A DNA stretch of 64,000 nt from Kosmotoga olearia TBF 19.5.1. GTDB taxonomy: Bacteria > Thermotogota > Thermotogae > Petrotogales > Kosmotogaceae. Location of the stretch: positions 1,736,001 through 1,800,000 of the forward strand of contig NC_012785.1 of the NCBI RefSeq assembly GCF_000023325.1. Reading direction: 5' to 3'. The notes beneath the pieces were generated by a model. That model saw nothing but the letters and a program-made list of their open reading frames with translations, was not told the DNA's origin and ran no database searches. How positions within the stretch are numbered: the stretch's first letter is position 1; each line of letters opens with the position of its first letter. Both the position numbers and the translations under genes were made by a program. Below are positions 1 through 64,000 of this stretch, piece after piece.

Positions 1-624
1 AGTGTTGCACCTAACATAGCGTATATCGCCTAAAGAGGTCTTCAGGGTAGTTTCCAAACATTTGATGCTTCCGGAATTGAGTTTTTTTATTGTTTTGACA
101 TTGGTTGTTAATTCATCAAAGACCATTCTGGAGAGCTCGTCTTCAGAATATCCAAGGATATTCTGGGCGACACGGTTAGAAAAAATAATCCTATGATCTC
201 TCTTTCTTATCACAAGGATACCACAGCCCATACTGTTAACGAGATTAAAATACTTTTCTTTCTCGAATTTCAGCCTCCTTTCAAGACCTTGTTTCTCAAG
301 CATGAAGAAAACAACACTGCTGAGATAATGTAAATAACCGGGACCTTTGATCAGGTATTCAAAAGTCTTTAAATTGTATTTTTTTACCTTTTCGATATCT
401 GAAAGCAAGAACAAATAAGGTACATTGCCTTCACGGCACTTTTGGAGGATTTCCGTGTTTAAAAAGTCAAACACGAGAAGGTCTGAATATTTCCATAGGT
501 CATCGTTAATCTCTTCGATATATCTAACATCAAAGCTATCCGGGAAGGCTTCCAGGAGCCTTTTTGCATCTTTCTGACTTTTGCCTACGAGTATAATTCG
601 GGAACCATATGTAACCTCTAACAA
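1..624 (-). CDS. PAS-domain sensor protein, C-terminus cut by window edge
   Basis: The gene is open through the left edge, so only its first 208 codons are present. The first 100 or so residues form an alpha/beta receiver-like fold (RIILVGK near the N-terminus, LLVFDFL near residue 50) without an obvious acidic pocket. From about residue 105 there is a PAS domain with the pattern FNLVNSMGCGILVI, then IIFSNRVAQNILGYSEDEL. Start: TTG at 624-622, preceded by AGGTGA; an in-frame TGA three codons upstream excludes a longer start. PAS proteins of this layout usually continue into a histidine kinase, GGDEF or HTH output domain, which lies outside the window, so the output cannot be named. It is probably cytoplasmic. 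Confidence 0.8.
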   Translation of the reverse strand, partial: MLEVTYGSRIILVGKSQKDAKRLLEAFPDSFDVRYIEEINDDLWKYSDLLVFDFLNTEILQKCREGNVPYLFLLSDIEKVKKYNLKTFEYLIKGPGYLHYLSSVVFFMLEKQGLERRLKFEKEKYFNLVNSMGCGILVIRKRDHRIIFSNRVAQNILGYSEDELSRMVFDELTTNVKTIKKLNSGSIKCLETTLKTSLGDIRYVRCNT

Positions 625-694
625 AAAGTATCACCTCTTCATTTCCTGAATAAGGAAAACACTCCTCCTTACATTACAGCCAGGTTCCCTTAAA

Positions 695-723
695 GTAATT
701 TAGAATCCTGCTGAACTTGTCAA
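695..723 (-). promoter_or_regulatory. Possible promoter for the PAS gene
   Basis: Read on the minus strand, a perfect -35 TTGACA (723-718) is followed by AT-rich TAAATT/AATTAC at a spacing of 15-17 bases, upstream of the TTG start. The -10 match is weak. Confidence 0.35.
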
Positions 724-724
724 T

Positions 725-1108
725 CTAATTTTAACACAAGACCACTCATATCTCGCATTTCACTGTTTTGGAGGATGTAAGTAAGGAGAATCAGAGCATT
801 TGTTGTTCTGTTTGTTCAAAAAAGTTTTTTTGGAAAAAGTTGTAAACAAACAAGAATCCGGGATAGGAGACAATTTTAGCCAGAATTAGTAGGTTACTTT
901 AGTATAATGAATGTATATCAAACGATTTGTCACAACATTTCTTACAAGGTAAAACATAGAGGCGAGAGAATGAGGCGGTTTATTTTCCTGGTAGTTTTGG
1001 TGATTCTTGCAGTTTTTGGAAGTTGGATTTAAAGAACCTGTTAGGTATAATACATGAATAAAACAAGTCTAATAAAACAAGTCTGATGCATAGCTTGAGG
1101 TGATGTTA
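725..1108. other. Intergenic region, one tiny ORF and a -10 box
   Basis: With the adjoining bases this makes a non-coding gap of nearly 500 bases. It is AT-rich. A plus-strand TATAAT at 903-908 could start transcription toward the esterase, though no good -35 is visible. A 20-codon hydrophobic ORF lies at 970-1032. No hairpins or repeats stand out. Confidence 0.4.
970..1032 (+). CDS. Possible 20-residue hydrophobic peptide
   Basis: An ATG at 970 opens a 20-codon frame reading MRRFIFLVVLVILAVFGSWI. It has two N-terminal arginines followed by a single hydrophobic stretch, which resembles a miniature membrane peptide or a signal-peptide remnant. GAGGCGAGAG just upstream is a mediocre ribosome binding site, and a TATAAT lies 62 bases upstream. 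It may be the relic of a decayed secreted-protein gene. Evidence for expression is only the position between promoter and esterase gene. Confidence 0.2.
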   Translation: MRRFIFLVVLVILAVFGSWI

Positions 1109-1861
1109 ATGTTTAATTTTTCGAGAACTCCGAAAGTAATGAAAGGTGCGGAAAGTATCCATCTGGAAGGCAATGATAACGCTGTTCTCTTGATTCATGG
1201 TTTTACAGGAAGCCCTTTTGAGCTCAAAGAACTTGCTCATTGTTTGAACGAAAGCGGTTACTCCGTGGATGTCCCAAGGCTGCCCGGTCATGGTACGGTT
1301 ATTGAAGATATGCTAACAACAAGGTATCAGGATTGGCTGAGAAAGGTAGTCGATGCGTACATTGATTTGAAATCGAAGTACAAAAAAGTTTTTGTGGGCG
1401 GGCTCTCCATGGGTGGAACGCTTACATTGGCGTTAGCTGAGATATTTGGTGATATCGATGGGATATTCCCTCTGGCTGCCCCTATAAAACTGAACAGAAT
1501 GGACTTAAAACTAACGTGGTTAATGAAGTATTTTGTCAAAACTCGGCCAAAAGACCCAAAGGGCAACGTTGAAACTGTTTCGTATGATGCCGATCCTATA
1601 CCTCAGGCGTGGGAAATGAACAAACTTATGGCAATGGTTAGAAAGAATTTGAGAAGGGTGACAGCCCCCTGTCTCGTGGTTTATTCTAAAAAAGATGGAA
1701 CCGTACCGTATAGCAATGCAGAGCTTGTATACCACGGTATTTCATCGGAGAAGAGGAAGCTTGTGTCCCTTGAAGAAAGTGGTCATATAATTACCATGGA
1801 TGTAGAAAAAGAAAAGGTTTCGTCGTCTGTGATGGAATTCATAAGAAAAATAGAAAAATAA
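1109..1861 (+). CDS. Alpha/beta hydrolase, carboxylesterase/monoacylglycerol lipase type
   Basis: A 250-residue cytoplasmic serine hydrolase. The visible parts are the oxyanion strand LLIHGFTGSP (about residues 27-36), the nucleophile elbow GLSMGG with Ser100, the acid in KKDGTVP (Asp196) and the His in ESGHII (His226). This gives a complete catalytic triad and the size of Geobacillus Est30-like carboxylesterases, which cleave short-chain esters or monoacylglycerols; the real substrate is unknown. GAGGTG sits seven bases before ATG 1109. A GTG at 1100 overlaps that ribosome binding site and was rejected. The gene is single and ends at a hairpin terminator shared with the converging tRNA gene. 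Confidence 0.85.
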   Translation: MFNFSRTPKVMKGAESIHLEGNDNAVLLIHGFTGSPFELKELAHCLNESGYSVDVPRLPGHGTVIEDMLTTRYQDWLRKVVDAYIDLKSKYKKVFVGGLSMGGTLTLALAEIFGDIDGIFPLAAPIKLNRMDLKLTWLMKYFVKTRPKDPKGNVETVSYDADPIPQAWEMNKLMAMVRKNLRRVTAPCLVVYSKKDGTVPYSNAELVYHGISSEKRKLVSLEESGHIITMDVEKEKVSSSVMEFIRKIEK

Positions 1862-1887
1862 CAAGCCCCCTGGTCGGGGGCTTGTTT
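1861..1887. terminator. Bidirectional rho-independent terminator
   Basis: A 10-bp perfect stem ACAAGCCCCC/GGGGGCTTGT with a five-base loop lies between the esterase (plus) and the tRNA (minus). The T tract is better on the minus-strand side. Confidence 0.7.
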
Positions 1888-1889
1888 GG

Positions 1890-1966
1890 TGGAGCAGGCG
1901 ATGAGACTCGAACTCACAACCTCCGCCTTACCAAGGCGGCGCTCCACCGATTGAAGCTACGCCTGC
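1890..1966 (-). tRNA. tRNA-Thr (anticodon GGT)
   Basis: On the minus strand the cloverleaf has acceptor stem GCAGGCG/CGCCTGC, an anticodon stem CCGCC/GGCGG with loop TTGGTAA (anticodon GGT), a T-loop GTTCGAGTC and an encoded CCA end. The total is 77 bases. It reads threonine ACC/ACU codons. Confidence 0.95.
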
Positions 1967-2022
1967 TCGTTCAGTGAGTATAATATCATAGACCTTAAAA
2001 TCTTTCAACCCGTCATCCTGGG

Positions 2023-3474
2023 TTATTGTTCTTTGGGTATCCATCTTACCTTTGGCTTTCTGGAAGCCGTAACTTCATCAAGGCGTTTTATAGGTGTGTT
2101 GTACGGGGCATTTTTAACGAATTCCGGATCTTTTTTTGCTTCTTCAAGGATCTTTTTTACCACCTCAACGAAATGGTCAAGATTATCTTTGTTTTCTGTT
2201 TCTGTTGGTTCTATCATTAAGGCTTCATGAACGATAAGAGGGAAGTATATAGTTGGTGGGTGTACACCGTAGTCCAGCATCCTTTTAGCGAGGTCGAGAG
2301 TCTTGATCCCATATTCCTTGACTAATTTTGTGCCATCGAGTACAAACTCGTGTTTGCACAAACCTGGATAAGCTGTTGGTATCAATTCAGAGAGCCTTGT
2401 CCTGAGATAGTTAGCATTTAGAACAGCTATCTCACTTGCATAGGTTAGACCATCTTTACCAAGCATAAGAATATAAGCCAATGCCTTAACAACCACGCCA
2501 AAATTTCCATAGAAACTCCTAATTCTTCCGATAGAATGTGAGAGATCGGTTTTCAGGATGTAACCCTCGTCTGTTAAATCCACTACAGGTATCGGGAGAA
2601 ACTCCTTCAAATGACCTTTAACGCCCACCGGCCCGCTTCCTGGACCTCCCATGCCGTGCGGTGTGGAGAATGTCTTATGCAGGTTGAGATGGACTATATC
2701 GAACCCCATGTCGCCGGGCCTGACCTTTCCCATAATAGCGTTCAGGTTAGCCCCGTCATAATAGAGGAGGGTGCCATTTTTATGGGCCATTTCAGCAATT
2801 TTTATAATGTCCTTTTCAAACAAACCCAGGGTGTTCGGGTTTGTAAGCATTATAGCTGCGACACTTTCATCCAGAGCAGCCTCGAGGTTATCGAGATCAA
2901 TTATTCCATTATCGTTGGACTTGATTTCTACTACCTGGAATCCGGCCATAGAAGCCGATGCAGGATTTGTACCGTGAGCCGAATCCGGGACGATGACCTT
3001 TGTTCTTTGATTCTCACCCTTTACCTCGAAATACTTTTTGACTATAAGCATTCCTGTCAATTCTCCGTGGGCGCCTGCAGCGGGTTGAAGAGTGAAGGCA
3101 TCCATACCAGTAATCTCTGAAAGGAGAGTTTGGAGCCTGTACATGACCTCTAGAGCGCCTTGAACTTTTTCAATGGGTTCGTAAGGATGAAGCAACGAAA
3201 AACCTTCGAGTGCGGCGATTTTTTCATTGAGTTTAGGGTTGTATTTCATGGTACATGAACCTAACGGATAGAATCCGTTATCCACTGAATAGTTCTTTCT
3301 GGTTAACTCAGTATAATGCCTAACAACATCTATTTCACTGCACTCAGGGAGTCCTGGTAATTCTTTCCTTAAAAGATGTTCAGGTATGTAGTCTGAAGGA
3401 CGAATTTCGTCTTTTTTCTCCTCGGGTAGTGTGTATCCTGTTCTTCCAGTGACTGATTTTTCGAATATAGTCAT
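2023..3474 (-). CDS. gcvPB: Glycine dehydrogenase (decarboxylating) subunit 2
   Basis: PLP-carrying half of the split P-protein of the glycine cleavage system, which decarboxylates glycine and passes the aminomethyl group to lipoylated GcvH. The PLP lysine lies in [19 protein letters not shown], with upstream conserved GSCTMKYNP and [10 protein letters not shown]. Start: ATG 3474 overlaps the gcvPA stop in an ATGA junction, with GGAGGAGAT just upstream; a longer in-frame N-terminus to 3573 lies inside gcvPA and was rejected. The resulting 483 residues match GcvPB. It is the last gene of the operon. Split gcvPA/gcvPB is normal for Thermotogota and Firmicutes. Confidence 0.96.
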
Positions 3475-4820
3475 AATATCTCCTCCAGACGTCCAAGAAG
3501 AAACTCGATATCTGCATTTCTTACAGCTTCCGTGGTGCAGAAAAGCGCACAACTTTTCATCTCTGGATACCATTTCTCTAGATTCAAAGGTCCGAGAATT
3601 TTATGTTTCATGAGTTCCGAATTAATAAATTCCACATCTTTGTTAAAACTTATAACGAATTCATGGAAGAATGGCCCACTGAATACCTCCGTAACTCCTT
3701 CGAGCTTCAGTAATCTTTCTTTCAACGAATGCGCTTTGGCGAAGGATTGTTCAGCTACCTCACGAAGCCCTTCTTTTCCCATAACACTCATATATATGGC
3801 AGCAGTAACAGCATTGTGGGCATGATTGGAACAAATATTAGATGTTGCTTTACTTCTCCTGATATGTTGTTCCCTCGTTTGAAGCACCATAACGTACCCT
3901 GTTCTTCCTTCAGTATCTTTTGTCTCTCCAATGATTCTTCCTGGCATCTTTCGGATGTATTTTTCCAAAGTAGCAAAGAAACCAAAACCAGGGCCACCGA
4001 AGTTTGGAGGGTTTCCCAGTGGCTGACCTTCACCGACAACGATATCGGCACCAAGCTTTCCAGGGGCCTCAAGAAGTGATAGTGCAATCGGATTAGCTAC
4101 AACTATGAACATAACTTTTTCCGGAAGCAACTCACGAATAATTTTTAGATCCTCAATTACTCCGAAAAAATTCGGATAACCAACAATTACTCCGGAAACA
4201 TCATCTGTGAGTTTTGATTTGAGTGTTTCAAGGTCGATATTCCCGCTGTTTTTATCAAAGTTGACTTCTTCAACCTTTATGTTTTGTCCAGAACAATAGG
4301 TTCTGATGACTTCCCTATATTCAGGATGCACATTTTTTGCAACAATAATTTTATCTTTCCTATTTGTCCTTACGGCCATAAGAGCCGCTTCAGCGACAGC
4401 TGTTGCCCCATCATACATAGAAGAATTGGCGACTTCCATTCCTGTAAGCTCAACGATCATCGTCTGGAACTCGTAAAGAGCTTGCAAGGTCCCCTGGGAA
4501 ACCTCAGCCTGATAAGGCGTGTAAGCAGTGAGAAATTCGCTTCGAGATGCGAGAGCTTGAACTACAAATGGAATGTAATGATGATATATACCACCACCAC
4601 GAAACACTGCCAGTTGTTCGAGATTTGTATTTCTTTCGGCAAGAGATTTCATTTCACGATAAACACTGAATTCATCCGAACCTTTTGGTAGAGCGAGTTC
4701 AAAATCAAAAACCTTCGGAACATCTGAAAAAAGCTCCTCAATACTGGGAACTCCTATCGTTTCTAACATCGATTTTATTTCTTCCGGGGTGTGAGGAATG
4801 TAAGAATGACGTTCTTTCAT
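3471..4820 (-). CDS. gcvPA: Glycine dehydrogenase (decarboxylating) subunit 1
   Basis: The non-PLP half of the split P-protein; it forms a heterotetramer with GcvPB. Conserved stretches include [13 protein letters not shown] at the N-terminus, [30 protein letters not shown] and SNICSNHA. Start: ATG 4820 with AGGAGGA just upstream, one base after the gcvH stop; the longer frame to 4883 runs into gcvH and was rejected. Length is 449 residues, usual for the family. It is translationally coupled at both ends, to gcvH (1-base gap) and gcvPB (4-base overlap), which favours equal production of both halves. Confidence 0.96.
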
Positions 4821-4821
4821 G

Positions 4822-5193
4822 TCATTCCTCCTCTTTACAAAAAGCCTTGTACTCCTCTTCGTCCATGAGCTCGTTGAGTTCATCAGAATTTGAAAGCTTT
4901 ATCTTAAAAAGCCAGCCTTCTCCTTCTGCATCCTGATTTATGAGTTCTGGTGTCGTGTCAAGTTCTTCATTGATTTCAACAATTTCACCGGATACAGGAG
5001 CGTAAATATCACTTGCAGCCTTAACAGATTCAACCGTACAAACAACCTCTTCTTTACTCACAGTTTTTCCAATTTCCGGAAGTTCAACATAAACAATATC
5101 TCCGAGATGTTCCTGGGCGTAATTCGTTATGCCTACTGTTCCAATTTCACCTTCGATGGAAATCCATTCATGAGACTTTGCAAACTTTTTCAT
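4822..5193 (-). CDS. gcvH: Glycine cleavage system H protein
   Basis: Lipoyl carrier protein that shuttles the aminomethyl intermediate from P to T protein and is re-oxidised by dihydrolipoamide dehydrogenase. The lipoylated lysine is Lys58 in VESVKAASD, preceded by the typical HEWISIEGEIGTVGITNYAQ. A strong AAAGGAGG precedes ATG 5193. The C-terminus is acidic (EEEYKAFCKEEE). Length of 123 residues is typical. No gene for the L-protein (lpd) lies in this operon, so it must be elsewhere. Confidence 0.97.
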   Translation of the reverse strand: MKKFAKSHEWISIEGEIGTVGITNYAQEHLGDIVYVELPEIGKTVSKEEVVCTVESVKAASDIYAPVSGEIVEINEELDTTPELINQDAEGEGWLFKIKLSNSDELNELMDEEEYKAFCKEEE

Positions 5194-5212
5194 GACAGAT
5201 AACCTCCTTTTA

Positions 5213-6319
5213 TTAACCTTTTGATTTTACTGAACCTCTATAAAATGGTGTTTTGGTTACAACCGCTTTTACCATCTTGCTCCTTATCTTAATCTCAACT
5301 TCTGTTCCTCTTTTCCAGTATCCTTTCTTGAGATAGGCCAGGGCCACTGGCTTTTTCAATGTCGGCGAAAGCATTCCACTGCTTACCCAACCAATTTTTT
5401 CTCCATCAGCGTACACCTCGTAACCGTGCCTCGGGATACCTTTTTCAACGAGCTCTATTCCGCGAAGCTTGTATTCCAAGCCGTTTTCCAACTGCTTCAG
5501 AAGTTTGTCCTTTCCGATGAAATCTTTGTCCAACTTCACTGTCCATTTAAGGCCTGCCTCTAGAGGAGTTATCTCGTCGTTGAGCTCATTACCGTACAAC
5601 ATATAACAGGCTTCAAATCTCAATGTATCTCTTGCTCCAAGCCCGATGGGTTTAACGCCATAGGGGGCACCTATCTCAAGGATCTTTCGCCAGAGGGGAA
5701 CAGCCCCTTCAGGAGATGTGTAGAGCTCAAACCCATCCTCTCCGGTATAGCCTGTTCTGGAGATGATACAATCGATTCCAACAACCTTTCCTTCTGTGAA
5801 ATGATAGAAAGGAATTTCGCTGAGTTTTACCTGTGCTATTTCCTGCAAAAATTCTTCCGCCCGGGGGCCTTGGAAGGCCAGCTGAGCTGTTTCAGAAGAG
5901 ATGTTTTTGACTTCGACATTGAATCTGGCAGAGTGTTTTTTTACCCACTCAAAATCTTTGTCTGTATTTGCCGCATTAACCACGAAAAGGATCTTGTCCT
6001 CAGAGAACCTGTACACAAGGAGGTCGTCTACAACGCCGCCGTTTTCGTTACACATGGGTGTGTAACAAATCTCGCCATTTTTTAAACCGGAAACGGAATT
6101 CGTTACAAGATAATCTGCAAAAATAAGTGCGTTTGGTCCGGTGATCTCAATCTCCCCCATGTGAGAAACATCGAACAGCCCGGCTATGTTCCTCACCGTG
6201 TTATGCTCATCAAGTATAGAGGTATATTGCACAGGCATTTCCCAGCCCGCAAAATCCACCATTTGCGCGTCCAGTCGCAGATGTTCTTGATAAAGAGGAG
6301 TTCTTTTAAGTTTTTCCAT
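5213..6319 (-). CDS. gcvT: Aminomethyltransferase (glycine cleavage T protein)
   Basis: Transfers the methylene group from aminomethyl-lipoyl-GcvH to tetrahydrofolate, giving 5,10-methylene-THF and ammonia. The start MEKLKRTPLYQEHLRLDAQMVDFAGWEMP, cut here to its key parts TPLYQEH and FAGWEMP, is diagnostic, as are FDVSHMGEI and SRTGYTGEDGFELY. Length of 368 residues is normal. Start: ATG 6319 with AAAGGAGC upstream. It lies 19 bases ahead of gcvH and three bases after the DUF2007 gene, in one operon. The system supplies one-carbon units or degrades glycine. Confidence 0.96.
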   Translation of the reverse strand: MEKLKRTPLYQEHLRLDAQMVDFAGWEMPVQYTSILDEHNTVRNIAGLFDVSHMGEIEITGPNALIFADYLVTNSVSGLKNGEICYTPMCNENGGVVDDLLVYRFSEDKILFVVNAANTDKDFEWVKKHSARFNVEVKNISSETAQLAFQGPRAEEFLQEIAQVKLSEIPFYHFTEGKVVGIDCIISRTGYTGEDGFELYTSPEGAVPLWRKILEIGAPYGVKPIGLGARDTLRFEACYMLYGNELNDEITPLEAGLKWTVKLDKDFIGKDKLLKQLENGLEYKLRGIELVEKGIPRHGYEVYADGEKIGWVSSGMLSPTLKKPVALAYLKKGYWKRGTEVEIKIRSKMVKAVVTKTPFYRGSVKSKG

Positions 6320-6322
6320 CGG

Positions 6323-6541
6323 TTATTGCTCCTTTCCTCTATATTCTTTGAGAATATTCTTTGCTTTTTCCAACATTTCATCGGGTACAAGTACATCCGT
6401 GATTGAACCTTCCCCAAAGTAGATTGTATCAGTGTATGCAATGTCCGAAGGTTGCAATCTCACCTCAATTCCTTCATTTTCAAGAATGCCTTTGATCAGC
6501 TTTGCTTCATAGAGCTGAATAGCTTCTTTAAGCTTTTTCAT
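6323..6541 (-). CDS. Small DUF2007-like putative signal-transducing protein
   Basis: A 72-residue protein heading the glycine cleavage operon. The pattern of an N-terminal helix (KLKEAIQLYEAKLIKGILENEGI) followed by IEVRLQPSDI, then VLVPDEMLEKAKNILKEY, matches the DUF2007 ferredoxin-like fold of small bacterial proteins (ExxxLxxxGIxxxxxN...V.v.ed...A..il). The function of the family is not known. Start: ATG 6541 follows GAGGTGA by six bases; a GTG at 6550 overlaps that site. The gene is three bases from gcvT, so it is co-transcribed and may be accessory to it. No membrane segment is visible. Confidence 0.7.
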   Translation of the reverse strand: MKKLKEAIQLYEAKLIKGILENEGIEVRLQPSDIAYTDTIYFGEGSITDVLVPDEMLEKAKNILKEYRGKEQ

Positions 6542-6564
6542 GGCTTTCACCTCACTTCCGATTA

Positions 6565-6570
6565 ATTATA
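6565..6570 (-). promoter_or_regulatory. -10 box of the glycine cleavage operon
   Basis: On the minus strand TGC-TATAAT, an extended -10, lies 24 bases upstream of the DUF2007 ATG. No good -35 is visible. No glycine riboswitch fits in the short 5' leader. Confidence 0.5.
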
Positions 6571-6639
6571 GCACCGACCGATAAACTTAGTTAATCAACA
6601 TAAAGCCTTAGCTTAAATGAGATAAGGCGATTAATGTGC

Positions 6640-6645
6640 TATAAT
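6640..6645 (+). promoter_or_regulatory. -10 box of pfkA-pyk
   Basis: Extended -10 TGC-TATAAT lies 48 bases before the pfkA ATG, diverging from the glycine cleavage promoter, which has the same TGCTATAAT core. The -35 is poor. Confidence 0.5.
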
Positions 6646-6692
6646 CACGCCAGATTTTAGTATGCGAATACTATCGCAAGGAGGTATCAATA

Positions 6693-7655
6693 ATGATAAA
6701 GAAAATTGCTGTAATGACAAGTGGTGGGGATGCCCCGGGAATGAACGCTGCGATAAGGGCGGCTGTGAGAACTGCCGTCACTGAAAACATAGAGATTGTG
6801 GGAATTAAAAGAGGGTACTCCGGGCTTTTAGACGAGGATTTCATAGAGATGAGCTACGCATCTGTTGGCGGGATTATGGAAAAGGGAGGTACAATTCTCA
6901 GGAGTTCCAGGTGCGAAGAGTTTCAAACCACTGAAGGCAGGAAGAGAGCGGCAGAAATATTGAAAAAATACGGTATAGAAGCATTGGTAGTAATAGGAGG
7001 AGAAGGGAGTCTCACCGGGGCCATGCTTCTTTCGGAAGAAAATGACATTCCCGTAATCGGCATCCCAGGGACGATAGACAACGATATAGCGCACACGGAT
7101 ATGTGTATCGGAGTAGATACCTGTTTGAATACCGTTATTGGCAACATTCAAAAACTCAAAGATACCGCTTCATCTCATGAAAGGGCCTTTATAGTAGAGG
7201 TTATGGGCAGGCATTCGGGTTATATCGCTCTTGCTTCCGGATTAGCAACGGGCGCGGAAGCAATACTGATCCCGGAAATCCCGGTAGATTATGATGCCAT
7301 AGCGGAAAAACTCTGGAACGAAAGGAAACGCGGGAAAATAAATTGCATTGTCGTGGTTGCTGAAGGTGTGGCAAGTGCCTATACGGTCGCAAGGCATATG
7401 GAACATCGAATAGGCTATGAGACGAGAATAACCATTCTTGGACACGTCCAGCGTGGTGGCTCTCCGACTGCTTTTGACCGCATCCTTGCTTCAAGAATGG
7501 GTTACGAAGCGATAAAGGCGCTTCAGGAAGAAGACTTCGGCACAATGATTGCCCTCCAATCAGGAAAGATGGTAAGAATACCTTTGAAAAAGGTTCTTTC
7601 CGAGAAGAAAAAAATCGATGAAAAACTAATAGAAATGTCAAAAATCCTTTCGTAG
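6693..7655 (+). CDS. pfkA: 6-phosphofructokinase
   Basis: Phosphorylates fructose 6-phosphate to fructose 1,6-bisphosphate, the committed step of glycolysis. The P-loop-like [12 protein letters not shown] (residues 11-22), the catalytic GTIDNDI with its Asp, [12 protein letters not shown] and [15 protein letters not shown] are all present. Length of 320 residues is that of bacterial group A enzymes. The Gly in GGDAPG and the GEGS (not GDGS/GDDT) motif at about residue 105 suit an ATP-type rather than a PPi-type enzyme, but this is inference. AAGGAGGT precedes ATG 6693. It is followed by pyk after 19 bases, a common glycolytic pairing. Confidence 0.96.
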
Positions 7656-7674
7656 GATCGTAGGAGGAGACACC

Positions 7675-9093
7675 ATGAGGAAGACGAAAATAGTTTGTAC
7701 TGTTGGGCCGGCAACAGAAAATCCCGATATGTTAAAAAAACTCATAGAAGCTGGCATGAATGTGGTGAGATTAAACACTTCGCATGATGATTTAGAACAT
7801 CATCGTCGGAGAATTAGAACAGTTAAGAAAATTCGTGAAGAACTTGCTGTGCCTATCACTATATTACTTGACCTTGCCGGCCCAAAGATAAGGACGGGAG
7901 ACTTTTCTTCAGATACGGTTGTTCTTAAGAAAGGAGACCTATTCACTCTCACGACAGAGGATATTGTTGGTGATGATAAGCGAGTGAGTGTAAGTTACAA
8001 AAAACTACCATCTGAAGTTAATTCTGGAGACTTCATCCTCGTAAACGACGGAAAAATAAAGTTGAAGGTTGTAGAAACGAACGAGACAGAGATAAAAACC
8101 ACCGTCGTTAACGGTGGGGAAATAACGCACCGTAGAGGAATAAACGTTCCTGGAATCGATCTTGGAATAGAAGCTCTTACTTTAAAGGATAAGGAATTTA
8201 TAAAGTTGGGCATCGAAGAAGGCGTAGACTACTTTGCACTGTCTTTTGTCAGGAAACCCGAGGATGTTATCGAAGCTAAGAAGATCATTTCAAGCTTTGG
8301 TGGCAGCATTCCGATAATTTCGAAAATAGAAACAGTGCAGGCTCTAAAAAGAATAGAGTCTATCGCTGAGGTCTCAGATGGTCTTATGGTAGCTCGGGGT
8401 GATCTTGGTGTCGAAATTCCTGTGGAAGAAGTTCCAATAGCTCAAAAAAAGATAATACGCGCAGGAAATAAAAATAGAATCCCGGTAATAACAGCTACTC
8501 AAATGCTTGAATCAATGATAGAAAACCCTGTTCCTACAAGAGCAGAGACCACGGACATCTCCAATGCAATAATCGATGGAACCGATGCGGTGATGCTCTC
8601 AGCCGAAACCTCTGTTGGCAAATATCCTATCGAAGCAGTGAGTGTAATGCATAAAACCGCATTGTCCACAGAAAAGTATATTCGTGCCCACCCCTATCTT
8701 CTCCAATGGACTCGCGAAGATGTTGTCACCGACGACCATACGGACGCTATATGCCGCGCGGCGTGGGATATAAGCGAAACATTAAAAATAAAGCTTATCG
8801 TTTCGTCTACCTATACAGGGCACACGGCAATAAACGTTTCCGGTTTCAGACCACGTTCGCACATTCTGGCAGTTACCCCAAACAAGAATACGTACCACCG
8901 CCTTGGAATGGTCTGGGGTGTAACACCCATGCTATTAGAGCTCGGTTCAACGATAGACGAAATGGTGAAGATTGCCAGTGAAAAGGCCAGAAAGCTCGAC
9001 CTTCTTGATCCGGGAGATAATTTCATAATCACTGCTGGTGTTCCACTTGGCAAGGCTAACACTACCAATATGTTGAAACTCGAAAGAGCTTAA
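7675..9093 (+). CDS. pyk: Pyruvate kinase
   Basis: Converts PEP and ADP to pyruvate and ATP. Visible motifs: KIVCTVGPATENPDML, LDLAGPKIRTGDF, SKIETVQAL with the catalytic Lys, MVARGDLGVEIP and TATQMLESM. The 472-residue length corresponds to the basic A/B/C-domain enzyme without the extra PEP-utiliser domain of some Firmicutes. TAGGAGGA precedes ATG 7675. It is transcribed with pfkA, so both irreversible glycolytic kinases are made together. No clear hairpin terminator is seen between it and groES. Confidence 0.97.
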   Translation: MRKTKIVCTVGPATENPDMLKKLIEAGMNVVRLNTSHDDLEHHRRRIRTVKKIREELAVPITILLDLAGPKIRTGDFSSDTVVLKKGDLFTLTTEDIVGDDKRVSVSYKKLPSEVNSGDFILVNDGKIKLKVVETNETEIKTTVVNGGEITHRRGINVPGIDLGIEALTLKDKEFIKLGIEEGVDYFALSFVRKPEDVIEAKKIISSFGGSIPIISKIETVQALKRIESIAEVSDGLMVARGDLGVEIPVEEVPIAQKKIIRAGNKNRIPVITATQMLESMIENPVPTRAETTDISNAIIDGTDAVMLSAETSVGKYPIEAVSVMHKTALSTEKYIRAHPYLLQWTREDVVTDDHTDAICRAAWDISETLKIKLIVSSTYTGHTAINVSGFRPRSHILAVTPNKNTYHRLGMVWGVTPMLLELGSTIDEMVKIASEKARKLDLLDPGDNFIITAGVPLGKANTTNMLKLERA

Positions 9094-9228
9094 ATTGACA
9101 ATTAACCCATAGAAATGAAACTAAGAGGATTGCTTGCATTTTTAATAGAAATACGTAGTTTTACTAGTATAATCGGCTTTATTTCCGCATATTACAGAAT
9201 ATTCGCGTGTTATTCGTTATTTTTGTTC

Positions 9229-9257
9229 TTGAAGAATAACTATGTCTGGTTTATCAT
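9229..9257 (+). promoter_or_regulatory. Sigma-A type promoter of groES-groEL
   Basis: TTGAAG (9229-9234), a 17-base spacer and TATCAT (9252-9257) place the transcription start at the beginning of the CIRCE element. A second TATAAT at 9168-9173 could serve as an additional promoter. Confidence 0.55.
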
Positions 9258-9261
9258 TAAA

Positions 9262-9288
9262 TTAGCAGACTCATATAAAGAGTGCTAA
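9262..9288 (+). promoter_or_regulatory. CIRCE operator (HrcA binding site)
   Basis: TTAGCAGAC-N9-GAGTGCTAA. The right half matches the CIRCE consensus exactly; the left half differs from TTAGCACTC at two of nine positions. It lies right at the predicted start site of groES-groEL, where the HrcA repressor is known to bind in many bacteria. HrcA itself is not in this window. Confidence 0.85.
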
Positions 9289-9332
9289 TTTATAAAAATC
9301 AGAATTTATAAAAGTCGAAAGGAGGTAACAGT

Positions 9333-9602
9333 ATGAAGGTTATTCCACTCGGAGAGAGACTTCTCATCAAGCCAATAAAGGAAGAGAAAAGAACAGAGGG
9401 CGGTATTGTTCTTCCCGATACTGCCAAAGAGAAACCGATGAAGGCAGAGGTTATTGAAATTGGTAAGGACGTCGAGGATATCGATATCAAAGTTGGCGAT
9501 AAGGTTATATTTTCCAAATACGCCGGTACTGAGATCAAGATCGATGACGAAGACTATATATTGATTGATCAGGATGATATTCTTGCCAAAGTCGAAGAAT
9601 GA
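9333..9602 (+). CDS. groES: Co-chaperonin GroES
   Basis: A 10-kDa lid of the GroEL folding chamber. It shows the standard VIPLGERLLIKPIKEEKR start, the mobile loop EGGIVLPDTAKEKP and the closing KVGDKVIFSKYAGTEIKI...YILIDQDDILAKVE. The 89-residue length is slightly short but typical of Thermotogota. GAAAGGAGGT lies before ATG 9333. It is followed by groEL after 15 bases and controlled by the upstream CIRCE site. Confidence 0.97.
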   Translation: MKVIPLGERLLIKPIKEEKRTEGGIVLPDTAKEKPMKAEVIEIGKDVEDIDIKVGDKVIFSKYAGTEIKIDDEDYILIDQDDILAKVEE

Positions 9603-9617
9603 AAGGGGGTAGTGTGA

Positions 9618-11237
<1,620 letters not shown>

Positions 11238-11260
11238 TGAAGTAATCCATTGAATCAATT

Positions 11261-11291
11261 AAGGGAGAGCGTTTAACGCTCTCCCTTTTTG
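11261..11291 (+). terminator. Rho-independent terminator of groESL
   Basis: GGGAGAGCGTT/AACGCTCTCCC stem followed by TTTTT. The GGGAGAGC stem recurs in other terminators of this window. Confidence 0.9.
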
Positions 11292-11458
11292 TTCCTCAGG
11301 CACATAACAACAACTCTAATTTCAGTTGATACATCCATCCTGAAGGTAAACACATTCACCCCTGAGCACACATGGGATTATAGAAATCGCAATTACGGAT
11401 AGTAGGGTGTGATTATCTGGCGTTAACTAAAGTAACAAGAAATATACGCCGGTATACG
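11292..11458. other. Non-coding gap after groEL
   Basis: No ORF with a ribosome binding site, no repeat and no strong hairpin is seen here. A loose CTCAGG (11296) / CCTGAG (about 11370) pairing is too distant to interpret. Confidence 0.4.
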
Positions 11459-11487
11459 TTGATTTTCTCCCGAATTCGTGGTATTAT
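11459..11487 (+). promoter_or_regulatory. Promoter of the 43-residue small gene
   Basis: TTGATT (11459-11464), a 17-base spacer and TATTAT (11482-11487). Confidence 0.6.
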
Positions 11488-11541
11488 TATATTAGATTAT
11501 TTAGGATTCGACGCGTGAAATCATCAAGGAGGTGAGAAGCG

Positions 11542-11673
11542 ATGAGAGAAGAAAGAAAAACAATCTTCAGAACCAAAGACGATCTCAGGATCAAAACTGA
11601 TGAAGAGCTCAACCTCCTGGAAGTAACGTTCAAAGACAGGAAAAATCTGCCTCTTTCCAAGCTTCAGGGTTGA
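11542..11673 (+). CDS. Small charged protein of unknown function (43 aa)
   Basis: ATG 11542 sits eight bases after a near-perfect AAGGAGGTGA site. The 43-residue product is very hydrophilic, with about a dozen Lys/Arg and about ten Asp/Glu; it starts MREERKTIFRTKDDLRIK and ends LPLSKLQG. No cysteine or membrane segment is present. I do not recognise a family. The gene stands alone, with its own promoter 55 bases upstream and its own terminator eight bases after the stop, which argues for a real small gene. An AAGCTTCA/TGAAGCTT inverted repeat overlaps its stop codon. Nucleic-acid binding or a role as a small RNA with coding capacity are both possible. Confidence 0.6.
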   Translation: MREERKTIFRTKDDLRIKTDEELNLLEVTFKDRKNLPLSKLQG

Positions 11674-11680
11674 AGCTTCA

Positions 11681-11721
11681 GAGGAAATAGCATCGCTATT
11701 TCCTCGCTCCCCCACTTTTTT
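11681..11721 (+). terminator. Terminator of the small gene
   Basis: A perfect 11-bp stem GAGGAAATAGC/GCTATTTCCTC with a 3-base loop, then CCCCCAC and TTTTTT. The ten bases between stem and T tract are unusual. Confidence 0.6.
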
Positions 11722-11803
11722 CCTCCATTGCTTTTGATAATTTGTCATTTTGGAATTAAACAGTTCAATTTTGAATATAAAGTTCAGTTAATGTATAGTG
11801 ATG

Positions 11804-11809
11804 TATAAT
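11804..11809 (+). promoter_or_regulatory. -10 box of the glycan locus
   Basis: TATAAT about 55-110 bases before the candidate starts of the first glycosyltransferase; the -35 (TTCAGT/AGTTCA region) is weak. Confidence 0.4.
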
Positions 11810-11919
11810 TTCTTTAGAGGCTTTACCTAACCCCTCGGTATTTCAATGTAGAAGAGGGGATTCTGTTGTTTATAGCTTTAATGAGAGATAGCTCACAACG
11901 ATCAAAAGGAGTGTCTTCT

Positions 11920-12930
11920 TTGGAATTGCCAACCGTTTCAGTTATTATTCCGGTAAGAAACGAAGAGAATTTTATTGGAAAATGCATAGAGTCTTTTCTG
12001 GATCAAGCTTATCCTGAAAATAGGTTTGAAATAATTGTTGTAGATGGAATGAGTGAGGATAATACGAGAACAATTGTAAAGGAGTATATGTCTCGTTATA
12101 AAAACATAAGACTGTATGATAACCCGGATAAATACACACCAAATGCTTTGAACATAGGTATTAAAAATGCTTCCGGAAAAATCATTATGCTTGCCAGTTC
12201 CCACGCAATATACTCCAGAGACTACATCTCCACCTGTGCGCAAAAAATTGTCGAAGAAAAAGCGGAGATTGTCGGCGGAAAGATGATAACACTTCCCAGA
12301 AATAGTAGTATAAAAGCAAAGGTAATAGCCTCTGTATTGAGTAATCCTTTTGGTGTTGGTGGCGCCAAATACAGAATCAGATGTGATAAAGAATCTTATG
12401 TTGATACCGTTGCTTACGGGCTTTATAAAAAAGAACTTTTTGATAAAGCCGGACTCTTCAACGAAAATTTGGTGCGAAATCAGGATATCGAAATGAATCT
12501 GCGTTTAAAGAGAATTGGAGCCAGAACTTTGTTGGTACCTCAAGTAAGTTCGTATTATTATGCTAGAGATACTTTTACAAGTTTGTGGAAGAATAATTTT
12601 GCGAATGGTTTCTGGGTAATATACAGCACGAAGTTTGCAAAAGTACCCTTTTCTTTTAGACATTTAATCCCTCTTTTCTTTGTTCTGTTTTTGGTTTTAG
12701 GATGTTTTCTGTCGATGTTTAGTCCCATCCTGGCTAAACTTTATATGGTTGTATTGGGATTGTATATGTTGCTAAACGTGTATTTTTCTCTGAAGATAAG
12801 CTTTAGACTTAAAAATTTGCTGGCATTTCCATTGGCTTTCTTTACTTTTCTTAGTTTGCATGTTTCTTATGGGATAGGTTCTTTAATGGCTTTGATCAAG
12901 CTAATTTTTGTACGACGTTCATACCAGTAA
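11920..12930 (+). CDS. Glycosyltransferase family 2, membrane-anchored (ExoA-like)
   Basis: Transfers a sugar from a nucleotide donor during assembly of a surface polysaccharide. The GT-A fold begins with PTVSVIIPVRNEENFIGKCI; DGMSEDNT and the acceptor-site NQDIEMNLRLKRIG follow. The usual DAHA metal motif reads SSHA here, so one acidic position is changed. Two to three membrane segments occupy the last 100 residues, so the enzyme is bound to the inner membrane. Start: TTG 11920 with AAAGGAG eight bases upstream; a TTG at 11866 with GAGGGG upstream is also possible and would add 18 residues. It is the first gene of the glycan locus. Confidence 0.8.
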   Translation: MELPTVSVIIPVRNEENFIGKCIESFLDQAYPENRFEIIVVDGMSEDNTRTIVKEYMSRYKNIRLYDNPDKYTPNALNIGIKNASGKIIMLASSHAIYSRDYISTCAQKIVEEKAEIVGGKMITLPRNSSIKAKVIASVLSNPFGVGGAKYRIRCDKESYVDTVAYGLYKKELFDKAGLFNENLVRNQDIEMNLRLKRIGARTLLVPQVSSYYYARDTFTSLWKNNFANGFWVIYSTKFAKVPFSFRHLIPLFFVLFLVLGCFLSMFSPILAKLYMVVLGLYMLLNVYFSLKISFRLKNLLAFPLAFFTFLSLHVSYGIGSLMALIKLIFVRRSYQ

Positions 12931-12967
12931 AAATTAGGTGGCACCACAAATGCCCTGGAGGTTAGTT

Positions 12968-14083
12968 ATGCAGATAGTTGTTGTAGGATATCTTCATAAG
13001 AAAATGGATAAAAGGGTTTTTAGGACGGTAAAGGCTTTTTCGAGACACTTCAAAGTACTATACATTTATTGGACAGAGGATGCAAGTGAAAAATCTTACA
13101 CAGAGGGAAACATTGAATATTTGCCAGTTTACCACAAACTGTGTACAAACCCCTTTAAGGAGTTTGTGAACAGGTACAAGTACGAAAGAGAGGTTTTGAG
13201 AATTGTTGATAAATTGTCATTTGACCTTGCTTATATACACCACTTTGCTACCGTAAAACCCTTGGCTATTTTTCGATTGCTTTCCAGAAAGAACGTAAAA
13301 ATAATTACCGATTTTCATGAATATGTTCCAGAGGAATATCTTTTTGGAGTTGAACAAATTCCTAGATCTATAAAAATGTGGTTGGGACAAAAGCTATACA
13401 GACATATGATAATGAAGTCAGACGGAACTGTTTTCGTTTCAAAGAAATTCTTGGAAGATGCTAAAGAATGGAAACCTGATTTGAAGGCTTTTAACTTTCC
13501 AAATTACGGGAATCTTAAAATTCCACCAATTAACCAAATCAAAAGACAAAAAGAAGTGATTTTTGCTGGGACTACGGAAAGAAAAATAGAAAATGAATTG
13601 AAAATATTTGAAATATTAAATTCCAAAGGATTTTCGATTGTTTCCATTGGCACTGATATAAAGGCTCCTTTCGAAATAAAGAAGCTCCCCTTTTTGAAAT
13701 ATGAGAAGATGATAGAAAGAATTTCTAATGCAGCATTTTCAATAGTCTCGTATAGTTGTAGAAATAAGAAAGGAAATTACTTGAACAAATACGTGTATTC
13801 CATGCCAAATAAGTTCTTTGATTCGATAGCTGCGGGAACACCGGTGATACTCGATAAAGATTTTTTGGGTATGAGAGAATTAATTGAAAATGACGGAATC
13901 GGTGTTGTAATAGATCGAGATAATCCAAAAGAAAGTGCGGAAAAAATTACAGCCTTTTGGGAAAGTAAAGTGGAATATGAAAAACTTCTATTAAACATAA
14001 GTCGAAAGCAAGACCATTATGTTTGGAATGAAAAGAAAGAAAGAGAATTTATCGATTTTATCATGAGAGTTATAGATTCCTAA
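12968..14083 (+). CDS. Glycosyltransferase, GT4-like
   Basis: A 371-residue cytoplasmic GT-B protein. The N-terminal domain reads MQIVVVGYLHKKMDKRVFRTV, and the C-terminal domain has IFAGTTERKIENELKIFEIL and FDSIAAGTPVILDKDFLGMRELI, the sugar-nucleotide region of group 1 transferases. The classic EX7E motif is not clear. Start: ATG 12968 after GGAGGT; an ATG in the same frame at 12938 lacks a good site. Donor and acceptor are unknown. The gene lies 37 bases after the GT2 gene and 17 bases before the epimerase, in one likely operon. Confidence 0.75.
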   Translation: MQIVVVGYLHKKMDKRVFRTVKAFSRHFKVLYIYWTEDASEKSYTEGNIEYLPVYHKLCTNPFKEFVNRYKYEREVLRIVDKLSFDLAYIHHFATVKPLAIFRLLSRKNVKIITDFHEYVPEEYLFGVEQIPRSIKMWLGQKLYRHMIMKSDGTVFVSKKFLEDAKEWKPDLKAFNFPNYGNLKIPPINQIKRQKEVIFAGTTERKIENELKIFEILNSKGFSIVSIGTDIKAPFEIKKLPFLKYEKMIERISNAAFSIVSYSCRNKKGNYLNKYVYSMPNKFFDSIAAGTPVILDKDFLGMRELIENDGIGVVIDRDNPKESAEKITAFWESKVEYEKLLLNISRKQDHYVWNEKKEREFIDFIMRVIDS

Positions 14084-14100
14084 GAAAGGAAGAGATAACA

Positions 14101-15174
14101 GTGAAGGTTCTTTCAGTTATCGGAGCGCGTCCACAATTTATCAAAGAGGCAGTAGTGGGAGAGCAATTAAGGGCACTTGGAATGCGTGAAATTCTTGTTC
14201 ATACAGGTCAGCATTACGACGTAAATATGTCTGATGTTTTTTTCAAGTATCTCAAACTGAAAAAGCCTGATTATTACCTTTCTGTGGGTTCTGGTACCCA
14301 CGCATATCAAACCGGGACGACAATGATCAGGCTTGAAGAGGTTGTGATTAAAGAAAAACCCGATGTATTGATTGTGTATGGAGATACTAACGCTACCATA
14401 GCTGGTGCTCTTGTAGGGGCAAAACTAAAAATCTCTGTTGCTCATGTCGAAGCTGGTTTAAGGCAGGAACCCAAAGATATGCCTGAAGAAATAAATCGGG
14501 TAGTTACTGATCATATCTCCAGATTTTTATTTTGCCCAACAAAAAGAGCGGTTGATAATCTCAAATCAGAAGGGATATCCAAAGGTGTGTATTTTGTTGG
14601 AGACGTTATGTATGATCTTTTTCTGAAGGTAAAAGATAGTATAGACGTTCAAAAAGTTCTCAAAAAGTATAGATTACAGAGAAAAAATTATATCCTTGCC
14701 ACTGTCCATAGAGACTTCAACACAGATAACGAAGAACGATTAAGAAATATCCTAACGGCATTGGGAGAAATATCCCGTGAAATTCCTGTTGTTTTTCCCA
14801 TGCATCCTAGAACGAAAAAGGTTATAAATCAGAAAAATCTGTGGAATTTGTTGGGAAAGACCAGAGTAATAGATCCAGTACCTTATCACGAGCTTGTAGC
14901 TCTGTTGACAAATTCTTTGAAGGTGATAACAGACAGCGGTGGATTACAGAAGGAAGCGTACTTCGCAGGTGTTTCGGCAATAGTGTTAATGCCGGATACA
15001 GGGTGGATTGAACTTGTAGAAGCTAATTGGAACTATCTGGCTGATACCCAAAAAGAGTTAATAGTTCAGAAAGCGCTGGAAAGTTCTTTAAATAAATGTC
15101 CTTTCGAACAATTTTATGGTCAAGGTGACGCAGGAAAGAAAATAGCTGAGATAATATTGCGTCATCAGAAATAA
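14101..15174 (+). CDS. Non-hydrolysing UDP-GlcNAc-type 2-epimerase (WecB/WbpI family)
   Basis: Interconverts the C2 epimers of UDP-GlcNAc or of its diacetamido-uronate derivative. Landmarks are KVLSVIGARPQFIKEA at the N-terminus, LVHTGQHYD, VYGDTNAT, HVEAGLRQ, and TDSGGLQKEA near residue 280. The 357 residues are typical. It has a GTG start at 14101 with AAGGAAGAG upstream. Because WbpA-, WbpB-, WbpD- and WbpE-like genes follow in the same locus, the substrate may be UDP-2,3-diacetamido-glucuronate (WbpI role) rather than UDP-GlcNAc (WecB role); the sequence alone does not decide. Confidence 0.88.
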   Translation: MKVLSVIGARPQFIKEAVVGEQLRALGMREILVHTGQHYDVNMSDVFFKYLKLKKPDYYLSVGSGTHAYQTGTTMIRLEEVVIKEKPDVLIVYGDTNATIAGALVGAKLKISVAHVEAGLRQEPKDMPEEINRVVTDHISRFLFCPTKRAVDNLKSEGISKGVYFVGDVMYDLFLKVKDSIDVQKVLKKYRLQRKNYILATVHRDFNTDNEERLRNILTALGEISREIPVVFPMHPRTKKVINQKNLWNLLGKTRVIDPVPYHELVALLTNSLKVITDSGGLQKEAYFAGVSAIVLMPDTGWIELVEANWNYLADTQKELIVQKALESSLNKCPFEQFYGQGDAGKKIAEIILRHQK

Positions 15175-15333
15175 AATCAGAGACTATTAACATCCTGCAA
15201 TGATAAGAATGATCATAACAGTTTTTTTATAGAATTTATAAAAAGTACTAGACAGTAAAATGGTAATGTTTCCAATGTCAAAATTTGTTGTTTTTCCGAA
15301 GCACATCATAATCAAAGTGATTTGAGGTTGAGT

Positions 15334-16533
15334 ATGAAAATATTAATATTTTCAGAAATGTTTCCAAAACCAAATGCTCCTTCAAGTGGAATATTTGTGA
15401 AAAAAAGATTGGAATACTTGTTGAAAGAAAAAAGAATGGATTTTGATTTTGCACCAATATCGACTTTTGATACTTCACTAATTTCTTTTGTCAAAAGACT
15501 TAAAAAGATTCCAAGGATCGAATTAACTGATTTTCTGGAAGTGGAGCATAAGAAATTCAAAGTTTTTCAGGTTCCTCTTAAAACCGTAACAAGATATGAA
15601 ATGATAAAAGGAAAAACAAAAGCATGGATCAAATATGCTGAAGAAATGATGAAGACATTGGAACAGAATTTTAAGGTAAGTGATTACAACCTGATTCACG
15701 CACATAGAGCTTTTCCGGAGGGTCACGCCGCTTTTCTACTCAGCGAGAAATATAAAATACCTTATATAGTTACATCTCATGGCAGTGAAATTCACTCAGC
15801 TGAAAACGATTTTCTAAAGCTCATAATAGATATTTTGGAAAATTCATCAAAGGCTATATTTGTTAGTGAATATCTTCGCAAAGACGCAATAAAAAAAGGT
15901 TATAGCGGTAGAAAATCAGTTGTTATACCCAATGGAATAGATACTGATATTTTTAAACCAGTAGATAAAACTAAGGCTAGAAAAAAATTAAACATTTATC
16001 AAAAAGACTATAAATATGTTGGTTTTGTTGGTAATCTGATACCTATAAAGCGGGCAGATAAACTACCAGAAATATTTCATGATATATCCAGAAGTATTCC
16101 AAATATCCATTTTATTGTTGTTGGTGATGGGTATCTTAAAAGAGATATAGAGAAAAGAACCAAAGATCTTCAGATCACTTTTACCGGTAGAATAAAACCT
16201 GAGAGAGTCCCTATTTATATGAACGCTATGGACGTTATGATATTGCCAAGCAGAAATGAAGGATGGCCGTGTGTTGTTCTTGAAGCTCAGGCTTGTGGTG
16301 TACCTGTTGTTGGTAGTAGTAACGGAGGAATACCTGAGGCTATTGGAGACAATGATATGATAGTCACGGAAGGTCCGAATTTTGAAAACCGTTTTGCAAA
16401 AAGGGTCATATATGTTTTAAAAAATTCTGTATCGCCTAATAAACTAAGGCGAAGGGCTGTAAAATTCAGTTGGAAGTCCATGGTTAGAAGAGAAATTGAG
16501 ATATATTGTGAGGTTGCCAACTTTAGATTCTAA
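15334..16533 (+). CDS. Glycosyltransferase group 1 (GT4)
   Basis: A 399-residue GT-B retaining transferase for surface polysaccharide. It begins MKILIFSEMFPKPNAPSSG (the donor-independent N-domain) and has the GSEIHSAEND, IPNGIDTDIFKP and ILPSRNEGWPCVVLEAQACG motifs; the last contains the E-x7-E signature. Start: ATG 15334 with GAGGT upstream; a TTG at 15322 overlaps this site. A 159-base AT-rich gap precedes the gene, with a possible promoter (TTGTTG, 16 bases, CATAAT near 15290-15315), so a sub-operon may start here. Sugar specificity is unknown. Confidence 0.85.
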   Translation: MKILIFSEMFPKPNAPSSGIFVKKRLEYLLKEKRMDFDFAPISTFDTSLISFVKRLKKIPRIELTDFLEVEHKKFKVFQVPLKTVTRYEMIKGKTKAWIKYAEEMMKTLEQNFKVSDYNLIHAHRAFPEGHAAFLLSEKYKIPYIVTSHGSEIHSAENDFLKLIIDILENSSKAIFVSEYLRKDAIKKGYSGRKSVVIPNGIDTDIFKPVDKTKARKKLNIYQKDYKYVGFVGNLIPIKRADKLPEIFHDISRSIPNIHFIVVGDGYLKRDIEKRTKDLQITFTGRIKPERVPIYMNAMDVMILPSRNEGWPCVVLEAQACGVPVVGSSNGGIPEAIGDNDMIVTEGPNFENRFAKRVIYVLKNSVSPNKLRRRAVKFSWKSMVRREIEIYCEVANFRF

Positions 16534-16548
16534 TTTAGAGGTGAGGTT

Positions 16549-17697
16549 ATGGATATAGCTTTAGTATCAATGGATAATCCATATCTTGTTGGAAGAGGTG
16601 GTAAACACATACATCAATTACTACTTGAGAAGGGATTAAAACAGTTAGGACATAACGTTAATACTGACTACTATGTCCTGCCTTCCAGGTTCAAATGGTA
16701 CACTTGGCGTTTGTTTGGGAAGGTATATGCCTTTAAGAAAAAAATGTTGGATATAGAAAAATGGTATCGTAATAAGGAATTTAGAAAATTTGATATTGTG
16801 CATGCCCACGATGTAGTTTCGGGAGTAGCAGTTTCTAAAAAGACTAACACACTAGTTTTAACTGTACATGGGTACTTCGCGAGAGAAGTAATAAACTATG
16901 GTGCGTATTCTGAGACTGAGAGAAAAAAGGTTTTCTCTTTAGCGATGGATTATGAACGCAAGGCTGTGGAAGAAAGTAAAGGAATTATTGCAGTGGACAG
17001 TAGAATAAAAATATACCTTATAGAAGAGCTTGGGTGCCCAGATGATAAGATATTGGTTATGTACAATGCGGTTGACACTGATACATTTTGCCCCGTTACA
17101 AAAAATGAAGTTCATAGAATTCGTCAGATTCTAAAACTCCCTCAAAACAAGTTTATTGTTCTGGTTCCGAGGCGTTTTGTTAAAAAGAACGGAGTAGTAT
17201 TTGCCGCAAGAGCATTGCGCTGGATAAAAGATAGGGATATTCATATGATTTTTGCAGGTGGTGGACCTGAAAAAGAAAACTTGTTATCAGAACTTGAAAA
17301 TGACGATAGAAGTACGGTTTATGATGTTATAGATCATAATCAAATAGTAAATTACTACAAAGCGGCGGATGTTATTTTGATTCCATCGATAACATCGGAT
17401 GGTGTAGAAGAAGCAACTTCTCTTGCTATGCTAGAGGGCATGGCTAGCGGAAAACCTGTTATATGTAGTAATATTGGTGGTATGGCTGAGGTTATAAAAG
17501 ATCAAATCAATGGAATTTTAGTTGAACAAAAAAATCCAGAGGAAATAGCAAGGGCAATTTTGATATTGAAAAATTCAAATGAATTTGTTGAAAGACTTTC
17601 AAGTAACGCGCGGAACTACGTAGTAGAAAATCATTCCTATATAAAACACTCAAGTAAGATATTAGAATTCTACGAAAAGATCTTGCAAAAAATCTGA
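16549..17697 (+). CDS. Glycosyltransferase group 1 (GT4)
   Basis: A 382-residue GT-B transferase. It shows VHAHDVVSGVAV and TVHGYFA in the N-domain, then VMYNAVDTDTFCPV, IFAGGGPEKENLL and the C-domain EEATSLAMLEGMASGKPVI with the EX7E pattern. The N-terminus reads MDIALVSMDNPYLVGRGGKHIHQ, whose GGKHIH loop resembles enzymes that start with a glycine-rich acceptor loop. ATG 16549 follows AGAGGTGAGG, and the gap from the previous gene is 15 bases. The acceptor is unknown; most probably it adds one residue of the repeat unit. Confidence 0.85.
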   Translation: MDIALVSMDNPYLVGRGGKHIHQLLLEKGLKQLGHNVNTDYYVLPSRFKWYTWRLFGKVYAFKKKMLDIEKWYRNKEFRKFDIVHAHDVVSGVAVSKKTNTLVLTVHGYFAREVINYGAYSETERKKVFSLAMDYERKAVEESKGIIAVDSRIKIYLIEELGCPDDKILVMYNAVDTDTFCPVTKNEVHRIRQILKLPQNKFIVLVPRRFVKKNGVVFAARALRWIKDRDIHMIFAGGGPEKENLLSELENDDRSTVYDVIDHNQIVNYYKAADVILIPSITSDGVEEATSLAMLEGMASGKPVICSNIGGMAEVIKDQINGILVEQKNPEEIARAILILKNSNEFVERLSSNARNYVVENHSYIKHSSKILEFYEKILQKI

Positions 17698-17728
17698 ATT
17701 TATTTGTCTTTTCAAGGAGGAAGACATT

Positions 17729-18913
17729 TTGAAAAAGAACAAACCAGTGATTTTATTAGAAGGGAAATATGGACCTGGAAATCTTGGGGATGATATTTTA
17801 ATGATTGTTTCTTCTAAAGTTCTTCTTGAATGTTGCCGTGATTGCGAAATAGTAATAGAACTTTCTAAGCCTGAGATAGTAAAGAATTGGCTTTCCGGGG
17901 TTACTTTATTAAACCATTTCGAATTGAAGAAAGCCCCAGTGTTGAAAGTGCTTGGAGGAGGAGGACAATTTTATTCGTTTCCGCTCTCTTGGAACATTGA
18001 AAAAACAAAGAAAGGATTAGGAGTGCGCAAATTAGTTCATGGAAGAAAAGTTCTTTCCGCTTTAAAAAACAGGCTAGGAAAGATTCGAAAGCATTGGCTA
18101 ACAAAATCAGTTGATACTGCTATTTTTTGTGTTGGAGTTGGGCCTTTTGTTGAAAATAGTCCTCAACAAGAAGAAGCAAGAAATATGTTAATGAAAAGTT
18201 CTTACGTTTCAGTTCGAGATAGTAACAGTTTTGCTATTTGCAAAGCTTGGGGAATTCGCAACGTAAAACAATTTACTGATCCAGCATTTCTTTACGAATT
18301 CTGGAGAGATGCTAATATACCAGCGAATGAAATAAAATTTTCAAATATTGAGCGATCAATAGCCTTTATTCCACGATATTGGCCACATGATGAAATTGGT
18401 CAATCTTATTTGAAGCCAATGTTGAAAGTAGCAAAGAAACTTAACACCCAAAACATTAAGAGCATTTTTTATTTTTTCAGTAAATATTATGATAGAGAAA
18501 TCATTGAGTTTGTTGATAATCAAGGGTTTAACGTGAAAGTTTGGGATCCTGAGACAAATCAGAAACCTGCAAGGTTCGTTGAACAAATTGCTGAACAAAA
18601 TATGCTCGTTGTTTCTGCTAGAGCACATGGAGTGATATTACCGGCAATTTTTGGAATCCCTGGTATAGCTGTTGAGATAGAACCAAAACTTGTAAATGTT
18701 CATAGAATGTTACCTAGAGGAACCAAACTTTGGCAGAAACCTTTTAATCCTGATTCTCTTTTGAAGATGATTCAAGAAATGTTGGAAAACAATGATGAAT
18801 TCCGGCGATTGGTTAATGAAGATGTTAGTTATAATCACAATATTGCTCTTGAAGCTAAAGCGGATATTCAACGATTTATCAGAGATTATTTAAAGAAACA
18901 ACATCATGTTTAA
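17729..18913 (+). CDS. Polysaccharide pyruvyl transferase family protein
   Basis: Members of this family (CsaB, ExoV, WcaK) put a ketal-linked pyruvate on sugars using PEP; in other bacteria such pyruvate anchors S-layer proteins. Visible motifs are GKYGPGNLGDDILM at the N-terminus, VSVRDSNSFAICKAWGI in the middle and SARAHGVILPAIFGIPGIAVE near residue 300, with the conserved Arg-x-His. The 394-residue length fits. TTG start at 17729 with AAGGAGGA eight bases upstream. It precedes the flippase gene. Codon use is markedly AT-rich compared with the flanking housekeeping genes, suggesting transfer. Confidence 0.82.
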   Translation: MKKNKPVILLEGKYGPGNLGDDILMIVSSKVLLECCRDCEIVIELSKPEIVKNWLSGVTLLNHFELKKAPVLKVLGGGGQFYSFPLSWNIEKTKKGLGVRKLVHGRKVLSALKNRLGKIRKHWLTKSVDTAIFCVGVGPFVENSPQQEEARNMLMKSSYVSVRDSNSFAICKAWGIRNVKQFTDPAFLYEFWRDANIPANEIKFSNIERSIAFIPRYWPHDEIGQSYLKPMLKVAKKLNTQNIKSIFYFFSKYYDREIIEFVDNQGFNVKVWDPETNQKPARFVEQIAEQNMLVVSARAHGVILPAIFGIPGIAVEIEPKLVNVHRMLPRGTKLWQKPFNPDSLLKMIQEMLENNDEFRRLVNEDVSYNHNIALEAKADIQRFIRDYLKKQHHV

Positions 18914-18937
18914 GTATACAACGAAGGGGATTAGCAT

Positions 18938-20443
18938 TTGAGTAAGAAATATGTTCAGTCAGTAGCGGCTGGTGCTATATATATAACATTTTTCACATTA
19001 ATTTCCAAAGTACTTGGATTCTTTCGAGAAGTACTTGTAGCTGATCTTTTTGGAACTTCATGGCGATTGGATGCAGTAATGATTGCTCTTACTCCTGTCC
19101 AGATAATATCTGGAGTAATATCTGCTGGTTTAATAACAGTTTTCATCCCCAAATATATAAAAATTAAAGATGCCAGCATTGAGGAAGCAAAGCACTATGC
19201 CTGGGCTATCATAGTTATTTTTGGCCTTTTGTTTTTAGTTTCAGGTATCCTTCTATATTTCTTTTCAGAGCAGTTTATAAAGCTTTTTGCTCCGGGATTT
19301 TCCCGAAAAATTGTTGAATACTCAGCAAGAAAGTTAAAAGGCTTGTCCGTGCTTCCTCTAATAATGGGTATTCAGCAAATACTTTCAGGCATCCTCCGGG
19401 CAGAAAGGCGATTTTTGCAATATACGTTGGCCCAGCTCTTTTTCAATATAGTTTCTATTCCGGTTATCTATTTTACTGCTCCTTACTTTAACGAAGCTTC
19501 ATATATACTTGCATGGGTTATTGGAAACTTAGTTGTTAGCTTAGTACTACTCCTTTTTTCAATTGGACAAATCCAGCCTCATCTCAGATTATTTTCAGAC
19601 GATATAAGAAATACTCTTGTTCTCACATTTCCTCTTATCCTATCCAACGGTCTAGGTCAAATTAACAATATAGTTGATAAGGCATTTGTTTCATTCTTGC
19701 CGTCAGGGCGTGTATCCGGTATGCAATATGCTGATGCTCTTCTTGGAATAGTATCTGGGGTTTTTTTAATGAGTTTTATGACTACAACTCAAACCGAATT
19801 ATCAGAGTTTTTGGTAAGAAAAGATTTTGCAAAAGCTGAAGAAAGAATGAAGAAAACAACGCACACGCTTCTCAGTCTTTCTATTCCAATAGTGTTGTGG
19901 ATAACGTTCATGGGGGAGCCTTTAATTAAGCTGATTTACGAGCATGGAAATTTTACGAATGAATCAACATCGATAGTTGTAATAGCTTTGATAGGATATA
20001 GTGCTAGAACAATAATATTACCAATTGGGCTACTCTCAAGACAATATTTCCTTATTCAAGGGAAAATAAAATTTGCCACTTATTTGACGGTGCTTTCAGT
20101 GTTGACTAATGTTTTTTTTGATTGGTTGTTAATTAAACCATTTGGAGTAGGCGGCATTACTGGTAGTACATCGATTGTAACTTTTATAAATACAACTATC
20201 TGGATATTGTTGGTTAGAAAGGAAGGAATTTCCTTTTTGCCTTGGAAAAGAATAATAACGCTTATAGTGAGTTGTGGAACCATTATCATTACCTCACTGT
20301 TGATTAAAGCGTTGACTAATGATTTGATATACATAATTTTTGGCAATTTTGCTTTTGCGATTCTTACAATCTGGTCTACTTGGGATATAACAACGTTTAT
20401 CATAAGAAAAACATTTAGCAAGTTACTGAGACCGAAAAAGTGA
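18938..20443 (+). CDS. MurJ/MviN-family lipid flippase
   Basis: A 501-residue integral membrane protein with about 13-14 hydrophobic segments. The start (AAGAIYITFFTLISKVLGFFRE) is truncated here to the diagnostic STLISKVLGFFRE-like pattern of MviN/MurJ, and GRVSGMQYADALLGI is the conserved G-x-x-x-x-x-x-YA stretch. Known members flip lipid II or undecaprenyl-linked sugar units across the membrane. Because it ends an assembly of glycosyltransferases rather than lying with cell wall genes, export of this glycan unit is the likely job. TTG start at 18938, 24 bases after the pyruvyltransferase gene. The name murJ is not given because a second, housekeeping copy may exist elsewhere. Confidence 0.8.
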   Translation: MSKKYVQSVAAGAIYITFFTLISKVLGFFREVLVADLFGTSWRLDAVMIALTPVQIISGVISAGLITVFIPKYIKIKDASIEEAKHYAWAIIVIFGLLFLVSGILLYFFSEQFIKLFAPGFSRKIVEYSARKLKGLSVLPLIMGIQQILSGILRAERRFLQYTLAQLFFNIVSIPVIYFTAPYFNEASYILAWVIGNLVVSLVLLLFSIGQIQPHLRLFSDDIRNTLVLTFPLILSNGLGQINNIVDKAFVSFLPSGRVSGMQYADALLGIVSGVFLMSFMTTTQTELSEFLVRKDFAKAEERMKKTTHTLLSLSIPIVLWITFMGEPLIKLIYEHGNFTNESTSIVVIALIGYSARTIILPIGLLSRQYFLIQGKIKFATYLTVLSVLTNVFFDWLLIKPFGVGGITGSTSIVTFINTTIWILLVRKEGISFLPWKRIITLIVSCGTIIITSLLIKALTNDLIYIIFGNFAFAILTIWSTWDITTFIIRKTFSKLLRPKK

Positions 20444-20499
20444 TTAAGTAATAAGTCATTGAAAAGGAAATATAAAAAAAGAACCTTATCTACATGAAA

Positions 20500-20526
20500 C
20501 TTCTTCAGAAAAACGAAGAAGAGCTA
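20500..20526 (+). terminator. Weak hairpin after the flippase gene
   Basis: CTTCTTC and GAAGAAG flank an AT-rich loop in the 241-base gap after the flippase. There is no T tract directly behind it, so termination is uncertain. Confidence 0.3.
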
Positions 20527-20624
20527 TACAGTAAATTCATTCTGATTCTTTCATAAACTTCTTTTTTGGACTTTTTTAGAACATAGATTGACTCTTCTTT
20601 CTTATCACTTCGTTGTTTTTTGCT

Positions 20625-20652
20625 TTGGCAGGAACAATTTTTTTGTTATAAT
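20625..20652 (+). promoter_or_regulatory. Promoter of the regulator-wbp operon
   Basis: TTGGCA (20625-20630), a 16-base T-rich spacer and TATAAT (20647-20652), 33 bases before the regulator ATG. Confidence 0.7.
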
Positions 20653-20665
20653 TCACTCAGTGAAT
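20651..20665 (+). promoter_or_regulatory. 15-bp palindromic operator candidate
   Basis: ATTCACTCAGTGAAT is a perfect palindrome about a central C, overlapping the last bases of the -10 box and the start site. Its place directly before a winged-helix regulator gene suggests autoregulation. Confidence 0.55.
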
Positions 20666-20684
20666 GATTAAACGAGGTGAGAGT

Positions 20685-21362
20685 ATGAACATAGGGGAAT
20701 TCTCCTTTTTTAACCCATCACCAAACTTTCGTGAAATGAGTATCTTAAAAGCTATTGCGGAAACTCCCAGCATCTCACAAGAACGCCTGGCGGCTGTTGC
20801 AGGAGTTGTTCCTTCAATGATTAATAGATACATTAAGGACTTCGAGGAACAGGAATACATAGTGAAAGAAGGAGAAAACAGGAGAAAGATGCAATATATC
20901 CTCACAGAAAAAGGAAGATTCAGACTGCAATTTCTTACCATTTCGTATCTTCGTGAAGTTGCAAAATTGTATGTGCAGTCTCGAGAAACCTTTGGTGAAG
21001 TACTCGATAAATTGAAAGATGAAGGTTATGAACGGCTCCTTCTTTATGGGGCTGGAATAATAGGCAGCATTCTTGTAGATGTTTTGAGAACCGAAGGATT
21101 TGTACTTGTTGGATTCGTGGACGATTCACTTTTCAAGCAGGGCAGTTTCTTTCATGACCTGAAGGTGTACTCTCCAGAGGAAGTATCAAAATTAGAATAC
21201 GATGGAATCATAGTGGCTTCTTTTAAACATGCTGATACTATTTCAAAGAATGCTATTAGAAATGGCATGAAGAATATTATGGTCTTTGAAATTTCCAGCT
21301 CTGGAACGGTTTCTATAAGACGAATAAATGGAGGGAGTACAAATGAAAGTACCGCTGTTTGA
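20685..21362 (+). CDS. Winged-helix regulator fused to a Rossmann-type sensor domain
   Basis: A 225-residue protein. Residues about 20-90 form a MarR/ArsR-like winged helix (SILKAIAETPSISQERLAAVAG, then MINRYIKDFEEQEYIVKEG and the wing KMQYILTEKGRF, quoted in part). Residues about 110-215 form a Rossmann fold beginning LLLYGAGIIGSILVDVL followed by GFVDDS, as in CoA-binding or sugar acetyltransferase N-domains, suggesting it senses a nucleotide or nucleotide sugar. Start: ATG 20685 after CGAGGTGA. Its stop lies 20 bases inside the next gene, so the two are coupled. It probably controls the wbp-like genes; a palindrome sits at its own promoter. Confidence 0.75.
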   Translation: MNIGEFSFFNPSPNFREMSILKAIAETPSISQERLAAVAGVVPSMINRYIKDFEEQEYIVKEGENRRKMQYILTEKGRFRLQFLTISYLREVAKLYVQSRETFGEVLDKLKDEGYERLLLYGAGIIGSILVDVLRTEGFVLVGFVDDSLFKQGSFFHDLKVYSPEEVSKLEYDGIIVASFKHADTISKNAIRNGMKNIMVFEISSSGTVSIRRINGGSTNESTAV

Positions 21363-22608
21363 TATCATAAGACAGTATGAAAAACTAAGGCGTGAAATCC
21401 TGGAAGCAATCGACAGCGTGATAAGTTCTGGAAGAGTGATTCTTGGAGAAAACGTGCGAAAACTTGAAGAGGAAATTGCAGAATTTGCTGGAGTAAGGCA
21501 TGGAATTGGTGTTGCTAATGGCTCAGACGCCCTTTATATCGCCCTTAAAGCCCTTGGAATTGGTGAAGGAGATTATGTCATAACGACACCATATACCTTT
21601 TTTGCTACGGCAAGTTGTATAACGCGTAATGGGGCTACTCCTATCTTCGCAGATATCGATCCTGAAACTTTTAATATTAACCTTGATCTGGTGGAAGAGA
21701 TTCTCAATTCTCATCCCCAGAGGGAAAAAATCAAGGCGTTGATTCCTGTACATTTGTTTGGCCAAACTGTCAATCTGGAAAGATTGGAATATATCAGGCA
21801 AAAGTATGGAATCAAAATACTTGAGGACTGCGCCCAGTCTATAGGATCTACATGGACATATTCTGATGGTACTGTAAAGAAAAGTGGTTCAGTAGGAGAT
21901 GCCGCAATCTTTTCTTTCTTTCCTACGAAGAATCTTGGGGCTTACGGCGATGGCGGAATGATCATTACAAACAATGATGAAATAGCAGAATTCTGCAGAA
22001 AATTCAGAGTGCATGGCTCGAAGGTCAAATACCACCACGACGTTGTTGGAATAAATTCCAGGCTTGACGAAATACAGGCAGCTGTACTAAGGGTTAAATT
22101 AAAGTATCTTGGTGAATACATCGAGAAGAGAAGAAAAATTGCGAAGTGGTATGGGGAAGAATTCGGCAGAAAAGCGTTAGTTGTTCGAGAACCGAGAACC
22201 GAGAACCGAGAGAGGAAGAACCGAGAATCTGAGAATCACAGAACACGAGAGTTCAGTAATTCTTTTTCTCGGACTCTCGGACTCTCGGACTCTCGGATTT
22301 TTATAAAGATCCCCTCCGTTCCTTCGGATAATTCCCACGTTTTTCACCAGTATGTTATTAGAGTTGGAAACGGTCAAAGAGATGCTCTAAGAGAGTTCTT
22401 GAGAGAAAGAGGCATAGGAACTTCGGTGTATTATCCCATGGGTCTTCATCAGCAAAAGTGTTTTGCATATCTGAATATTCCAGAAGGTTCTTTACCTGAG
22501 ACGGAAAGAGCTTCCAAAGAAGCTATAGCCCTTCCGATTTTTCCAGAACTTCAAAAACAGGAAATCGAATATGTGGTTCAGACGATAGAGGACTTTTTCA
22601 AGGGGTGA
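21343..22608 (+). CDS. DegT/DnrJ/EryC1 (WbpE-like) sugar aminotransferase with a repeat insertion
   Basis: PLP-dependent aminotransferase; in the WbpE pathway it converts the 3-keto sugar to the 3-amino sugar. Motifs are VPLFDIIRQYEKL, GVANGSDALYIALKALG, DCAQSIGS and the PLP lysine in FFPTKNLGAYGDGGMI. Start: ATG 21343 after GGAGGG. At about residues 282-319 a stretch of roughly 38 residues rich in Arg, Glu, Asn and Ser (REPRTENRERKNRESE...) interrupts the family pattern before HVFHQYVIRV; it is the in-frame translation of a CCGAGA repeat element. The rest of the 422-residue protein is intact, so the enzyme is probably active with an enlarged surface loop. Confidence 0.88.
   Translation: MKVPLFDIIRQYEKLRREILEAIDSVISSGRVILGENVRKLEEEIAEFAGVRHGIGVANGSDALYIALKALGIGEGDYVITTPYTFFATASCITRNGATPIFADIDPETFNINLDLVEEILNSHPQREKIKALIPVHLFGQTVNLERLEYIRQKYGIKILEDCAQSIGSTWTYSDGTVKKSGSVGDAAIFSFFPTKNLGAYGDGGMIITNNDEIAEFCRKFRVHGSKVKYHHDVVGINSRLDEIQAAVLRVKLKYLGEYIEKRRKIAKWYGEEFGRKALVVREPRTENRERKNRESENHRTREFSNSFSRTLGLSDSRIFIKIPSVPSDNSHVFHQYVIRVGNGQRDALREFLRERGIGTSVYYPMGLHQQKCFAYLNIPEGSLPETERASKEAIALPIFPELQKQEIEYVVQTIEDFFKG
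22186..22298 (+). repeat. CCGAGA element inside the aminotransferase gene
   Basis: The left arm iterates GAGAACC with a 7-base period, the right arm CTCGGACT with an 8-base period, so the arms are inverted relative to each other. The insertion keeps the reading frame. Confidence 0.85.
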
Positions 22609-22612
22609 TATT

Positions 22613-23338
22613 ATGAAAAAAAATATCTCGTTGGGAAAAAACGTTGTCATCGAGGAAGAAGTTGAAATAGGTAATAACTGTACAATAGGTCATAATGTGG
22701 TGATTAGAAGGGGAACGATAATCGAGGACAACGTGACGATCGGAGATAATACAGTTTTGGGTAAAGAACCATTTAAAGCGAGTACGAGTGCCACTACTTC
22801 AGTGAAGGAATTGCCTCCTCTGGTGATTGGCAAAGGTTCGATAATCGGTGCCGGTTGTGTTATATACAGAGGGGCAAAACTTGGGAAAAACTGTTTTGTT
22901 GGAGATCTTGCAACCATAAGAGAGGATGTTGAAATAGGTGATAAAACGATTGTGGGGAAAGGCGTAAGTGTTGAAAATGGTACAAAAATAGGAAAAAGGG
23001 TAAAGATTGAAACGGAGGCATATATTACAGCTTTTTCAACCATAGAAGATTACTGTTTCATTGCACCGGAAGTTACTTTTACCAATGATAACTTTCTCGG
23101 TAGAACAGAAGAGAGAAAAAAATATTTCAAGGGACCTGTTCTGAGAAAAGGAGCAAGAATCGGTGCCAATGCCACCATCTTGCCTGGAATAGAGATAGGT
23201 GAAGATGCCCTTGTAGCTGCTGGAAGTGTTGTTACACGAGATCTTGAACCAAGAAAAATTTATGTTGGTGTGCCAGCAAGATATTTTAAAGACGTTCCAG
23301 AAGAACAGTTGCTTGAAAATCAGGAATATTATGAATAA
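22613..23338 (+). CDS. Left-handed beta-helix N-acyltransferase (WbpD-like)
   Basis: A 241-residue hexapeptide-repeat protein. Most of it is (I/V)-G-x-x-x-x repeats (NNCTIGHNVVIRRGTIIEDN...), forming a left-handed beta helix that trimerises. TNDNFLGRTEERKKYFKGP is the active-site loop of WbpD/WlbB-type sugar acetyltransferases, which acetylate the 3-amino group with acetyl-CoA. ATG 22613 lies four bases after the aminotransferase stop, with GGGGTGA as ribosome site, so the two are coupled. At 241 residues it is longer than WbpD (about 190), due to extra N-terminal coils. Close relatives include FdtC-type enzymes, hence the WbpD role is inference. Confidence 0.8.
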   Translation: MKKNISLGKNVVIEEEVEIGNNCTIGHNVVIRRGTIIEDNVTIGDNTVLGKEPFKASTSATTSVKELPPLVIGKGSIIGAGCVIYRGAKLGKNCFVGDLATIREDVEIGDKTIVGKGVSVENGTKIGKRVKIETEAYITAFSTIEDYCFIAPEVTFTNDNFLGRTEERKKYFKGPVLRKGARIGANATILPGIEIGEDALVAAGSVVTRDLEPRKIYVGVPARYFKDVPEEQLLENQEYYE

Positions 23339-23440
23339 TAACGAGAATCCGAGACCCGAGAGACCGAGATTATAGAAGATCGGGTCTAGGGTCTTGGGTG
23401 CAGGGTATAGAAAGAGCTGCGAGAACCGAGAATCCGAGAT

Positions 23441-23540
23441 GGCCGCTACGCGGCGGGAAAGCACGCTTCGCGTGGGTGTGCCCAGCTGCACTGGGGTAAG
23501 CACGACTTTGTCGTGGATTAGCACGTTGGCGCGTAGGTAT
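23441..23540 (+). repeat. Mini-hairpin array 1 (about 20-bp period)
   Basis: Successive hairpins GCCGC-TAC-GCGGC (23442), CACGC-TTC-GCGTG (23462), CCCAG-CTGCA-CTGGG (23481) and CACGAC-TTT-GTCGTG (23501), then a degenerate unit (23522). The spacers resemble GGTAAG. Confidence 0.8.
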
Positions 23541-23679
23541 GAACTGCTTCCCGACAATGAAAAACAGCAATTCATTACAGCCACACAAATTTGGCTTGTC
23601 ATCCTGAACTTGATTCAGGATCTCGTGCTTAAGAAAACAAGATTCTGGATTAAACATCTCCAGAATGACAGTTTTTCAC

Positions 23680-23742
23680 CTACTCCGAAGGAGTGCTCAC
23701 CCTTGGCGAAGCCAAGCTTACCCACGCTTAGCGTGCTTACCG
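23680..23742 (-). repeat. Mini-hairpin array 2, opposite orientation
   Basis: Hairpins ACTCC-GAA-GGAGT (23682), TTGGC-GAA-GCCAA (23703) and CACGC-TTA-GCGTG (23723), with 20-21 bases between starts. On the minus strand the spacers read GGTAAGC/GGTGAGC, as in array 1. Confidence 0.8.
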
Positions 23743-23825
23743 GATTCTCGCCTTCTCGGCTCTCGATGTTTTTTCGTACAACGCACAACGTACAACCAAC
23801 AACGAAATATAAGGGAGGGAAGAAC

Positions 23826-25130
23826 ATGCTGAAAGAGAAGATTCTCAATAAAGAGGCTGTGGTAGGTGTTATTGGCCTGGGATATGTAGGGCTGCCTCTG
23901 GCCGTGGAAAAAGCAAAAGCTGGATTTAAGGTCATTGGATTTGATATTCAGCAAAAAAAGGTTGACATGGTAAACAGAGGAGAAAATTACATCGGTGATG
24001 TTGTAAATGAAGATCTCGAACAGATTGTCAAAGATGGAATGCTTAGAGCTACGACTGATTTCGATGAATTGAAAAACTGTGATGTGGTTGCAATATGTGT
24101 TCCAACACCTTTGGACAAATACAAACAACCAGATTTGACTTATGTTGTGAATTCCACAAAAGAAGTGGCTAAAAGGCTTCACAAAGATATGTTGGTTGTT
24201 CTCGAATCAACAACGTATCCGGGAACTACCGAAGAAGTCATGAAACCCATCCTTGAAGAAACCGGTTTGAAATGCGGTGAGGATTTTTATCTTGCTTTTA
24301 GTCCTGAAAGAGTTGATCCAGGAAATATCAGATACAAAACCAAGAATACCCCGAAAGTTGTTGGAGGGATAGGTGAAAAATCAACAGAAGTAGCGAAACT
24401 CCTGTACGAGTCTGTACTTGATGCTGAGGTTTTTGTAGTTTCTTCGCCAAAAGAAGCTGAAATGACGAAGATCCTTGAAAATACTTTCAGAATAGTGAAC
24501 ATAGCTCTAATAAACGAGATGGCGATTGTTGCGAACAAGATGGGAATAAATATATGGGAGGTTGTGAATGCAGCTTCCACCAAACCCTTTGGTTTTATGC
24601 CTTTTTATCCTGGTCCGGGAGTTGGGGGACATTGTATTCCCATCGATCCTTTCTACCTTACCTATATTGCCCGAAAGTACAATTATCATACCCGCCTTAT
24701 AGAACTGGCAGGAGAGATAAATGACTTCATGCCTGAATATGTTGTTGACAGGCTTATGAAACTCCTGAATGAACAGAAAAAATGCATGAATGGTGCGAAG
24801 ATTGTAATGCTGGGTATCGCTTACAAAGGTGATATAGACGATATGAGAGAATCCCCAGCCCTTAAGGTCCTTGGACATTTAGAAAGAAATTTAGCTGATG
24901 TTACCGTTGTTGATCCTTATGTGAGTGAGTTTAGATGGAACGGTGAAATAATAAAAACCGCAAAACTCACTGCCGAGCTCATTAAAGAGGCTGATGCAGT
25001 TATTATCACCACTGCTCATAAACATAAAGTTGATTACAAGCTTGTTGTTGACAATGCCAAGCTGATATTCGATACAAAGAATATCCTGAAAACCCTGGGA
25101 ATCAGTGGAGAGAATGTGGAAGTACTGTAA
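23826..25130 (+). CDS. UDP-N-acetylglucosamine 6-dehydrogenase (WbpA/WecC family)
   Basis: NAD-dependent oxidation of a UDP-HexNAc to its uronic acid, the first step of the wbp route. Motifs: VVGVIGLGYVGLPLA (NAD-binding), VPTPLDKYKQPDLTYV, SPERVDPGN, and the catalytic cysteine in GPGVGGHCIPIDPFYL; IAYKGDIDDMRESPAL closes the C-domain. The WbpA/WecC identity rather than UDP-glucose dehydrogenase is indicated by the ERVDPG and DIDDMRESPA patterns. Start: ATG 23826 with AAGGGAGGGAAG upstream, giving 434 residues. The frame continues 144 codons upstream through repeat DNA, but that part was rejected. Confidence 0.9.
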   Translation: MLKEKILNKEAVVGVIGLGYVGLPLAVEKAKAGFKVIGFDIQQKKVDMVNRGENYIGDVVNEDLEQIVKDGMLRATTDFDELKNCDVVAICVPTPLDKYKQPDLTYVVNSTKEVAKRLHKDMLVVLESTTYPGTTEEVMKPILEETGLKCGEDFYLAFSPERVDPGNIRYKTKNTPKVVGGIGEKSTEVAKLLYESVLDAEVFVVSSPKEAEMTKILENTFRIVNIALINEMAIVANKMGINIWEVVNAASTKPFGFMPFYPGPGVGGHCIPIDPFYLTYIARKYNYHTRLIELAGEINDFMPEYVVDRLMKLLNEQKKCMNGAKIVMLGIAYKGDIDDMRESPALKVLGHLERNLADVTVVDPYVSEFRWNGEIIKTAKLTAELIKEADAVIITTAHKHKVDYKLVVDNAKLIFDTKNILKTLGISGENVEVL

Positions 25131-25138
25131 GTACATTG

Positions 25139-25170
25139 TTCGAGAGTCCGAGAAGGCGAGAATCCGAGAT
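25139..25170 (+). repeat. Left CCGAGA terminus of the S23-bearing element
   Basis: TTCGAGAGTCCGAGAAGG followed by CGAGAATCCGAGAT; inverted counterpart at 25556-25585. Confidence 0.85.
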
Positions 25171-25178
25171 GAAATTTA

Positions 25179-25553
25179 ATGGGAAGGATGATTTCCTTGG
25201 CTTTTTCTGATATGGAGCTTTATGAGGTCGCGTTAGATTTTGTTGAGGAGATTTATAGTATTACAAAGAAATTTCCTGAGGAGGAAAGATTTGGACTTAC
25301 TTCACAAATGCGACGAGCAGCGGTATCTATTCCATCAAATATCGCCGAAGGCAACGGTAGAAGATATTCAAGGGAATATTTACATTTCTTGTACAATGCT
25401 AGGGGATCTTTGATGGAGTTAAGAACCCAAATTGAAATAGCAAATCGTTTAGGCTATATTTTTCCAGAAGAGCATGACAATTTATTAGATTTTTCTGAGA
25501 AGGTCAGATTAATGCTTCAGAAACTAATTGGTTCTATACAAAGGAAAGTCTGA
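25179..25553 (+). CDS. Four-helix-bundle protein, S23/IVP family
   Basis: A protein of up to 124 residues with the family signature SQMRRAAVSIPSNIAEGNGR (residues about 47-66) and four amphipathic helices. Relatives are encoded in 23S rRNA intervening sequences and near diversity-generating retroelements (Avd), where they bind nucleic acid; no function is proven for free-standing copies. No good ribosome site precedes ATG 25179; the family start pattern suggests TTG 25197 (LAFSDMELYEVAL) after AAGGA. The gene is flanked by inverted CCGAGA clusters and sits between two sugar genes with which it has no functional link, so it is probably cargo of a repeat element. Confidence 0.8.
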   Translation: MGRMISLAFSDMELYEVALDFVEEIYSITKKFPEEERFGLTSQMRRAAVSIPSNIAEGNGRRYSREYLHFLYNARGSLMELRTQIEIANRLGYIFPEEHDNLLDFSEKVRLMLQKLIGSIQRKV

Positions 25554-25555
25554 TA

Positions 25556-25585
25556 ATTCTCGGGCTCTCGGATTCTCGGTTCTCG
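25556..25585 (-). repeat. Right CCGAGA terminus of the S23-bearing element
   Basis: ATTCTCGGGCTCTCGG followed by ATTCTCGGTTCTCG, the inverted counterpart of 25139-25170. Both ends are bordered by GTTC on the outside, possibly by chance. Confidence 0.85.
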
Positions 25586-25603
25586 TTCAAAGGAGGTGTT
25601 TCG

Positions 25604-26725
25604 GTGAGGTTACGTGCCGCATTAATCGGTTGTGGGCGTATCGGGACGAAAAAGCATATTGAGGCGTTTGCTGGTAATGCTGATAAAATAGAGCTCGTCG
25701 CGGTATGTGATATTGTGAAGGAAAAAGCTGAAAAAGCAGCAGAAGAGTATAAGAAACGTTGTGGGTTACATGAAAACGAATACGTACAACCCACAACCCA
25801 CAACCCACAACGTACTTACAAACCACAAGTTATTACTGACTATTCTGAATTACTTGATAAAGATATCGATTTTGTGACCATTGCCACAGAGAGCGGGAAT
25901 CATTATCGTATAACCGTGGATTTTCTTTCTGCCGGAAAACATGTCCTCGTTGAAAAACCAATGGCTTTGAGTACCAAGCATATGGACGAGATGATTTCTT
26001 TAGCCAGTGAGAAACGGCTAAAACTTGGAGTGTGTTTTCAAAATAGATTCAATCCTCCTATACAGGAATTAAGGAAAAAAATTGAAAGCGGTGCCTTTGG
26101 GATAATTTTCAATGCTACTGCCCGAATTCTCTGGAATAGAAACAGGGCGTATTACGAGCAGGCATCCTGGCGAGGTACGTGGAAAATGGACGGTGGAACT
26201 CTCATGAATCAATGTTCCCATAACATAGATCTTTTGCAGTGGATGCTCGGCGGGAATGTAAAGCGTATTTACGCTGTTACCAGGAATTACAACCACGATT
26301 ATATAGAAGCAGAGGATTTTGGCGTGGCTATTGTTGAATTTGATAATGGTACGGTTGGAATAATTGAAGGAACCGCAAATGTGTATCCAAGAAATCTTGA
26401 AGAAACGCTGTCAGTATTTGGCGAAACCGGGACGGTTGTAATAGGAGGACTTGCCGTTAACAGAATCCAGACATGGAGATTTCCAAACGAGGAAGAACAC
26501 CCCTTTATGAGATTACCCGATCCGGAGACTGTTTATGGCAATGGACACGTACCTCTTTTTGAAGATTTTGTTGAAGCAATTGTTGAAGACAGGAAACCCT
26601 ATGTTTCTGGAGAAGATGGAAAAAAAGCTGTAGAGATAATTCTTGGGATATACAAATCTGCCAAGGAAGGGAAACCGGTTGAATTTCCTATCGGAGAATT
26701 CTCAACTGAAGATATGAAGAGATAG
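25604..26725 (+). CDS. Gfo/Idh/MocA oxidoreductase (WbpB-like) with a repeat insertion
   Basis: NAD-dependent 3-dehydrogenase of a UDP-N-acetylglucosaminuronate, in the WbpB role. The N-domain starts RLRAALIGCGRIGTKKH... (glycine-rich G-x-G-x-x-G), the diagnostic EKP motif is in VLVEKPMALS, and WRGTWKMDGGTLMNQCSHNIDLLQW is quoted here only as MDGGTLMNQCSHNIDLLQW with the catalytic His. GTG start at 25604 after AAAGGAGGTG. Residues about 50-73 (CGLHENEYVQPTTHNPQRTY) are not expected in the family; they translate an ACGTACAACCCACAACC repeat inserted in a loop after the second beta strand. The rest looks intact. The gene ends the wbp-like set. Confidence 0.86.
   Translation: MRLRAALIGCGRIGTKKHIEAFAGNADKIELVAVCDIVKEKAEKAAEEYKKRCGLHENEYVQPTTHNPQRTYKPQVITDYSELLDKDIDFVTIATESGNHYRITVDFLSAGKHVLVEKPMALSTKHMDEMISLASEKRLKLGVCFQNRFNPPIQELRKKIESGAFGIIFNATARILWNRNRAYYEQASWRGTWKMDGGTLMNQCSHNIDLLQWMLGGNVKRIYAVTRNYNHDYIEAEDFGVAIVEFDNGTVGIIEGTANVYPRNLEETLSVFGETGTVVIGGLAVNRIQTWRFPNEEEHPFMRLPDPETVYGNGHVPLFEDFVEAIVEDRKPYVSGEDGKKAVEIILGIYKSAKEGKPVEFPIGEFSTEDMKR
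25756..25813 (+). repeat. CAACCCACAACGT repeat inside the WbpB-like gene
   Basis: ACGTTGTGGGTT (25756) and AACCCACAACGT (25802) are perfect inverted copies; between them ACCCACA units repeat with a 7-base period. The reading frame is kept. Confidence 0.8.
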
Positions 26726-26783
26726 AAAGAAACAAATTCTAAGGATTTCATGATGGTATGAAGTGGATAATTCTAAGAAAAGA

Positions 26784-26818
26784 AAAGCAGGGGAGTGCAA
26801 TCGCTCTCCTGCTTTCTT
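26784..26818. terminator. Terminator between WbpB-like gene and the hypothetical gene
   Basis: Stem AAAGCAGGGGAG/CTCTCCTGCTTT (one G-T pair) with an eight-base loop and a T-rich tail. It can serve both converging genes. Confidence 0.8.
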
Positions 26819-26846
26819 AAATTACAAAGGCTAAGTTTATCCGAAT

Positions 26847-27242
26847 TTAGCGTTCTTCAACATCTTCGATAACAAAATCTCCATTGCTTTCCAGACCGAC
26901 GGTGTTTCTGATTATTGTGTTTTCCAGTAAAGGAGATTCACCGTTGAATCTCAAAAGCGAATCGTCGTTTATTTCTTTGGTGGTTTTTATAACACTTTCG
27001 GCAGCTTCGTCTACTACCACACACTCCCCTGTTTTTGGATGATAGAGCACCAGACGATAACGACTGCTTCTGGCGTGTTTATAACCTTTTTTGGTGAGCT
27101 TCTGCGCAAATTTCTCAGCTTTTTCATAGTCGTCGAAACGTTTGACGTTTTTCAGTTCTTCAACGTACTCAAAGGTTCCTTTAACGTCCAGTGCTGCCTT
27201 TCCTTTCGCAACAAAATAGAAGAGTGTTTTTGTTTTGTTCAT
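26847..27242 (-). CDS. Hypothetical protein, 131 aa
   Basis: I do not recognise a family. The product is charged and without membrane segments. The N-terminal half reads TKTLFYFVAKGKAALDVKGT and has a pattern of strands and one helix (YEKAEKFAQKLTKKGYKHARS), then YRLVLYHPKTGECVVVDE, resembling a small alpha/beta domain of 80 residues; the C-terminal 45 residues are acidic. Start: ATG 27242 after GGGTGA; longer starts up to 27278 lack a spaced site. It is monocistronic, convergent with the glycan locus and divergent from the aldolase gene. Confidence 0.6.
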   Translation of the reverse strand: MNKTKTLFYFVAKGKAALDVKGTFEYVEELKNVKRFDDYEKAEKFAQKLTKKGYKHARSSRYRLVLYHPKTGECVVVDEAAESVIKTTKEINDDSLLRFNGESPLLENTIIRNTVGLESNGDFVIEDVEER

Positions 27243-27395
27243 ATCCATCACCCGCCTTAATGTCATTTGGCCTTTCACGAGTTTTTGACTCCGGAATTCT
27301 TTGTTATGTTCGAAGTGTTATCATGAATTTCAATTTACGGGTTGTTTGTGGGAAAATATGAAAGAACAGCAAAAAACAAAAAGGAGGAGTCAGAA

Positions 27396-28034
27396 GTGTA
27401 CGAAGAATACAAAAAAGAAATTGTTGAATACGGCAGAAAGATACTTAACTCAAACCATGTTGTCGGTACGTCAGGAAATATAAGTGTTAGGATAGGTAAT
27501 ACAAGTCTTTTTGCGATTACTCCCAGTGGAATGCCATACGAAGAATTAACCGTTGATGACATACCCATAATCGATGTCAAAGGCGAACGCATCGAAGGAA
27601 CAAAAAAACCATCGATAGAGGTTCGAATGCATGGACTTATATACGAACACTATCCGGATGTTAGAGCGATAGTACATACTCATTCTGTTTATACCACGGT
27701 TTTGTCTCTTATTCGCAAACCGCTGCCGATAATAAACGAGACCATGGTAATGGTAGGGGATGTTCCGGTAGCGGAGTTTGCACGCACCGGAAGCCTCGAA
27801 CTTGCAGAAAATGTCACTAAAGCTCTTAAAGGTAGAAGAGCAGTTATTCTTGCGAATCACGGATTGCTATGTGTCGGAAAAAGTTTGAAAGAAAGTTTTG
27901 CGCTTTGTGAAGAGATAGAACGGGATGCCCAAATCTATGTCCTCGCATTGTCAACGGGTATGAGCGTTCATATTATCCCAGAAGAAGAAGCGAAAAAAAC
28001 CCGTGAGTGGCTTTCAAAAAACTATGGGCAATGA
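27396..28034 (+). CDS. Class II aldolase/adducin family protein (fuculose-phosphate aldolase-like)
   Basis: A 212-residue zinc-dependent aldolase. GTSGNISVRIG near residue 25 binds phosphate, VHTHSVYTTVL holds two zinc histidines, and ANHGLLCVGKSL the third. The family cleaves L-fuculose 1-phosphate, L-rhamnulose 1-phosphate or related substrates into DHAP and an aldehyde, or acts in methionine salvage; the substrate here is not known. Start: GTG 27396 with AAAGGAGGAG seven bases upstream; the frame extends to 27342 but without a site. No sugar kinase or isomerase gene is adjacent, so pathway assignment is open. Confidence 0.82.
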   Translation: MYEEYKKEIVEYGRKILNSNHVVGTSGNISVRIGNTSLFAITPSGMPYEELTVDDIPIIDVKGERIEGTKKPSIEVRMHGLIYEHYPDVRAIVHTHSVYTTVLSLIRKPLPIINETMVMVGDVPVAEFARTGSLELAENVTKALKGRRAVILANHGLLCVGKSLKESFALCEEIERDAQIYVLALSTGMSVHIIPEEEAKKTREWLSKNYGQ

Positions 28035-28160
28035 TCTTTTAGCAATTTCTCAAATTTAAAAGAGCCGGGGAACTTTATGTGCTTTTATAGGGTTGTTGAT
28101 AGGCAAAAACTTTGATTGGCAGTAGAGTATTTATCTTTTTTTAAAGCAAGGGGGACTGCT

Positions 28161-29387
28161 ATGTTCGAAGCATATGTAAAAATACTTGAGAAGAAAAAGA
28201 AGGTATTTATACCACTTCTTGTGGCTGTAAATATCCTCGCAATAATAGGAGTTTTCCATGTTCGTATCAATCCGGATTTTAAGGAGTTGTTGGCATCGGA
28301 TTCTGAAGCAAAGAGGAATTACGAAGCCATGGTGGAGAAGTTTGAAACAGGCAATCAGTTGATATATATGCTGGAACTTCCGAAAAATCCCTTTGGCGAC
28401 GTTTCTGTTTTCAAAGAACTCAGATCCCTTCAGTCTGTTCTTGAGAAAGAAGAAGATATAGCCAGCGTTTCGGGACCAGCACCCCAAAAAATCTTTTCTG
28501 GGTTAAGGCTTATTGATATAGGTGAAATAGATGAAAGCGATTTGCCGCTTCTGGAGGATTTTCTCAAGGATATGGGAGAATTGAATCCCATTGTTGAGAG
28601 AAGCGGGAAACACTATGCGGTGTTCAATATCTTTCTCAAGCCGGAAGTGGATGATTCAAAGGCTATAAAAGATGTAGATGAACTTTTTGCCAGCCATTCT
28701 TTCAACTTCAACGCTTCTGGGGAGTTTTATCTTCAAAAGAAGCTCTCAGACTATATACTATCGATAATAGTTTTTTTGCCTCCTCTGGCAATTTCGCTTA
28801 TTTTTTTGGTCTTTAGATTCCAGATGGGATCGATTAAAGCAACCTTTCTTTCAATATTGCCTGCCGGTCTTGGAGCCCTTTGGACCATGGGAGTGATGGG
28901 GTGGTCTGGCCGACAGATTTCAGTTGTGACCATACTTGCACCAATATTCACCATAGTCATGGGAAGTGCCGACGGGTTGCACTTCATGTCCCATTTTTTG
29001 AACAGGATCGAAGACGGCAAATCCGGAAAGCCTGCCGTGCAGAAGGCTCTTGATGCCGTGGGAGTTCCCATGATAATGACTACCGTAACAACGATTGGGG
29101 GATTCATGTCCCTGATGGCAACGGGTAATAGTGCTATGGGCGAGCTTGCTATCTTTGCTTCGCTTGGGATTGCCTTTGCAGGTATTGCCACGTGGCTGTT
29201 TTTGCCCCTCGTAACTTTAAACATTACTCGCTTTAAAGTAAAGCACGGAAAACATAGAAGCATAAATAACTGGTTAAAAAAAACTTTGGGGAAAGCCTAT
29301 TGTTGTAATAGCCATCGTGGTGGTGCTTCTATCAATTCCAGGAATAAACCTGCTGAAGGTCGAATTCAATCAGCTGGATATTTTTAA
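28161..29387 (+). pseudogene. RND/MMPL family exporter, N-terminal part (frameshifted)
   Basis: N-terminal half of a predicted hydrophobe exporter of the RND superfamily (HAE3/MMPL type). ATG 28161 follows AAGGGGG. It shows one N-terminal membrane helix, an extracytoplasmic domain of about 180 residues, then a cluster of membrane helices with SADGLHFMSHFLNRIEDG, the conserved D-x-x-x-H region. The frame stays coding to the A8 run at 29276-29283, after which residues (CCNSHRGGASINS...) lose all family character. Dropping one A joins it to the next frame. It could be a pseudogene, a sequencing error or a slippage-expressed gene. Confidence 0.75.
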
Positions 29388-30348
29388 GAAGAGAACGGAG
29401 GTTTATAAAAGTTTCATGGCAATCCAGAGGGTTTATGATGGAGTAATCCCGGTGTTTGTTACCATAAAAACGAACAAGGATCAGTTAGACCCTCAAACTG
29501 CCGAGAAAATCGCCGAAAAAGAAAGAGAGCTTTTGGATTCTGGCCTGGTTACAAAAGTCGTGTCGATTTACGATGTTATGAGTAATCTGAACAGGCATAT
29601 TTACAACCTTAAAGAACCTTCCTATCCAAAAAATATAGGCATTGCCAATCTTCTCTATGTAGCGATCACTTCGCAGAAAGGGAATCCTATAAAGAATTTT
29701 CTGATCCGGAAAGAAAACCTATCCCGTATGATGGCTTTCCCGGCTGATCTGTCTGATAAAACCATTGAGGGCATTGAAGAGATAGTCAGTTCATGGAACA
29801 GTTTTGATGCGACATATACAGCTATTGGCATGCCCTTTATCATGAAAGAGATGAATGATAGCGTTGTTCCCAGTCAGGTTACATCGTTGCTGGTGGCACT
29901 CGTTTTTGTCTTTGTTATGCTGTTTATAACCTATAGAAGTATCCTTCATTCGATTTATGGAATTCTGCCCATCGGGTTAACTCTTATAACGCTGTTTACG
30001 GCTATGGGAGTTTTCCAGATACCGTTGAATATAATAACGTTGACCATGGCCAGCATCACAATTGGCGTTGGAATAGATTACGCCATACATTTCACATCGC
30101 TGTTTTTGAAACACAGAAAAGATAATGATCCTGAGGAAGCCGTTGAGAAAGCATTTAAAGATACTTCACGTCCCATAATGGCAAATGCTCTTGGATTGGC
30201 CATAGGTTTAACGGCACTCCAGTTTTCGCCTTTGAGAACCCATAGTTATCTTTCGATCCTCATGTGGGTATCCATGGTTTCAGCATCGATATTCACACTT
30301 TCTCTGCTACCGACAATTTACAGGCGTAAATCGACAAAAAGGCGTTGA
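29317..30348 (+). pseudogene. RND/MMPL family exporter, C-terminal part (other frame)
   Basis: Second half of the same exporter. The coding frame resumes right after the A8 run with PIVVIAIVVVLLSIPGI, the first helix of the second repeat, then an extracytoplasmic domain (NQLDIFKKRTEVYKSF...) and five further membrane helices with GVGIDYAIHFTSLFLKHR, equivalent to ADGLHFMSHFLNR in the first half. The listed start, GTG 29317, has no ribosome site and lies inside a membrane segment, so independent translation is unlikely. Together both parts give the about 720-residue, 12-helix layout of the family. Confidence 0.75.
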
Positions 30349-30369
30349 TTAAACGAACTTAGAATGGCC

Positions 30370-30398
30370 TTGACATTTTATTTCAATAACGATAGAAT
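30370..30398 (+). promoter_or_regulatory. Promoter of rpsO
   Basis: Perfect TTGACA (30370-30375), a 17-base spacer and TAGAAT (30393-30398), 72 bases before the rpsO ATG. Confidence 0.75.
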
Positions 30399-30469
30399 AA
30401 ATTGACCCTTGCTCAGTACGTGGGGTGTGCCCGTACTTAGCATGAGGATAAATGTAAGGAGGAATAAAG

Positions 30470-30730
30470 ATGGGTGTTAACAAGGAAGAAATCGTCAGGG
30501 AATTTCAGATTCACGACAAGGACACAGGTTCTATCGAGGTACAGGTAGCCATTTTAACCGCAAGAATCAAACATGTGGCTGAGCATCTTAAGAGCCATCC
30601 GAAAGATTTCCATTCTAGAAGGGGCCTTTTGAAGATGGTTGGAAGAAGAAGAAAGATGCTTCGCTATCTCAAGCAGAACAAGCCAGAGGTTTACAAGGAA
30701 GTTATCGCGAAGCTCGGTCTAAGAGGCTAA
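30470..30730 (+). CDS. rpsO: 30S ribosomal protein S15
   Basis: Binds 16S rRNA helices 20-22 and nucleates assembly of the platform. The characteristic [27 protein letters not shown] region is recognisable by [10 protein letters not shown] and EVQVAILT, followed by [30 protein letters not shown]. The 86-residue length is slightly short because of a compact C-terminus. GGAGG precedes ATG 30470. The 5' leader of about 65 bases could carry the usual S15 autoregulatory structure, but none is obvious. It lies directly before pnp, a conserved pair. Confidence 0.97.
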
Positions 30731-30742
30731 AAGTATAATACT

Positions 30743-30773
30743 CAAGGGGGAGCGGACAGCCGCTCCCTCTTTT
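30743..30773 (+). terminator. Terminator of rpsO
   Basis: GGGAGCGG/CCGCTCCC stem, four-base loop, then TCTTTTA. Confidence 0.85.
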
Positions 30774-30794
30774 ACTTGTTTTATGAATAACTGA

Positions 30795-30800
30795 TATAAT
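30795..30800 (+). promoter_or_regulatory. -10 box of pnp
   Basis: Extended TGA-TATAAT 34 bases before the pnp ATG, behind the rpsO terminator. Its presence suggests pnp is at least partly transcribed on its own. Confidence 0.5.
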
Positions 30801-30833
30801 AAAGATGGATAAAAGGAAAAAAGAGGTGTTAAA

Positions 30834-33047
30834 ATGAACGATTATCGTGTTTGGGAAAGGGAATTTTTTGGAAGGAAAATCATTGTGGAACACGGAAAAA
30901 TGGCGAAGCAGTCTCATGGTGCCTGTTTTGTTCGATTTGCAGATTCTGCCATTCTTGCAACGGTAAATGCCAGTGAGGAGCCTCTTCCTCAAGCTGGTTT
31001 TGTACCGCTTACGGTCGAGTTTCAGGAGAAATTCTACGCTGCCGGTAAGATTCCCGGTGGTTTTGTTAAGAGAGAGGGGAAACCAAGTGAAAACGCCATA
31101 CTATCAGCGAGGCTGATAGATAGGCCTATCAGGCCGCTGTTTCCGAAGGGTATGTCCAATGAGGTTCAGGTTATCGTGACGGTTCTTTCCGCAGATCCCG
31201 ATAATCCGCCTGACACAATTGGAATATTTGCAAGTTCGTTAGCCTTGAACATATCGCCTATTCCATTTGACGGTATGGTTGCCGGTGTCAGGGTTGGCTA
31301 TGTTGACGGCGAGTATATATTCTTCCCGACCAGTGAAGAACTCGAGAAGAGCGAACTTGATATAGTGGTTGCCGGTACAAAAGAAGCCGTTACTATGGTT
31401 GAAGGCGAAGCGAAAGAGGTTTCCGAAGAAGTCATGTTGAAAGCGCTCATGAAAGCTCATGAGGCAATCAAGCAACTTGTTGAATTTCAGGAAGAAATTG
31501 TTTCGGAGTTCGAGGTTCAAAAATGGGAACTGGAAGTACCCGAACCACCCGAAGGTTTCATAGAAGCTTTCGAATCCCTCTTGGATGATCAGGAAATCAT
31601 TGAAAGAATGCTCACACCAGGAAAGAAAAATAAAGGTAGAGCCCTTAAAGAATATAGAAATGCGATCATTGAAGAGATGAAAGAGAAATTTACAGATAAG
31701 TGGTCTGAAGATGAGTTTGTCGAAAACGAGCATTTCCTCAAAGAACATTATGAAGAAAAAGTAAAACATCTCATGCGTCGTTCAATTGTTGAGCGCAATT
31801 TAAGGATGGACGGTAGAAAGACTACCGAGATTCGCCCGATAACATGCGAACTGGACATTCTTCCAAGGACGCACGGTTCTGCTCTGTTTACCAGAGGGGA
31901 AACTCAGAGTCTTGCAACTGTCACACTTGGGGCACCGATAGACGAGCAGATAATCGATACCCTGTTGGAGGAAGGCTCAAAAACTTTCATGCTTCATTAC
32001 AACTTCCCACCTTTCAGCACCGGTGAAGTCAAAAGAATGAGGGGACCTGGAAGAAGGGAGATAGGGCATGGCCATCTTGCGGAAAGGGCCCTTAAAAATA
32101 TGATTCCGCCTGAAGAAGAATTTCCTTACACGATCAGGGTAGTTTCTGAAATTCTGGAATCCAATGGTTCCTCGTCTATGGCGACGGTCTGCTCCGGTTC
32201 TCTTGCCCTTATGGCTGCTGGTGTTCCTATAAAAAGGCATGTTGCCGGTGTGGCAATGGGTTTGATTCAGGAGCCGGATGAAACCGTGATTCTTACGGAT
32301 ATTCTTGGTAACGAGGACCATTATGGAGATATGGATTTCAAAGTCGCGGGAACTCGCGACGGTATAACGGCCTTCCAGATGGACGTTAAAGTTGCCGGCG
32401 TTTCAGAAGAGATAATGCTTAAGGCTCTTTATCAGGCAAAAGAAGCTAGGATGAAAATACTCGATCTCATGTACGAAACCATTTCGGAGCCGAGAAAGGA
32501 GATCTCTCCATACGCACCGGTAATTAAAGTAATGGCTGTTCCGTACGAAAAAATCGGCGAGATTATCGGACCTGGTGGAAAGGTTGTTAAAAAGTTGAGC
32601 ACCGATTACGATGCAAGAATATTCATAGATGATGTGAAATGCCAGGTCAAAATAATAGGTAACGATCCGGAGAAGGTTGAAAAACTCATGGGAGTTATCA
32701 ACGCTGTCATTTCCGATGTCAAAGAGGGGCAGGTTTTCGATGGCGTGATTTCCAGAATAGAACCTTACGGTATTTTCGTAGAAATCGCTCCCGGTAAGAC
32801 AGGTCTTCTCCATTCCTCTAAATTCGGTGGAGATATGAAGGAATTTATCAAAACGAATAATGTTGGTGCACACCTCAAGGTTGAGGTAACTGCCATCGAT
32901 AATCTCGGAAGAATTCAATTGAAGAGATATGGTGTAGAACTTACAGACGAGCAGAAAAAGTCGCGTGGAAGGAGCTCCGGCAGACCTTCACACTACGGCA
33001 ATAGAAGACCAAACGGGCACAAAAAAGAGGGCGGAAGAAATCAATGA
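30834..33047 (+). CDS. pnp: Polyribonucleotide nucleotidyltransferase (PNPase)
   Basis: Phosphorolytic 3'-to-5' exoribonuclease of the RNA degradosome. Two RNase PH domains (about residues 5-220 and 310-550) flank an all-alpha linker; the second carries the catalytic region [20 protein letters not shown] and [13 protein letters not shown] domain follows ([15 protein letters not shown], about 570-610), then an S1 domain ([20 protein letters not shown], about 630-700) and a basic tail. Length of 737 residues is normal. AAAGAGGTG precedes ATG 30834. Its stop overlaps the start of the M16 peptidase gene by four bases, the same order as in many bacteria. Confidence 0.97.
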
Positions 33048-34321
33048 GAAGCACTGCAAATGTTAAACTCGTGAAATTAGATAACGGATCCACAATCATC
33101 TTTGAAAAGAAGAGTGACACCAGAACGGTGTCACTTGCTTTTGCGGCTAAAGTCGGTTCGGCTTACGAAGATAGTCAATTGAGTGGAATTTCCCATTTTA
33201 TAGAACATGCTCTTTTTAAGGGCACTAAAAAGAGGAGCGCTTACGAGATCAAAGAACCCATCGAAAGAGTTGGCGGTACTTTGAATGCCTATACCGGCAG
33301 AATCTCAACAGTTTTTTACGCTCACGTTCCGGATACCCATGCAAAAGAGGCTCTTGAAATTCTCTATGATATGGTGAAAAACCCGGCTTTTTCGAAAGAG
33401 GCTGTCGAGATAGAAAAGGAGGTTATTCTAGAAGAGATCGCTGCAACCCACGATGACCCCTTCGACATGATCTACGATCACACCATTCGTGAGATATGGG
33501 ATCCAAATTACGGGAGGTCAATACTCGGTAGTCTTGAAACAGTTAGAAAGATCACCCCGGAAGCTTTGCGAAAGTTTCACAACAGATATTATAGTGCCGA
33601 ACATATGGTTTTTGCGATCTCCGGGAATTTTAATGAATCTATAATCGAAAGGGCAGAAGAACTCCTGCGCTCTTTTTCACGAAACGGTAGTACTCCAACA
33701 CGTATTGAAGGCTACATGAAACCTAAAAGGCTCGTGTCTCTTGAAACAAAGAAAGACCTCAATCAGGTGCACTTACTTTTGTCCAAACCCGCACCTTCCA
33801 GGCTTTCAAAGGATTTTGTGGCCTTTCGCATATTCAATGTTCTTTTTGGGAGTGGCATGAGCTCCGTACTCTTTCACAACATAAGGGAAAAATTGGGCAT
33901 GGTTTACCACATAGATTCCGAATATGTTGCCTATCATGATTTCGGAACCTTCTTTATCAGTGCTTCAACCAATGAACGGCATATTCAGCGCCTGGTTGAT
34001 AGTGTCCGGTTTGAATTGGAGCGTCTTGCGAAAGAGGGTGTGTCCGAAAACGAGTACCTGTATGGGAAGGAAAGGCTTAAAGGAAAAATCATGCTCGCTA
34101 CCGAGAGTACATTGAACTCTTTGAGTTTGTACCTTGATGAGGTTATAATCAATGGTAAGCCTAAAACGGTGGAAGAAATCATAAGCGAGATAAATTATTT
34201 AAGTCTCGGTAAGCTCAACGAAGTAATTGAGCGCTACCTTTCAGGCGATTGGAACATTTCTTTGTTAGTACCTGAAGATCTCCAGGAAATAGATCCTGTT
34301 AAGCTTAGCTTCAGCATTTGA
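33044..34321 (+). CDS. M16-family zinc metallopeptidase
   Basis: A 425-residue processing-peptidase-like protein with the inverted zinc motif HFIEH (about residue 47-51) and the distal zinc ligand Glu in [11 protein letters not shown], so it should be catalytically active. The C-terminal half is the usual inactive M16 repeat ([24 protein letters not shown]). B. subtilis MlpA (YmxG) is the closest known context: a predicted protease downstream of pnp. ATG 33044 overlaps the pnp stop as ATGA, so translation is coupled. The physiological substrate is unknown, probably peptides. Confidence 0.9.
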
Positions 34322-34360
34322 GCAGGTTTTAGACTTAGTTTTTTTGTAAAATTAGATTCA

Positions 34361-34370
34361 CCAGCGCTAA
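34361..34370 (+). promoter_or_regulatory. Left arm of an inverted repeat around the rRNA promoter
   Basis: CCAGCGCTAA here and TTAGCGCTGG at 34449-34458 are perfect inverse copies, each with an AGCGCT palindrome core. The second overlaps the predicted start site. Confidence 0.45.
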
Positions 34371-34417
34371 GCTTATGTTTCTTGTTGGGAAAATCCCGAA
34401 AAAATTCTTTCAGAGGG

Positions 34418-34446
34418 TTGACAGGCATGAGAGGTAATGGTAATAT
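34418..34446 (+). promoter_or_regulatory. rRNA operon promoter
   Basis: Perfect TTGACA (34418-34423), a 17-base spacer and TAATAT (34441-34446). An A/T tract (AAAAAATTCTTT) just upstream could act as an UP element. Confidence 0.8.
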
Positions 34447-34479
34447 AGTTAGCGCTGGAGATAAGAGGGTCATTGAAAA

Positions 34480-34493
34480 ATGGATAGCGGTCC
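34480..34493 (+). other. 5' arm of the 16S processing stem
   Basis: ATGGATAGCGGTCC is perfectly complementary to GGACCGCTATCCAT at 36082-36095, giving a 14-bp stem that encloses the 16S rRNA, the usual RNase III substrate. Confidence 0.85.
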
Positions 34494-34526
34494 CAAGGAA
34501 GAAAACTTTGAGTGGAAAGAGAGCCA

Positions 34527-36067
<1,541 letters not shown>

Positions 36068-36114
36068 AAGGAGTCAAGTGCGGACCGCTATCCATCTTTG
36101 AGTGACGCTTTGGA

Positions 36115-36191
<77 letters not shown>

Positions 36192-36195
36192 GCGT

Positions 36196-36271
36196 GGGGA
36201 CATAGCTCAGCTGGGAGAGCGTCTGCTTTGCAAGCAGAAGGCCAGGGGTTCGAATCCCCTTGTCTCCACCA
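36196..36271 (+). tRNA. tRNA-Ala (anticodon TGC)
   Basis: Acceptor GGGGACA/TGTCTCC, anticodon loop TTTGCAA (TGC), T-loop GTTCGAATC, encoded CCA. Four bases after tRNA-Ile. Confidence 0.97.
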
Positions 36272-36310
36272 TAAGCGAAACTCTCAGGTCATTGAAAAGT
36301 GCATAGGGAA

Positions 36311-39263
<2,953 letters not shown>

Positions 39264-39297
39264 ATCCCTATGCACCTTTGAGTGATTTGAGAGTTAT

Positions 39298-39416
39298 CCT
39301 GGGTGCCGATACCGGAGTGGGAAACACCCGGATCCATCCCGAACCCGGCCGTTAAGCCACTTCGGGCCGATGGTAGTGCGGGGGCAGCCCCGTGCGAGAG
39401 TAGGTAGCGCCCAGGG
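39298..39416 (+). rRNA. 5S ribosomal RNA
   Basis: About 119 bases; terminal helix CCTGGGTGC/GCGCCCAGG and conserved CCATCCCGAACCCGGCCGTT. It lies 35 bases after the 23S rRNA. Confidence 0.95.
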
Positions 39417-39425
39417 TTTTATGGG

Positions 39426-39455
39426 AAAAGGGAGAGCGAAATGCTCTCCCTTTTT
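39426..39455 (+). terminator. rRNA operon terminator
   Basis: GGGAGAGC-GAAAT-GCTCTCCC followed by TTTTT. The stem is the same as that after groEL. Confidence 0.92.
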
Positions 39456-40040
39456 CGTTGTGCGTTGTACGTAACGACCGAGACTCGGGAGTCGAGAACC
39501 GAGATCCGGTGAAGAAAAATTAAAGAGCGAGAATGGATGTTGGAGACTGGAGCTTAGATAAAGATCGGGTATAGGGTCTGGGGTCTAGGTTGTAGAGAAA
39601 ATATTGAAAAGCAGAGATCTGAGAAAAAGATCGTTGTCGGTTGTGGGTCGTGCGTGAAGGCCAAAAAAACGAGAATCCGAGATGGCGAGAAGGCGAGAAG
39701 GCCGCTACGCGGCGGTACGAATCCCTTTCGGGATTGACACGAACTCCTGCGGAGTTGACTAGAACCACTACGTGGTTGTTCTGAACCGCTTCGCGGTTGA
39801 TTTATTACAACCTCGGAAATCTGGCTTGTCATCCTGAACTTGATTCAGGATCTATCATTCATGACTTTCGTATTCTCGTACTCTCAGTTCTCGAATACCG
39901 GATCTCGAATCTCGATGTTCTTAGCGAATAGCTTACTTTGTTTTTGATCAGGGAAAATGTTAAAATTCTGTGTAGGAAGTATCGTAATAGAAACTTTCAA
40001 AGATAGGATTTTCAGGCCGAAGGGATAGAGGGTTGGTTTT
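39456..40040. repeat. Composite CCGAGA repeat element with hairpin array (copy B)
   Basis: No gene is supported between the rRNA terminator and the GNAT gene. In order: GTTGTGCGTTGTACGT (39457-39472); CCGAGA units (39478-39507); a GATCGGGT-rich segment (39563-39597); GTTGTCGGTTGTGGGTCGT (39634-39652); CCGAGA units (39669-39690); the hairpin array (39700-39800); CCTGAACTTGATTCAGG hairpin (39829-39853); inverted CCGAGA-like units (39870-39918). The last 120 bases before the GNAT gene hold only AT-rich leader sequence. Confidence 0.85.
39700..39800 (+). repeat. Mini-hairpin array 3 (21-bp period)
   Basis: GCCGC-TAC-GCGGC (39701), AATCCC-TTTC-GGGATT (39720), AACTCC-TGC-GGAGTT (39742), AACCAC-TAC-GTGGTT (39763) and AACCGC-TTC-GCGGTT (39784). 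Spacers are GACACG, GACTAG and GTTCTG. Each stem has a different sequence but pairs perfectly. Confidence 0.85.
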
Positions 40041-40889
40041 ATGGGAGAAAGCTTTGTACCGCTTAGCGAGGTTTCCAAACTTGAGATTGTGGAACTATTG
40101 AATATGATTTTTCACGACTATGTGTTAAAGATGCACTGGAGTCTCGAGAATCTTGAGAGGGAGTTAAAGGAGAATGATGTATCCCTTTCTGATTCTTTTG
40201 TCATGTTTGAGGACGGTAGGAAGATAGGGATCGCTTTGTTGAGTGTGCGAAGAAAGAGGTGTCGTATTGCTTACATGGGGATTTTAAAGGCGTATCGCGG
40301 TACTGGACTTGGATTCCGCATGATGGATAAAATTGTTAATATATGTAAATGGCACGGTGCAAAGGAGATTGTACTTGAAGTCCCGGAAATGGACAGACAG
40401 GCCGTGCGTTTTTATGAAAAGTTTGGATTCAGAAAAAACCGGAGGCTTGTTACGTTCTATAAAAAACTTGTCAGAAAGGTTGACGATGGGAAGTACGAAA
40501 TCAAAAGCGGTGAATTGAATAAAGTGGTGGAGCTGGCTTACGAAAGCGTCTCACGTTTTAAGAGGAGGCCAAACTGGCATAGAGAGCCAGAGAATCTCAG
40601 GTGGTTGGAAGGTTATGAAGTATGTAAGGTGAAGGATAATGAAGGAAATGAAATAGGCAACTGTGTCTGGGGTTGTAAAGATGATGTTATCTATTTTATG
40701 GAGATTCTACCCGGAAAGGATGCCGGGTTCGATGAACTCCTTGATATATTACTGGATAATTTTTGCAAGAACTACAATTACATTATGATACCGCTTGTTC
40801 CTGAAGATGATCCTTTGTATGAATCTGCGATGAGAAAGGGATTCGATACAGTTGCATGGCATATAGAAATGGTTCTTAAACTTCATTGA
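40041..40889 (+). CDS. GNAT-family N-acetyltransferase
   Basis: A 282-residue protein with a GNAT domain in the first 150 residues. The acetyl-CoA loop is [15 protein letters not shown] (R-x-x-G-x-G) near residue 87, and the last motif is [14 protein letters not shown]. The second half ([19 protein letters not shown]...) looks like a degenerate second GNAT unit without the CoA loop. ATG 40041 with a modest GAGGG site. The substrate cannot be told. It lies 19 bases before panC, so the two may be co-transcribed, and directly downstream of a repeat element. Confidence 0.82.
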
Positions 40890-40908
40890 ACACGGGAGGT
40901 TGGAAAAA

Positions 40909-41775
40909 GTGCGAGTTATTGAAAGCCCAAAGGAAATGCAAAAAATTGCCATAGATATTGAGAGAGAAGAAAAAAGCCATGGGTTTGTACCTACGATGGG
41001 GTATCTGCATGAGGGGCATCTCTCCCTCGTCAGGCAGGCAAGAATGGATAATGTTGTTGTTACGGTGAGCATTTTTGTAAATCCCACACAGTTTGGGCCC
41101 AACGAGGATTACGATAGATATCCCAGAGATGAGGAAAGGGATCTTTCTTTGTTGAGAGATCTTGATGTTGACTATGTTTTTATTCCGAAGGTTGAAGATA
41201 TGTATCCGGATAATTACTCCACATACGTTATTGTTGAAGATCTGACGGATGTTCTTTGTGGTGCCAGGCGTCCTGGACATTTTAAGGGGGTCGCCACGAT
41301 AGTGGCAAAGCTGTTCAATATAGTCAGACCCACGAAAGCCTATTTTGGCCAAAAAGATGCACAGCAGTTCAGAGTGCTCAAGCGAATGGCACGGGATCTG
41401 AATTTTCCGGTAGAACTGGTGGAAATGCCTATCGTCCGGGAAAAGGATGGCCTTGCTATGAGTTCAAGAAATGTGTATCTATCTCCCGAGGAAAGACAGG
41501 AGGCCTTGCTCATACACCAGGCGTTGCTCGCCGGACGAAAGCTCATAGAGGCGGGAGAGTTTGACCCTGAAAAGGTTAAATCGGAGATGTTAGCAATCTT
41601 GAGCAAAGGCCAGCGAATAAAGTCTGACTACGTCGAGATTGTTGATGAGGAGACGCTGTACCCTATCGAAAATCTCGAAGATACCACTAACGGGAAGGTT
41701 ATTTTAGCCATCGCCGCATTCGTTGGGAAAGCCCGACTTATAGATAATGAAATTGTAAATCTAAAAATGAAGTAG
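40909..41775 (+). CDS. panC: Pantothenate synthetase
   Basis: Joins pantoate and beta-alanine with ATP to make pantothenate, the coenzyme A precursor. Motifs: [19 protein letters not shown] with the HxGH nucleotide site (near residue 30), [34 protein letters not shown] and [20 protein letters not shown]. Start: GTG 40909, nine bases after GGGAGG; the TTG at 40900 overlaps that site and was rejected. The 288 residues are typical. panB and panD are not adjacent. The gene's end overlaps the converging cyclic-nucleotide-binding gene by 15 bases. Confidence 0.96.
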
Positions 41776-42849
41776 TTCTTTCTGGAAGTTCAGGAGATAA
41801 TCCATAAGAACGAGGCCGGCTTCCGGATTTTTCTTTATCGCTGTATTGAGAAAGGTATCTTTGTCTAAGACTACTATCTTTGATCCTTTGTTTGCTACTG
41901 CGGTGACATCCCATTTTCCGGCACAAAGGGTGTGGATTTCACCGAAGGATTCGCCTTTAGTTATCTCCTTTAACTTTAGGAAGCCGTTTTCTCTTTTTTT
42001 CACAAGACGAATCTCACCTGATATGACGAAATAAATCGCATCAGCTATTGTGCCGTTTTCAAAGATGACCATCTCATTTTCGATGATTCTCAGTTTGTTC
42101 GAGTATTGATCCTGAATATAACGCAAAAAGTCTTCGGAATAATTTGGGGTGCCAAAAGTAACTACGAAAGCCGATTCTTTCAAGCCGAGAGCCCTCAGCA
42201 TTTCATGAACGTATTTGGAGACGTAGTCAGGGGCTTCCTTCAGCAATTTGAGCATGAGCTCTATGGCACGGTCATTGCCCTCACGGCTTATTTCAGCAAG
42301 TGCCAGAAACATTCTGACAGGTCTTTCAAGGGGCGAGTTGGCAAACTGGCTGAGATAACTTTCAAGGTATGCAATTGCTCCATCGTAATCGCCCTTTCTC
42401 AAAAGGCTTACAGCTTTTCTGTAAAGAGGTTTCTCGCCTATTATGAGTGGCGGGTACTTATCAATAAAAAATTGGCGTTTTGCCGTGAGATGAGCCAGAA
42501 GTTCTTCAACAGAATTGTTTATTTCCTCATTTCTGTTTAGATGATAGGAAAGGCTTTCGATTATCCTTATGATTGCGTGATGAAGGACTTTTGGATGTTT
42601 TTTCATGAAATCGACAATTTCTTCTTTGCTTCCACACAGGAGAACTGTTTTTCCAACAGCGTAAACATCCCCGCTACTGTTAAACGTAACAAGACTTAAC
42701 GGATCGATAAAATCTCCAGACATGAAAATTCTGTCTTCATCATTTGGATTTTTTAGTATCGCACCACCACTTAAAACAATATAGAATTGGGATATATTTT
42801 GCCCTTTTCTAGAAATCTTTTTGTCTGCTTCAAAGGTGACTTCTTTCAC
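41761..42849 (-). CDS. Protein with two cyclic-nucleotide-binding-like domains
   Basis: A 362-residue protein. The C-terminal cNMP domain (about residues 240-355) is clear: [22 protein letters not shown] and [10 protein letters not shown], with the G-E of the phosphate cassette. The N-terminal domain (1-100) is a degenerate copy ([16 protein letters not shown]). Between them lies a TPR-like helical segment ([22 protein letters not shown], about 145-165). There is no C-terminal HTH, so it is not a Crp-type transcription factor. GTG start at 42849 after AGGTG. It may sense a nucleotide for protein-protein regulation; this is inference. It overlaps the end of panC. Confidence 0.75.
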
Positions 42850-42884
42850 TTTGACACCTGCCTCTTCACAGAAATTTAGAAATA

Positions 42885-42907
42885 CCGTGCGCCAATTCGG
42901 CGCACGG
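42885..42907 (-). terminator. Terminator of fba-ackA
   Basis: CCGTGCGCC/GGCGCACGG, nine perfect pairs with a five-base loop, with a T-rich tail on the minus strand, just after the ackA stop. Confidence 0.8.
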
Positions 42908-42915
42908 CTGACAGA

Positions 42916-44139
42916 TTACCACAGTTTCAATTCTTTGATACCCTTCTCAACGATTTCTTTAGTGTCTCTTGCTATCACAAGTTCCTCGTTTGTCGGAACG
43001 ATGAGGACTTTTACTTTAGAATCAGGAGTGGAGATGATTTTCTCACAGGATTTACAGTCGTTTGCTTTTTCATCCAGGGTGATTCCTAAGTAACCAAGAT
43101 ATTTTTTGACGACATTCTCACGAAGATAAGGGCTGTTTTCGCCGACACCAGCGGTGAAGGCTATCGCGTCAACACCGTTCATAGCAGCGGTGTATGCGCC
43201 TATGTATTTGGCTATTCTGTATTCGTAGATATCGTGAGCGAGTTTACACACAGGATCGTTGGCAATAGCACCTTCTTCTATCTCACGCATGTCGCTGTAT
43301 TTACCGTCCGTTAGGCCAAGCATTCCGCTTTTTTTATTCAGCAGATCGTTAATTTCTTTCGGGGTTAAGCCTTCCTGTTCCTGAAGGAAAACGACAATTG
43401 CTGGATCAATGTCACCGCTTCTGGTGCCCATAACGAGCCCTTCAAGGGGGGTAAATCCCATAGATGTATCGACAGAACGACCGCGATCTATTGCGGCAAT
43501 TGAAGCTCCGTTCCCGATATGAGCGGTTATTATTTTTAATTCATTTAAGGGTTTCCCGAGGATTTCTGCTACTCTTGCAGCTACATATCTGTGGCTGGTA
43601 CCGTGAAATCCGTACCTTCTGATCTTGTACTTTCGATAGTATTCTTTCGGGATAGCGTATAGATAAGCTTTTTCCGGCATTGACTGGTGAAAGGCTGTGT
43701 CAAATACCGCTACATGAGGGACATCTGGCAATAATTCCATGGCCGCTTTTATACCCTGAATGTTTGGTGGGTTGTGAAGAGGAGCAAGAAAAGCGTTCGC
43801 TTCGATCTCTTTGATTACCCTGTCATCTATCAAAACAGAGGAAGCGAATAATTCTCCACCATGGACCACCCTGTGACCGACGGCATCGATTTCATTGATA
43901 TTTTCAATAACACCTGTTTCTTTGTCTGTAAGTGTTTTAATAACGAGATCGAGCCCTTCTTTGTGATTGGAGATTACTTTTTCAATGGTGATCTTTTCTT
44001 TCCCTTTTTTGTGTTTGAGCCTTGAACCATCGATTCCGATTCTTTCAACGATGCCCTTTGCCAGAACTAATTCGTTCTTCATATCGAGCAGCTGGTACTT
44101 TATTGATGAGGATCCGCAGTTAACAACGAGAATTTTCAC
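42916..44139 (-). CDS. ackA: Acetate kinase
   Basis: Makes ATP from acetyl phosphate, the energy-conserving last step of acetate formation during sugar fermentation. Motifs: KILVVNCGSSSIKYQLLD (residues 2-19), HRVVHGGE, FDTAFHQSMP, YGFHGTSH and HIGNGASIAAI. The 407-residue length is normal. Start: GTG 44139, with GGAGG nine bases upstream; a GTG at 44148 overlaps the site. It follows fba after 20 bases, so aldolase and acetate kinase are probably co-transcribed. pta is not in the window. Confidence 0.96.
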   Translation of the reverse strand: MKILVVNCGSSSIKYQLLDMKNELVLAKGIVERIGIDGSRLKHKKGKEKITIEKVISNHKEGLDLVIKTLTDKETGVIENINEIDAVGHRVVHGGELFASSVLIDDRVIKEIEANAFLAPLHNPPNIQGIKAAMELLPDVPHVAVFDTAFHQSMPEKAYLYAIPKEYYRKYKIRRYGFHGTSHRYVAARVAEILGKPLNELKIITAHIGNGASIAAIDRGRSVDTSMGFTPLEGLVMGTRSGDIDPAIVVFLQEQEGLTPKEINDLLNKKSGMLGLTDGKYSDMREIEEGAIANDPVCKLAHDIYEYRIAKYIGAYTAAMNGVDAIAFTAGVGENSPYLRENVVKKYLGYLGITLDEKANDCKSCEKIISTPDSKVKVLIVPTNEELVIARDTKEIVEKGIKELKLW

Positions 44140-44159
44140 CAACGCCACCTCCAGCAGAT

Positions 44160-45104
44160 TCAGGCTTTATTTGAACAACCTAATAGTCTCATTCGTGCTT
44201 TGATAACTTCTTTAACGTATTCCTTAGCTGTCTTGAAATATTTTCTCGGGTCAAATTCGCCAGGATTGTTGGTTAAGAATTCTCTAAGACCAGCAACATA
44301 TGCCATTCTTAGATCTGTATCGGTATTGACTTTGTTGATTCCAAATTTAACGGCTTTCTTCAGTATATCCGAAGGAACTCCTTTGGCTCCTTTGAAGTTA
44401 GCACCATAACTTTCAGCAAGCTTTACAATATCTTCTGGAACACTTGAAGCTCCATGCAGAACGAGAGGAATTCCTGTGAGCTCTTTGACCTTCTTCAATC
44501 TATCAAAATCCAGTTTTGCTTCACCTTTGAATTTAAAAGCGCCATGACTCGTTCCAATAGCTGGAGCAAGGAAATCAACGCCCGTATTTTCAACAAATTC
44601 CTTCGCTTCGTTTGGATCAACTAATACGGCTTCGTGTTCAGCAACAACGACATTATCTTCTATACCAACCAATCTTCCAAGCTCTGCCTCAACGGAGACG
44701 CCAACACTATGAGCTATTTCCACTATTTTTTTAGTTTCTTCAAGATTTTTCTCAAAGGGGTATTCGGAAGCATCTATCATGACAGAAGAGTATCCTGCTT
44801 TAATGGCTTCCATAATAATGTTAAAATGTTTGCCGTGATCCAGATGAAGTGCTACCGGAACCGGTACAGTATTTGCAAAAGCTCTTACCATCGAAACGAA
44901 GAGTTGTGCTCCTCTTCTGATATCACCATTTCCAGCGTACTTTATCGCACCTTCAGATGTTTCAATGATTATTGGTGCATTTTCTTCAATACCCGCGTCA
45001 ATAATAGCGTGTAGAAACTCAAGATTGTTGATATTTAGCGCTGGAACAGCATAACCCTCTTTACTCGCCTTTTCAAGAATATCTTTTGTGTTGACATACG
45101 GCAT
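44160..45104 (-). CDS. fba: Fructose-bisphosphate aldolase, class II
   Basis: Zinc-dependent cleavage of fructose 1,6-bisphosphate. The N-terminus has VPALNINNLEFLHAII, then ALHLDHGKHF with the catalytic Asp and first zinc His, SVEAELGRLVGIED with the Glu, GTSHGAFKF with a zinc His, and LHGASSVP with the last. The 314-residue length fits the class IIB type. ATG 45104 after AAGGAGGGG. First gene of the fba-ackA pair, with its own promoter. The tagatose-bisphosphate version of this family cannot be fully excluded from sequence alone. Confidence 0.93.
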   Translation of the reverse strand: MPYVNTKDILEKASKEGYAVPALNINNLEFLHAIIDAGIEENAPIIIETSEGAIKYAGNGDIRRGAQLFVSMVRAFANTVPVPVALHLDHGKHFNIIMEAIKAGYSSVMIDASEYPFEKNLEETKKIVEIAHSVGVSVEAELGRLVGIEDNVVVAEHEAVLVDPNEAKEFVENTGVDFLAPAIGTSHGAFKFKGEAKLDFDRLKKVKELTGIPLVLHGASSVPEDIVKLAESYGANFKGAKGVPSDILKKAVKFGINKVNTDTDLRMAYVAGLREFLTNNPGEFDPRKYFKTAKEYVKEVIKARMRLLGCSNKA

Positions 45105-45126
45105 AATATCCCCTCCTTCGGTTATG

Positions 45127-45155
45127 ATTATAACATCTCAATATTTATGTCAGAA
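45127..45155 (-). promoter_or_regulatory. Promoter of fba-ackA
   Basis: On the minus strand TTCTGA (45155-45150), a 17-base spacer and TATAAT (45132-45127), 22 bases before the fba ATG. Confidence 0.55.
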
Positions 45156-45181
45156 TATGCTTACACGTGTAACCGATGTTT

Positions 45182-46213
45182 TCATACAATGTTTGCTCTC
45201 CATTTTCCGGTACTTTCAGTAACAAGTCCTTCGAGCTGCAACCGTGTGAGTTCCAGTAGGAGTTCAGTGTGTTCAAGTTTGGTGTGTTCTAGAAGCTCTG
45301 AAAATTCAAGTTCACCAAATTCGGAGAGTACTTTTAAGACCGATGACTTTATTTGAATGTCCTTGGATGAACTTCTAGAAACAGTAGGAAATTCTTCCAA
45401 TATGTCTTCAATCGATAAGATTAGTTTGGCGCCATTCTGGATTAACCAGTTCGTCCCTTCTGAACTTCGTTTGTTTATATCTCCGGGAATAGCAAAGACA
45501 TCACGTCCATTATCCAGAGCTAGTCTGGCAGTGATAAGTGAACCACTCCTCTTTGTAGCTTCCACGACGAGAACGGCTTTCGATAAGCCAACAATGATTC
45601 TGTTCCTCCTTGGAAAATTGTATTTCATTGGAGGAGTACCAGGAAGGAACTCGCTTACTATACAGCCATGTTCAGTTATGAAAGAGAATAGTTTACGATT
45701 GCTTTTTGGATAAACGATGTCTATTCCAGAGCCGAGGACTGCCACGGTCTTTCCAGTTGATTGCAGGCTTCCGCGGTGTGCTGCTCCGTCTATCCCCACA
45801 GCCAGACCGCTGATTATGCAAAGTCCGGCATTATCCAATTCACGCGAAAAACTTTCAGCCAGTTTCAATCCGTATTGTGTGGCCTTGCGAGAACCAACAA
45901 TAGCCAGCGAATTTTCTTCATTGAGTATATCCGGGTTTCCTTCATAAAAAAGAACTGGAGGTGGAAAAAGACTGGCTTTCAGTTTTTCAGGGTATTGTTG
46001 GTCCTGAAAGGTTATGAAATTTCTGAATTCTTTGAGTTTTTTTTCGACGCTTCGGCATTTTGAGATTATTTGCTTCTGCTTTCGCTCGTTCAATAGTTCT
46101 ATACGGCTGGTTGTGAGTTCTTTTAACCCGATATTATGTGATTGCAAAATCGAGAGATCATCAACAGTTAGATCTCCCGCTAAAGCCAGTATCGCGTATT
46201 CTAACCTATTCAT
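45182..46213 (-). CDS. dprA: DNA processing protein DprA
   Basis: Loads RecA on incoming single-stranded DNA during natural transformation. The Rossmann-like domain carries AIVGSRKATQYGLKLAESF, GLAVGIDGAAHRGSL, VLGSGIDIVYPKSNRKL and PGDINKRSSEGTNWLIQNGA, all diagnostic. A small C-terminal winged helix (LEFSELLEHTKLEHTELLLELTRLQLEG, given by its key part ELLLELTRLQLEG) closes the protein. The 343-residue length is typical. ATG 46213 lies three bases after the hslU stop, at the end of a seven-gene run; this position next to topA is common in bacteria. Confidence 0.95.
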   Translation of the reverse strand: MNRLEYAILALAGDLTVDDLSILQSHNIGLKELTTSRIELLNERKQKQIISKCRSVEKKLKEFRNFITFQDQQYPEKLKASLFPPPVLFYEGNPDILNEENSLAIVGSRKATQYGLKLAESFSRELDNAGLCIISGLAVGIDGAAHRGSLQSTGKTVAVLGSGIDIVYPKSNRKLFSFITEHGCIVSEFLPGTPPMKYNFPRRNRIIVGLSKAVLVVEATKRSGSLITARLALDNGRDVFAIPGDINKRSSEGTNWLIQNGAKLILSIEDILEEFPTVSRSSSKDIQIKSSVLKVLSEFGELEFSELLEHTKLEHTELLLELTRLQLEGLVTESTGKWRANIV

Positions 46214-46216
46214 AGC

Positions 46217-47611
46217 TCACAGGATAAATGCGCTCAAATCCTCATCGGCCAGGATTTCTTTTATTCTCGTGTTTACGTAATCTTCGGTGATAATAACCTT
46301 TGGTTCAGAAACGTCGGGTGCTTCAAAGGAGATTTCCTCGAGAACCTTTTCTACAACTGTGTACAATCTTCTGGCCCCGATATTTTCAATCCTTTCGTTC
46401 AGGTCATGAGCAACGCGTGCGATTTCTTTGAGACCTGCTTCAGTGAATTCAAGGGTGATCCCTTCTGTTTCCAGAAGGGCTTTGTACTGTTTGGTGATAG
46501 CGTTTTTGGGTTCTGTGAGTATTCTCAGGAAATCCTGCTCTGTCAAAGGGTTCAGTTCAACGCGTATGGGAAATCTACCCTGAAATTCCGGTATGAGGTC
46601 GGAGGGCTTCGCAAGATGGAAAGCACCTGCTGCAATGAACAGTATGAAATCGGTCCTTACAGGTCCATATTTGGTGTTAATCGTTGTTCCCTCGATTATT
46701 GGCAGAAGGTCTCTCTGCACACCTTCTCTGGAGACATCGGGTCCGTGGCTTCCGCGGGCGGTAACTTTGTCGATTTCATCTATGAAAACGATACCCCTGT
46801 TTTCAACTCGTTCGATGGCTTCTGCGATAACCTTATCCATATCCAGAAGTTTCTCGGATTCGATCGGCAGAAGGACTTTTCTGGCTTCTGCTACCGACAT
46901 TCTCTTCTTTTTCTTTCTTTTTGGGAGCATGTCGCCAAACATGCCGGACATATCTATTCCCATTTCTTCCATACCGGGAATCATTATCATCTGCTTTGGC
47001 TGTTCCTCAAGTTCGATTTCGATCTGGAGGTTTTCCAGTTCGCCGTCTCTCAATTTTTGACGATATTCTTCCCTTTTTCTCCGCAGATTTTCCGCTTCTT
47101 CCGGGGAGATTCTTTGCTGGGGGACGCCCTGGAAGAGTTCGAAGATGTTTTTCGGCTGGCCCGCTCTGTGTTTCAATCCTGGGACAAGCGCTTCAAGTAT
47201 CCGGTCCTCTACGAACTGCTTTGCTTTTTCTTCTACTTCCTTCATTTTTTCCTGTTTTACCATGTTGACGCCAAAGGCCACCAATTCGCGGATCATGGAA
47301 TCCACATTTTTACCGACGTAACCCACTTCTGTGAAGCGGGTGGCTTCAACCTTTATGAACGGGGATTTTGATAATTCCGCCAGTCTCCTGGCAATCTCGG
47401 TTTTACCCACACCGGTAGGCCCGATCATGAGGATATTTTTGGGTATGATTTCCTTTCTGACATCTTCCGGTAGTTTCTGCCGTCTGATTCTGTTTCTCAA
47501 GGCTACCGCTACGGCACGTTTCGCTTCCGCCTGGCCTACGATGTATTTGTCCAGCTCTTCGACTATTTTTTTTGGGGTAAGCTGTGCCAGATCTTCGTCT
47601 ATCTGTGGCAT
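46217..47611 (-). CDS. hslU: ATP-dependent protease ATPase subunit HslU
   Basis: AAA+ unfoldase of the HslUV protease. Walker A is GPTGVGKTEIARRLAEL (near residue 60), Walker B is IVFIDEID, the pore loop GYVGK is followed by NVDSMIRELV, and the C-terminus ends in DLSAFIL, which inserts into HslV. An I domain with many Glu/Lys lies between residues 110 and 240. Start: ATG 47611 overlaps the hslV stop by one base (TAATG) with GGAGGTG upstream; the longer frame to 47665 was rejected. The 464-residue length fits. Confidence 0.97.
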   Translation of the reverse strand: MPQIDEDLAQLTPKKIVEELDKYIVGQAEAKRAVAVALRNRIRRQKLPEDVRKEIIPKNILMIGPTGVGKTEIARRLAELSKSPFIKVEATRFTEVGYVGKNVDSMIRELVAFGVNMVKQEKMKEVEEKAKQFVEDRILEALVPGLKHRAGQPKNIFELFQGVPQQRISPEEAENLRRKREEYRQKLRDGELENLQIEIELEEQPKQMIMIPGMEEMGIDMSGMFGDMLPKRKKKKRMSVAEARKVLLPIESEKLLDMDKVIAEAIERVENRGIVFIDEIDKVTARGSHGPDVSREGVQRDLLPIIEGTTINTKYGPVRTDFILFIAAGAFHLAKPSDLIPEFQGRFPIRVELNPLTEQDFLRILTEPKNAITKQYKALLETEGITLEFTEAGLKEIARVAHDLNERIENIGARRLYTVVEKVLEEISFEAPDVSEPKVIITEDYVNTRIKEILADEDLSAFIL

Positions 47612-48156
47612 TATTTTTTCACCTCCAGGGCTTCTACGGTGAAGTTCGAGTTGGTGTAAATGCATATCTCACTCGCTATTTTCATCGCCTGTTTGGCTAT
47701 TCCTTCGGCATCCATGTCTGTATTTCTGAGTAGGGCCTGGGCAGCGGCAAGTGCATATGGTCCGCCAGAGCCGATAGCGATGACGTTTTCATCGGGTTGA
47801 ATCACTTCGCCGTTTCCCGAGATAAGTAAGATATTGTCCGTATCGGCAACGAGAAGTAGCGCTTCAAGATTCCGGAGTATCTTGTTCGTTCTCCATTCTT
47901 TTGCAAGGTTCACTGCTGCTCTTAAAAGGCTTGAATTGCTTTCGCGGTATTTTTCTTCGAATTTTTCGAAGAGCGTCAGGGCGTCGGCTACCGAACCGGC
48001 AAATCCGGCAAGTACTTTGCCGTCTCCAAGTTTTCTCACTTTTCTAGCTGAACCTTTCATTACCGTTGCGCCGAGAGTGATTTGCCCATCACCTGCAATT
48101 ACCGTTTTACCGTTTCTTCTGACAGCGAGTATCGTTGTTCCATGCATTTGTTCCAT
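47611..48156 (-). CDS. hslV: ATP-dependent protease subunit HslV
   Basis: Proteasome-like peptidase that forms a double hexamer. After removal of the short propeptide, the N-terminal Thr of [19 protein letters not shown] is the nucleophile; the conserved GDGQITLG and the Gly-rich [13 protein letters not shown] follow. The 181-residue length is right. ATG 48156 after GGAGGTG. The propeptide is only about six residues, as usual for HslV. It sits between ddl and hslU and is coupled to hslU. Confidence 0.97.
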
Positions 48157-48172
48157 TCTTTCACCTCCAGTT

Positions 48173-49090
48173 TCAATCAGGTTTCAGGGCTTCTTTAACT
48201 ATCAAATCGATGAGTTCTTCAAATCCCATCCCTGCGGCCCGGGCGGACACCGGCAGATCGCTGAGGTCCGTTAAGCCCGGGATGGTATTTACTTCGAGAA
48301 AGTAAAATTGATTTTCTTTAAGTATGCCGTCTATCCTGGCGAAATGCCTGCAACCCAGAGCGGTGAATATTCTTTTTGATAGTTTCTTTATCTCCTCTTT
48401 GAGTTTATCATCTATGGGGGCCGGAACAATAAATTCCGTGAGACCCGCTGTATATTTTGCTTCGTAATCGTAAAAGCGCCGTTTGGGTTTGAGTTCGAGA
48501 ATTGGCAGAACGACAGGTTGGCCACCTTTTTCAATGATGGATATCGTTAGCTCACGTCCTTTTATATACTCTTCGAGTATCAACGTTTTGTATTCTTTTA
48601 GAACTTTCGTGGTTTTGTTTTGAAGCTCCTCAAATGTGTCGCATATATAGACTCCGATGCTTGAGCCTTCGTTCGCTGGCTTTATAACCGCAGGAAAGTG
48701 TTTCCAGCCTTCCAGTTCTTCTTCTGAGGTTATGGTCTTCCAGCGGGGCATGGTGATCGTGTTTGAAAGGAGTTTGTAGGTGAGGTTTTTATTGAAACAA
48801 ATGGCGCTAACGAGACTATCTGAGCCAATGTACTCTATGCCGAATAGTTCGAGAAGGGACTGAATTTTGCCATCTTCGCCAAATTTTCCGTGGAGCGCGA
48901 TGAAGACCAGATCAGTATCCCTGAGCTTTGCAAGTTCGGTAATATTATCGGCTCTCAAGTCGAAAGCATCCACGATGTATCCGAGCTTTTCCAGAGCATT
49001 TATAACATTTGAACCACTCTTCAAAGAAATAGGCCGTTCCTTCGAAAGCCCACCATAAAGCACGGTGATTCTTCGACGAAGTTCATTCAT
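48173..49090 (-). CDS. ddl: D-alanine--D-alanine ligase
   Basis: ATP-grasp enzyme that makes the D-Ala-D-Ala dipeptide of peptidoglycan. Motifs: [57 protein letters not shown] and [24 protein letters not shown] (key part EVNTIPGLT with Mg ligands). The 305-residue length is typical. ATG 49090 lies eight bases inside the end of topA, so translation is coupled. Together with alr, also in this run, it forms the D-alanine branch of cell-wall synthesis. Confidence 0.96.
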
Positions 49091-51308
49091 TTATCGGGAA
49101 CTCCTTTTTGCATTTTTCACAGTAAAGTACTTTTTTACTTCTTCTTTTAAACTTGAAGAAGAGTGGGTCTCCACAAACTTCGCACTTCTTGCCAGCGGGT
49201 TCGCGCCAAAACATCTTTCCGCAATCTACACATTTAAAGTAGGTTTTTCCCTTTTTGCTTCGCATTTTTTTGACAGAACCGCCGCATTCTGGGCATTTTG
49301 CATCTACGTATATGTCTCGTGTGTAGGTACATTTAGGATATGCAGAACATGCTATGAATGAGCCATATCTTCCTTTTCTTATGACAAGTTTGGAGCCGCA
49401 TTCAGGACAGGTTTCATCTAATTCGTTCTTTTTGTTGTTGGTTTCTATAATGTCGTGAAGGATTACCTTGCCTTCTATGATGGGGGCGAATACAGTCATG
49501 TCAAGAGATTGATTTTTGCCGCATTCGGAACATTTCAAATAGCCGCCGTATCTTCCAAATACGACCTTGAATTCGCCACCGCAATCGCATTTTCTGTCGG
49601 TCGGGTATTCTATTTTCAACTTTCCGTTCTTTATATCCTGTTCTAGCTTGTTCAGATCCTGCGCGAAGTTTTCGTAAAACCTTAAAACAACTTCCTTCCA
49701 TTGGCGTTTGGCGTTTTCAATCTCATCCAGTTCTTCTTCCATGTTAGCCGTGAATTTTTCATTTATAATATCCGGGAAGCTTTTTCCGAGAAAGTCGGCA
49801 ACTATGTTCCCTAAAAGCGTTGGCCTGAGCTCTCTGCCGGATTTTACCACGTACTTTCTTTCGAGCAATGTAGAGATTATTGTAGCGTAGGTTGAGGGAC
49901 GACCTATGCCCTTTTTCTCTAATTCCCTTACGAGTGAGGCTTCTGTGTACCTTGCCGGGGGTTTCGTCTGGTCTTCTTCCCATAGAAAGGTGTCTGGTTT
50001 TATTGTTTTCCCTTCTGGAACGATAGCGGTTTCGTGGTTACCGTTTGTTTTCTTAAGAATACGTTCAAACCCGTCAAATACACAGTTTCTGGTGGTGTAT
50101 TTGAAGACGTATTTCCCATTTTCATCGGCTATTTTTATCGTAGTTACATCATATTCCGCCGCTGCCATCTGCGAAGCGAAGAAACGTTTCCATACGAGTG
50201 CGTAGAGGCGAAGGTGATCACCGGAGAGAAGTTTTTTCGCCTTAACCTCTTCCGGTGTGCGTTCAGGATATGTAGGCCTTATAGCTTCGTGGGCATCCTG
50301 GACATTTTTCTTTCTGGATTTCTTCGTTTTTGCAGTTCCGAGGTATTTCTCTCCGAATTTTTCCAGAATGAACACTTTCGCTTTTTCTTTTGCTTCCTCC
50401 GATATTCTGGTTGAATCTGTTCTCATGTAGGTGATGAAGGCTATATGACCTTCCGGGGTATCGATGCCTTCGTAGAGTTGTTGTGCTACTTTCATGGTCT
50501 TCGAAGCGCTCCAGCCGAGTTCGTTTATGGCAGTTTGCTGCATGGTCGAGGTTATGAATGGTTCAGGTGGTTTGATCTTTTTTCTTGTTGTTTCAATACT
50601 GGAAACTACAAAAACGGATTGTTTAAGTTCGTTTAGGATTTTATCGCGTTCTTCTTCCGTTCTGATGGATTTATTGCTGAATTTCTTTCCATTTATTTCG
50701 AGAAGCTGTATCTTTTGTTCACCGACGCGCATGAAGATTTTATAAAATTTATGGGGCTTGAATGCCGCGATCTTGCTTTCCAGGTCAGATATGAACTTCA
50801 AAGCCACCGTTTGAACCCTTCCGGCACTGAGTCCGCGAGAAACGGTTTTCCAGAGCAATGGGCTTAGCTTGTAACCAACTATCCTGTCCAGGATTCTTCT
50901 GGCAACCTGAGCGTTTACTTTGTTCATATCTATCGTTCTTGGATTTTTAACGGCTCGCTTTATCGCATTTTCGGTGATTTCGCTGAAAATGATTCTGTTT
51001 TTCTTTGTTTTGGGAAGGCCGAGTATTTGAGCCACGTGCCACGCTATTGCTTCACCTTCTCTATCCATATCTGAAGCAAGAAGAACCTCTTTTCCTTTTG
51101 CTTTTTCTTTCAGCTGTTTGACAACCTTTTCCTTTCCCTTAAGAATTCTGTATGTTGGGGTGAGGCTGTTGAGATCGACACCGAATTCAGATTCGGGAAG
51201 GTCTCGAATGTGTCCTTTTGATGAAGTTACCTCGTAATCCTTGCCAAGGTATCTTCCGATGGTCTTGGCTTTTGCGGGGGATTCAACTATAACGAGTTTT
51301 TTGGACAA
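49083..51308 (-). CDS. topA: DNA topoisomerase I
   Basis: Type IA topoisomerase that relaxes negative supercoils. N-terminal TOPRIM domain starts with KLVIVESPAKAKTIGRYLG and has DMDREGEAIAWH; the active-site Tyr is in FITYMRTDSTRIS near residue 290. The C-terminal 180 residues hold four cysteine clusters (CDCGG...CSEC, CPECG...C, CPECGG...CVDC, CEVCG...CEKC) forming zinc ribbons, in keeping with TopA of thermophiles. The 741-residue length fits. TTG start at 51308 after GAGGTGA. This is a plain TopA, not reverse gyrase. Confidence 0.97.
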   Translation of the reverse strand: MSKKLVIVESPAKAKTIGRYLGKDYEVTSSKGHIRDLPESEFGVDLNSLTPTYRILKGKEKVVKQLKEKAKGKEVLLASDMDREGEAIAWHVAQILGLPKTKKNRIIFSEITENAIKRAVKNPRTIDMNKVNAQVARRILDRIVGYKLSPLLWKTVSRGLSAGRVQTVALKFISDLESKIAAFKPHKFYKIFMRVGEQKIQLLEINGKKFSNKSIRTEEERDKILNELKQSVFVVSSIETTRKKIKPPEPFITSTMQQTAINELGWSASKTMKVAQQLYEGIDTPEGHIAFITYMRTDSTRISEEAKEKAKVFILEKFGEKYLGTAKTKKSRKKNVQDAHEAIRPTYPERTPEEVKAKKLLSGDHLRLYALVWKRFFASQMAAAEYDVTTIKIADENGKYVFKYTTRNCVFDGFERILKKTNGNHETAIVPEGKTIKPDTFLWEEDQTKPPARYTEASLVRELEKKGIGRPSTYATIISTLLERKYVVKSGRELRPTLLGNIVADFLGKSFPDIINEKFTANMEEELDEIENAKRQWKEVVLRFYENFAQDLNKLEQDIKNGKLKIEYPTDRKCDCGGEFKVVFGRYGGYLKCSECGKNQSLDMTVFAPIIEGKVILHDIIETNNKKNELDETCPECGSKLVIRKGRYGSFIACSAYPKCTYTRDIYVDAKCPECGGSVKKMRSKKGKTYFKCVDCGKMFWREPAGKKCEVCGDPLFFKFKRRSKKVLYCEKCKKEFPINE

Positions 51309-51317
51309 GATATCACC

Positions 51318-52370
51318 TCATTGTGCTGAACTGTCACGGTTTTTCATGAAGATTCTGCGGTTTAAGAACCTGTCGTAATTACTCCAACCGTAACCAGAAG
51401 CGTTTGATTCTCGATTTTCTATTTCTCTGAACTGCGCGATTTTGGAATCCAGGTTGTCAGCCATATGGAGAACTATGGCTTCTGTGGTTTTTGGAACCAC
51501 GGGTGACCCCCACTCCATTTCGCCATGGTGCGACAGAATGAGGTGTTTCAATTCTATAAGAAGGTCTTCCGGGAAGTCGCGAATCCTACCGGCATAGTGC
51601 GTAATCATTTCCGAACCGATTGTTATATGGCCTATGAGCTCCCCTTCGTCGGTTTTATCTATTCCAGCCTGATTGAGCGAATATTCCCTGACCTTTCCGA
51701 TATCGTGAAGCATCGCGCCAGCTATGAGCAAATCTCGATCAAGGGATTCTGCATATTTGTTTGAGAGAAAATCGCAGATTTCTACAACATCCAGCGTATG
51801 CTCTAAAAGCCCGCCTTTGTACGCGTGATGGACGGTGACCGCTGCTGGAGAGGTGACGAAATGTTCAACGAATTCTCTGTCTTCCTCGAAAACGCATTTC
51901 AAAAGCTGCTTCAAAGGTTCGTTTTTGATAGAATTCAGGTACTTTTCCAGAGATTCATACATTGATGGAATACTTCGTTTGGTGGTTGCGAGAAATCTCG
52001 ACGAGTCGTACATACCATCTTTGAGCAGATCGAGACCATTCTGGCTGTCTAGGTTGAGCTGAAGTCGTTCCTCATAAACAACGATTCTCCCTCTAACCCT
52101 GACGAGCGAACCTATATCTATTTTTGCATCGTTTTCTTCTGCAGAATGCCAGTCTATTCCCCTTATCGTTCCGGTGCGATCAGAGAGAGTCATGAGAAGA
52201 AATTTCTTTCCATCGCGGGTTTGCTGTAAACGTTTGGAAATAACTTTCAGATCCAGTGTTACATTCATTCCCGGTTTGAGGTCGGAAACGAAAGGCATGG
52301 GGGTATCGGATCTTTGTGTCTCGTTTATTTTCTTTACCACTTCTTCTCCAAGGATATCCTTAAGTTTCAT
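51318..52370 (-). CDS. yhaM: 3'-to-5' exoribonuclease YhaM-like (OB-fold + HD domain)
   Basis: A 350-residue protein with an N-terminal OB fold (about 30-115: VTLDLKVISKRLQQTRDGKKF, GTIRGIDW) and an HD phosphohydrolase domain (about 180-310) with HHAYKGGLLEHTLDV and AMLHDIGK as metal ligands. B. subtilis YhaM removes 3' nucleotides from RNA and DNA. ATG 52370 after AAGGAG, four bases after alr. The protein is in the middle of the alr-topA-ddl-hslVU-dprA run, where a nucleic-acid role fits with topA. Confidence 0.9.
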   Translation of the reverse strand: MKLKDILGEEVVKKINETQRSDTPMPFVSDLKPGMNVTLDLKVISKRLQQTRDGKKFLLMTLSDRTGTIRGIDWHSAEENDAKIDIGSLVRVRGRIVVYEERLQLNLDSQNGLDLLKDGMYDSSRFLATTKRSIPSMYESLEKYLNSIKNEPLKQLLKCVFEEDREFVEHFVTSPAAVTVHHAYKGGLLEHTLDVVEICDFLSNKYAESLDRDLLIAGAMLHDIGKVREYSLNQAGIDKTDEGELIGHITIGSEMITHYAGRIRDFPEDLLIELKHLILSHHGEMEWGSPVVPKTTEAIVLHMADNLDSKIAQFREIENRESNASGYGWSNYDRFLNRRIFMKNRDSSAQ

Positions 52371-52374
52371 TTCA

Positions 52375-53493
52375 TTACTCCTTTCCAGTATATAACCTTG
52401 GCACGCGGGCGGTTATTGTACAGGTTATTTCGTAGTTTATTGTGTTCAGTAAATCGGCTATTTCTTCTACCGTTATTCTTTCTTCGCCTTGTGAGCCAAT
52501 CAGTACAACTTCATCGCCTATTTTTGGTTTTTTGTGCAGGTGCGTAACGTCTACCACGAATTGATCCATACAGACTCTACCAAGGATTTTACAACGTTTT
52601 CCGCCGATTAGCACTTCGCCACGGTTGGATAATCCCCTGCTGTAACCATCCCCATAACCCACGGGTACGGTGGAAACCACCATTTTCCTGTCCGCGATAA
52701 AGGTTCTCCCGTAACTCACGCTGTCACCTGGCTTTAAAGTTTTGACGTAAGATACAGCGCTTTTCCATGTTAAAACGGGCTTAAGTTCCGGAATGACGAA
52801 ATCTCCGGAAGGTTGCAAACCGTAACTGGCTATGCCAAGTCTTATATAATTATATTCCTCACGGTTAAACCGCAATGAACCCGCGCTGTTACATAGATGT
52901 TTTACAGGAATTTTTATCCCTTTGCTTTCAAGGGTTTTCACCGCGGATTCAAAGGCTTTTCTCTGCTCTATAGAAAACTGTTCTATTGCTTCATCAGCGA
53001 CGGCAAAATGTGAATAGATTCCTTCTATGCTAAACCCATTTTCCAGAAGGTATTCTATCAGCGATGTGCATTCGTTAGCAGAGGGACCGATACGCTTCAT
53101 TCCGGTATCCACATTTACATGGACCTTCAGTTTTCTGATCTGGTTACCAAGGACACTTTTAATTCCTTTCATCTGTTCTATCGAGTAGGCTGTGATTGTA
53201 AGGTTATTTTCAAGTGCTAGAGAGGAGTATTCTGGATCAAAATAGTTAAATACCAGTATGGGAACGTTTATTCCATGGTTTCGCAGTTCGATTCCTTCTT
53301 CTAAGAAAGCCACAGCCAGCATGTCAATACCGGATTCAACAGCAGCTTTTGAAATTCCAACAGCTCCATGGCCATAGGCGTTGGATTTTACCACGGCCAT
53401 AACTTTTGTGGGTGAAACTTTTCGCTGGAAAAACTCTAAGTTTTGTTTGTAAGCTTTCAGATCTATTTCCAGATAGGTTCTCCTGCTCAACAT
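52375..53493 (-). CDS. alr: Alanine racemase
   Basis: PLP-dependent enzyme that makes D-alanine for the cell wall. Visible parts: RRTYLEIDLKAYKQNL at the N-terminus, the PLP lysine in VMAVVKSNAYGHGA (near residue 37), and the second catalytic Tyr in GDSVSYGRTF (near residue 265), followed by MDQFVVDVT. About 372 residues, as expected. Start: ATG 53493, five bases after AAGGG; a GTG at 53499 overlaps the site. First gene of a seven-gene minus-strand run, and it starts 37 bases after the rpmB stop, behind the rpmB terminator. Confidence 0.95.
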   Translation of the reverse strand: MLSRRTYLEIDLKAYKQNLEFFQRKVSPTKVMAVVKSNAYGHGAVGISKAAVESGIDMLAVAFLEEGIELRNHGINVPILVFNYFDPEYSSLALENNLTITAYSIEQMKGIKSVLGNQIRKLKVHVNVDTGMKRIGPSANECTSLIEYLLENGFSIEGIYSHFAVADEAIEQFSIEQRKAFESAVKTLESKGIKIPVKHLCNSAGSLRFNREEYNYIRLGIASYGLQPSGDFVIPELKPVLTWKSAVSYVKTLKPGDSVSYGRTFIADRKMVVSTVPVGYGDGYSRGLSNRGEVLIGGKRCKILGRVCMDQFVVDVTHLHKKPKIGDEVVLIGSQGEERITVEEIADLLNTINYEITCTITARVPRLYTGKE

Positions 53494-53509
53494 ATACACC
53501 CTTGAAAAT

Positions 53510-53532
53510 AAAAGCGCGCTTTGCGCGCTTTT
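53510..53532 (-). terminator. Terminator of rpmB
   Basis: AAAAGCGCGC/GCGCGCTTTT with a three-base loop, followed by TTTTATTTT on the minus strand. The stem begins at the rpmB stop codon. No separate alr promoter is visible, so read-through may feed alr. Confidence 0.85.
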
Positions 53533-53722
53533 ATACTGCTCTCTGGACTTTTCCGGCTTTAAGACATTTGGTACAGACTCTCATCTTTTTGACTTCGCCA
53601 TCAACTATGACTTTGACCTTCTGGACATTTGGTTTCCACCAGCGTTTGTTTTTCTTATTGGAATGGCTGACAGTATTACCTGTAGTCGGCCTTTTCCCGC
53701 AGATCTCGCAGACCTTTGACAT
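53531..53722 (-). CDS. rpmB: 50S ribosomal protein L28
   Basis: A 63-residue ribosomal protein with KVCEICGKRPTTGNTVSHS at the N-terminus and KRWWKPNVQKVKV. Both CxxC pairs (CEIC and CTKC) are present, so it is the zinc-binding C+ form, unlike the zinc-free C- paralogues made under zinc limitation in some bacteria. AAGGAGG before ATG 53722. Single gene with own strong promoter and terminator. Confidence 0.96.
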   Translation of the reverse strand: MSKVCEICGKRPTTGNTVSHSNKKNKRWWKPNVQKVKVIVDGEVKKMRVCTKCLKAGKVQRAV

Positions 53723-53756
53723 TGTGATTGCCTCCTTCCAAAATGCATTCTTTTAC

Positions 53757-53785
53757 ATTATAGTTGAGATGTAGTTGTTTTTCAA
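53757..53785 (-). promoter_or_regulatory. Promoter of rpmB
   Basis: On the minus strand TTGAAA (53785-53780), a 17-base spacer and a perfect TATAAT (53762-53757). Confidence 0.75.
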
Positions 53786-53847
53786 CGGTTATTTTACTAC
53801 ATGGCGAAATTATAGTAGGAATCAAAACTTTAAGGAGTGATGAAAAT

Positions 53848-54504
53848 ATGGGTATCAACACGTTGTGTTACCTCTTTGATCTTGATGGAACCCTGACTAC
53901 CCTGGATGACGATACTTTTATTAAGATCTATTTTAAGCTACTTTCGGAATATTCCCGGGACAGGGTAGACCCAAAAAGATTGTTGGCAACCATATTAACA
54001 GCCGTTAAAAATCTTGAGGTAGAGGTTGAGACGCGGGAAAACAATTACCAGCGTTTTATGAGGTTTTTCTCTAAGAAGATGGGAGACAAGAGCCAGCAAT
54101 GGTATGAGAGCTTTTTCAACAAATTCTATGAAACGGATTTTGACGGGCTTGAGACTTTTATAAAACCGCGGGAAAATGCAGTGAAAGCTTTGCTGGAGTT
54201 AAAAAAACAGGGGCACAGAATTGTTCTGGCAACCAATCCGGTCTTCCCATACATAGCTATCGAAAAAAGGATTCGATGGGTGGGTCTCACTCCAGAAATA
54301 TTCGACCATATTACCACGATGGAGAACAGCCATTTTGTTAAACCATTGCCGGATTATTATCTAGAAATCATGGAAACTGTCGGCGTTTCGCCGAAGGAAT
54401 GCATTATGATCGGGAACGATGAGATAATGGATGGCGCCTGCAGAAATGTTGGTATTGCATATATCAATGTTATGGAGCTGGAAGTGTTGTTGAAGGATCT
54501 TTAG
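53848..54504 (+). CDS. HAD-superfamily hydrolase
   Basis: A 218-residue haloacid-dehalogenase fold phosphatase. Motif I is FDLDGTLTTL with the nucleophile Asp (about residue 11), motif II is VLATNP (Thr), motif III the Lys in HFVKPLPDYY, and motif IV GNDEIMDG. The all-alpha cap between residues 20 and 90 marks the C1 subfamily of small-molecule phosphatases; the substrate is unknown. Start: ATG 53848 with AAGGAG ten bases upstream, a rather long spacing; the frame extends to 53764 without a site. The gene stands alone, divergent from rpmB. Confidence 0.85.
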   Translation: MGINTLCYLFDLDGTLTTLDDDTFIKIYFKLLSEYSRDRVDPKRLLATILTAVKNLEVEVETRENNYQRFMRFFSKKMGDKSQQWYESFFNKFYETDFDGLETFIKPRENAVKALLELKKQGHRIVLATNPVFPYIAIEKRIRWVGLTPEIFDHITTMENSHFVKPLPDYYLEIMETVGVSPKECIMIGNDEIMDGACRNVGIAYINVMELEVLLKDL

Positions 54505-54565
54505 ATTCTTGCTGGAAAGATACTGGTGAAACGAAAAATTTTTTACTTCTCCCTGGTTCTGAATG

Positions 54566-54575
54566 GTATACTTTT
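54566..54575 (+). promoter_or_regulatory. -10 box before the secreted SNase-like gene
   Basis: Extended -10 TGG-TATACT; -35 unclear. It would give a very short leader. Confidence 0.3.
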
Positions 54576-54589
54576 TGGGGAGTGATTAT

Positions 54590-55558
54590 ATGACGCGTTT
54601 CTTTCTTGTCCTGTTACTTTTGATGTCGAGTTTGGTTTATGCGAAAGGTGCGTCAAACACACTGGAGATCGGTACTTACACTTTTTACTACCTTTCTCCT
54701 GATAGTATCCCTAACAATCTTTTAAAAGCCCTCATAGTAGGACAAACTACAGATAGAAAGCTTAAAATCTTATATGAAGGGCGTGAATTGAAGTTGACCT
54801 TGCCAGGAATAACCTTTCCGGAAGAGGAAAGTGAGACCATTTGGAGCATGAGGAAGCTTCTGACTGACAGGCTTTTGCTTGGCGAAGAAGTATATTTGAC
54901 TTTTTCGGAAACCATGAGAGATGAGACGGGAAATTTGACTCCATTGCTGTGGGTTAAATTTGAGAATGACGTCTTCTTACTTCAATCTTTGCTTCTATCC
55001 AATGGGCTGGTTGAATTTGATGAGACTACCTGTCCTAAGGATTACAGGGATTTTTTAAAAGCCGCTGAGTTATTTGCAAAAAATAATGGACTTGGTATCT
55101 GGACTTCTGAGGATGGAAGTATAAAAAAAATTAAAGTACTTGGGTTCAGTGATATTGGAACCAAGACTGTGAAAGCTTCGTTAGGAGATCTAGTAATAGT
55201 TGAAATAAGAGAACTTTATGAAATGGGAAGAGGAATCATTGTTATTGAATCACGAGCGAATGAGGTGGAGTTATCTGGAGTGAGGTTAGCGATACTTTCT
55301 GATGTTGATGGATCTGAAGAGGATTCTTTTATCTTTGAAGAAAAGAGAGTTTTAGATAGTGGTGAAAAGATTGTTATAGCTGTTGCGCTGGATAGGTCAA
55401 TGGTTGAGGTGAAGAATTACGATTATGTATGGGAAACCACCATAGATAGTGAGAGAGGCAAGTTGAAGATTGCTTATCCCGATGGTAATTACGATATTTT
55501 CGAATACAAATACGATAGAAAACTGGATGGTTATGAGGTAACACCGATAGTGGAATAG
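54590..55558 (+). CDS. Secreted protein with SNase-like and lamin-tail-like domains
   Basis: A 322-residue exported protein. The signal peptide MTRFFLVLLLLMSSLVYA ends at VYA-KG. Residues about 55-180 follow the pattern of thermonuclease folds (LKLTLPGITFPEE, TDRLLLGEEVYLTFSE, LSNGLVEFD, AAELFAKNNGLGIW), ending in the hallmark GLW-like GLGIW. The classic Arg-Asp-Glu active site is not clear, so activity is doubtful. Residues about 200-315 resemble a lamin-tail beta sandwich (ANEVELSGVRLAIL, LDSGEKIVIAV). Start: ATG 54590 after GGGGAG. It precedes the pullulanase by 129 bases. Both domain calls are moderate. Confidence 0.6.
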   Translation: MTRFFLVLLLLMSSLVYAKGASNTLEIGTYTFYYLSPDSIPNNLLKALIVGQTTDRKLKILYEGRELKLTLPGITFPEEESETIWSMRKLLTDRLLLGEEVYLTFSETMRDETGNLTPLLWVKFENDVFLLQSLLLSNGLVEFDETTCPKDYRDFLKAAELFAKNNGLGIWTSEDGSIKKIKVLGFSDIGTKTVKASLGDLVIVEIRELYEMGRGIIVIESRANEVELSGVRLAILSDVDGSEEDSFIFEEKRVLDSGEKIVIAVALDRSMVEVKNYDYVWETTIDSERGKLKIAYPDGNYDIFEYKYDRKLDGYEVTPIVE

Positions 55559-55636
55559 TTATAAATTGAGTTCAACCATTTTATCTCAGTTTATTTGTGG
55601 CAGTACATAACAAGAGTATGAAGAAGGGAGGTACGG

Positions 55637-55690
55637 GTGTTCTTTCTTCCCCGGTTAAACGGGAAGCGTTTGGATGCCGAAAGCCTATGA
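55637..55690 (+). CDS. Possible 17-residue leader peptide of pullulanase
   Basis: GGGAGG (55627-55632) is followed five bases later by a GTG that opens 17 codons (VFFLPRLNGKRLDAESL) and stops at TGA 55688-55690, overlapping the pullulanase ATG as ATGA. It is the only start served by this strong site. It could provide translational coupling to pullulanase. Confidence 0.35.
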   Translation: MFFLPRLNGKRLDAESL

Positions 55691-58269
55691 AGTTTCTGAG
55701 AGTATTTTTTCTGGTGTTAATATTCATGGTGTTTGTGGAGACGGTTTTTGGGTTTGAAGCGTTGGCAACCGGTAAATCCGCGAAGGATTTTGGGGGTAAT
55801 ACGGTTTTGATCGTTCATTATCATCGTTACGATGGAAACTATAATGGTTGGAATCTTTGGGTATGGCCTCATAAACCGCAAAGTCTTGAGGGGAAGAGCT
55901 ATAAGTTCACAGGTAAAGATGATTTTGGAGTACTGTCTATTGTTGTTTTCCAGGACAGATACACGCAATTAGGTTTCATCGTAAGGTTGAGGGAATGGGA
56001 AGCAAAGGATATTAACGCCGACCGATTTGTCGATATTCCGGAATCAGGTGTTGCCGAAATATGGGTTTTGGAAGGAGAAATGGAGTATTACACAGATCCT
56101 TCTAACGTTGATCTTAGTCCGAGGGTGAAGGCGGCATTTTTGGATAGTTTTCAGGAAATTTATGCCTACCTCTCAACTCCTTTTAACACCAACAAATGGA
56201 AAGGAAAACTTTTGATCAGTATTGATGGAAAAAGCGTGGCGGTTAAAGATGTAACAAAAGCAGATCCAACGGACATTTCTACTACAAAATATATAAAGAT
56301 AATCCTTGAATCGCCCTTAAAACCAAAGGATGTTTCAAAAGATATAAAGTTGAATATAAGAGGTTACATTGAAAAAACTGTTATTGTACGGAAAGTCCTT
56401 GACGATGATGAATTTTATTACAGTGGGGATGACCTTGGAGCAAACTATTCACCTCAGCGTACCGTTTTCAAAATCTGGTCACCGGTTTCTTCGAAAGTGG
56501 AACTACTCCTTTACGATGATTTCAATTCGGAAAAACCGTCAAAGGTTGTGGAAATGCAAAGAGCCTCTGAAGGGGTATGGACAGCTACTGTTGAGGGAGA
56601 TCTTCACCTTACAGCATATAAATATCGCTTCTATTCCTACGGTAAGATCAGGGAAACCGTGGACATTCATTCCAGGGCGGTTACCAGAAACAGTGAAAAG
56701 TCTGTAATTGTTGATCTATCCAAGACGAATTTTTTCGGTTGGGAGAAGGAGGTAAAACCAATCCTGCTCGCTCCGGAGGATTCTATAATTTATGAAATTC
56801 ACATCGCCGATATCACCGCTGATCAATCAACGAATATCGTTCACAAGGGGAAATATCTCGGACTTACCGAAAAAGGCGCAACGGGCCCCGAAGGAGTAAA
56901 AGTGGGGCTTGACCATCTTGTGGAATTGGGAATTACCCATGTCCATATAATGCCGATTCATGATATTTATTACATCAAAGAAGGCGAGCCGGATCAGTAT
57001 GGCTGGGGCTATGATCCCTATCTTTACTGGGTTCCCGAAGGGCATTACAGTACGAATCCTTCCGATCCTCTTTCAAGAATCGTTGAGGTAAAAAAGATGA
57101 TAAAGGCCCTTCATGAAAATAATATCAGGGTTATCCTTGATGTGGTTTATAACCATACTGCTCAAACCGGCCCGGGCTCTCCTTTCGACCAGACGGTTCC
57201 TTATTACTTCTATCGAACAGATAAAGCCGGGAATTATACGAATGGCTCAGGTGTTGGAAACGAAATTGCCACCGAACGACCGATGATGAGAAAGTACATT
57301 GTTGATTCACTGCTTTACTGGGTTAGGGAGTATCATGTTGATGGTTTCAGGTTTGATCTTCTTGGCCTGTTTGACAGGAGAACAGTTTTAGAGATAGAAA
57401 AGGCTCTCCATAAGGTGGATCCAACGATACTTCTGTATGGTGAACCCTGGGGAGGCTTTGGTGCGAAGGTTACCTTTACCAAAGGCGATCAAAGAGGGAC
57501 CAATGTTGCCCTTTTTAACGATGGTTTCAGAGATGCCATCCGGGGTAGCGTTTTCAATAAGACGGCGAAAGGCTTCGCGTTTGGTTCAAGAGGGAAGGAA
57601 ACAAGAATTAAACGCGGTGTTGTGGGCAGTATAAAATACGACAGCAAAATCGTTGATTTTGCCGCGGATCCTGAAGAAACGATAAACTACGTTTCTTCCC
57701 ACGACAATCAAACCCTCTGGGATAAGAACCTGAGCGCTATGTCGAGTGCTTCCGAAGAGTTTCTTAAGTCAGCCCAGAAATTATCGAATGCGATCATTTT
57801 GCTTTCTCAGGGAATCCCATTCCTTCACGGCGGTAGCGACTTCTGCCGGACCAAGTATGGTAACGAAAACAGTTATAATGCCGGAATTGAGATCAACAAA
57901 TTCGATTGGGCGAGAAAAGTCAAATTTCTGGATGTTTTCGAATATTACAAAGGGCTTATAGAGCTCAGGAAAAAGCACATCGCCTTCAGGATGAGGACGG
58001 CAGAGGATATACGCTCGAACCTTACCTTTATAAACACGCCGCAAAAGCGCATGGTAGCGTTTATTATAGACGGCAGAAAGCTTGGAGACACCTGGAACAA
58101 AATTCTTGTGGTTTTCAACGCCAACACTTCCCCCGTTTATTTCAGGTTGCCGGATGGGGAATGGGAAATGGTTGTTGATGGGAAGATTGCCGGGATAGCC
58201 ACAATAAAAACCGTTAAGGGTATCGTAAGGCTTGATGGAACAAGTGCGTATGTGTTTCATAGTAAATAA
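55687..58269 (+). CDS. pulA: Secreted type I pullulanase
   Basis: Cleaves alpha-1,6 links in pullulan and branched starch outside the cell. From ATG 55687 the protein has 860 residues: signal peptide (MKFLRVFFLVLIFMVFVETV), CBM41 starch-binding domain (GNTVLIVHYHRYDGNYNGWN, about 35-130), a CBM48/N-domain, and a GH13 catalytic barrel with the type I signature YGWGYDP, DVVYNHT, GFRFDLLG (nucleophile Asp), LYGEPWGG (acid Glu) and VSSHDN. The catalytic residues are all present. No ribosome site precedes ATG 55687; an upstream mini-ORF overlaps it. An open frame reaches back to 55597. The lack of a lipobox means it is probably released or anchored otherwise. Confidence 0.93.
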   Translation: MKFLRVFFLVLIFMVFVETVFGFEALATGKSAKDFGGNTVLIVHYHRYDGNYNGWNLWVWPHKPQSLEGKSYKFTGKDDFGVLSIVVFQDRYTQLGFIVRLREWEAKDINADRFVDIPESGVAEIWVLEGEMEYYTDPSNVDLSPRVKAAFLDSFQEIYAYLSTPFNTNKWKGKLLISIDGKSVAVKDVTKADPTDISTTKYIKIILESPLKPKDVSKDIKLNIRGYIEKTVIVRKVLDDDEFYYSGDDLGANYSPQRTVFKIWSPVSSKVELLLYDDFNSEKPSKVVEMQRASEGVWTATVEGDLHLTAYKYRFYSYGKIRETVDIHSRAVTRNSEKSVIVDLSKTNFFGWEKEVKPILLAPEDSIIYEIHIADITADQSTNIVHKGKYLGLTEKGATGPEGVKVGLDHLVELGITHVHIMPIHDIYYIKEGEPDQYGWGYDPYLYWVPEGHYSTNPSDPLSRIVEVKKMIKALHENNIRVILDVVYNHTAQTGPGSPFDQTVPYYFYRTDKAGNYTNGSGVGNEIATERPMMRKYIVDSLLYWVREYHVDGFRFDLLGLFDRRTVLEIEKALHKVDPTILLYGEPWGGFGAKVTFTKGDQRGTNVALFNDGFRDAIRGSVFNKTAKGFAFGSRGKETRIKRGVVGSIKYDSKIVDFAADPEETINYVSSHDNQTLWDKNLSAMSSASEEFLKSAQKLSNAIILLSQGIPFLHGGSDFCRTKYGNENSYNAGIEINKFDWARKVKFLDVFEYYKGLIELRKKHIAFRMRTAEDIRSNLTFINTPQKRMVAFIIDGRKLGDTWNKILVVFNANTSPVYFRLPDGEWEMVVDGKIAGIATIKTVKGIVRLDGTSAYVFHSK

Positions 58270-58300
58270 CATAAAATGATGGGCATTTTGGAGGTGCACC

Positions 58301-58768
58301 ATGTACAGAAGCTCTGTAATAAGGGTTCTTGAAACCGGCTATCTGGATGAAACCCGTTCCGCCGCACTGGAGTGCAAGAGGATACTGGAAGCGCATGGGT
58401 ACAAACTGGCTAAACAACTGGATGTGGAACCAATTATGAGCAATTTGAAGGACGCTATATATACCTTAACGCGGGAGACAGGGCTTGTTGTGATTCTTGG
58501 CGGAACCGGGTTGTTAAGTCAAGACATTTCCCCGGAGGCTCTTCTTTCGATCATCGATAAACGTGCGACAGGTCTGGAGGTCGCTATGATCCACAGTGCT
58601 CTGAAACACGATCCAGGGTTGGCGCTTTATCGTTGTACCGCCGGTACGATACTGAATTCGGTGGTTTTGTGTATCCCGGGGTTTGTGGAATCAGTGTCGT
58701 GGCTTTTAGAGCCTATTCTGGATAGTTTGAAGGTGCTAATAGATCAACTGAATCAGGAGGACGGATAA
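58301..58768 (+). CDS. MogA/MoaB-like domain protein
   Basis: A 155-residue protein with the MoCF-biosynthesis fold. GLVVILGGTGLLSQDISPEALLSIID is the molybdopterin-binding loop (GGTGLS-x-x-D-x-T-P-E-A in the family; Ser replaces Thr here), followed by RCTAGTILNSVVLCIPG, akin to the R-x-x-A-G-x-x-x-x-x-x-x-x-x-P-G pattern. In E. coli MogA and MoaB bind MPT and adenylate it. No other cofactor genes are nearby, so the role is open. ATG 58301 after TTTTGGAGGTG. It lies two bases before the first kinase gene. Confidence 0.75.
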   Translation: MYRSSVIRVLETGYLDETRSAALECKRILEAHGYKLAKQLDVEPIMSNLKDAIYTLTRETGLVVILGGTGLLSQDISPEALLSIIDKRATGLEVAMIHSALKHDPGLALYRCTAGTILNSVVLCIPGFVESVSWLLEPILDSLKVLIDQLNQEDG

Positions 58769-58769
58769 G

Positions 58770-59387
58770 GTGTTCACGAAGTTTAGAGGAAAATATGTAG
58801 CAATTGAAGGGGTTATCGGGGTAGGAAAGACAACGCTCGTGAGGTATCTCTCTCAAGAGTATGCACTGCCGCCAGTTCTTGAGGTTGTTGAAGAAAACCC
58901 TTTTCTATCGAAGTTTTATGAAGACATGGAACGTTGGGCTTTTCAGACCCAACTTTTCTTTCTTGTGAGCAGGTTCGATCAGCAGGAGAAGTTGAAGAAA
59001 ACTCTTCAGATGGGAATGGGTGCTGTTTCTGATTATATATTTGATAAGGACAGGCTCTTCGCCAGCCTGACTCTGAAAGGTGAGCATCTAGGCCTTTATG
59101 AAAGAATTTTTGGGCTTCTCAAGAGCCACACGCCCACGCCGGACCTGGTTGTTTATCTTTATGCAGATATTGATGTTCTCATGGAAAGGATTGCTTTGAG
59201 GGATCGACCTTTCGAAAGAAGCATGGATAGAGGTTATATTTCGAACCTTGCCGAAGCCTATGAAAGCTTTTTTGGGAACTACGCATGCGCGCCGGTGTTG
59301 AAAATCGATACGACAGAAATGGACTTTGTGAGAAACCACAGTGATCTCAAAAAGATATACTCGTTGATAGAGGAGAGATTACCATGA
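58770..59387 (+). CDS. Deoxynucleoside kinase, dGK-like
   Basis: A 205-residue kinase that phosphorylates deoxynucleosides in salvage. The P-loop is AIEGVIGVGKTT (about residues 11-22), followed by EENPFLSKFYEDMERWAFQTQLFFLVSRF (key part WAFQTQLFFL), and the catalytic region SDYIFDKDRLFASL. The DYxF...K...FA pattern resembles B. subtilis deoxyguanosine kinase rather than deoxyadenosine/deoxycytidine kinase. GTG start at 58770, with GGAGGACGG upstream. Four-base overlap with the next kinase, so a heterodimer or a complementary pair is possible. Confidence 0.85.
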   Translation: MFTKFRGKYVAIEGVIGVGKTTLVRYLSQEYALPPVLEVVEENPFLSKFYEDMERWAFQTQLFFLVSRFDQQEKLKKTLQMGMGAVSDYIFDKDRLFASLTLKGEHLGLYERIFGLLKSHTPTPDLVVYLYADIDVLMERIALRDRPFERSMDRGYISNLAEAYESFFGNYACAPVLKIDTTEMDFVRNHSDLKKIYSLIEERLP

Positions 59388-60037
59388 TAATAGGTATTTG
59401 CGGAAATATAGGAGCCGGGAAATCTTCTTTGACATCGCTTTTACAAAAAGAATTGGGATTTACAGCCGTTTACGAAGCGGTAGATGAAAACCCATTCCTC
59501 GAAGATTTTTATAGGGATATGCATAGATGGGCCTTTCATTCTCAACTCTTTTTTCTAATAAAGCGTTTTGATTTCCTGAAGAAGGTGAAGGATGAGGGAA
59601 CGGTTATCCTGCAAGACAGGACTATTTACGAAGATGTTGAAATATTTGCCCGAAACCTTCATATGATGAAATACATAGATGAAAGAGATTGGAAGCTGTA
59701 TCATGATACCTTTACAACCCTTTCGGACCATTTAACCCCGCCTTCAGGACTGATATATATAAAATGCTCACTGCCGACGCTGTTGAAGCGTATCCAGAAA
59801 CGCGGCCGGGGTTACGAGTCGGATATCGATCCCAGGTATCTGGAAAGGCTCAATAATCTTTATGAAGAATGGTTTAGCAGATTTGAATTATCTCCAAAAC
59901 TTGTGGTTGATGGTGATAAATTGGATTTCGTGGAAAACCCAGAGGATAGAAAAATAGTTTTGGAACAGGTTAGCGGTTTTGTAAAAAATATTGCAACAGG
60001 TGTTCAATCAAAACTTTTCAACGGTGGCAAAACATAA
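59384..60037 (+). CDS. Deoxynucleoside kinase, dAK/dCK-like
   Basis: A 217-residue paralogue of the preceding kinase. P-loop ICGNIGAGKSSLTSLL (residues 4-19), then DENPFLEDFYRDMHRWAFHSQLFFL (key part WAFHSQLFFL), and the catalytic DRTIYEDVEIFA, like the DRSIYED of B. subtilis deoxyadenosine/deoxycytidine kinase. GRGYESDIDPRYLERLN is the lid with Arg-Gly-Arg. ATG 59384 overlaps the first kinase (ATGA). In Lactobacillus two such kinases form a heterodimer. The last codons lie in a 15-base tandem duplication. Confidence 0.88.
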   Translation: MIIGICGNIGAGKSSLTSLLQKELGFTAVYEAVDENPFLEDFYRDMHRWAFHSQLFFLIKRFDFLKKVKDEGTVILQDRTIYEDVEIFARNLHMMKYIDERDWKLYHDTFTTLSDHLTPPSGLIYIKCSLPTLLKRIQKRGRGYESDIDPRYLERLNNLYEEWFSRFELSPKLVVDGDKLDFVENPEDRKIVLEQVSGFVKNIATGVQSKLFNGGKT

Positions 60038-60055
60038 TTCGGCAAAACATAATTC
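60026..60055 (+). repeat. 15-bp tandem duplication at the kinase stop codon
   Basis: GGCAAAACATAATTC occurs twice in direct succession (60026-60040, 60041-60055). The first copy contains the stop codon. Confidence 0.85.
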
Positions 60056-60170
60056 ATTGTAAAAGAAAACGTTAATTTGGAAAGCTGCCGACAATAAACG
60101 ATCCCTGAGTTTGGGAATGTGGTGATTAACCAATCTTAAAGGATGTTAACCGATGTAGCGAGTTGTTTGC

Positions 60171-60205
60171 TATAATTGACTTTTATTGCTGTTTTTTGCT
60201 ATATT
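60171..60205 (+). promoter_or_regulatory. Promoters of the giant surface protein gene
   Basis: Extended TGC-TATAAT at 60171-60176 and, overlapping it, TTGACT (60176-60181), an 18-base spacer and TGC-TATATT (60200-60205). Both point to the gene at 60286. Confidence 0.5.
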
Positions 60206-60285
60206 TGAATGGGGGATTTCTAAATGTCCCCGGGTTTTCTTATTAAATGTGAGAAATTATTGTCAACATAGAGGGGGTGCACGGA

Positions 60286-63200
60286 ATGAAAAGGTTTTTG
60301 GTCGTCTTATTGGCTATTCTTTTGTTGACCCTCACAGGCTTTGGAATTGAGCTAAAGATCAACACAGTTACCGCAAAGCCTTTTATCACGGGGCCAGGTG
60401 GAAGGGTATTGTTACGTTGTGATGCTAAAGGTTCAAGATTGCTTGCCTACGAATGGATTGTCATGGATGGGAAGATACTGAAAGATTATGGAAATGGCGT
60501 TGCAATCTGGCAAGCTCCAGAAAAAGATGGTGCGTATAAGATACGTGTCATCGTTGATAATGGTATTGAGAAAGTTGAGGGAGAGGTTGTTGTAAAAGTT
60601 GACAGTACCTCAGAGAATCGACCACCATTTCAGCCTGATGTTATTTTTCCAAAAGACGGTGTAGAGGAAATACCACTAGATGCGTTGTTATTCTGGGGAG
60701 CAGATGACCCGGATGGAGATGTTCTTTTCTACAATATCTATCTGTCAACTGCTACACCTCTTACTGAACCGATTGAAATCGGTTATTTCACACCGGATTA
60801 CCCAAATACGTTTGCACCTGAACTTGAAAGTAACAAATGGTACTACTGGAAGATTGTAGCTGACGATGGCAGAGGGATGCAATCGGAAAGCCCCGTTTGG
60901 TCCTTCAGAACCTTTGATTTCCCACCTGAGTTAGATCTTCCAGAGCAGGTTGTAACAGAAGGAGAACTGCTTTCTGTAAATCTTGAAGAGCATGCCAGCG
61001 ATCCTGACAGCGCTGACTTGAGTTTTGCATTGATTTCGGGACCTGGAACGGTTGAGAATAGCAGCTACAGTTACACGCCGGATTTCGATGTTGTCGAATC
61101 AGGACCGGACGCCTCCAGAACCTTCCTGGTTAAAATAGGGGTAACCGACGATTACGGCAAGAAAGCCTCTTCTGAATTCGTGCTTACAGTTCTTAATAAA
61201 AATCGTGTACCTTTTGCTCCATTCAACTGTTTTCCGGCAGACGGAGCAACTGAATTGCCAACTGATACGGTGCTAAGCTGGGCCAGCAAAGATCTCGACG
61301 GTGATGAACTTTTTGCTGATCTGTACCTTGGGGAATCCCCAGACGATCTTCAGCTTGTAGATTCGGGAATTCAGGGAACAGTTGAAAATGTGGACGAAAC
61401 GGGTGCAAAAGACTATGCTTTCGAGATTCAACCGATTTTGAAACCTCACACAAGGTACTTCTGGAAGGTTGATGTTTACGATTATGCTGATTCTACGAGT
61501 AGCGAGATTATGAGCTTTGAGACCCTTAATCATCTACCTGAGCTCAGTGTACCGGATCAGGAAGCTACGGAAACTGAAACCGTGGTAGTTAAACTGGGTG
61601 AGTACGCCCATGATCCTGACGGAGATTCTTTGAGCTTTAAACTCGTTTCTGGAGTTGGCGCTCTCATTGAAAAGGAAGACGGTGTGTATTACGAATACAA
61701 AACAGATTATTATGCTTCAGGAACGTATATTGTTGAAATTGAAGTTTCTGATGGTATAGATTCGGTGTTAGATCAATTTACAGTTACTGTATACGATCTC
61801 AACCAGGCACCAATGGTTGACCTTGTTTCTCCTGTTGATGGGGCAACCAATCAGGGGCTTGAGCTGACTCTGAGATGGATTGGTAAAGATCTTGATGGAG
61901 ATAAGATCGTATACGATGTTTACTATGGTATCGATGGTTTACCAGATGTAGCGGTCATAGAAGGTATTGAGGATACGAGTGTTACGGTTACGCTCGAACC
62001 TCACTCGAAGTATGTGTGGAAAGTTGTTGCCCATGATGTCAGACCTGATTCACTTACCGGCGAAAGTCAGACATGGAGTTTCACTACCCTGAACAATCCA
62101 CCTGATTTGCTGGATGCTGAGTTTGACATCAAAGAGAATGAAACTCTTGAGATTGACTTCAGGGATTACACCACAGAAATTGATGGCGATCCTCTTGCGT
62201 ACGAGTTGCTTTCAGGCAACGGTACTCTCACGCCTGAAGGTCTCTATAGCTGGACACCTTCCTTTGAAGCATCCGGGACTCATTTCATAAAGGTTAGTGT
62301 TACTGATGGAATCGATGGTGCCGTTAAGGTTTACAGAATAACCGTGTACGATGTCAATAGAATGCCAACCGTTGAACTGGTTGCTCCTGAAAACGGGGCC
62401 GTTTTCGACGCTGCAGAACAGCCTGAAGTGAAACTTACATGGAATGCTTCTGATCCCGACGGTGATAAACTGCTCTTCAACCTTTACATAACTGATCTGA
62501 TAACTGGCGAGACCCTGTCTTTCGACGCTCTTGAGCACTTAGAGAAGAGCTTTGCTCTCAAACCACACACAAATTACCAGTGGAAGGTTAAAGTCTGGGA
62601 TGACAGACCGGATTCATTGAGCAGCGAAACCGATGTGTGGAGCTTTGGAACAATCAACCACAAACCTGAGATAGCAATCCCGGACGTGAGTATAAACGAA
62701 GGAGCCACTCTGACAGTAAATCTACTTGATTACGCTAGCGATGTTGACGGTGACGTTCTCGGCTTTGAAGTTGTCGAAGGCCCCGGTGAAATCATTGATG
62801 GTAGTTATGTTTACACACCAGACTACGATACAGCTGGCGAGCATTTAGTTAAGGTTAGCGTAACTGACAGTATAGATGAAGTTGCTACTGAGTTCACAAT
62901 CACTGTCGTGAACGTTCCTCAGAAACCCATCTTGATTGAACCGGAAAACGGAACAATAAATGTGACACCGTTTGTAACGCTCAAATGGACACATTCCGAA
63001 TACGACTACGAAGGAATTCTGTACGATGTTTACTTCGGTGAAACGGCTGATAGCCTGGAAAAGATTGCTGAAAACACGGCGGATACTGAATTAAAACTTC
63101 CAAGGTTAGAATACGGTAAAACCTACTACTGGAAAGTTGTAGCGAAAGATAATGGATTTGAAGCCGAAAGTGATGTATGGTCATTTACGCCAACTATCTT

Positions 63201-64000
63201 TATCGACGTTCTCTGGAAACATCTGCAGGACGGATTGATTTATTCATCTGCTGCCTGTCTTGAAAATAGCCCAATTTACAACATTGTGGATGGAAAACTC
63301 TATGCTTACAATCCAGAAAACGGCGAGGTAGTCTGGAAATTTGAAACTGGTGCTCAAGTAGAACAATCAACGCCATCTATTGACGATTATGGCACCATTT
63401 ACTTTGGTACCACAAATGGTGTTCTCTACGCCGTAAATCCAGATGGTACGGAAAAATGGTCAGTCAAGCTCAACGGTAAGATAAACGCCAGCCCTGCTAT
63501 ATCTGGTGATAGGACCATTTACATTGGTACAGCTAGTGGATACTTCTACGCTGTTTCTCCTGCGGGAACTATCCTGTGGGAACTCAAAATAGGTTCGAAG
63601 ATTGTTTCCAGCCCGGCTGTTGGAAATGATGGAACGGTTTACTTTGGTGCTGCAGATAAGAAGCTTTATGCTGTCGATTATGCTGGAAACATTGAATGGA
63701 GCTTCGAAACCGGTGATTGGGTCGAATCAAGTCCTGCGATTGCCGAAAATGGAGACATTATTTTCGGTTCCGATGATGGAATCCTCTACAGAGTTGATAG
63801 AAATGGAAATCTCGTGTGGACATTTGAAACAGCCAATCCAATAAGAGGCGGAGCAGTTATAGGACCTGATGGAACGGTTTACGTAGGATCTTATGACTGG
63901 AAGCTCTATGCTATCAATCCTGATGGTACCGAACGCTGGAGCTTCGAGACCAATGGACCCGTTCACTCCGTTCCGACGTTGACAAAAGATGGAAACATTA
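60286..64000 (+). CDS. Giant cell-surface protein: alternating Ig-like and FnIII-like domains, then a PQQ-type beta-propeller (3' end outside)
   Basis: An uninterrupted frame runs from ATG 60286 (GAGGGGGTG upstream) to the window edge, more than 1,238 codons. A signal peptide (MKRFLVVLLAILLLTLTGFG) is followed by an Ig-like domain to about residue 105. Then come four to five pairs of a fibronectin-III-like module of about 100 residues (ending YYWKVVADD..S.VWSF.T) and a cadherin/He_PIG-like module of about 80 residues (S-x-DPDGD-x-L-x-F ... Y-x-Y-TPDYD ... V-x-VSD). From about residue 985 a beta-propeller starts, with repeats of about 40 residues such as SSPAVGNDGTVYFGAADKK ending in LYAVD...GN..W. 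The DPDGD loops probably bind calcium. It resembles outer-sheath (toga) or adhesion proteins; function is inferred. Confidence 0.85.
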   Translation, partial: MKRFLVVLLAILLLTLTGFGIELKINTVTAKPFITGPGGRVLLRCDAKGSRLLAYEWIVMDGKILKDYGNGVAIWQAPEKDGAYKIRVIVDNGIEKVEGEVVVKVDSTSENRPPFQPDVIFPKDGVEEIPLDALLFWGADDPDGDVLFYNIYLSTATPLTEPIEIGYFTPDYPNTFAPELESNKWYYWKIVADDGRGMQSESPVWSFRTFDFPPELDLPEQVVTEGELLSVNLEEHASDPDSADLSFALISGPGTVENSSYSYTPDFDVVESGPDASRTFLVKIGVTDDYGKKASSEFVLTVLNKNRVPFAPFNCFPADGATELPTDTVLSWASKDLDGDELFADLYLGESPDDLQLVDSGIQGTVENVDETGAKDYAFEIQPILKPHTRYFWKVDVYDYADSTSSEIMSFETLNHLPELSVPDQEATETETVVVKLGEYAHDPDGDSLSFKLVSGVGALIEKEDGVYYEYKTDYYASGTYIVEIEVSDGIDSVLDQFTVTVYDLNQAPMVDLVSPVDGATNQGLELTLRWIGKDLDGDKIVYDVYYGIDGLPDVAVIEGIEDTSVTVTLEPHSKYVWKVVAHDVRPDSLTGESQTWSFTTLNNPPDLLDAEFDIKENETLEIDFRDYTTEIDGDPLAYELLSGNGTLTPEGLYSWTPSFEASGTHFIKVSVTDGIDGAVKVYRITVYDVNRMPTVELVAPENGAVFDAAEQPEVKLTWNASDPDGDKLLFNLYITDLITGETLSFDALEHLEKSFALKPHTNYQWKVKVWDDRPDSLSSETDVWSFGTINHKPEIAIPDVSINEGATLTVNLLDYASDVDGDVLGFEVVEGPGEIIDGSYVYTPDYDTAGEHLVKVSVTDSIDEVATEFTITVVNVPQKPILIEPENGTINVTPFVTLKWTHSEYDYEGILYDVYFGETADSLEKIAENTADTELKLPRLEYGKTYYWKVVAKDNGFEAESDVWSFTPTIFIDVLWKHLQDGLIYSSAACLENSPIYNIVDGKLYAYNPENGEVVWKFETGAQVEQSTPSIDDYGTIYFGTTNGVLYAVNPDGTEKWSVKLNGKINASPAISGDRTIYIGTASGYFYAVSPAGTILWELKIGSKIVSSPAVGNDGTVYFGAADKKLYAVDYAGNIEWSFETGDWVESSPAIAENGDIIFGSDDGILYRVDRNGNLVWTFETANPIRGGAVIGPDGTVYVGSYDWKLYAINPDGTERWSFETNGPVHSVPTLTKDGNI

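Follow-up and report, generated by a model that had tools for sequence, protein, structure and literature searches.

An in-frame inverted heptamer element in a Kosmotoga olearia aminotransferase gene, and inverted heptamer arrays around IVP genes

An inverted repeat inside an aminotransferase gene

We analyzed a 64-kb stretch of the 2,302,126-bp genome of Kosmotoga olearia TBF 19.5.1 (positions 1,736,001-1,800,000), referred to here as the window. It contains a gene for a DegT/WbpE-type aminotransferase, whose nearest solved relatives are 7b0d and WbpE (3nyu), and this gene carries a repeat element within its coding sequence (Table 1). A full element with arms of the same CCGAGA class around a gene for an IVP protein lies about 3 kb further downstream, a feature missed in the first-pass annotation of this DNA.

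Table 1. Repeat elements and associated genes, in window coordinates
Feature	Position	Strand	Remarks
DegT/WbpE-type aminotransferase gene	21343-22608	+	PF01041, E 6.1e-111; holds the insert
Solo inverted heptamer element, in frame	22186-22298	+	Residues 282-319 of the aminotransferase
Left arm of the insert, (CGAGAAC)n, period 7	22186-22227	+	Tandem Repeats Finder
Right arm of the insert, (TCTCGGAC)n, period 8, 100% matches	22267-22297	+	Tandem Repeats Finder
CGAGA arrays (23342-23369, 23420-23439) and TCTCG array (23746-23765)	23342-23765		Around an intergenic small-hairpin mosaic
Complete element, CCGAGA arms around IVP gene	25141-25585	+	Inverted pair at 1761141-1761585 of the genome
IVP gene within the complete element	25179-25553	+	PF05635, E 3.1e-38; family alignment matches 2gsc, the structure of the IVP XCC0516
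Second in-frame heptamer insert, GTTGTGG/ACAACCC	25757-25811	+	Within a Gfo/Idh dehydrogenase gene
More arrays (CGAGA, TCTCG), located downstream of the rRNA operon	39479-39914		Around a similar hairpin mosaic

The aminotransferase insert is an inverted pair of CCGAGA arrays separated by a short middle, and its arms have the tandem units of about 7 bp that characterize heptanucleotide simple repeats (STRR/LSSR), with a period of 7 on the left and 8 on the right. The ORF enclosing it (21328-22608; 421 aa counted from the ATG at 21343) runs without a stop through both arms, so that the 113-bp element is indeed inserted in frame, as the first-pass annotation had read it, and conserved motifs are found on either side. 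As RNA the insert folds at -49.9 kcal/mol (z -4.4; none of 200 shuffles equal), and its arms and fold correspond to inverted end repeats of the kind seen in IVS/IVP elements. No recognizable remnant of an IVP gene is present in the 113 bp, which encode no IVP, and an Rfam search of the 64-kb window at gathering thresholds returned rRNA and tRNA only.

The number of added residues was estimated from the interval between a conserved Tyr and the HVFHQYV motif, which spans 61 codons in the window gene compared with 24 in L046, the sole insert-free homologue within the host family, and 22-24 in eight measured homologues from outside it. The window protein has therefore gained about 37 residues, close to the 38 first proposed; divergence of its flanks from the empty homologue keeps the ends of the insert from being placed exactly. 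The insert had been located just before HVFHQYVIRV; it does lie upstream of this motif, but about a dozen native residues (IKIPSVPSDNS) intervene. In an AlphaFold2 model built from 18 sequences (mean pLDDT 83.6), residues 284-317, which correspond to the insert, have a pLDDT below 50, as do two further short stretches (194-201 and 225-229), while most of the protein outside the insert is modeled with confidence. The insert is thus predicted to form a disordered loop, which the first-pass annotation had proposed to look for in a structural model, and 7b0d does without the extra residues: two aligned blocks that are 48 residues apart in the query are 6 residues apart in its chain.

CCGAGA arrays in the genome and the aminotransferase slot in relatives

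Searching the window for CCGAGAACCGAGA with up to two mismatches gave 10 occurrences where 1.43 are expected, a count that none of 100 shuffles attained, and with up to one mismatch the genome holds 154, compared with 6 for the reversed control. We then took a census of arrays, defined as three or more CGAGA cores with intervals of up to 12 permitted, in 55 stretches picked around CCGAGA sites (349 kb, window included). All 339 core intervals in the 123 arrays found are 7 (149) or 8 (190). The copies lack a long consensus, and the only part that they have in common is the CGAGA core recurring every 7 or 8 bases. Neighboring arrays within 700 bp are ordered CGAGA-then-TCTCG in 13 cases, lie on the same strand in 20, and are never ordered TCTCG-then-CGAGA; a gene for a PF05635 protein lies within one of the 13 inverted pairs, the one at 25141-25585 of the window. 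With frames judged by eye, the aminotransferase pair is the only one among the 123 arrays inside a recognizable conserved gene, and a few arrays appear to lie directly before genes (1074036, 1505185 and 1759746 of the genome). Many CGAGA arrays are followed by small variable hairpins.

These hairpins are about 20 bp long and occur in tandem, joined by a constant linker, their stems varying in sequence while staying complementary (23433-23740 and 39700-39800 of the window). Similar arrays flank the IVP loci L009, L024, L025 and L034, and the space next to CCGAGA arrays is occupied by them as well. Both hairpin mosaics of the window contain a 54-bp repeat, GTCATCCTGAACTTGATTCAGGATCT, whose copies at 23570-23623 and 39800-39853 are 89% identical. 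Elsewhere in the source genome, single CCGAGA arrays are dense at 1.27-1.46 Mb. Up to about 1.345 Mb most of them are on the minus strand, beyond 1.38 Mb most are on the plus strand, and two RAYT-like genes (1341980 and 1355579) are located between these zones.

We next compared the insertion point, here called the slot, among homologues. A search at E 1e-60 matched 32 of the 41 genomes of our set, and 20 of the 38 places listed were read, one of them being the window gene. The insert is absent from all ten homologues read outside the host family (L049-L058, which include the eight measured above); within the family, in contrast, the slot is filled with extra residues in eight of the nine other genes (L040-L048), with 38-73 codons between the anchors. 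Inverted arms score better than in at least 499 of 500 shuffles in the window gene and in L040, L042, L043, L044, L045 and L047, that is, in 7 of the 10 host-family genes. L041, whose left arm is of GGGTCTG units and whose right arm is of ACAACNC, fails this test (252 of 500 shuffles are as good), and so does L048, which has a right-hand array only (405 of 500).

The contents of the slot belong to different repeat classes: GTTGTNG in L040, L042, L044 and L045, and GGGTNTA in L043 and L047. The class can differ between genes that are 86-93% identical upstream of the slot (L041, L042, L043). Over the 60 bases upstream, L041 is 93% identical to L043 and 88% to L042, and the mismatch between its left and right classes would most simply be explained by recombination with an L043-like allele. 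That the slot is filled across the family with differing classes indicates that the slot is common and its contents are exchanged; since homologues in sister genomes hold other heptamer arrays there, it is no unique accident. The first-pass annotation had named a loop of the same length and of unrelated but conserved sequence, in homologues without CCGAGA repeats, as an observation that would tell against an absorbed repeat. This is half the case: other sequences do fill the slot, but these loops are themselves heptamer elements. The second in-frame insert of the window, in the Gfo/Idh dehydrogenase gene, reads as VQPTTHNPQRT, and L015 and L020 are filled at the same place.

Inverted heptamer arms around IVP genes

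PF05635 proteins are encoded in 14 of the 41 genomes, 13 of which belong to the host family, and inverted heptamers of several classes flank many of their genes. To look beyond this set, we scanned an alignment of 17 IVPs against genome contigs, so that loci were chosen by protein similarity and not by their flanks; the sample consists of the best 80 of at least 586 confirmed relatives, hence of the closest relatives only, and comes from many phyla. For the 79 usable loci among these best 80 of at least 586, the inverted flank score has a median of 35, compared with 16 for 97 control genes of the same loci, and exceeds 30 at 51 of the 79 IVP loci compared with 2 of the 97 controls (Mann-Whitney p 8e-24); scores no higher than 23 occur at 16 of the 79, and scores above 23 in 7 of the 97 controls. 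A second control of 370 windows from the same loci gave a median of 17 versus 37 for the IVP genes of this best-80 sample with 200-base flanks. In the same best 80 of at least 586, self-match of the flanks peaks at lags of 7, 8 and 14 (lag 7: 0.367, versus 0.264 in controls), and the heptamer score exceeds the 95th percentile of controls upstream in 52 of 80 loci, downstream in 58 and at both flanks in 45. Base composition differs between the arms, with G in excess upstream (1850 G, 1083 C) and C in excess downstream (1101 G, 1757 C). These results show that the association of IVP genes with inverted heptamers extends, with strong statistical support, far beyond the source genome.

The heptamers themselves vary from element to element, e.g., GGACAAG/CTTGTCC in L064, GATTCGT/ACGAATC in L067 and GGGATTC/GAATCCC in L071. 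The IVP genes show a weak excess of co-direction with their neighbors (55 of 71 upstream and 58 of 75 downstream, versus 54 of 84 control pairs). In several Xanthomonadales (L071, L081, L121, L123, L125), the IVP element, with GGGATTC-type arms, lies by eye between apparent accB and accC genes.

Within the host family, array type tracks IVP lineage. Six IVPs are flanked, as labeled by eye, by the variable-stem hairpin arrays of about 20 bp and not by heptamers, and in a tree of 38 IVPs these six form one clade (support 100/97), so that a single change suffices, fewer than in any of 500 shuffles; bootstrap values of this tree are not fully settled, and the remaining 32 were labeled heptamer by default. 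Arms are shared by 3 of 8 pairs of IVPs at least 70% identical that have unrelated outer flanks, versus about 0.4% of pairs at 45-55% identity. Below 70% IVP identity the arms are hardly more alike than background, so they are not a lasting attribute of an IVP.

The clearest sign of movement is a duplication in the source genome, L009/L024, with 93% identity over 503 bp, about 19 kb apart and with unrelated flanks, though it belongs to the hairpin-array group and not to the CCGAGA class. Between the genes for a UDP-sugar dehydrogenase and Gfo/Idh, a slot recognized by eye holds IVPs of separate lineages (L035 and L033; L015, L018, L020, L028 and L030; L017) with different arms, as expected if elements replace one another. 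No clean empty site was found for a heptamer-type element, the "empty" slots in IVP clusters of sister genomes being held by other heptamer arrays. Inverted arms are present, and neither a target-site duplication nor a defined end was seen, both being beyond the resolution of the comparison. The IVP clusters of sister genomes look prophage-like by eye. Reverse transcriptase was considered as an IVP partner and rejected, its matches in 17 of the 41 genomes showing no agreement with IVP.

Origin of the insert

We favor, with a probability of roughly 55%, the reading that the insert is an IVP-less, non-autonomous derivative of a widespread small mobile IVP element, tolerated as a loop. A full element would consist of one gene for an IVP, a four-helix-bundle protein, flanked by a G-rich array of degenerate heptamers on its upstream side and an inverted, C-rich one on its downstream side, so that the transcript or a single strand would form a long hairpin. 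The heptamer sequence would be free to vary among elements, with the 7-bp rhythm (7/8 bp here) and the inverted arrangement kept. IVP is a relative of Avd, the accessory protein that partners a reverse transcriptase in diversity-generating retroelements (PMC10053308, in the part seen). It probably binds the hairpin nucleic acid, which it would recognize by shape, and aids its copying to new sites, and derivatives without the gene would be mobilized by it in trans. Local slippage could lengthen the arms, as their differing unit lengths in the insert suggest. Most copies persist between genes, one stop-free copy in frame persists in an aminotransferase loop that would tolerate added residues, and other heptamer classes hold the same slot in relatives.

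The favored reading draws on the in-frame insert and the full CCGAGA/IVP element about 3 kb away; on the inverted repeats at IVP genes of many phyla, with their lag-7 excess and two-sided heptamer scores; and on the array type following IVP lineage, the L009/L024 copy, the exchange of classes in the slot and the heptamers of the Coxiella IVS. Against it stand the lack of a clean empty site, of a target duplication or defined end and of an IVP remnant in the insert, the membership of the duplicated element in the hairpin-array group, the low-scoring IVP loci and high-scoring controls in the sample of the best 80 of at least 586, the instability of arms below 70% IVP identity, the presence of reverse transcriptase not following IVP, and the failure of L041 and L048 in the arm test.

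An alternative that we consider unlikely, though deserving attention, is local expansion of simple repeats by replication slippage and fold-back copying, which could occur anywhere, IVP genes and protein loops being merely tolerant places. Insert arms of unequal unit length are what it predicts, and the many partnerless single arrays, with 20 same-strand neighbor pairs, suit it as well, but it does not account for arrays that lie close to IVP genes rather than to their neighbors in these loci, for one class common to 154 genome sites, or for the fixed orientation of pairs (13 versus 0). There is a small chance that the insert belongs to a family like the Rickettsia palindromic elements, occurring in frame in many genes and unrelated to IVP. 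The size, the palindrome and the in-frame position within a conserved gene would fit, yet a long consensus is missing, one gene among 123 arrays is affected, homologues in sister genomes carry other sequences in the slot, and the CCGAGA class is shared with an IVP element.

Mobilization of REP hairpins by a RAYT-like Y1 transposase is a slim prospect. RAYT genes of about 240-340 codons do exist in the source genome and in G002, G003, G007, G010 and G016, some of them near IVP clusters. We rejected RAYT as the mover, however, as most of the eleven RAYT gene flanks inspected hold another palindrome, around GGGACAGACTCC; CCGAGA units adjoin only one of the eleven genes (L214), without bracketing it, and several IVP genomes, such as G001 and G012, have no Y1 match. 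Many of the RAYT-like genes of the host family (L213-L223) lie near GGGACAGACTCC-type palindromes resembling a separate REP family. Least probable of all is that the loop is adaptive, a selected part of the enzyme with an incidental resemblance to repeats: most host-family members do have the slot filled, but with inverted-arm arrays in 7 of 10 genes and no conserved peptide, the pLDDT is low, and homologues outside the family manage without a loop.

Among known systems, the insert and its relatives come closest to several without coinciding with any. The intervening sequence (IVS) of Coxiella burnetii 23S rRNA, described in the part of PMC4990558 consulted as selfish, with an S23p ORF, and removed by RNase III, shares the protein family and the inverted repeats around the ORF, and has heptamers, tandem GACAGAT units placed before the ORF; the same source gives IVP proteins a solved fold and no known function, and the 23S IVP domain is also listed in a figure legend of PMC10910872, likewise seen in part. 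Unlike the 23S IVS, the elements here lie between or inside protein genes (the window 23S gene matches the full Rfam model over 2954 bases, about normal length, and the insert is outside it), both arms are heptamer arrays, and many copies lack IVP. The likeness to Rickettsia palindromic elements (105-146 bp, in 19 reading frames according to the part of PMC2229807 consulted), to which the first-pass annotation had pointed, holds for a hairpin of about 100-150 bp readable in frame inside conserved enzymes, but not for the missing long consensus, the rarity in genes, the exchange of classes in the slot and the IVP link. MITEs and REP/REPIN (PMC2229807, same part) are similarly small non-coding hairpins probably moved in trans; in the elements here, by contrast, no defined terminal repeat or target duplication was seen at the resolution of the comparison, and no pairing with a known transposase.

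Bacterial simple repeats are reported to contain an excess of heptamers (PMC4692102 and PMC4679880, as far as seen). The heterogeneous units of Xanthomonas GGGAATC (with 70-75 convergent pairs in each genome) and Nostoc GGGGA(C/T)T are described as G-quadruplex simple repeats. They resemble those here, but the part of PMC4692102 consulted states no IVP connection, and its authors note that no detailed literature on heptameric repeats is available; GGGAATC-type units occur in the arms of the Xanthomonas IVP loci L081 and L125. The TAACTGA repeats of marine Beggiatoaceae are also 7-bp units between genes, with a few inside reading frames, but nearly all are direct and not inverted pairs, and no IVP connection was found in the consulted part of PMC4679880. 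In the open-access papers that we searched, we found no general link between IVP genes and heptamers beyond the Coxiella report.

An in-frame palindrome alone is a known kind of event, and the interest of this one comes from a slot that changes class and from the IVP link, the mechanism proposed for it being conjectural. The aminotransferase slot shows that elements of this kind can turn into coding sequence and be swapped in place, and the IVP-heptamer link offers an origin of the repeats that can be tested, as well as a role for IVP. More tentatively, and at somewhat less than even odds, IVP with inverted period-7 arrays may constitute a pan-bacterial class of mobile elements and a main source of unexplained bacterial heptameric simple repeats. 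A process associated with IVP would write or rewrite the two arms jointly, so that one class takes the place of another in a fixed slot, intragenic loops included. If true, rhythm and symmetry, rather than any conserved terminal sequence, would define this class.

Follow-up and report, generated by a model that had tools for sequence, protein, structure and literature searches.

Among the hairpin repeats described to date, the cyanobacterial SDRs of Nostoc and its relatives, reportedly presented by Elhai et al. in 2008, are said to comprise units of 21-27 nt that form hairpins with compensatory changes, lie within heptameric tandem repeats and are confined to one clade. The 21-bp mini-hairpin arrays of Kosmotoga olearia, which are the subject of this study, appear to be closest in kind to these SDRs, a likeness drawn by description: a dispersed hairpin unit of 21 bp, compensatory changes and restriction to a clade are found in the Kosmotoga arrays as well. 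On the other hand, and unlike the SDRs, the Kosmotoga units follow one another head-to-tail at exactly 21 bp, share a grammar of loops and spacers and draw on a lexicon of stems. Moreover, they differ from the SDRs in belonging to the Thermotogota and in serving as insertion sites of introns.

Several other systems invite comparison. In K. olearia itself as well as in Mesotoga prima, CGTC-3 REPs with 9-bp stems and a CGTC end have been reported (PMC3733652); they share with the mini-hairpins the genome, the character of small intergenic palindromes and the lack of a known dedicated transposase, whereas the mini-hairpins feature 6-bp stems and triloops and are devoid of the CGTC tag. The palindromic repeats of Volvox organelles (PMC2670323) are likewise short stem-loops with conserved loops of 3-5 nt that spread in noncoding DNA, but they average 50 nt, show nested insertions and keep no fixed 21-bp register. 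REPIN/REP elements and their RAYTs (PMC3116915, PMC8266576) resemble the arrays as intergenic hairpins with compensatory changes, yet the arrays carry neither a GTAG tag nor inverted pairing, and the flanks of the Kosmotoga RAYT genes bear another repeat. Finally, class C group II introns are known to choose terminators and the stem-loops of attC as insertion sites (PMC4424553; PMC8919778). With these targets, i.e. intrinsic terminators and the attC sites of integrons, the Kosmotoga arrays have in common a DNA stem-loop followed by a short sequence and an intron just downstream, while they differ in being native tandem mini-hairpins without T-tract or known integrase, in which the intron inserts at the unit joint. 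A literature search among open-licence papers yielded no description of 21-bp mini-hairpins.

The window, i.e. the whole analysed stretch of 64,000 nt of K. olearia DNA, contains three arrays (23442-23521, 23682-23741 and 39701-39798), all of which had been recognized by a preceding sequence-only reading and are present as described there. The array at 39701-39798 (plus strand) consists of five perfect mini-hairpins: the 5-bp unit GCCGC-TAC-GCGGC (39701..39713) followed by the spacer GGTACG (39714-39719); AATCCC-TTTC-GGGATT (39720..39735), which has a 6-bp stem, a 4-nt loop and the spacer GACACG (39736-39741); AACTCC-TGC-GGAGTT (39742..39756) with the spacer GACTAG (39757-39762); AACCAC-TAC-GTGGTT (39763..39777) with the spacer GTTCTG (39778-39783); and AACCGC-TTC-GCGGTT (39784..39798), with which the array ends. 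The slot of the second unit is kept in dispersed copies of the array. The second array (23442..23521, plus strand) is composed of the units GCCGC-tac, CACGC-ttc, CCCAGC-tgc, which has one mismatch, and CACGAC-ttt, separated by spacers rich in G, for example GGTGTG and GATTAG, and the same first unit, GGCCGCTACGCGGCGG, indeed opens both plus-strand arrays of the window. The third array (23682..23741) is found in reverse orientation on the minus strand, where three units of the CACGC, CTTGGC and CACTCC types, spanning 23682-23735, are joined by spacers reading GGTAAG/GGTGAG on that strand.

A distance of 285 nt separates the start of the array at 39701 from the rRNA operon upstream of it, to which the 5S rRNA gene (39299..39415, plus strand) belongs. 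A degenerate short tandem repeat of the CGAGANNC type (39670..39700, plus strand) immediately precedes the array, and a TCATCCTGAACTTGATTCAGGATC palindrome (39829..39852, plus strand), which we take for the REP of CGTC type known from K. olearia, is located on its 3' side. Degenerate tandem words of 7-8 bp (CGAGANNC, GTTGTNG, GGGTNTNG) accompany the arrays at window positions 39460-39700 and 23330-23440. In Nostoc, heptamers are said to go along with the SDRs.

In general, the unit comprises a 6-bp stem, a 3-nt loop and a 6-nt spacer, which amount to exactly 21 bp. The period, previously estimated at about 20-21 bp, is sharpened by the start-to-start spacing of perfect 6-3-6 hairpins in an 887-kb sample of the genome, which equals 21 bp in 153 instances, 19 bp and 20 bp in one instance each and 22 bp in none. 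About 30 stem sequences are in use. The loops read T-N-Y in nearly all units and are closed by a C-G pair, so that the opposite strand mostly displays C-GNA-G; according to a statement in PMC6479982 that cites Yoshizawa 1997, GNA loops give rise to extraordinarily stable DNA mini-hairpins. Since the DNA parameters of ViennaRNA assign equal energy to GNA and TNC loops, the argument from loop stability rests on this published chemistry. The spacer conforms to G-N-Y-N-C-G in the main, that is the commonest, class, and the spacer classes GGTRAG and GCTATG/GAAGTG belong to other stems.

Across 31 aligned arrays, the stems (6.3% non-consensus) and the anchors of loop and spacer are near constant, while the centres of loop and spacer vary freely (31-45% non-consensus). 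The stems AACTCC, AACTCT and AACTCA are each fully paired and differ in the closing pair only. Arrays differ from one another by whole units, with the register kept. A clean insertion of a single unit with a matching empty site was not seen; what was observed are in-register differences of units and one conversion. In addition, the units carry no GTAG or CGTC tag and are not paired head-to-head (inverted).

That stems change from unit to unit with pairing retained had been noticed in the window sequence, and the claim is upheld by units chosen blindly with respect to their stems: among 260 neighbouring units picked by loop and spacer only, 202 pair at 6/6 positions and 37 at 5/6. The 73 distinct arm pairs are Watson-Crick paired at 80% of positions, compared with 42% (maximum 50%) when the 3' arms are shuffled. 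In 49 two-unit segments, 95.6% of the cells are paired and the covariation score amounts to 1.007, as opposed to 0.219 +/- 0.019 in shuffles (0/500 reach the observed value), slid structures reaching no more than 0.169; the excess of compensatory pairs is far above both kinds of control. All four Watson-Crick pair types occur at several stem positions, and G-U pairs are few. Perfect units are represented by 4.12 copies per distinct 15-mer, units with one mismatch by 1.16, nearly all of the latter being singletons; foldable units are the ones copied. Single mismatches of the G.T type are equally rare on the two strands, with nine on one and eight on the other, and therefore no RNA strand is favoured. 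Under RNA selection alone, wobble on the transcribed strand would be expected to be tolerated. That mismatches are rare would be expected from templated correction, but equally from selection for folding of the DNA.

The genome of K. olearia, a single contig of 2,302,126 bases (2.30 Mb), harbours about a hundred intergenic arrays. A DNA search returned 46 matching places and a covariance model 93 matches, and 88 arrays were counted in the 887-kb sample, which is made up of 45 stretches, about half of them picked around arrays. Neither outcome that the sequence-only reading had named as refuting, a lack of excess compensatory pairs or a lack of further arrays, was thus encountered. Although coding sequence makes up 81% of the sample, just one of the 88 has an overlap with a predicted gene. 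A repeat encoding protein, hinted at by 'PRSG-like heptads' in the sequence-only reading, was rejected on this ground. In 400 kb of the genome picked independently of arrays, hairpins with a stem of at least 6 bp and C-TNY-G loops reach 18.0 per 100 kb versus 1.45 in shuffles, an approximately 12-fold excess. Arrays are often placed between degenerate CGAGANNC repeats and REP-like palindromes: at least two copies of CGAGA within 120 nt upstream were found for 48/88 arrays as against 2% of random positions, and REP-like palindromes beside 37/88 as against 4%. No fixed orientation relative to neighbouring genes was seen in 83 contexts, the flanking genes being oriented +- in 27, -- in 23, ++ in 18 and -+ in 15 cases. 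Likewise, no fixed relation of the arrays to leading or lagging strand was seen, the units numbering 83 on the plus and 46 on the minus strand of one replichore and 53 and 33, respectively, in the other, the replichores being taken from gene-corrected GC skew.

Beyond K. olearia, the covariance model yielded 47 matches in a related genome (G006), 28 in K. pacifica and eight in a further relative (G008), followed by 0-4 in Mesotoga genomes. Two genomes at a greater distance (G065, G099) gave 3-4, and most of the 103 Thermotogota genomes searched gave no match at all. Pattern matches in named genomes fall to MAGs of Kosmotogales/Thermotogae. The 21-bp spacing is kept in all three main genomes (K. 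olearia, G006 and K. pacifica), and 12 stems are common pairwise with K. olearia. Much of the variation between units is an old lexicon of stems common to the three genomes of the Kosmotoga group. Since many stems are common to several species, part of the covariation is old, and the compensated changes did not all arise recently. Some contigs that were assigned to other Thermotogota (G004, G041 and related MAGs) are 97-99.5% identical to K. olearia over 2 kb and carry its arrays; they are probably mis-binned, and the array matches of G004 and G041, which stem at least partly from such contigs, were not reckoned as spread.

In the best orthologous comparison, a contig of 99.5% identity, one array differs, namely by a 3-bp duplication. 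On a contig with 97% identity, GCCGC/GCGGC takes the place of GCCAC/GTGGC within a changed block of about 40 bp, and such a joint change of both arms would be as expected of conversion by (or recombination with) another array. No mini-hairpin was caught in the course of having one arm corrected from the other; a single orthologous locus was comparable, and there the paired change comes with a conversion tract.

A further line of evidence concerns group II introns. The K. olearia genome contains six PF00078 matches and Rfam group II intron matches of type D1D4-3, RF02001 among them, and an exact match to GTGTGCCCGGCATGACATAC locates 11 intron 5' ends at genome positions 89944, 159720, 219644, 548825, 1109548, 1320274, 1392957, 1405367, 1414380, 1526448 and 1886214. 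We infer that these introns are of class C (group IIC-type), an assignment based on the Rfam model and the insertion habit rather than on a reverse-transcriptase tree. All 11 are located directly after a mini-hairpin, and 10 of them exactly at hairpin + 6 nt, i.e. at the sixth spacer base and thus the 21-bp unit joint, in the same orientation; wherever a 3' junction was read for these ten, the intron is directly followed by the opening base of the next hairpin, one deleted copy excepted. The remaining intron (1320274) comes after an array hairpin as well, but one that is read on the opposite strand. Because this class of introns is targeted to stem-loops in DNA, the insertion habit strongly suggests that in the cell the mini-hairpins form when the DNA is single-stranded. 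With respect to replication, introns lie on the minus strand in 3/5 cases in one replichore and on the plus strand in 6/6 in the other, and their orientation follows gene-corrected GC skew in 9/11 (Fisher about 0.06), a link that is only suggestive.

No reverse-transcriptase match was obtained in K. pacifica, G006 and G008, all of which contain arrays, and one Mesotoga genome (G009) has 18 such matches and almost no arrays; moreover, those Mesotoga introns of the same kind that were examined mostly follow a different palindrome, GTCATTCTGAGCTTGACTCAGAAT and its relatives. Because K. pacifica and G006 carry arrays without a reverse-transcriptase match, the introns are to be seen as passengers: the group IIC intron uses the units as landing sites and is probably not their maker. 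As sole maker of the arrays it was rejected, given arrays without reverse transcriptase on the one hand and reverse transcriptase without arrays on the other.

A pair of perfect palindromes, 38 and 39 bp in length (genome positions 1355117-1355154 and 1384185-1384223), of the form ATCGAGTAGGAG...CTCCTACTCGAT, represents the 3' terminal hairpin of the intron made perfect; in the intron itself this hairpin is imperfect. The two palindromes derive from two intron sub-types, are placed at array units, have normal 3' and irregular 5' junctions, and are the only ones in the K. olearia genome fitting the searched pattern. They look like products of aborted target-primed reverse transcription followed by fold-back (snap-back) copying, the alternative being correction of a truncated intron copy. 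Under either origin, hairpin-templated copying constitutes the simplest account.

Taken together, the arrays are best regarded, with a probability of little more than one half (roughly 0.55), as DNA mini-hairpin repeats of the Kosmotoga group that are mainly selfish or neutral, keep their arms complementary at the DNA level and offer their units to introns for landing. We infer with moderate confidence that a DNA-level process maintains complementarity, and the best reading is that hairpin-templated copying, propagation of foldable units only, or both, are responsible. According to this mechanism, the hairpin would form at a replication or repair fork and one arm would be copied from the other by template switch or snap-back, while propagation would be limited to foldable units whenever an array is duplicated or undergoes conversion through recombination. 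By nucleating the fold, GNA triloops would promote this process, and the group IIC intron would be a passenger landing on the units. Template switching is known to create and maintain hairpins, and was seen in rRNA genes with an enrichment of loops that are stable in DNA (PMC8794818). Of the explanations offered by the sequence-only reading, those at the DNA level, i.e. a structure in single-stranded DNA or a copying process that makes palindromes, are favoured, and selection for RNA structure is less supported. The DNA-level reading draws on the introns at the hairpin-spacer joint, the GNA loops, the rare and strand-neutral non-Watson-Crick pairs, the mixed gene orientation and the two palindromes. 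Furthermore, the DNA fold of the minus strand of the window array consists of the five hairpins.

Selection at the RNA level, whereby the arrays would be transcribed and act as 3'-UTR stabilisers, terminators or processed small RNAs, is decidedly unlikely. The strong covariation, the position of the window array downstream of the rRNA operon, the convergent gene pairs that form the commonest context (27/83) and the array RNA, which folds better than shuffles (z -2.58), are consistent with it, but the arrays adopt all orientations relative to adjacent genes, intermediates of the G.U kind are as rare as those of the C.A kind and no Rfam family matches over the arrays in the 124 kb searched. The minimum-energy RNA fold also differs from the series of mini-hairpins, the plus strand of the window array preferring cross-unit pairing, and terminator-like sites around this array number 1 versus 0.9 in shuffles. 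An intrinsic terminator was rejected, the one weak site between 39300 and 40100 coinciding with unit 5 and the internal units being followed by a 6-nt spacer. That the arrays are REP-type elements moved by the Y1 (RAYT-like) transposase of the genome, in analogy to the RAYT/REP systems described in other bacteria (PMC8266576, PMC3116915), is very doubtful. K. olearia does possess two RAYT-like genes (1341659-1342348 and 1355258-1355947, with GGGACAG flank motifs) encoding proteins of 95% identity, and an intact array follows one of the genes at a distance of about 100 bp, while a degenerate array lies downstream of the other. However, this adjacency is found in K. olearia only, since the RAYTs of K. 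pacifica and Mesotoga that were examined have no adjacent 21-bp arrays; the flanks of Kosmotoga and Mesotoga RAYTs bear a different motif (AAAATAGGGACAGAC with its variants) that is similar to the GGGGWSAS TIRs of TIRYTs (PMC3733652), and the units lack GTAG tag and head-to-head pairing. As the main cause, a RAYT-driven REP was rejected, the RAYTs of relatives being differently flanked and K. pacifica having a RAYT but few arrays.

It is equally improbable, to the same degree as selection on RNA, that group IIC machinery made or spread the arrays as short non-autonomous retro-copies or by-products of aborted retrohoming. The unit joint is the insertion point of the introns, the two snap-back palindromes would be aborted events at array units, and K. 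olearia combines the most arrays with the introns; against this stand the arrays in the three genomes without reverse-transcriptase match, the near-absence of arrays in G009 with its 18 matches, the different palindrome preceding the examined Mesotoga introns, and the snap-back products themselves, which measure 38-39 bp without spacer and are no 21-bp units. The scantiest chance is given to selection of the arrays as DNA sites of a protein that organises the chromosome, an idea put forward for the BIMEs of E. coli. Such a role would accord with a unit length of about two helical turns, near-invariant loop and spacer anchors around variable spacer centres and intergenic location, but the copy number is patchy among close relatives (93, 47, 28 and 8 matches, and 0-4 in Mesotoga), and array position is tied neither to gene orientation nor to replichore.

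Conceivably, though this is rather unlikely, the unit propagates itself as a DNA structure: a hairpin with a GNA loop would be copied and made perfect at forks, through snap-back or template-switched synthesis, or else by a borrowed group IIC reverse transcriptase. If so, covariation would arise with no RNA under selection, the arrays would amount to a minimal mobile element that needs only to fold, and the group IIC introns would be their specialised passengers.

Compensatory change is usually taken as proof of RNA structure, and the Kosmotoga arrays unite many dispersed copies and near-perfect covariation with signs that DNA folding rather than RNA is kept. If DNA-level maintenance holds true, they would constitute a natural test system for the creation and maintenance of hairpins by template switching (PMC8794818). 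How very small hairpin repeats originate, a question that has stood since the SDRs of Nostoc, would then become testable in a cultivable thermophile. In addition, the arrays provide group IIC introns with a native tandem landing site outside terminators and attC, at which the insertion point is exact to the base.

Two minor observations may be added. A relative of another family (G022) has dispersed hairpins of a different kind (AAGGGACCTGCGGTCCCTT, TTAAGGGGCTTCGCCCCTTAA), the triloops of which are the same as here. In K. olearia, neighbouring arrays share their orientation in 43 of 59 pairs within 15 kb versus 29.8 expected, a value reached by 0/2000 permutations, and some of these pairs span genes.
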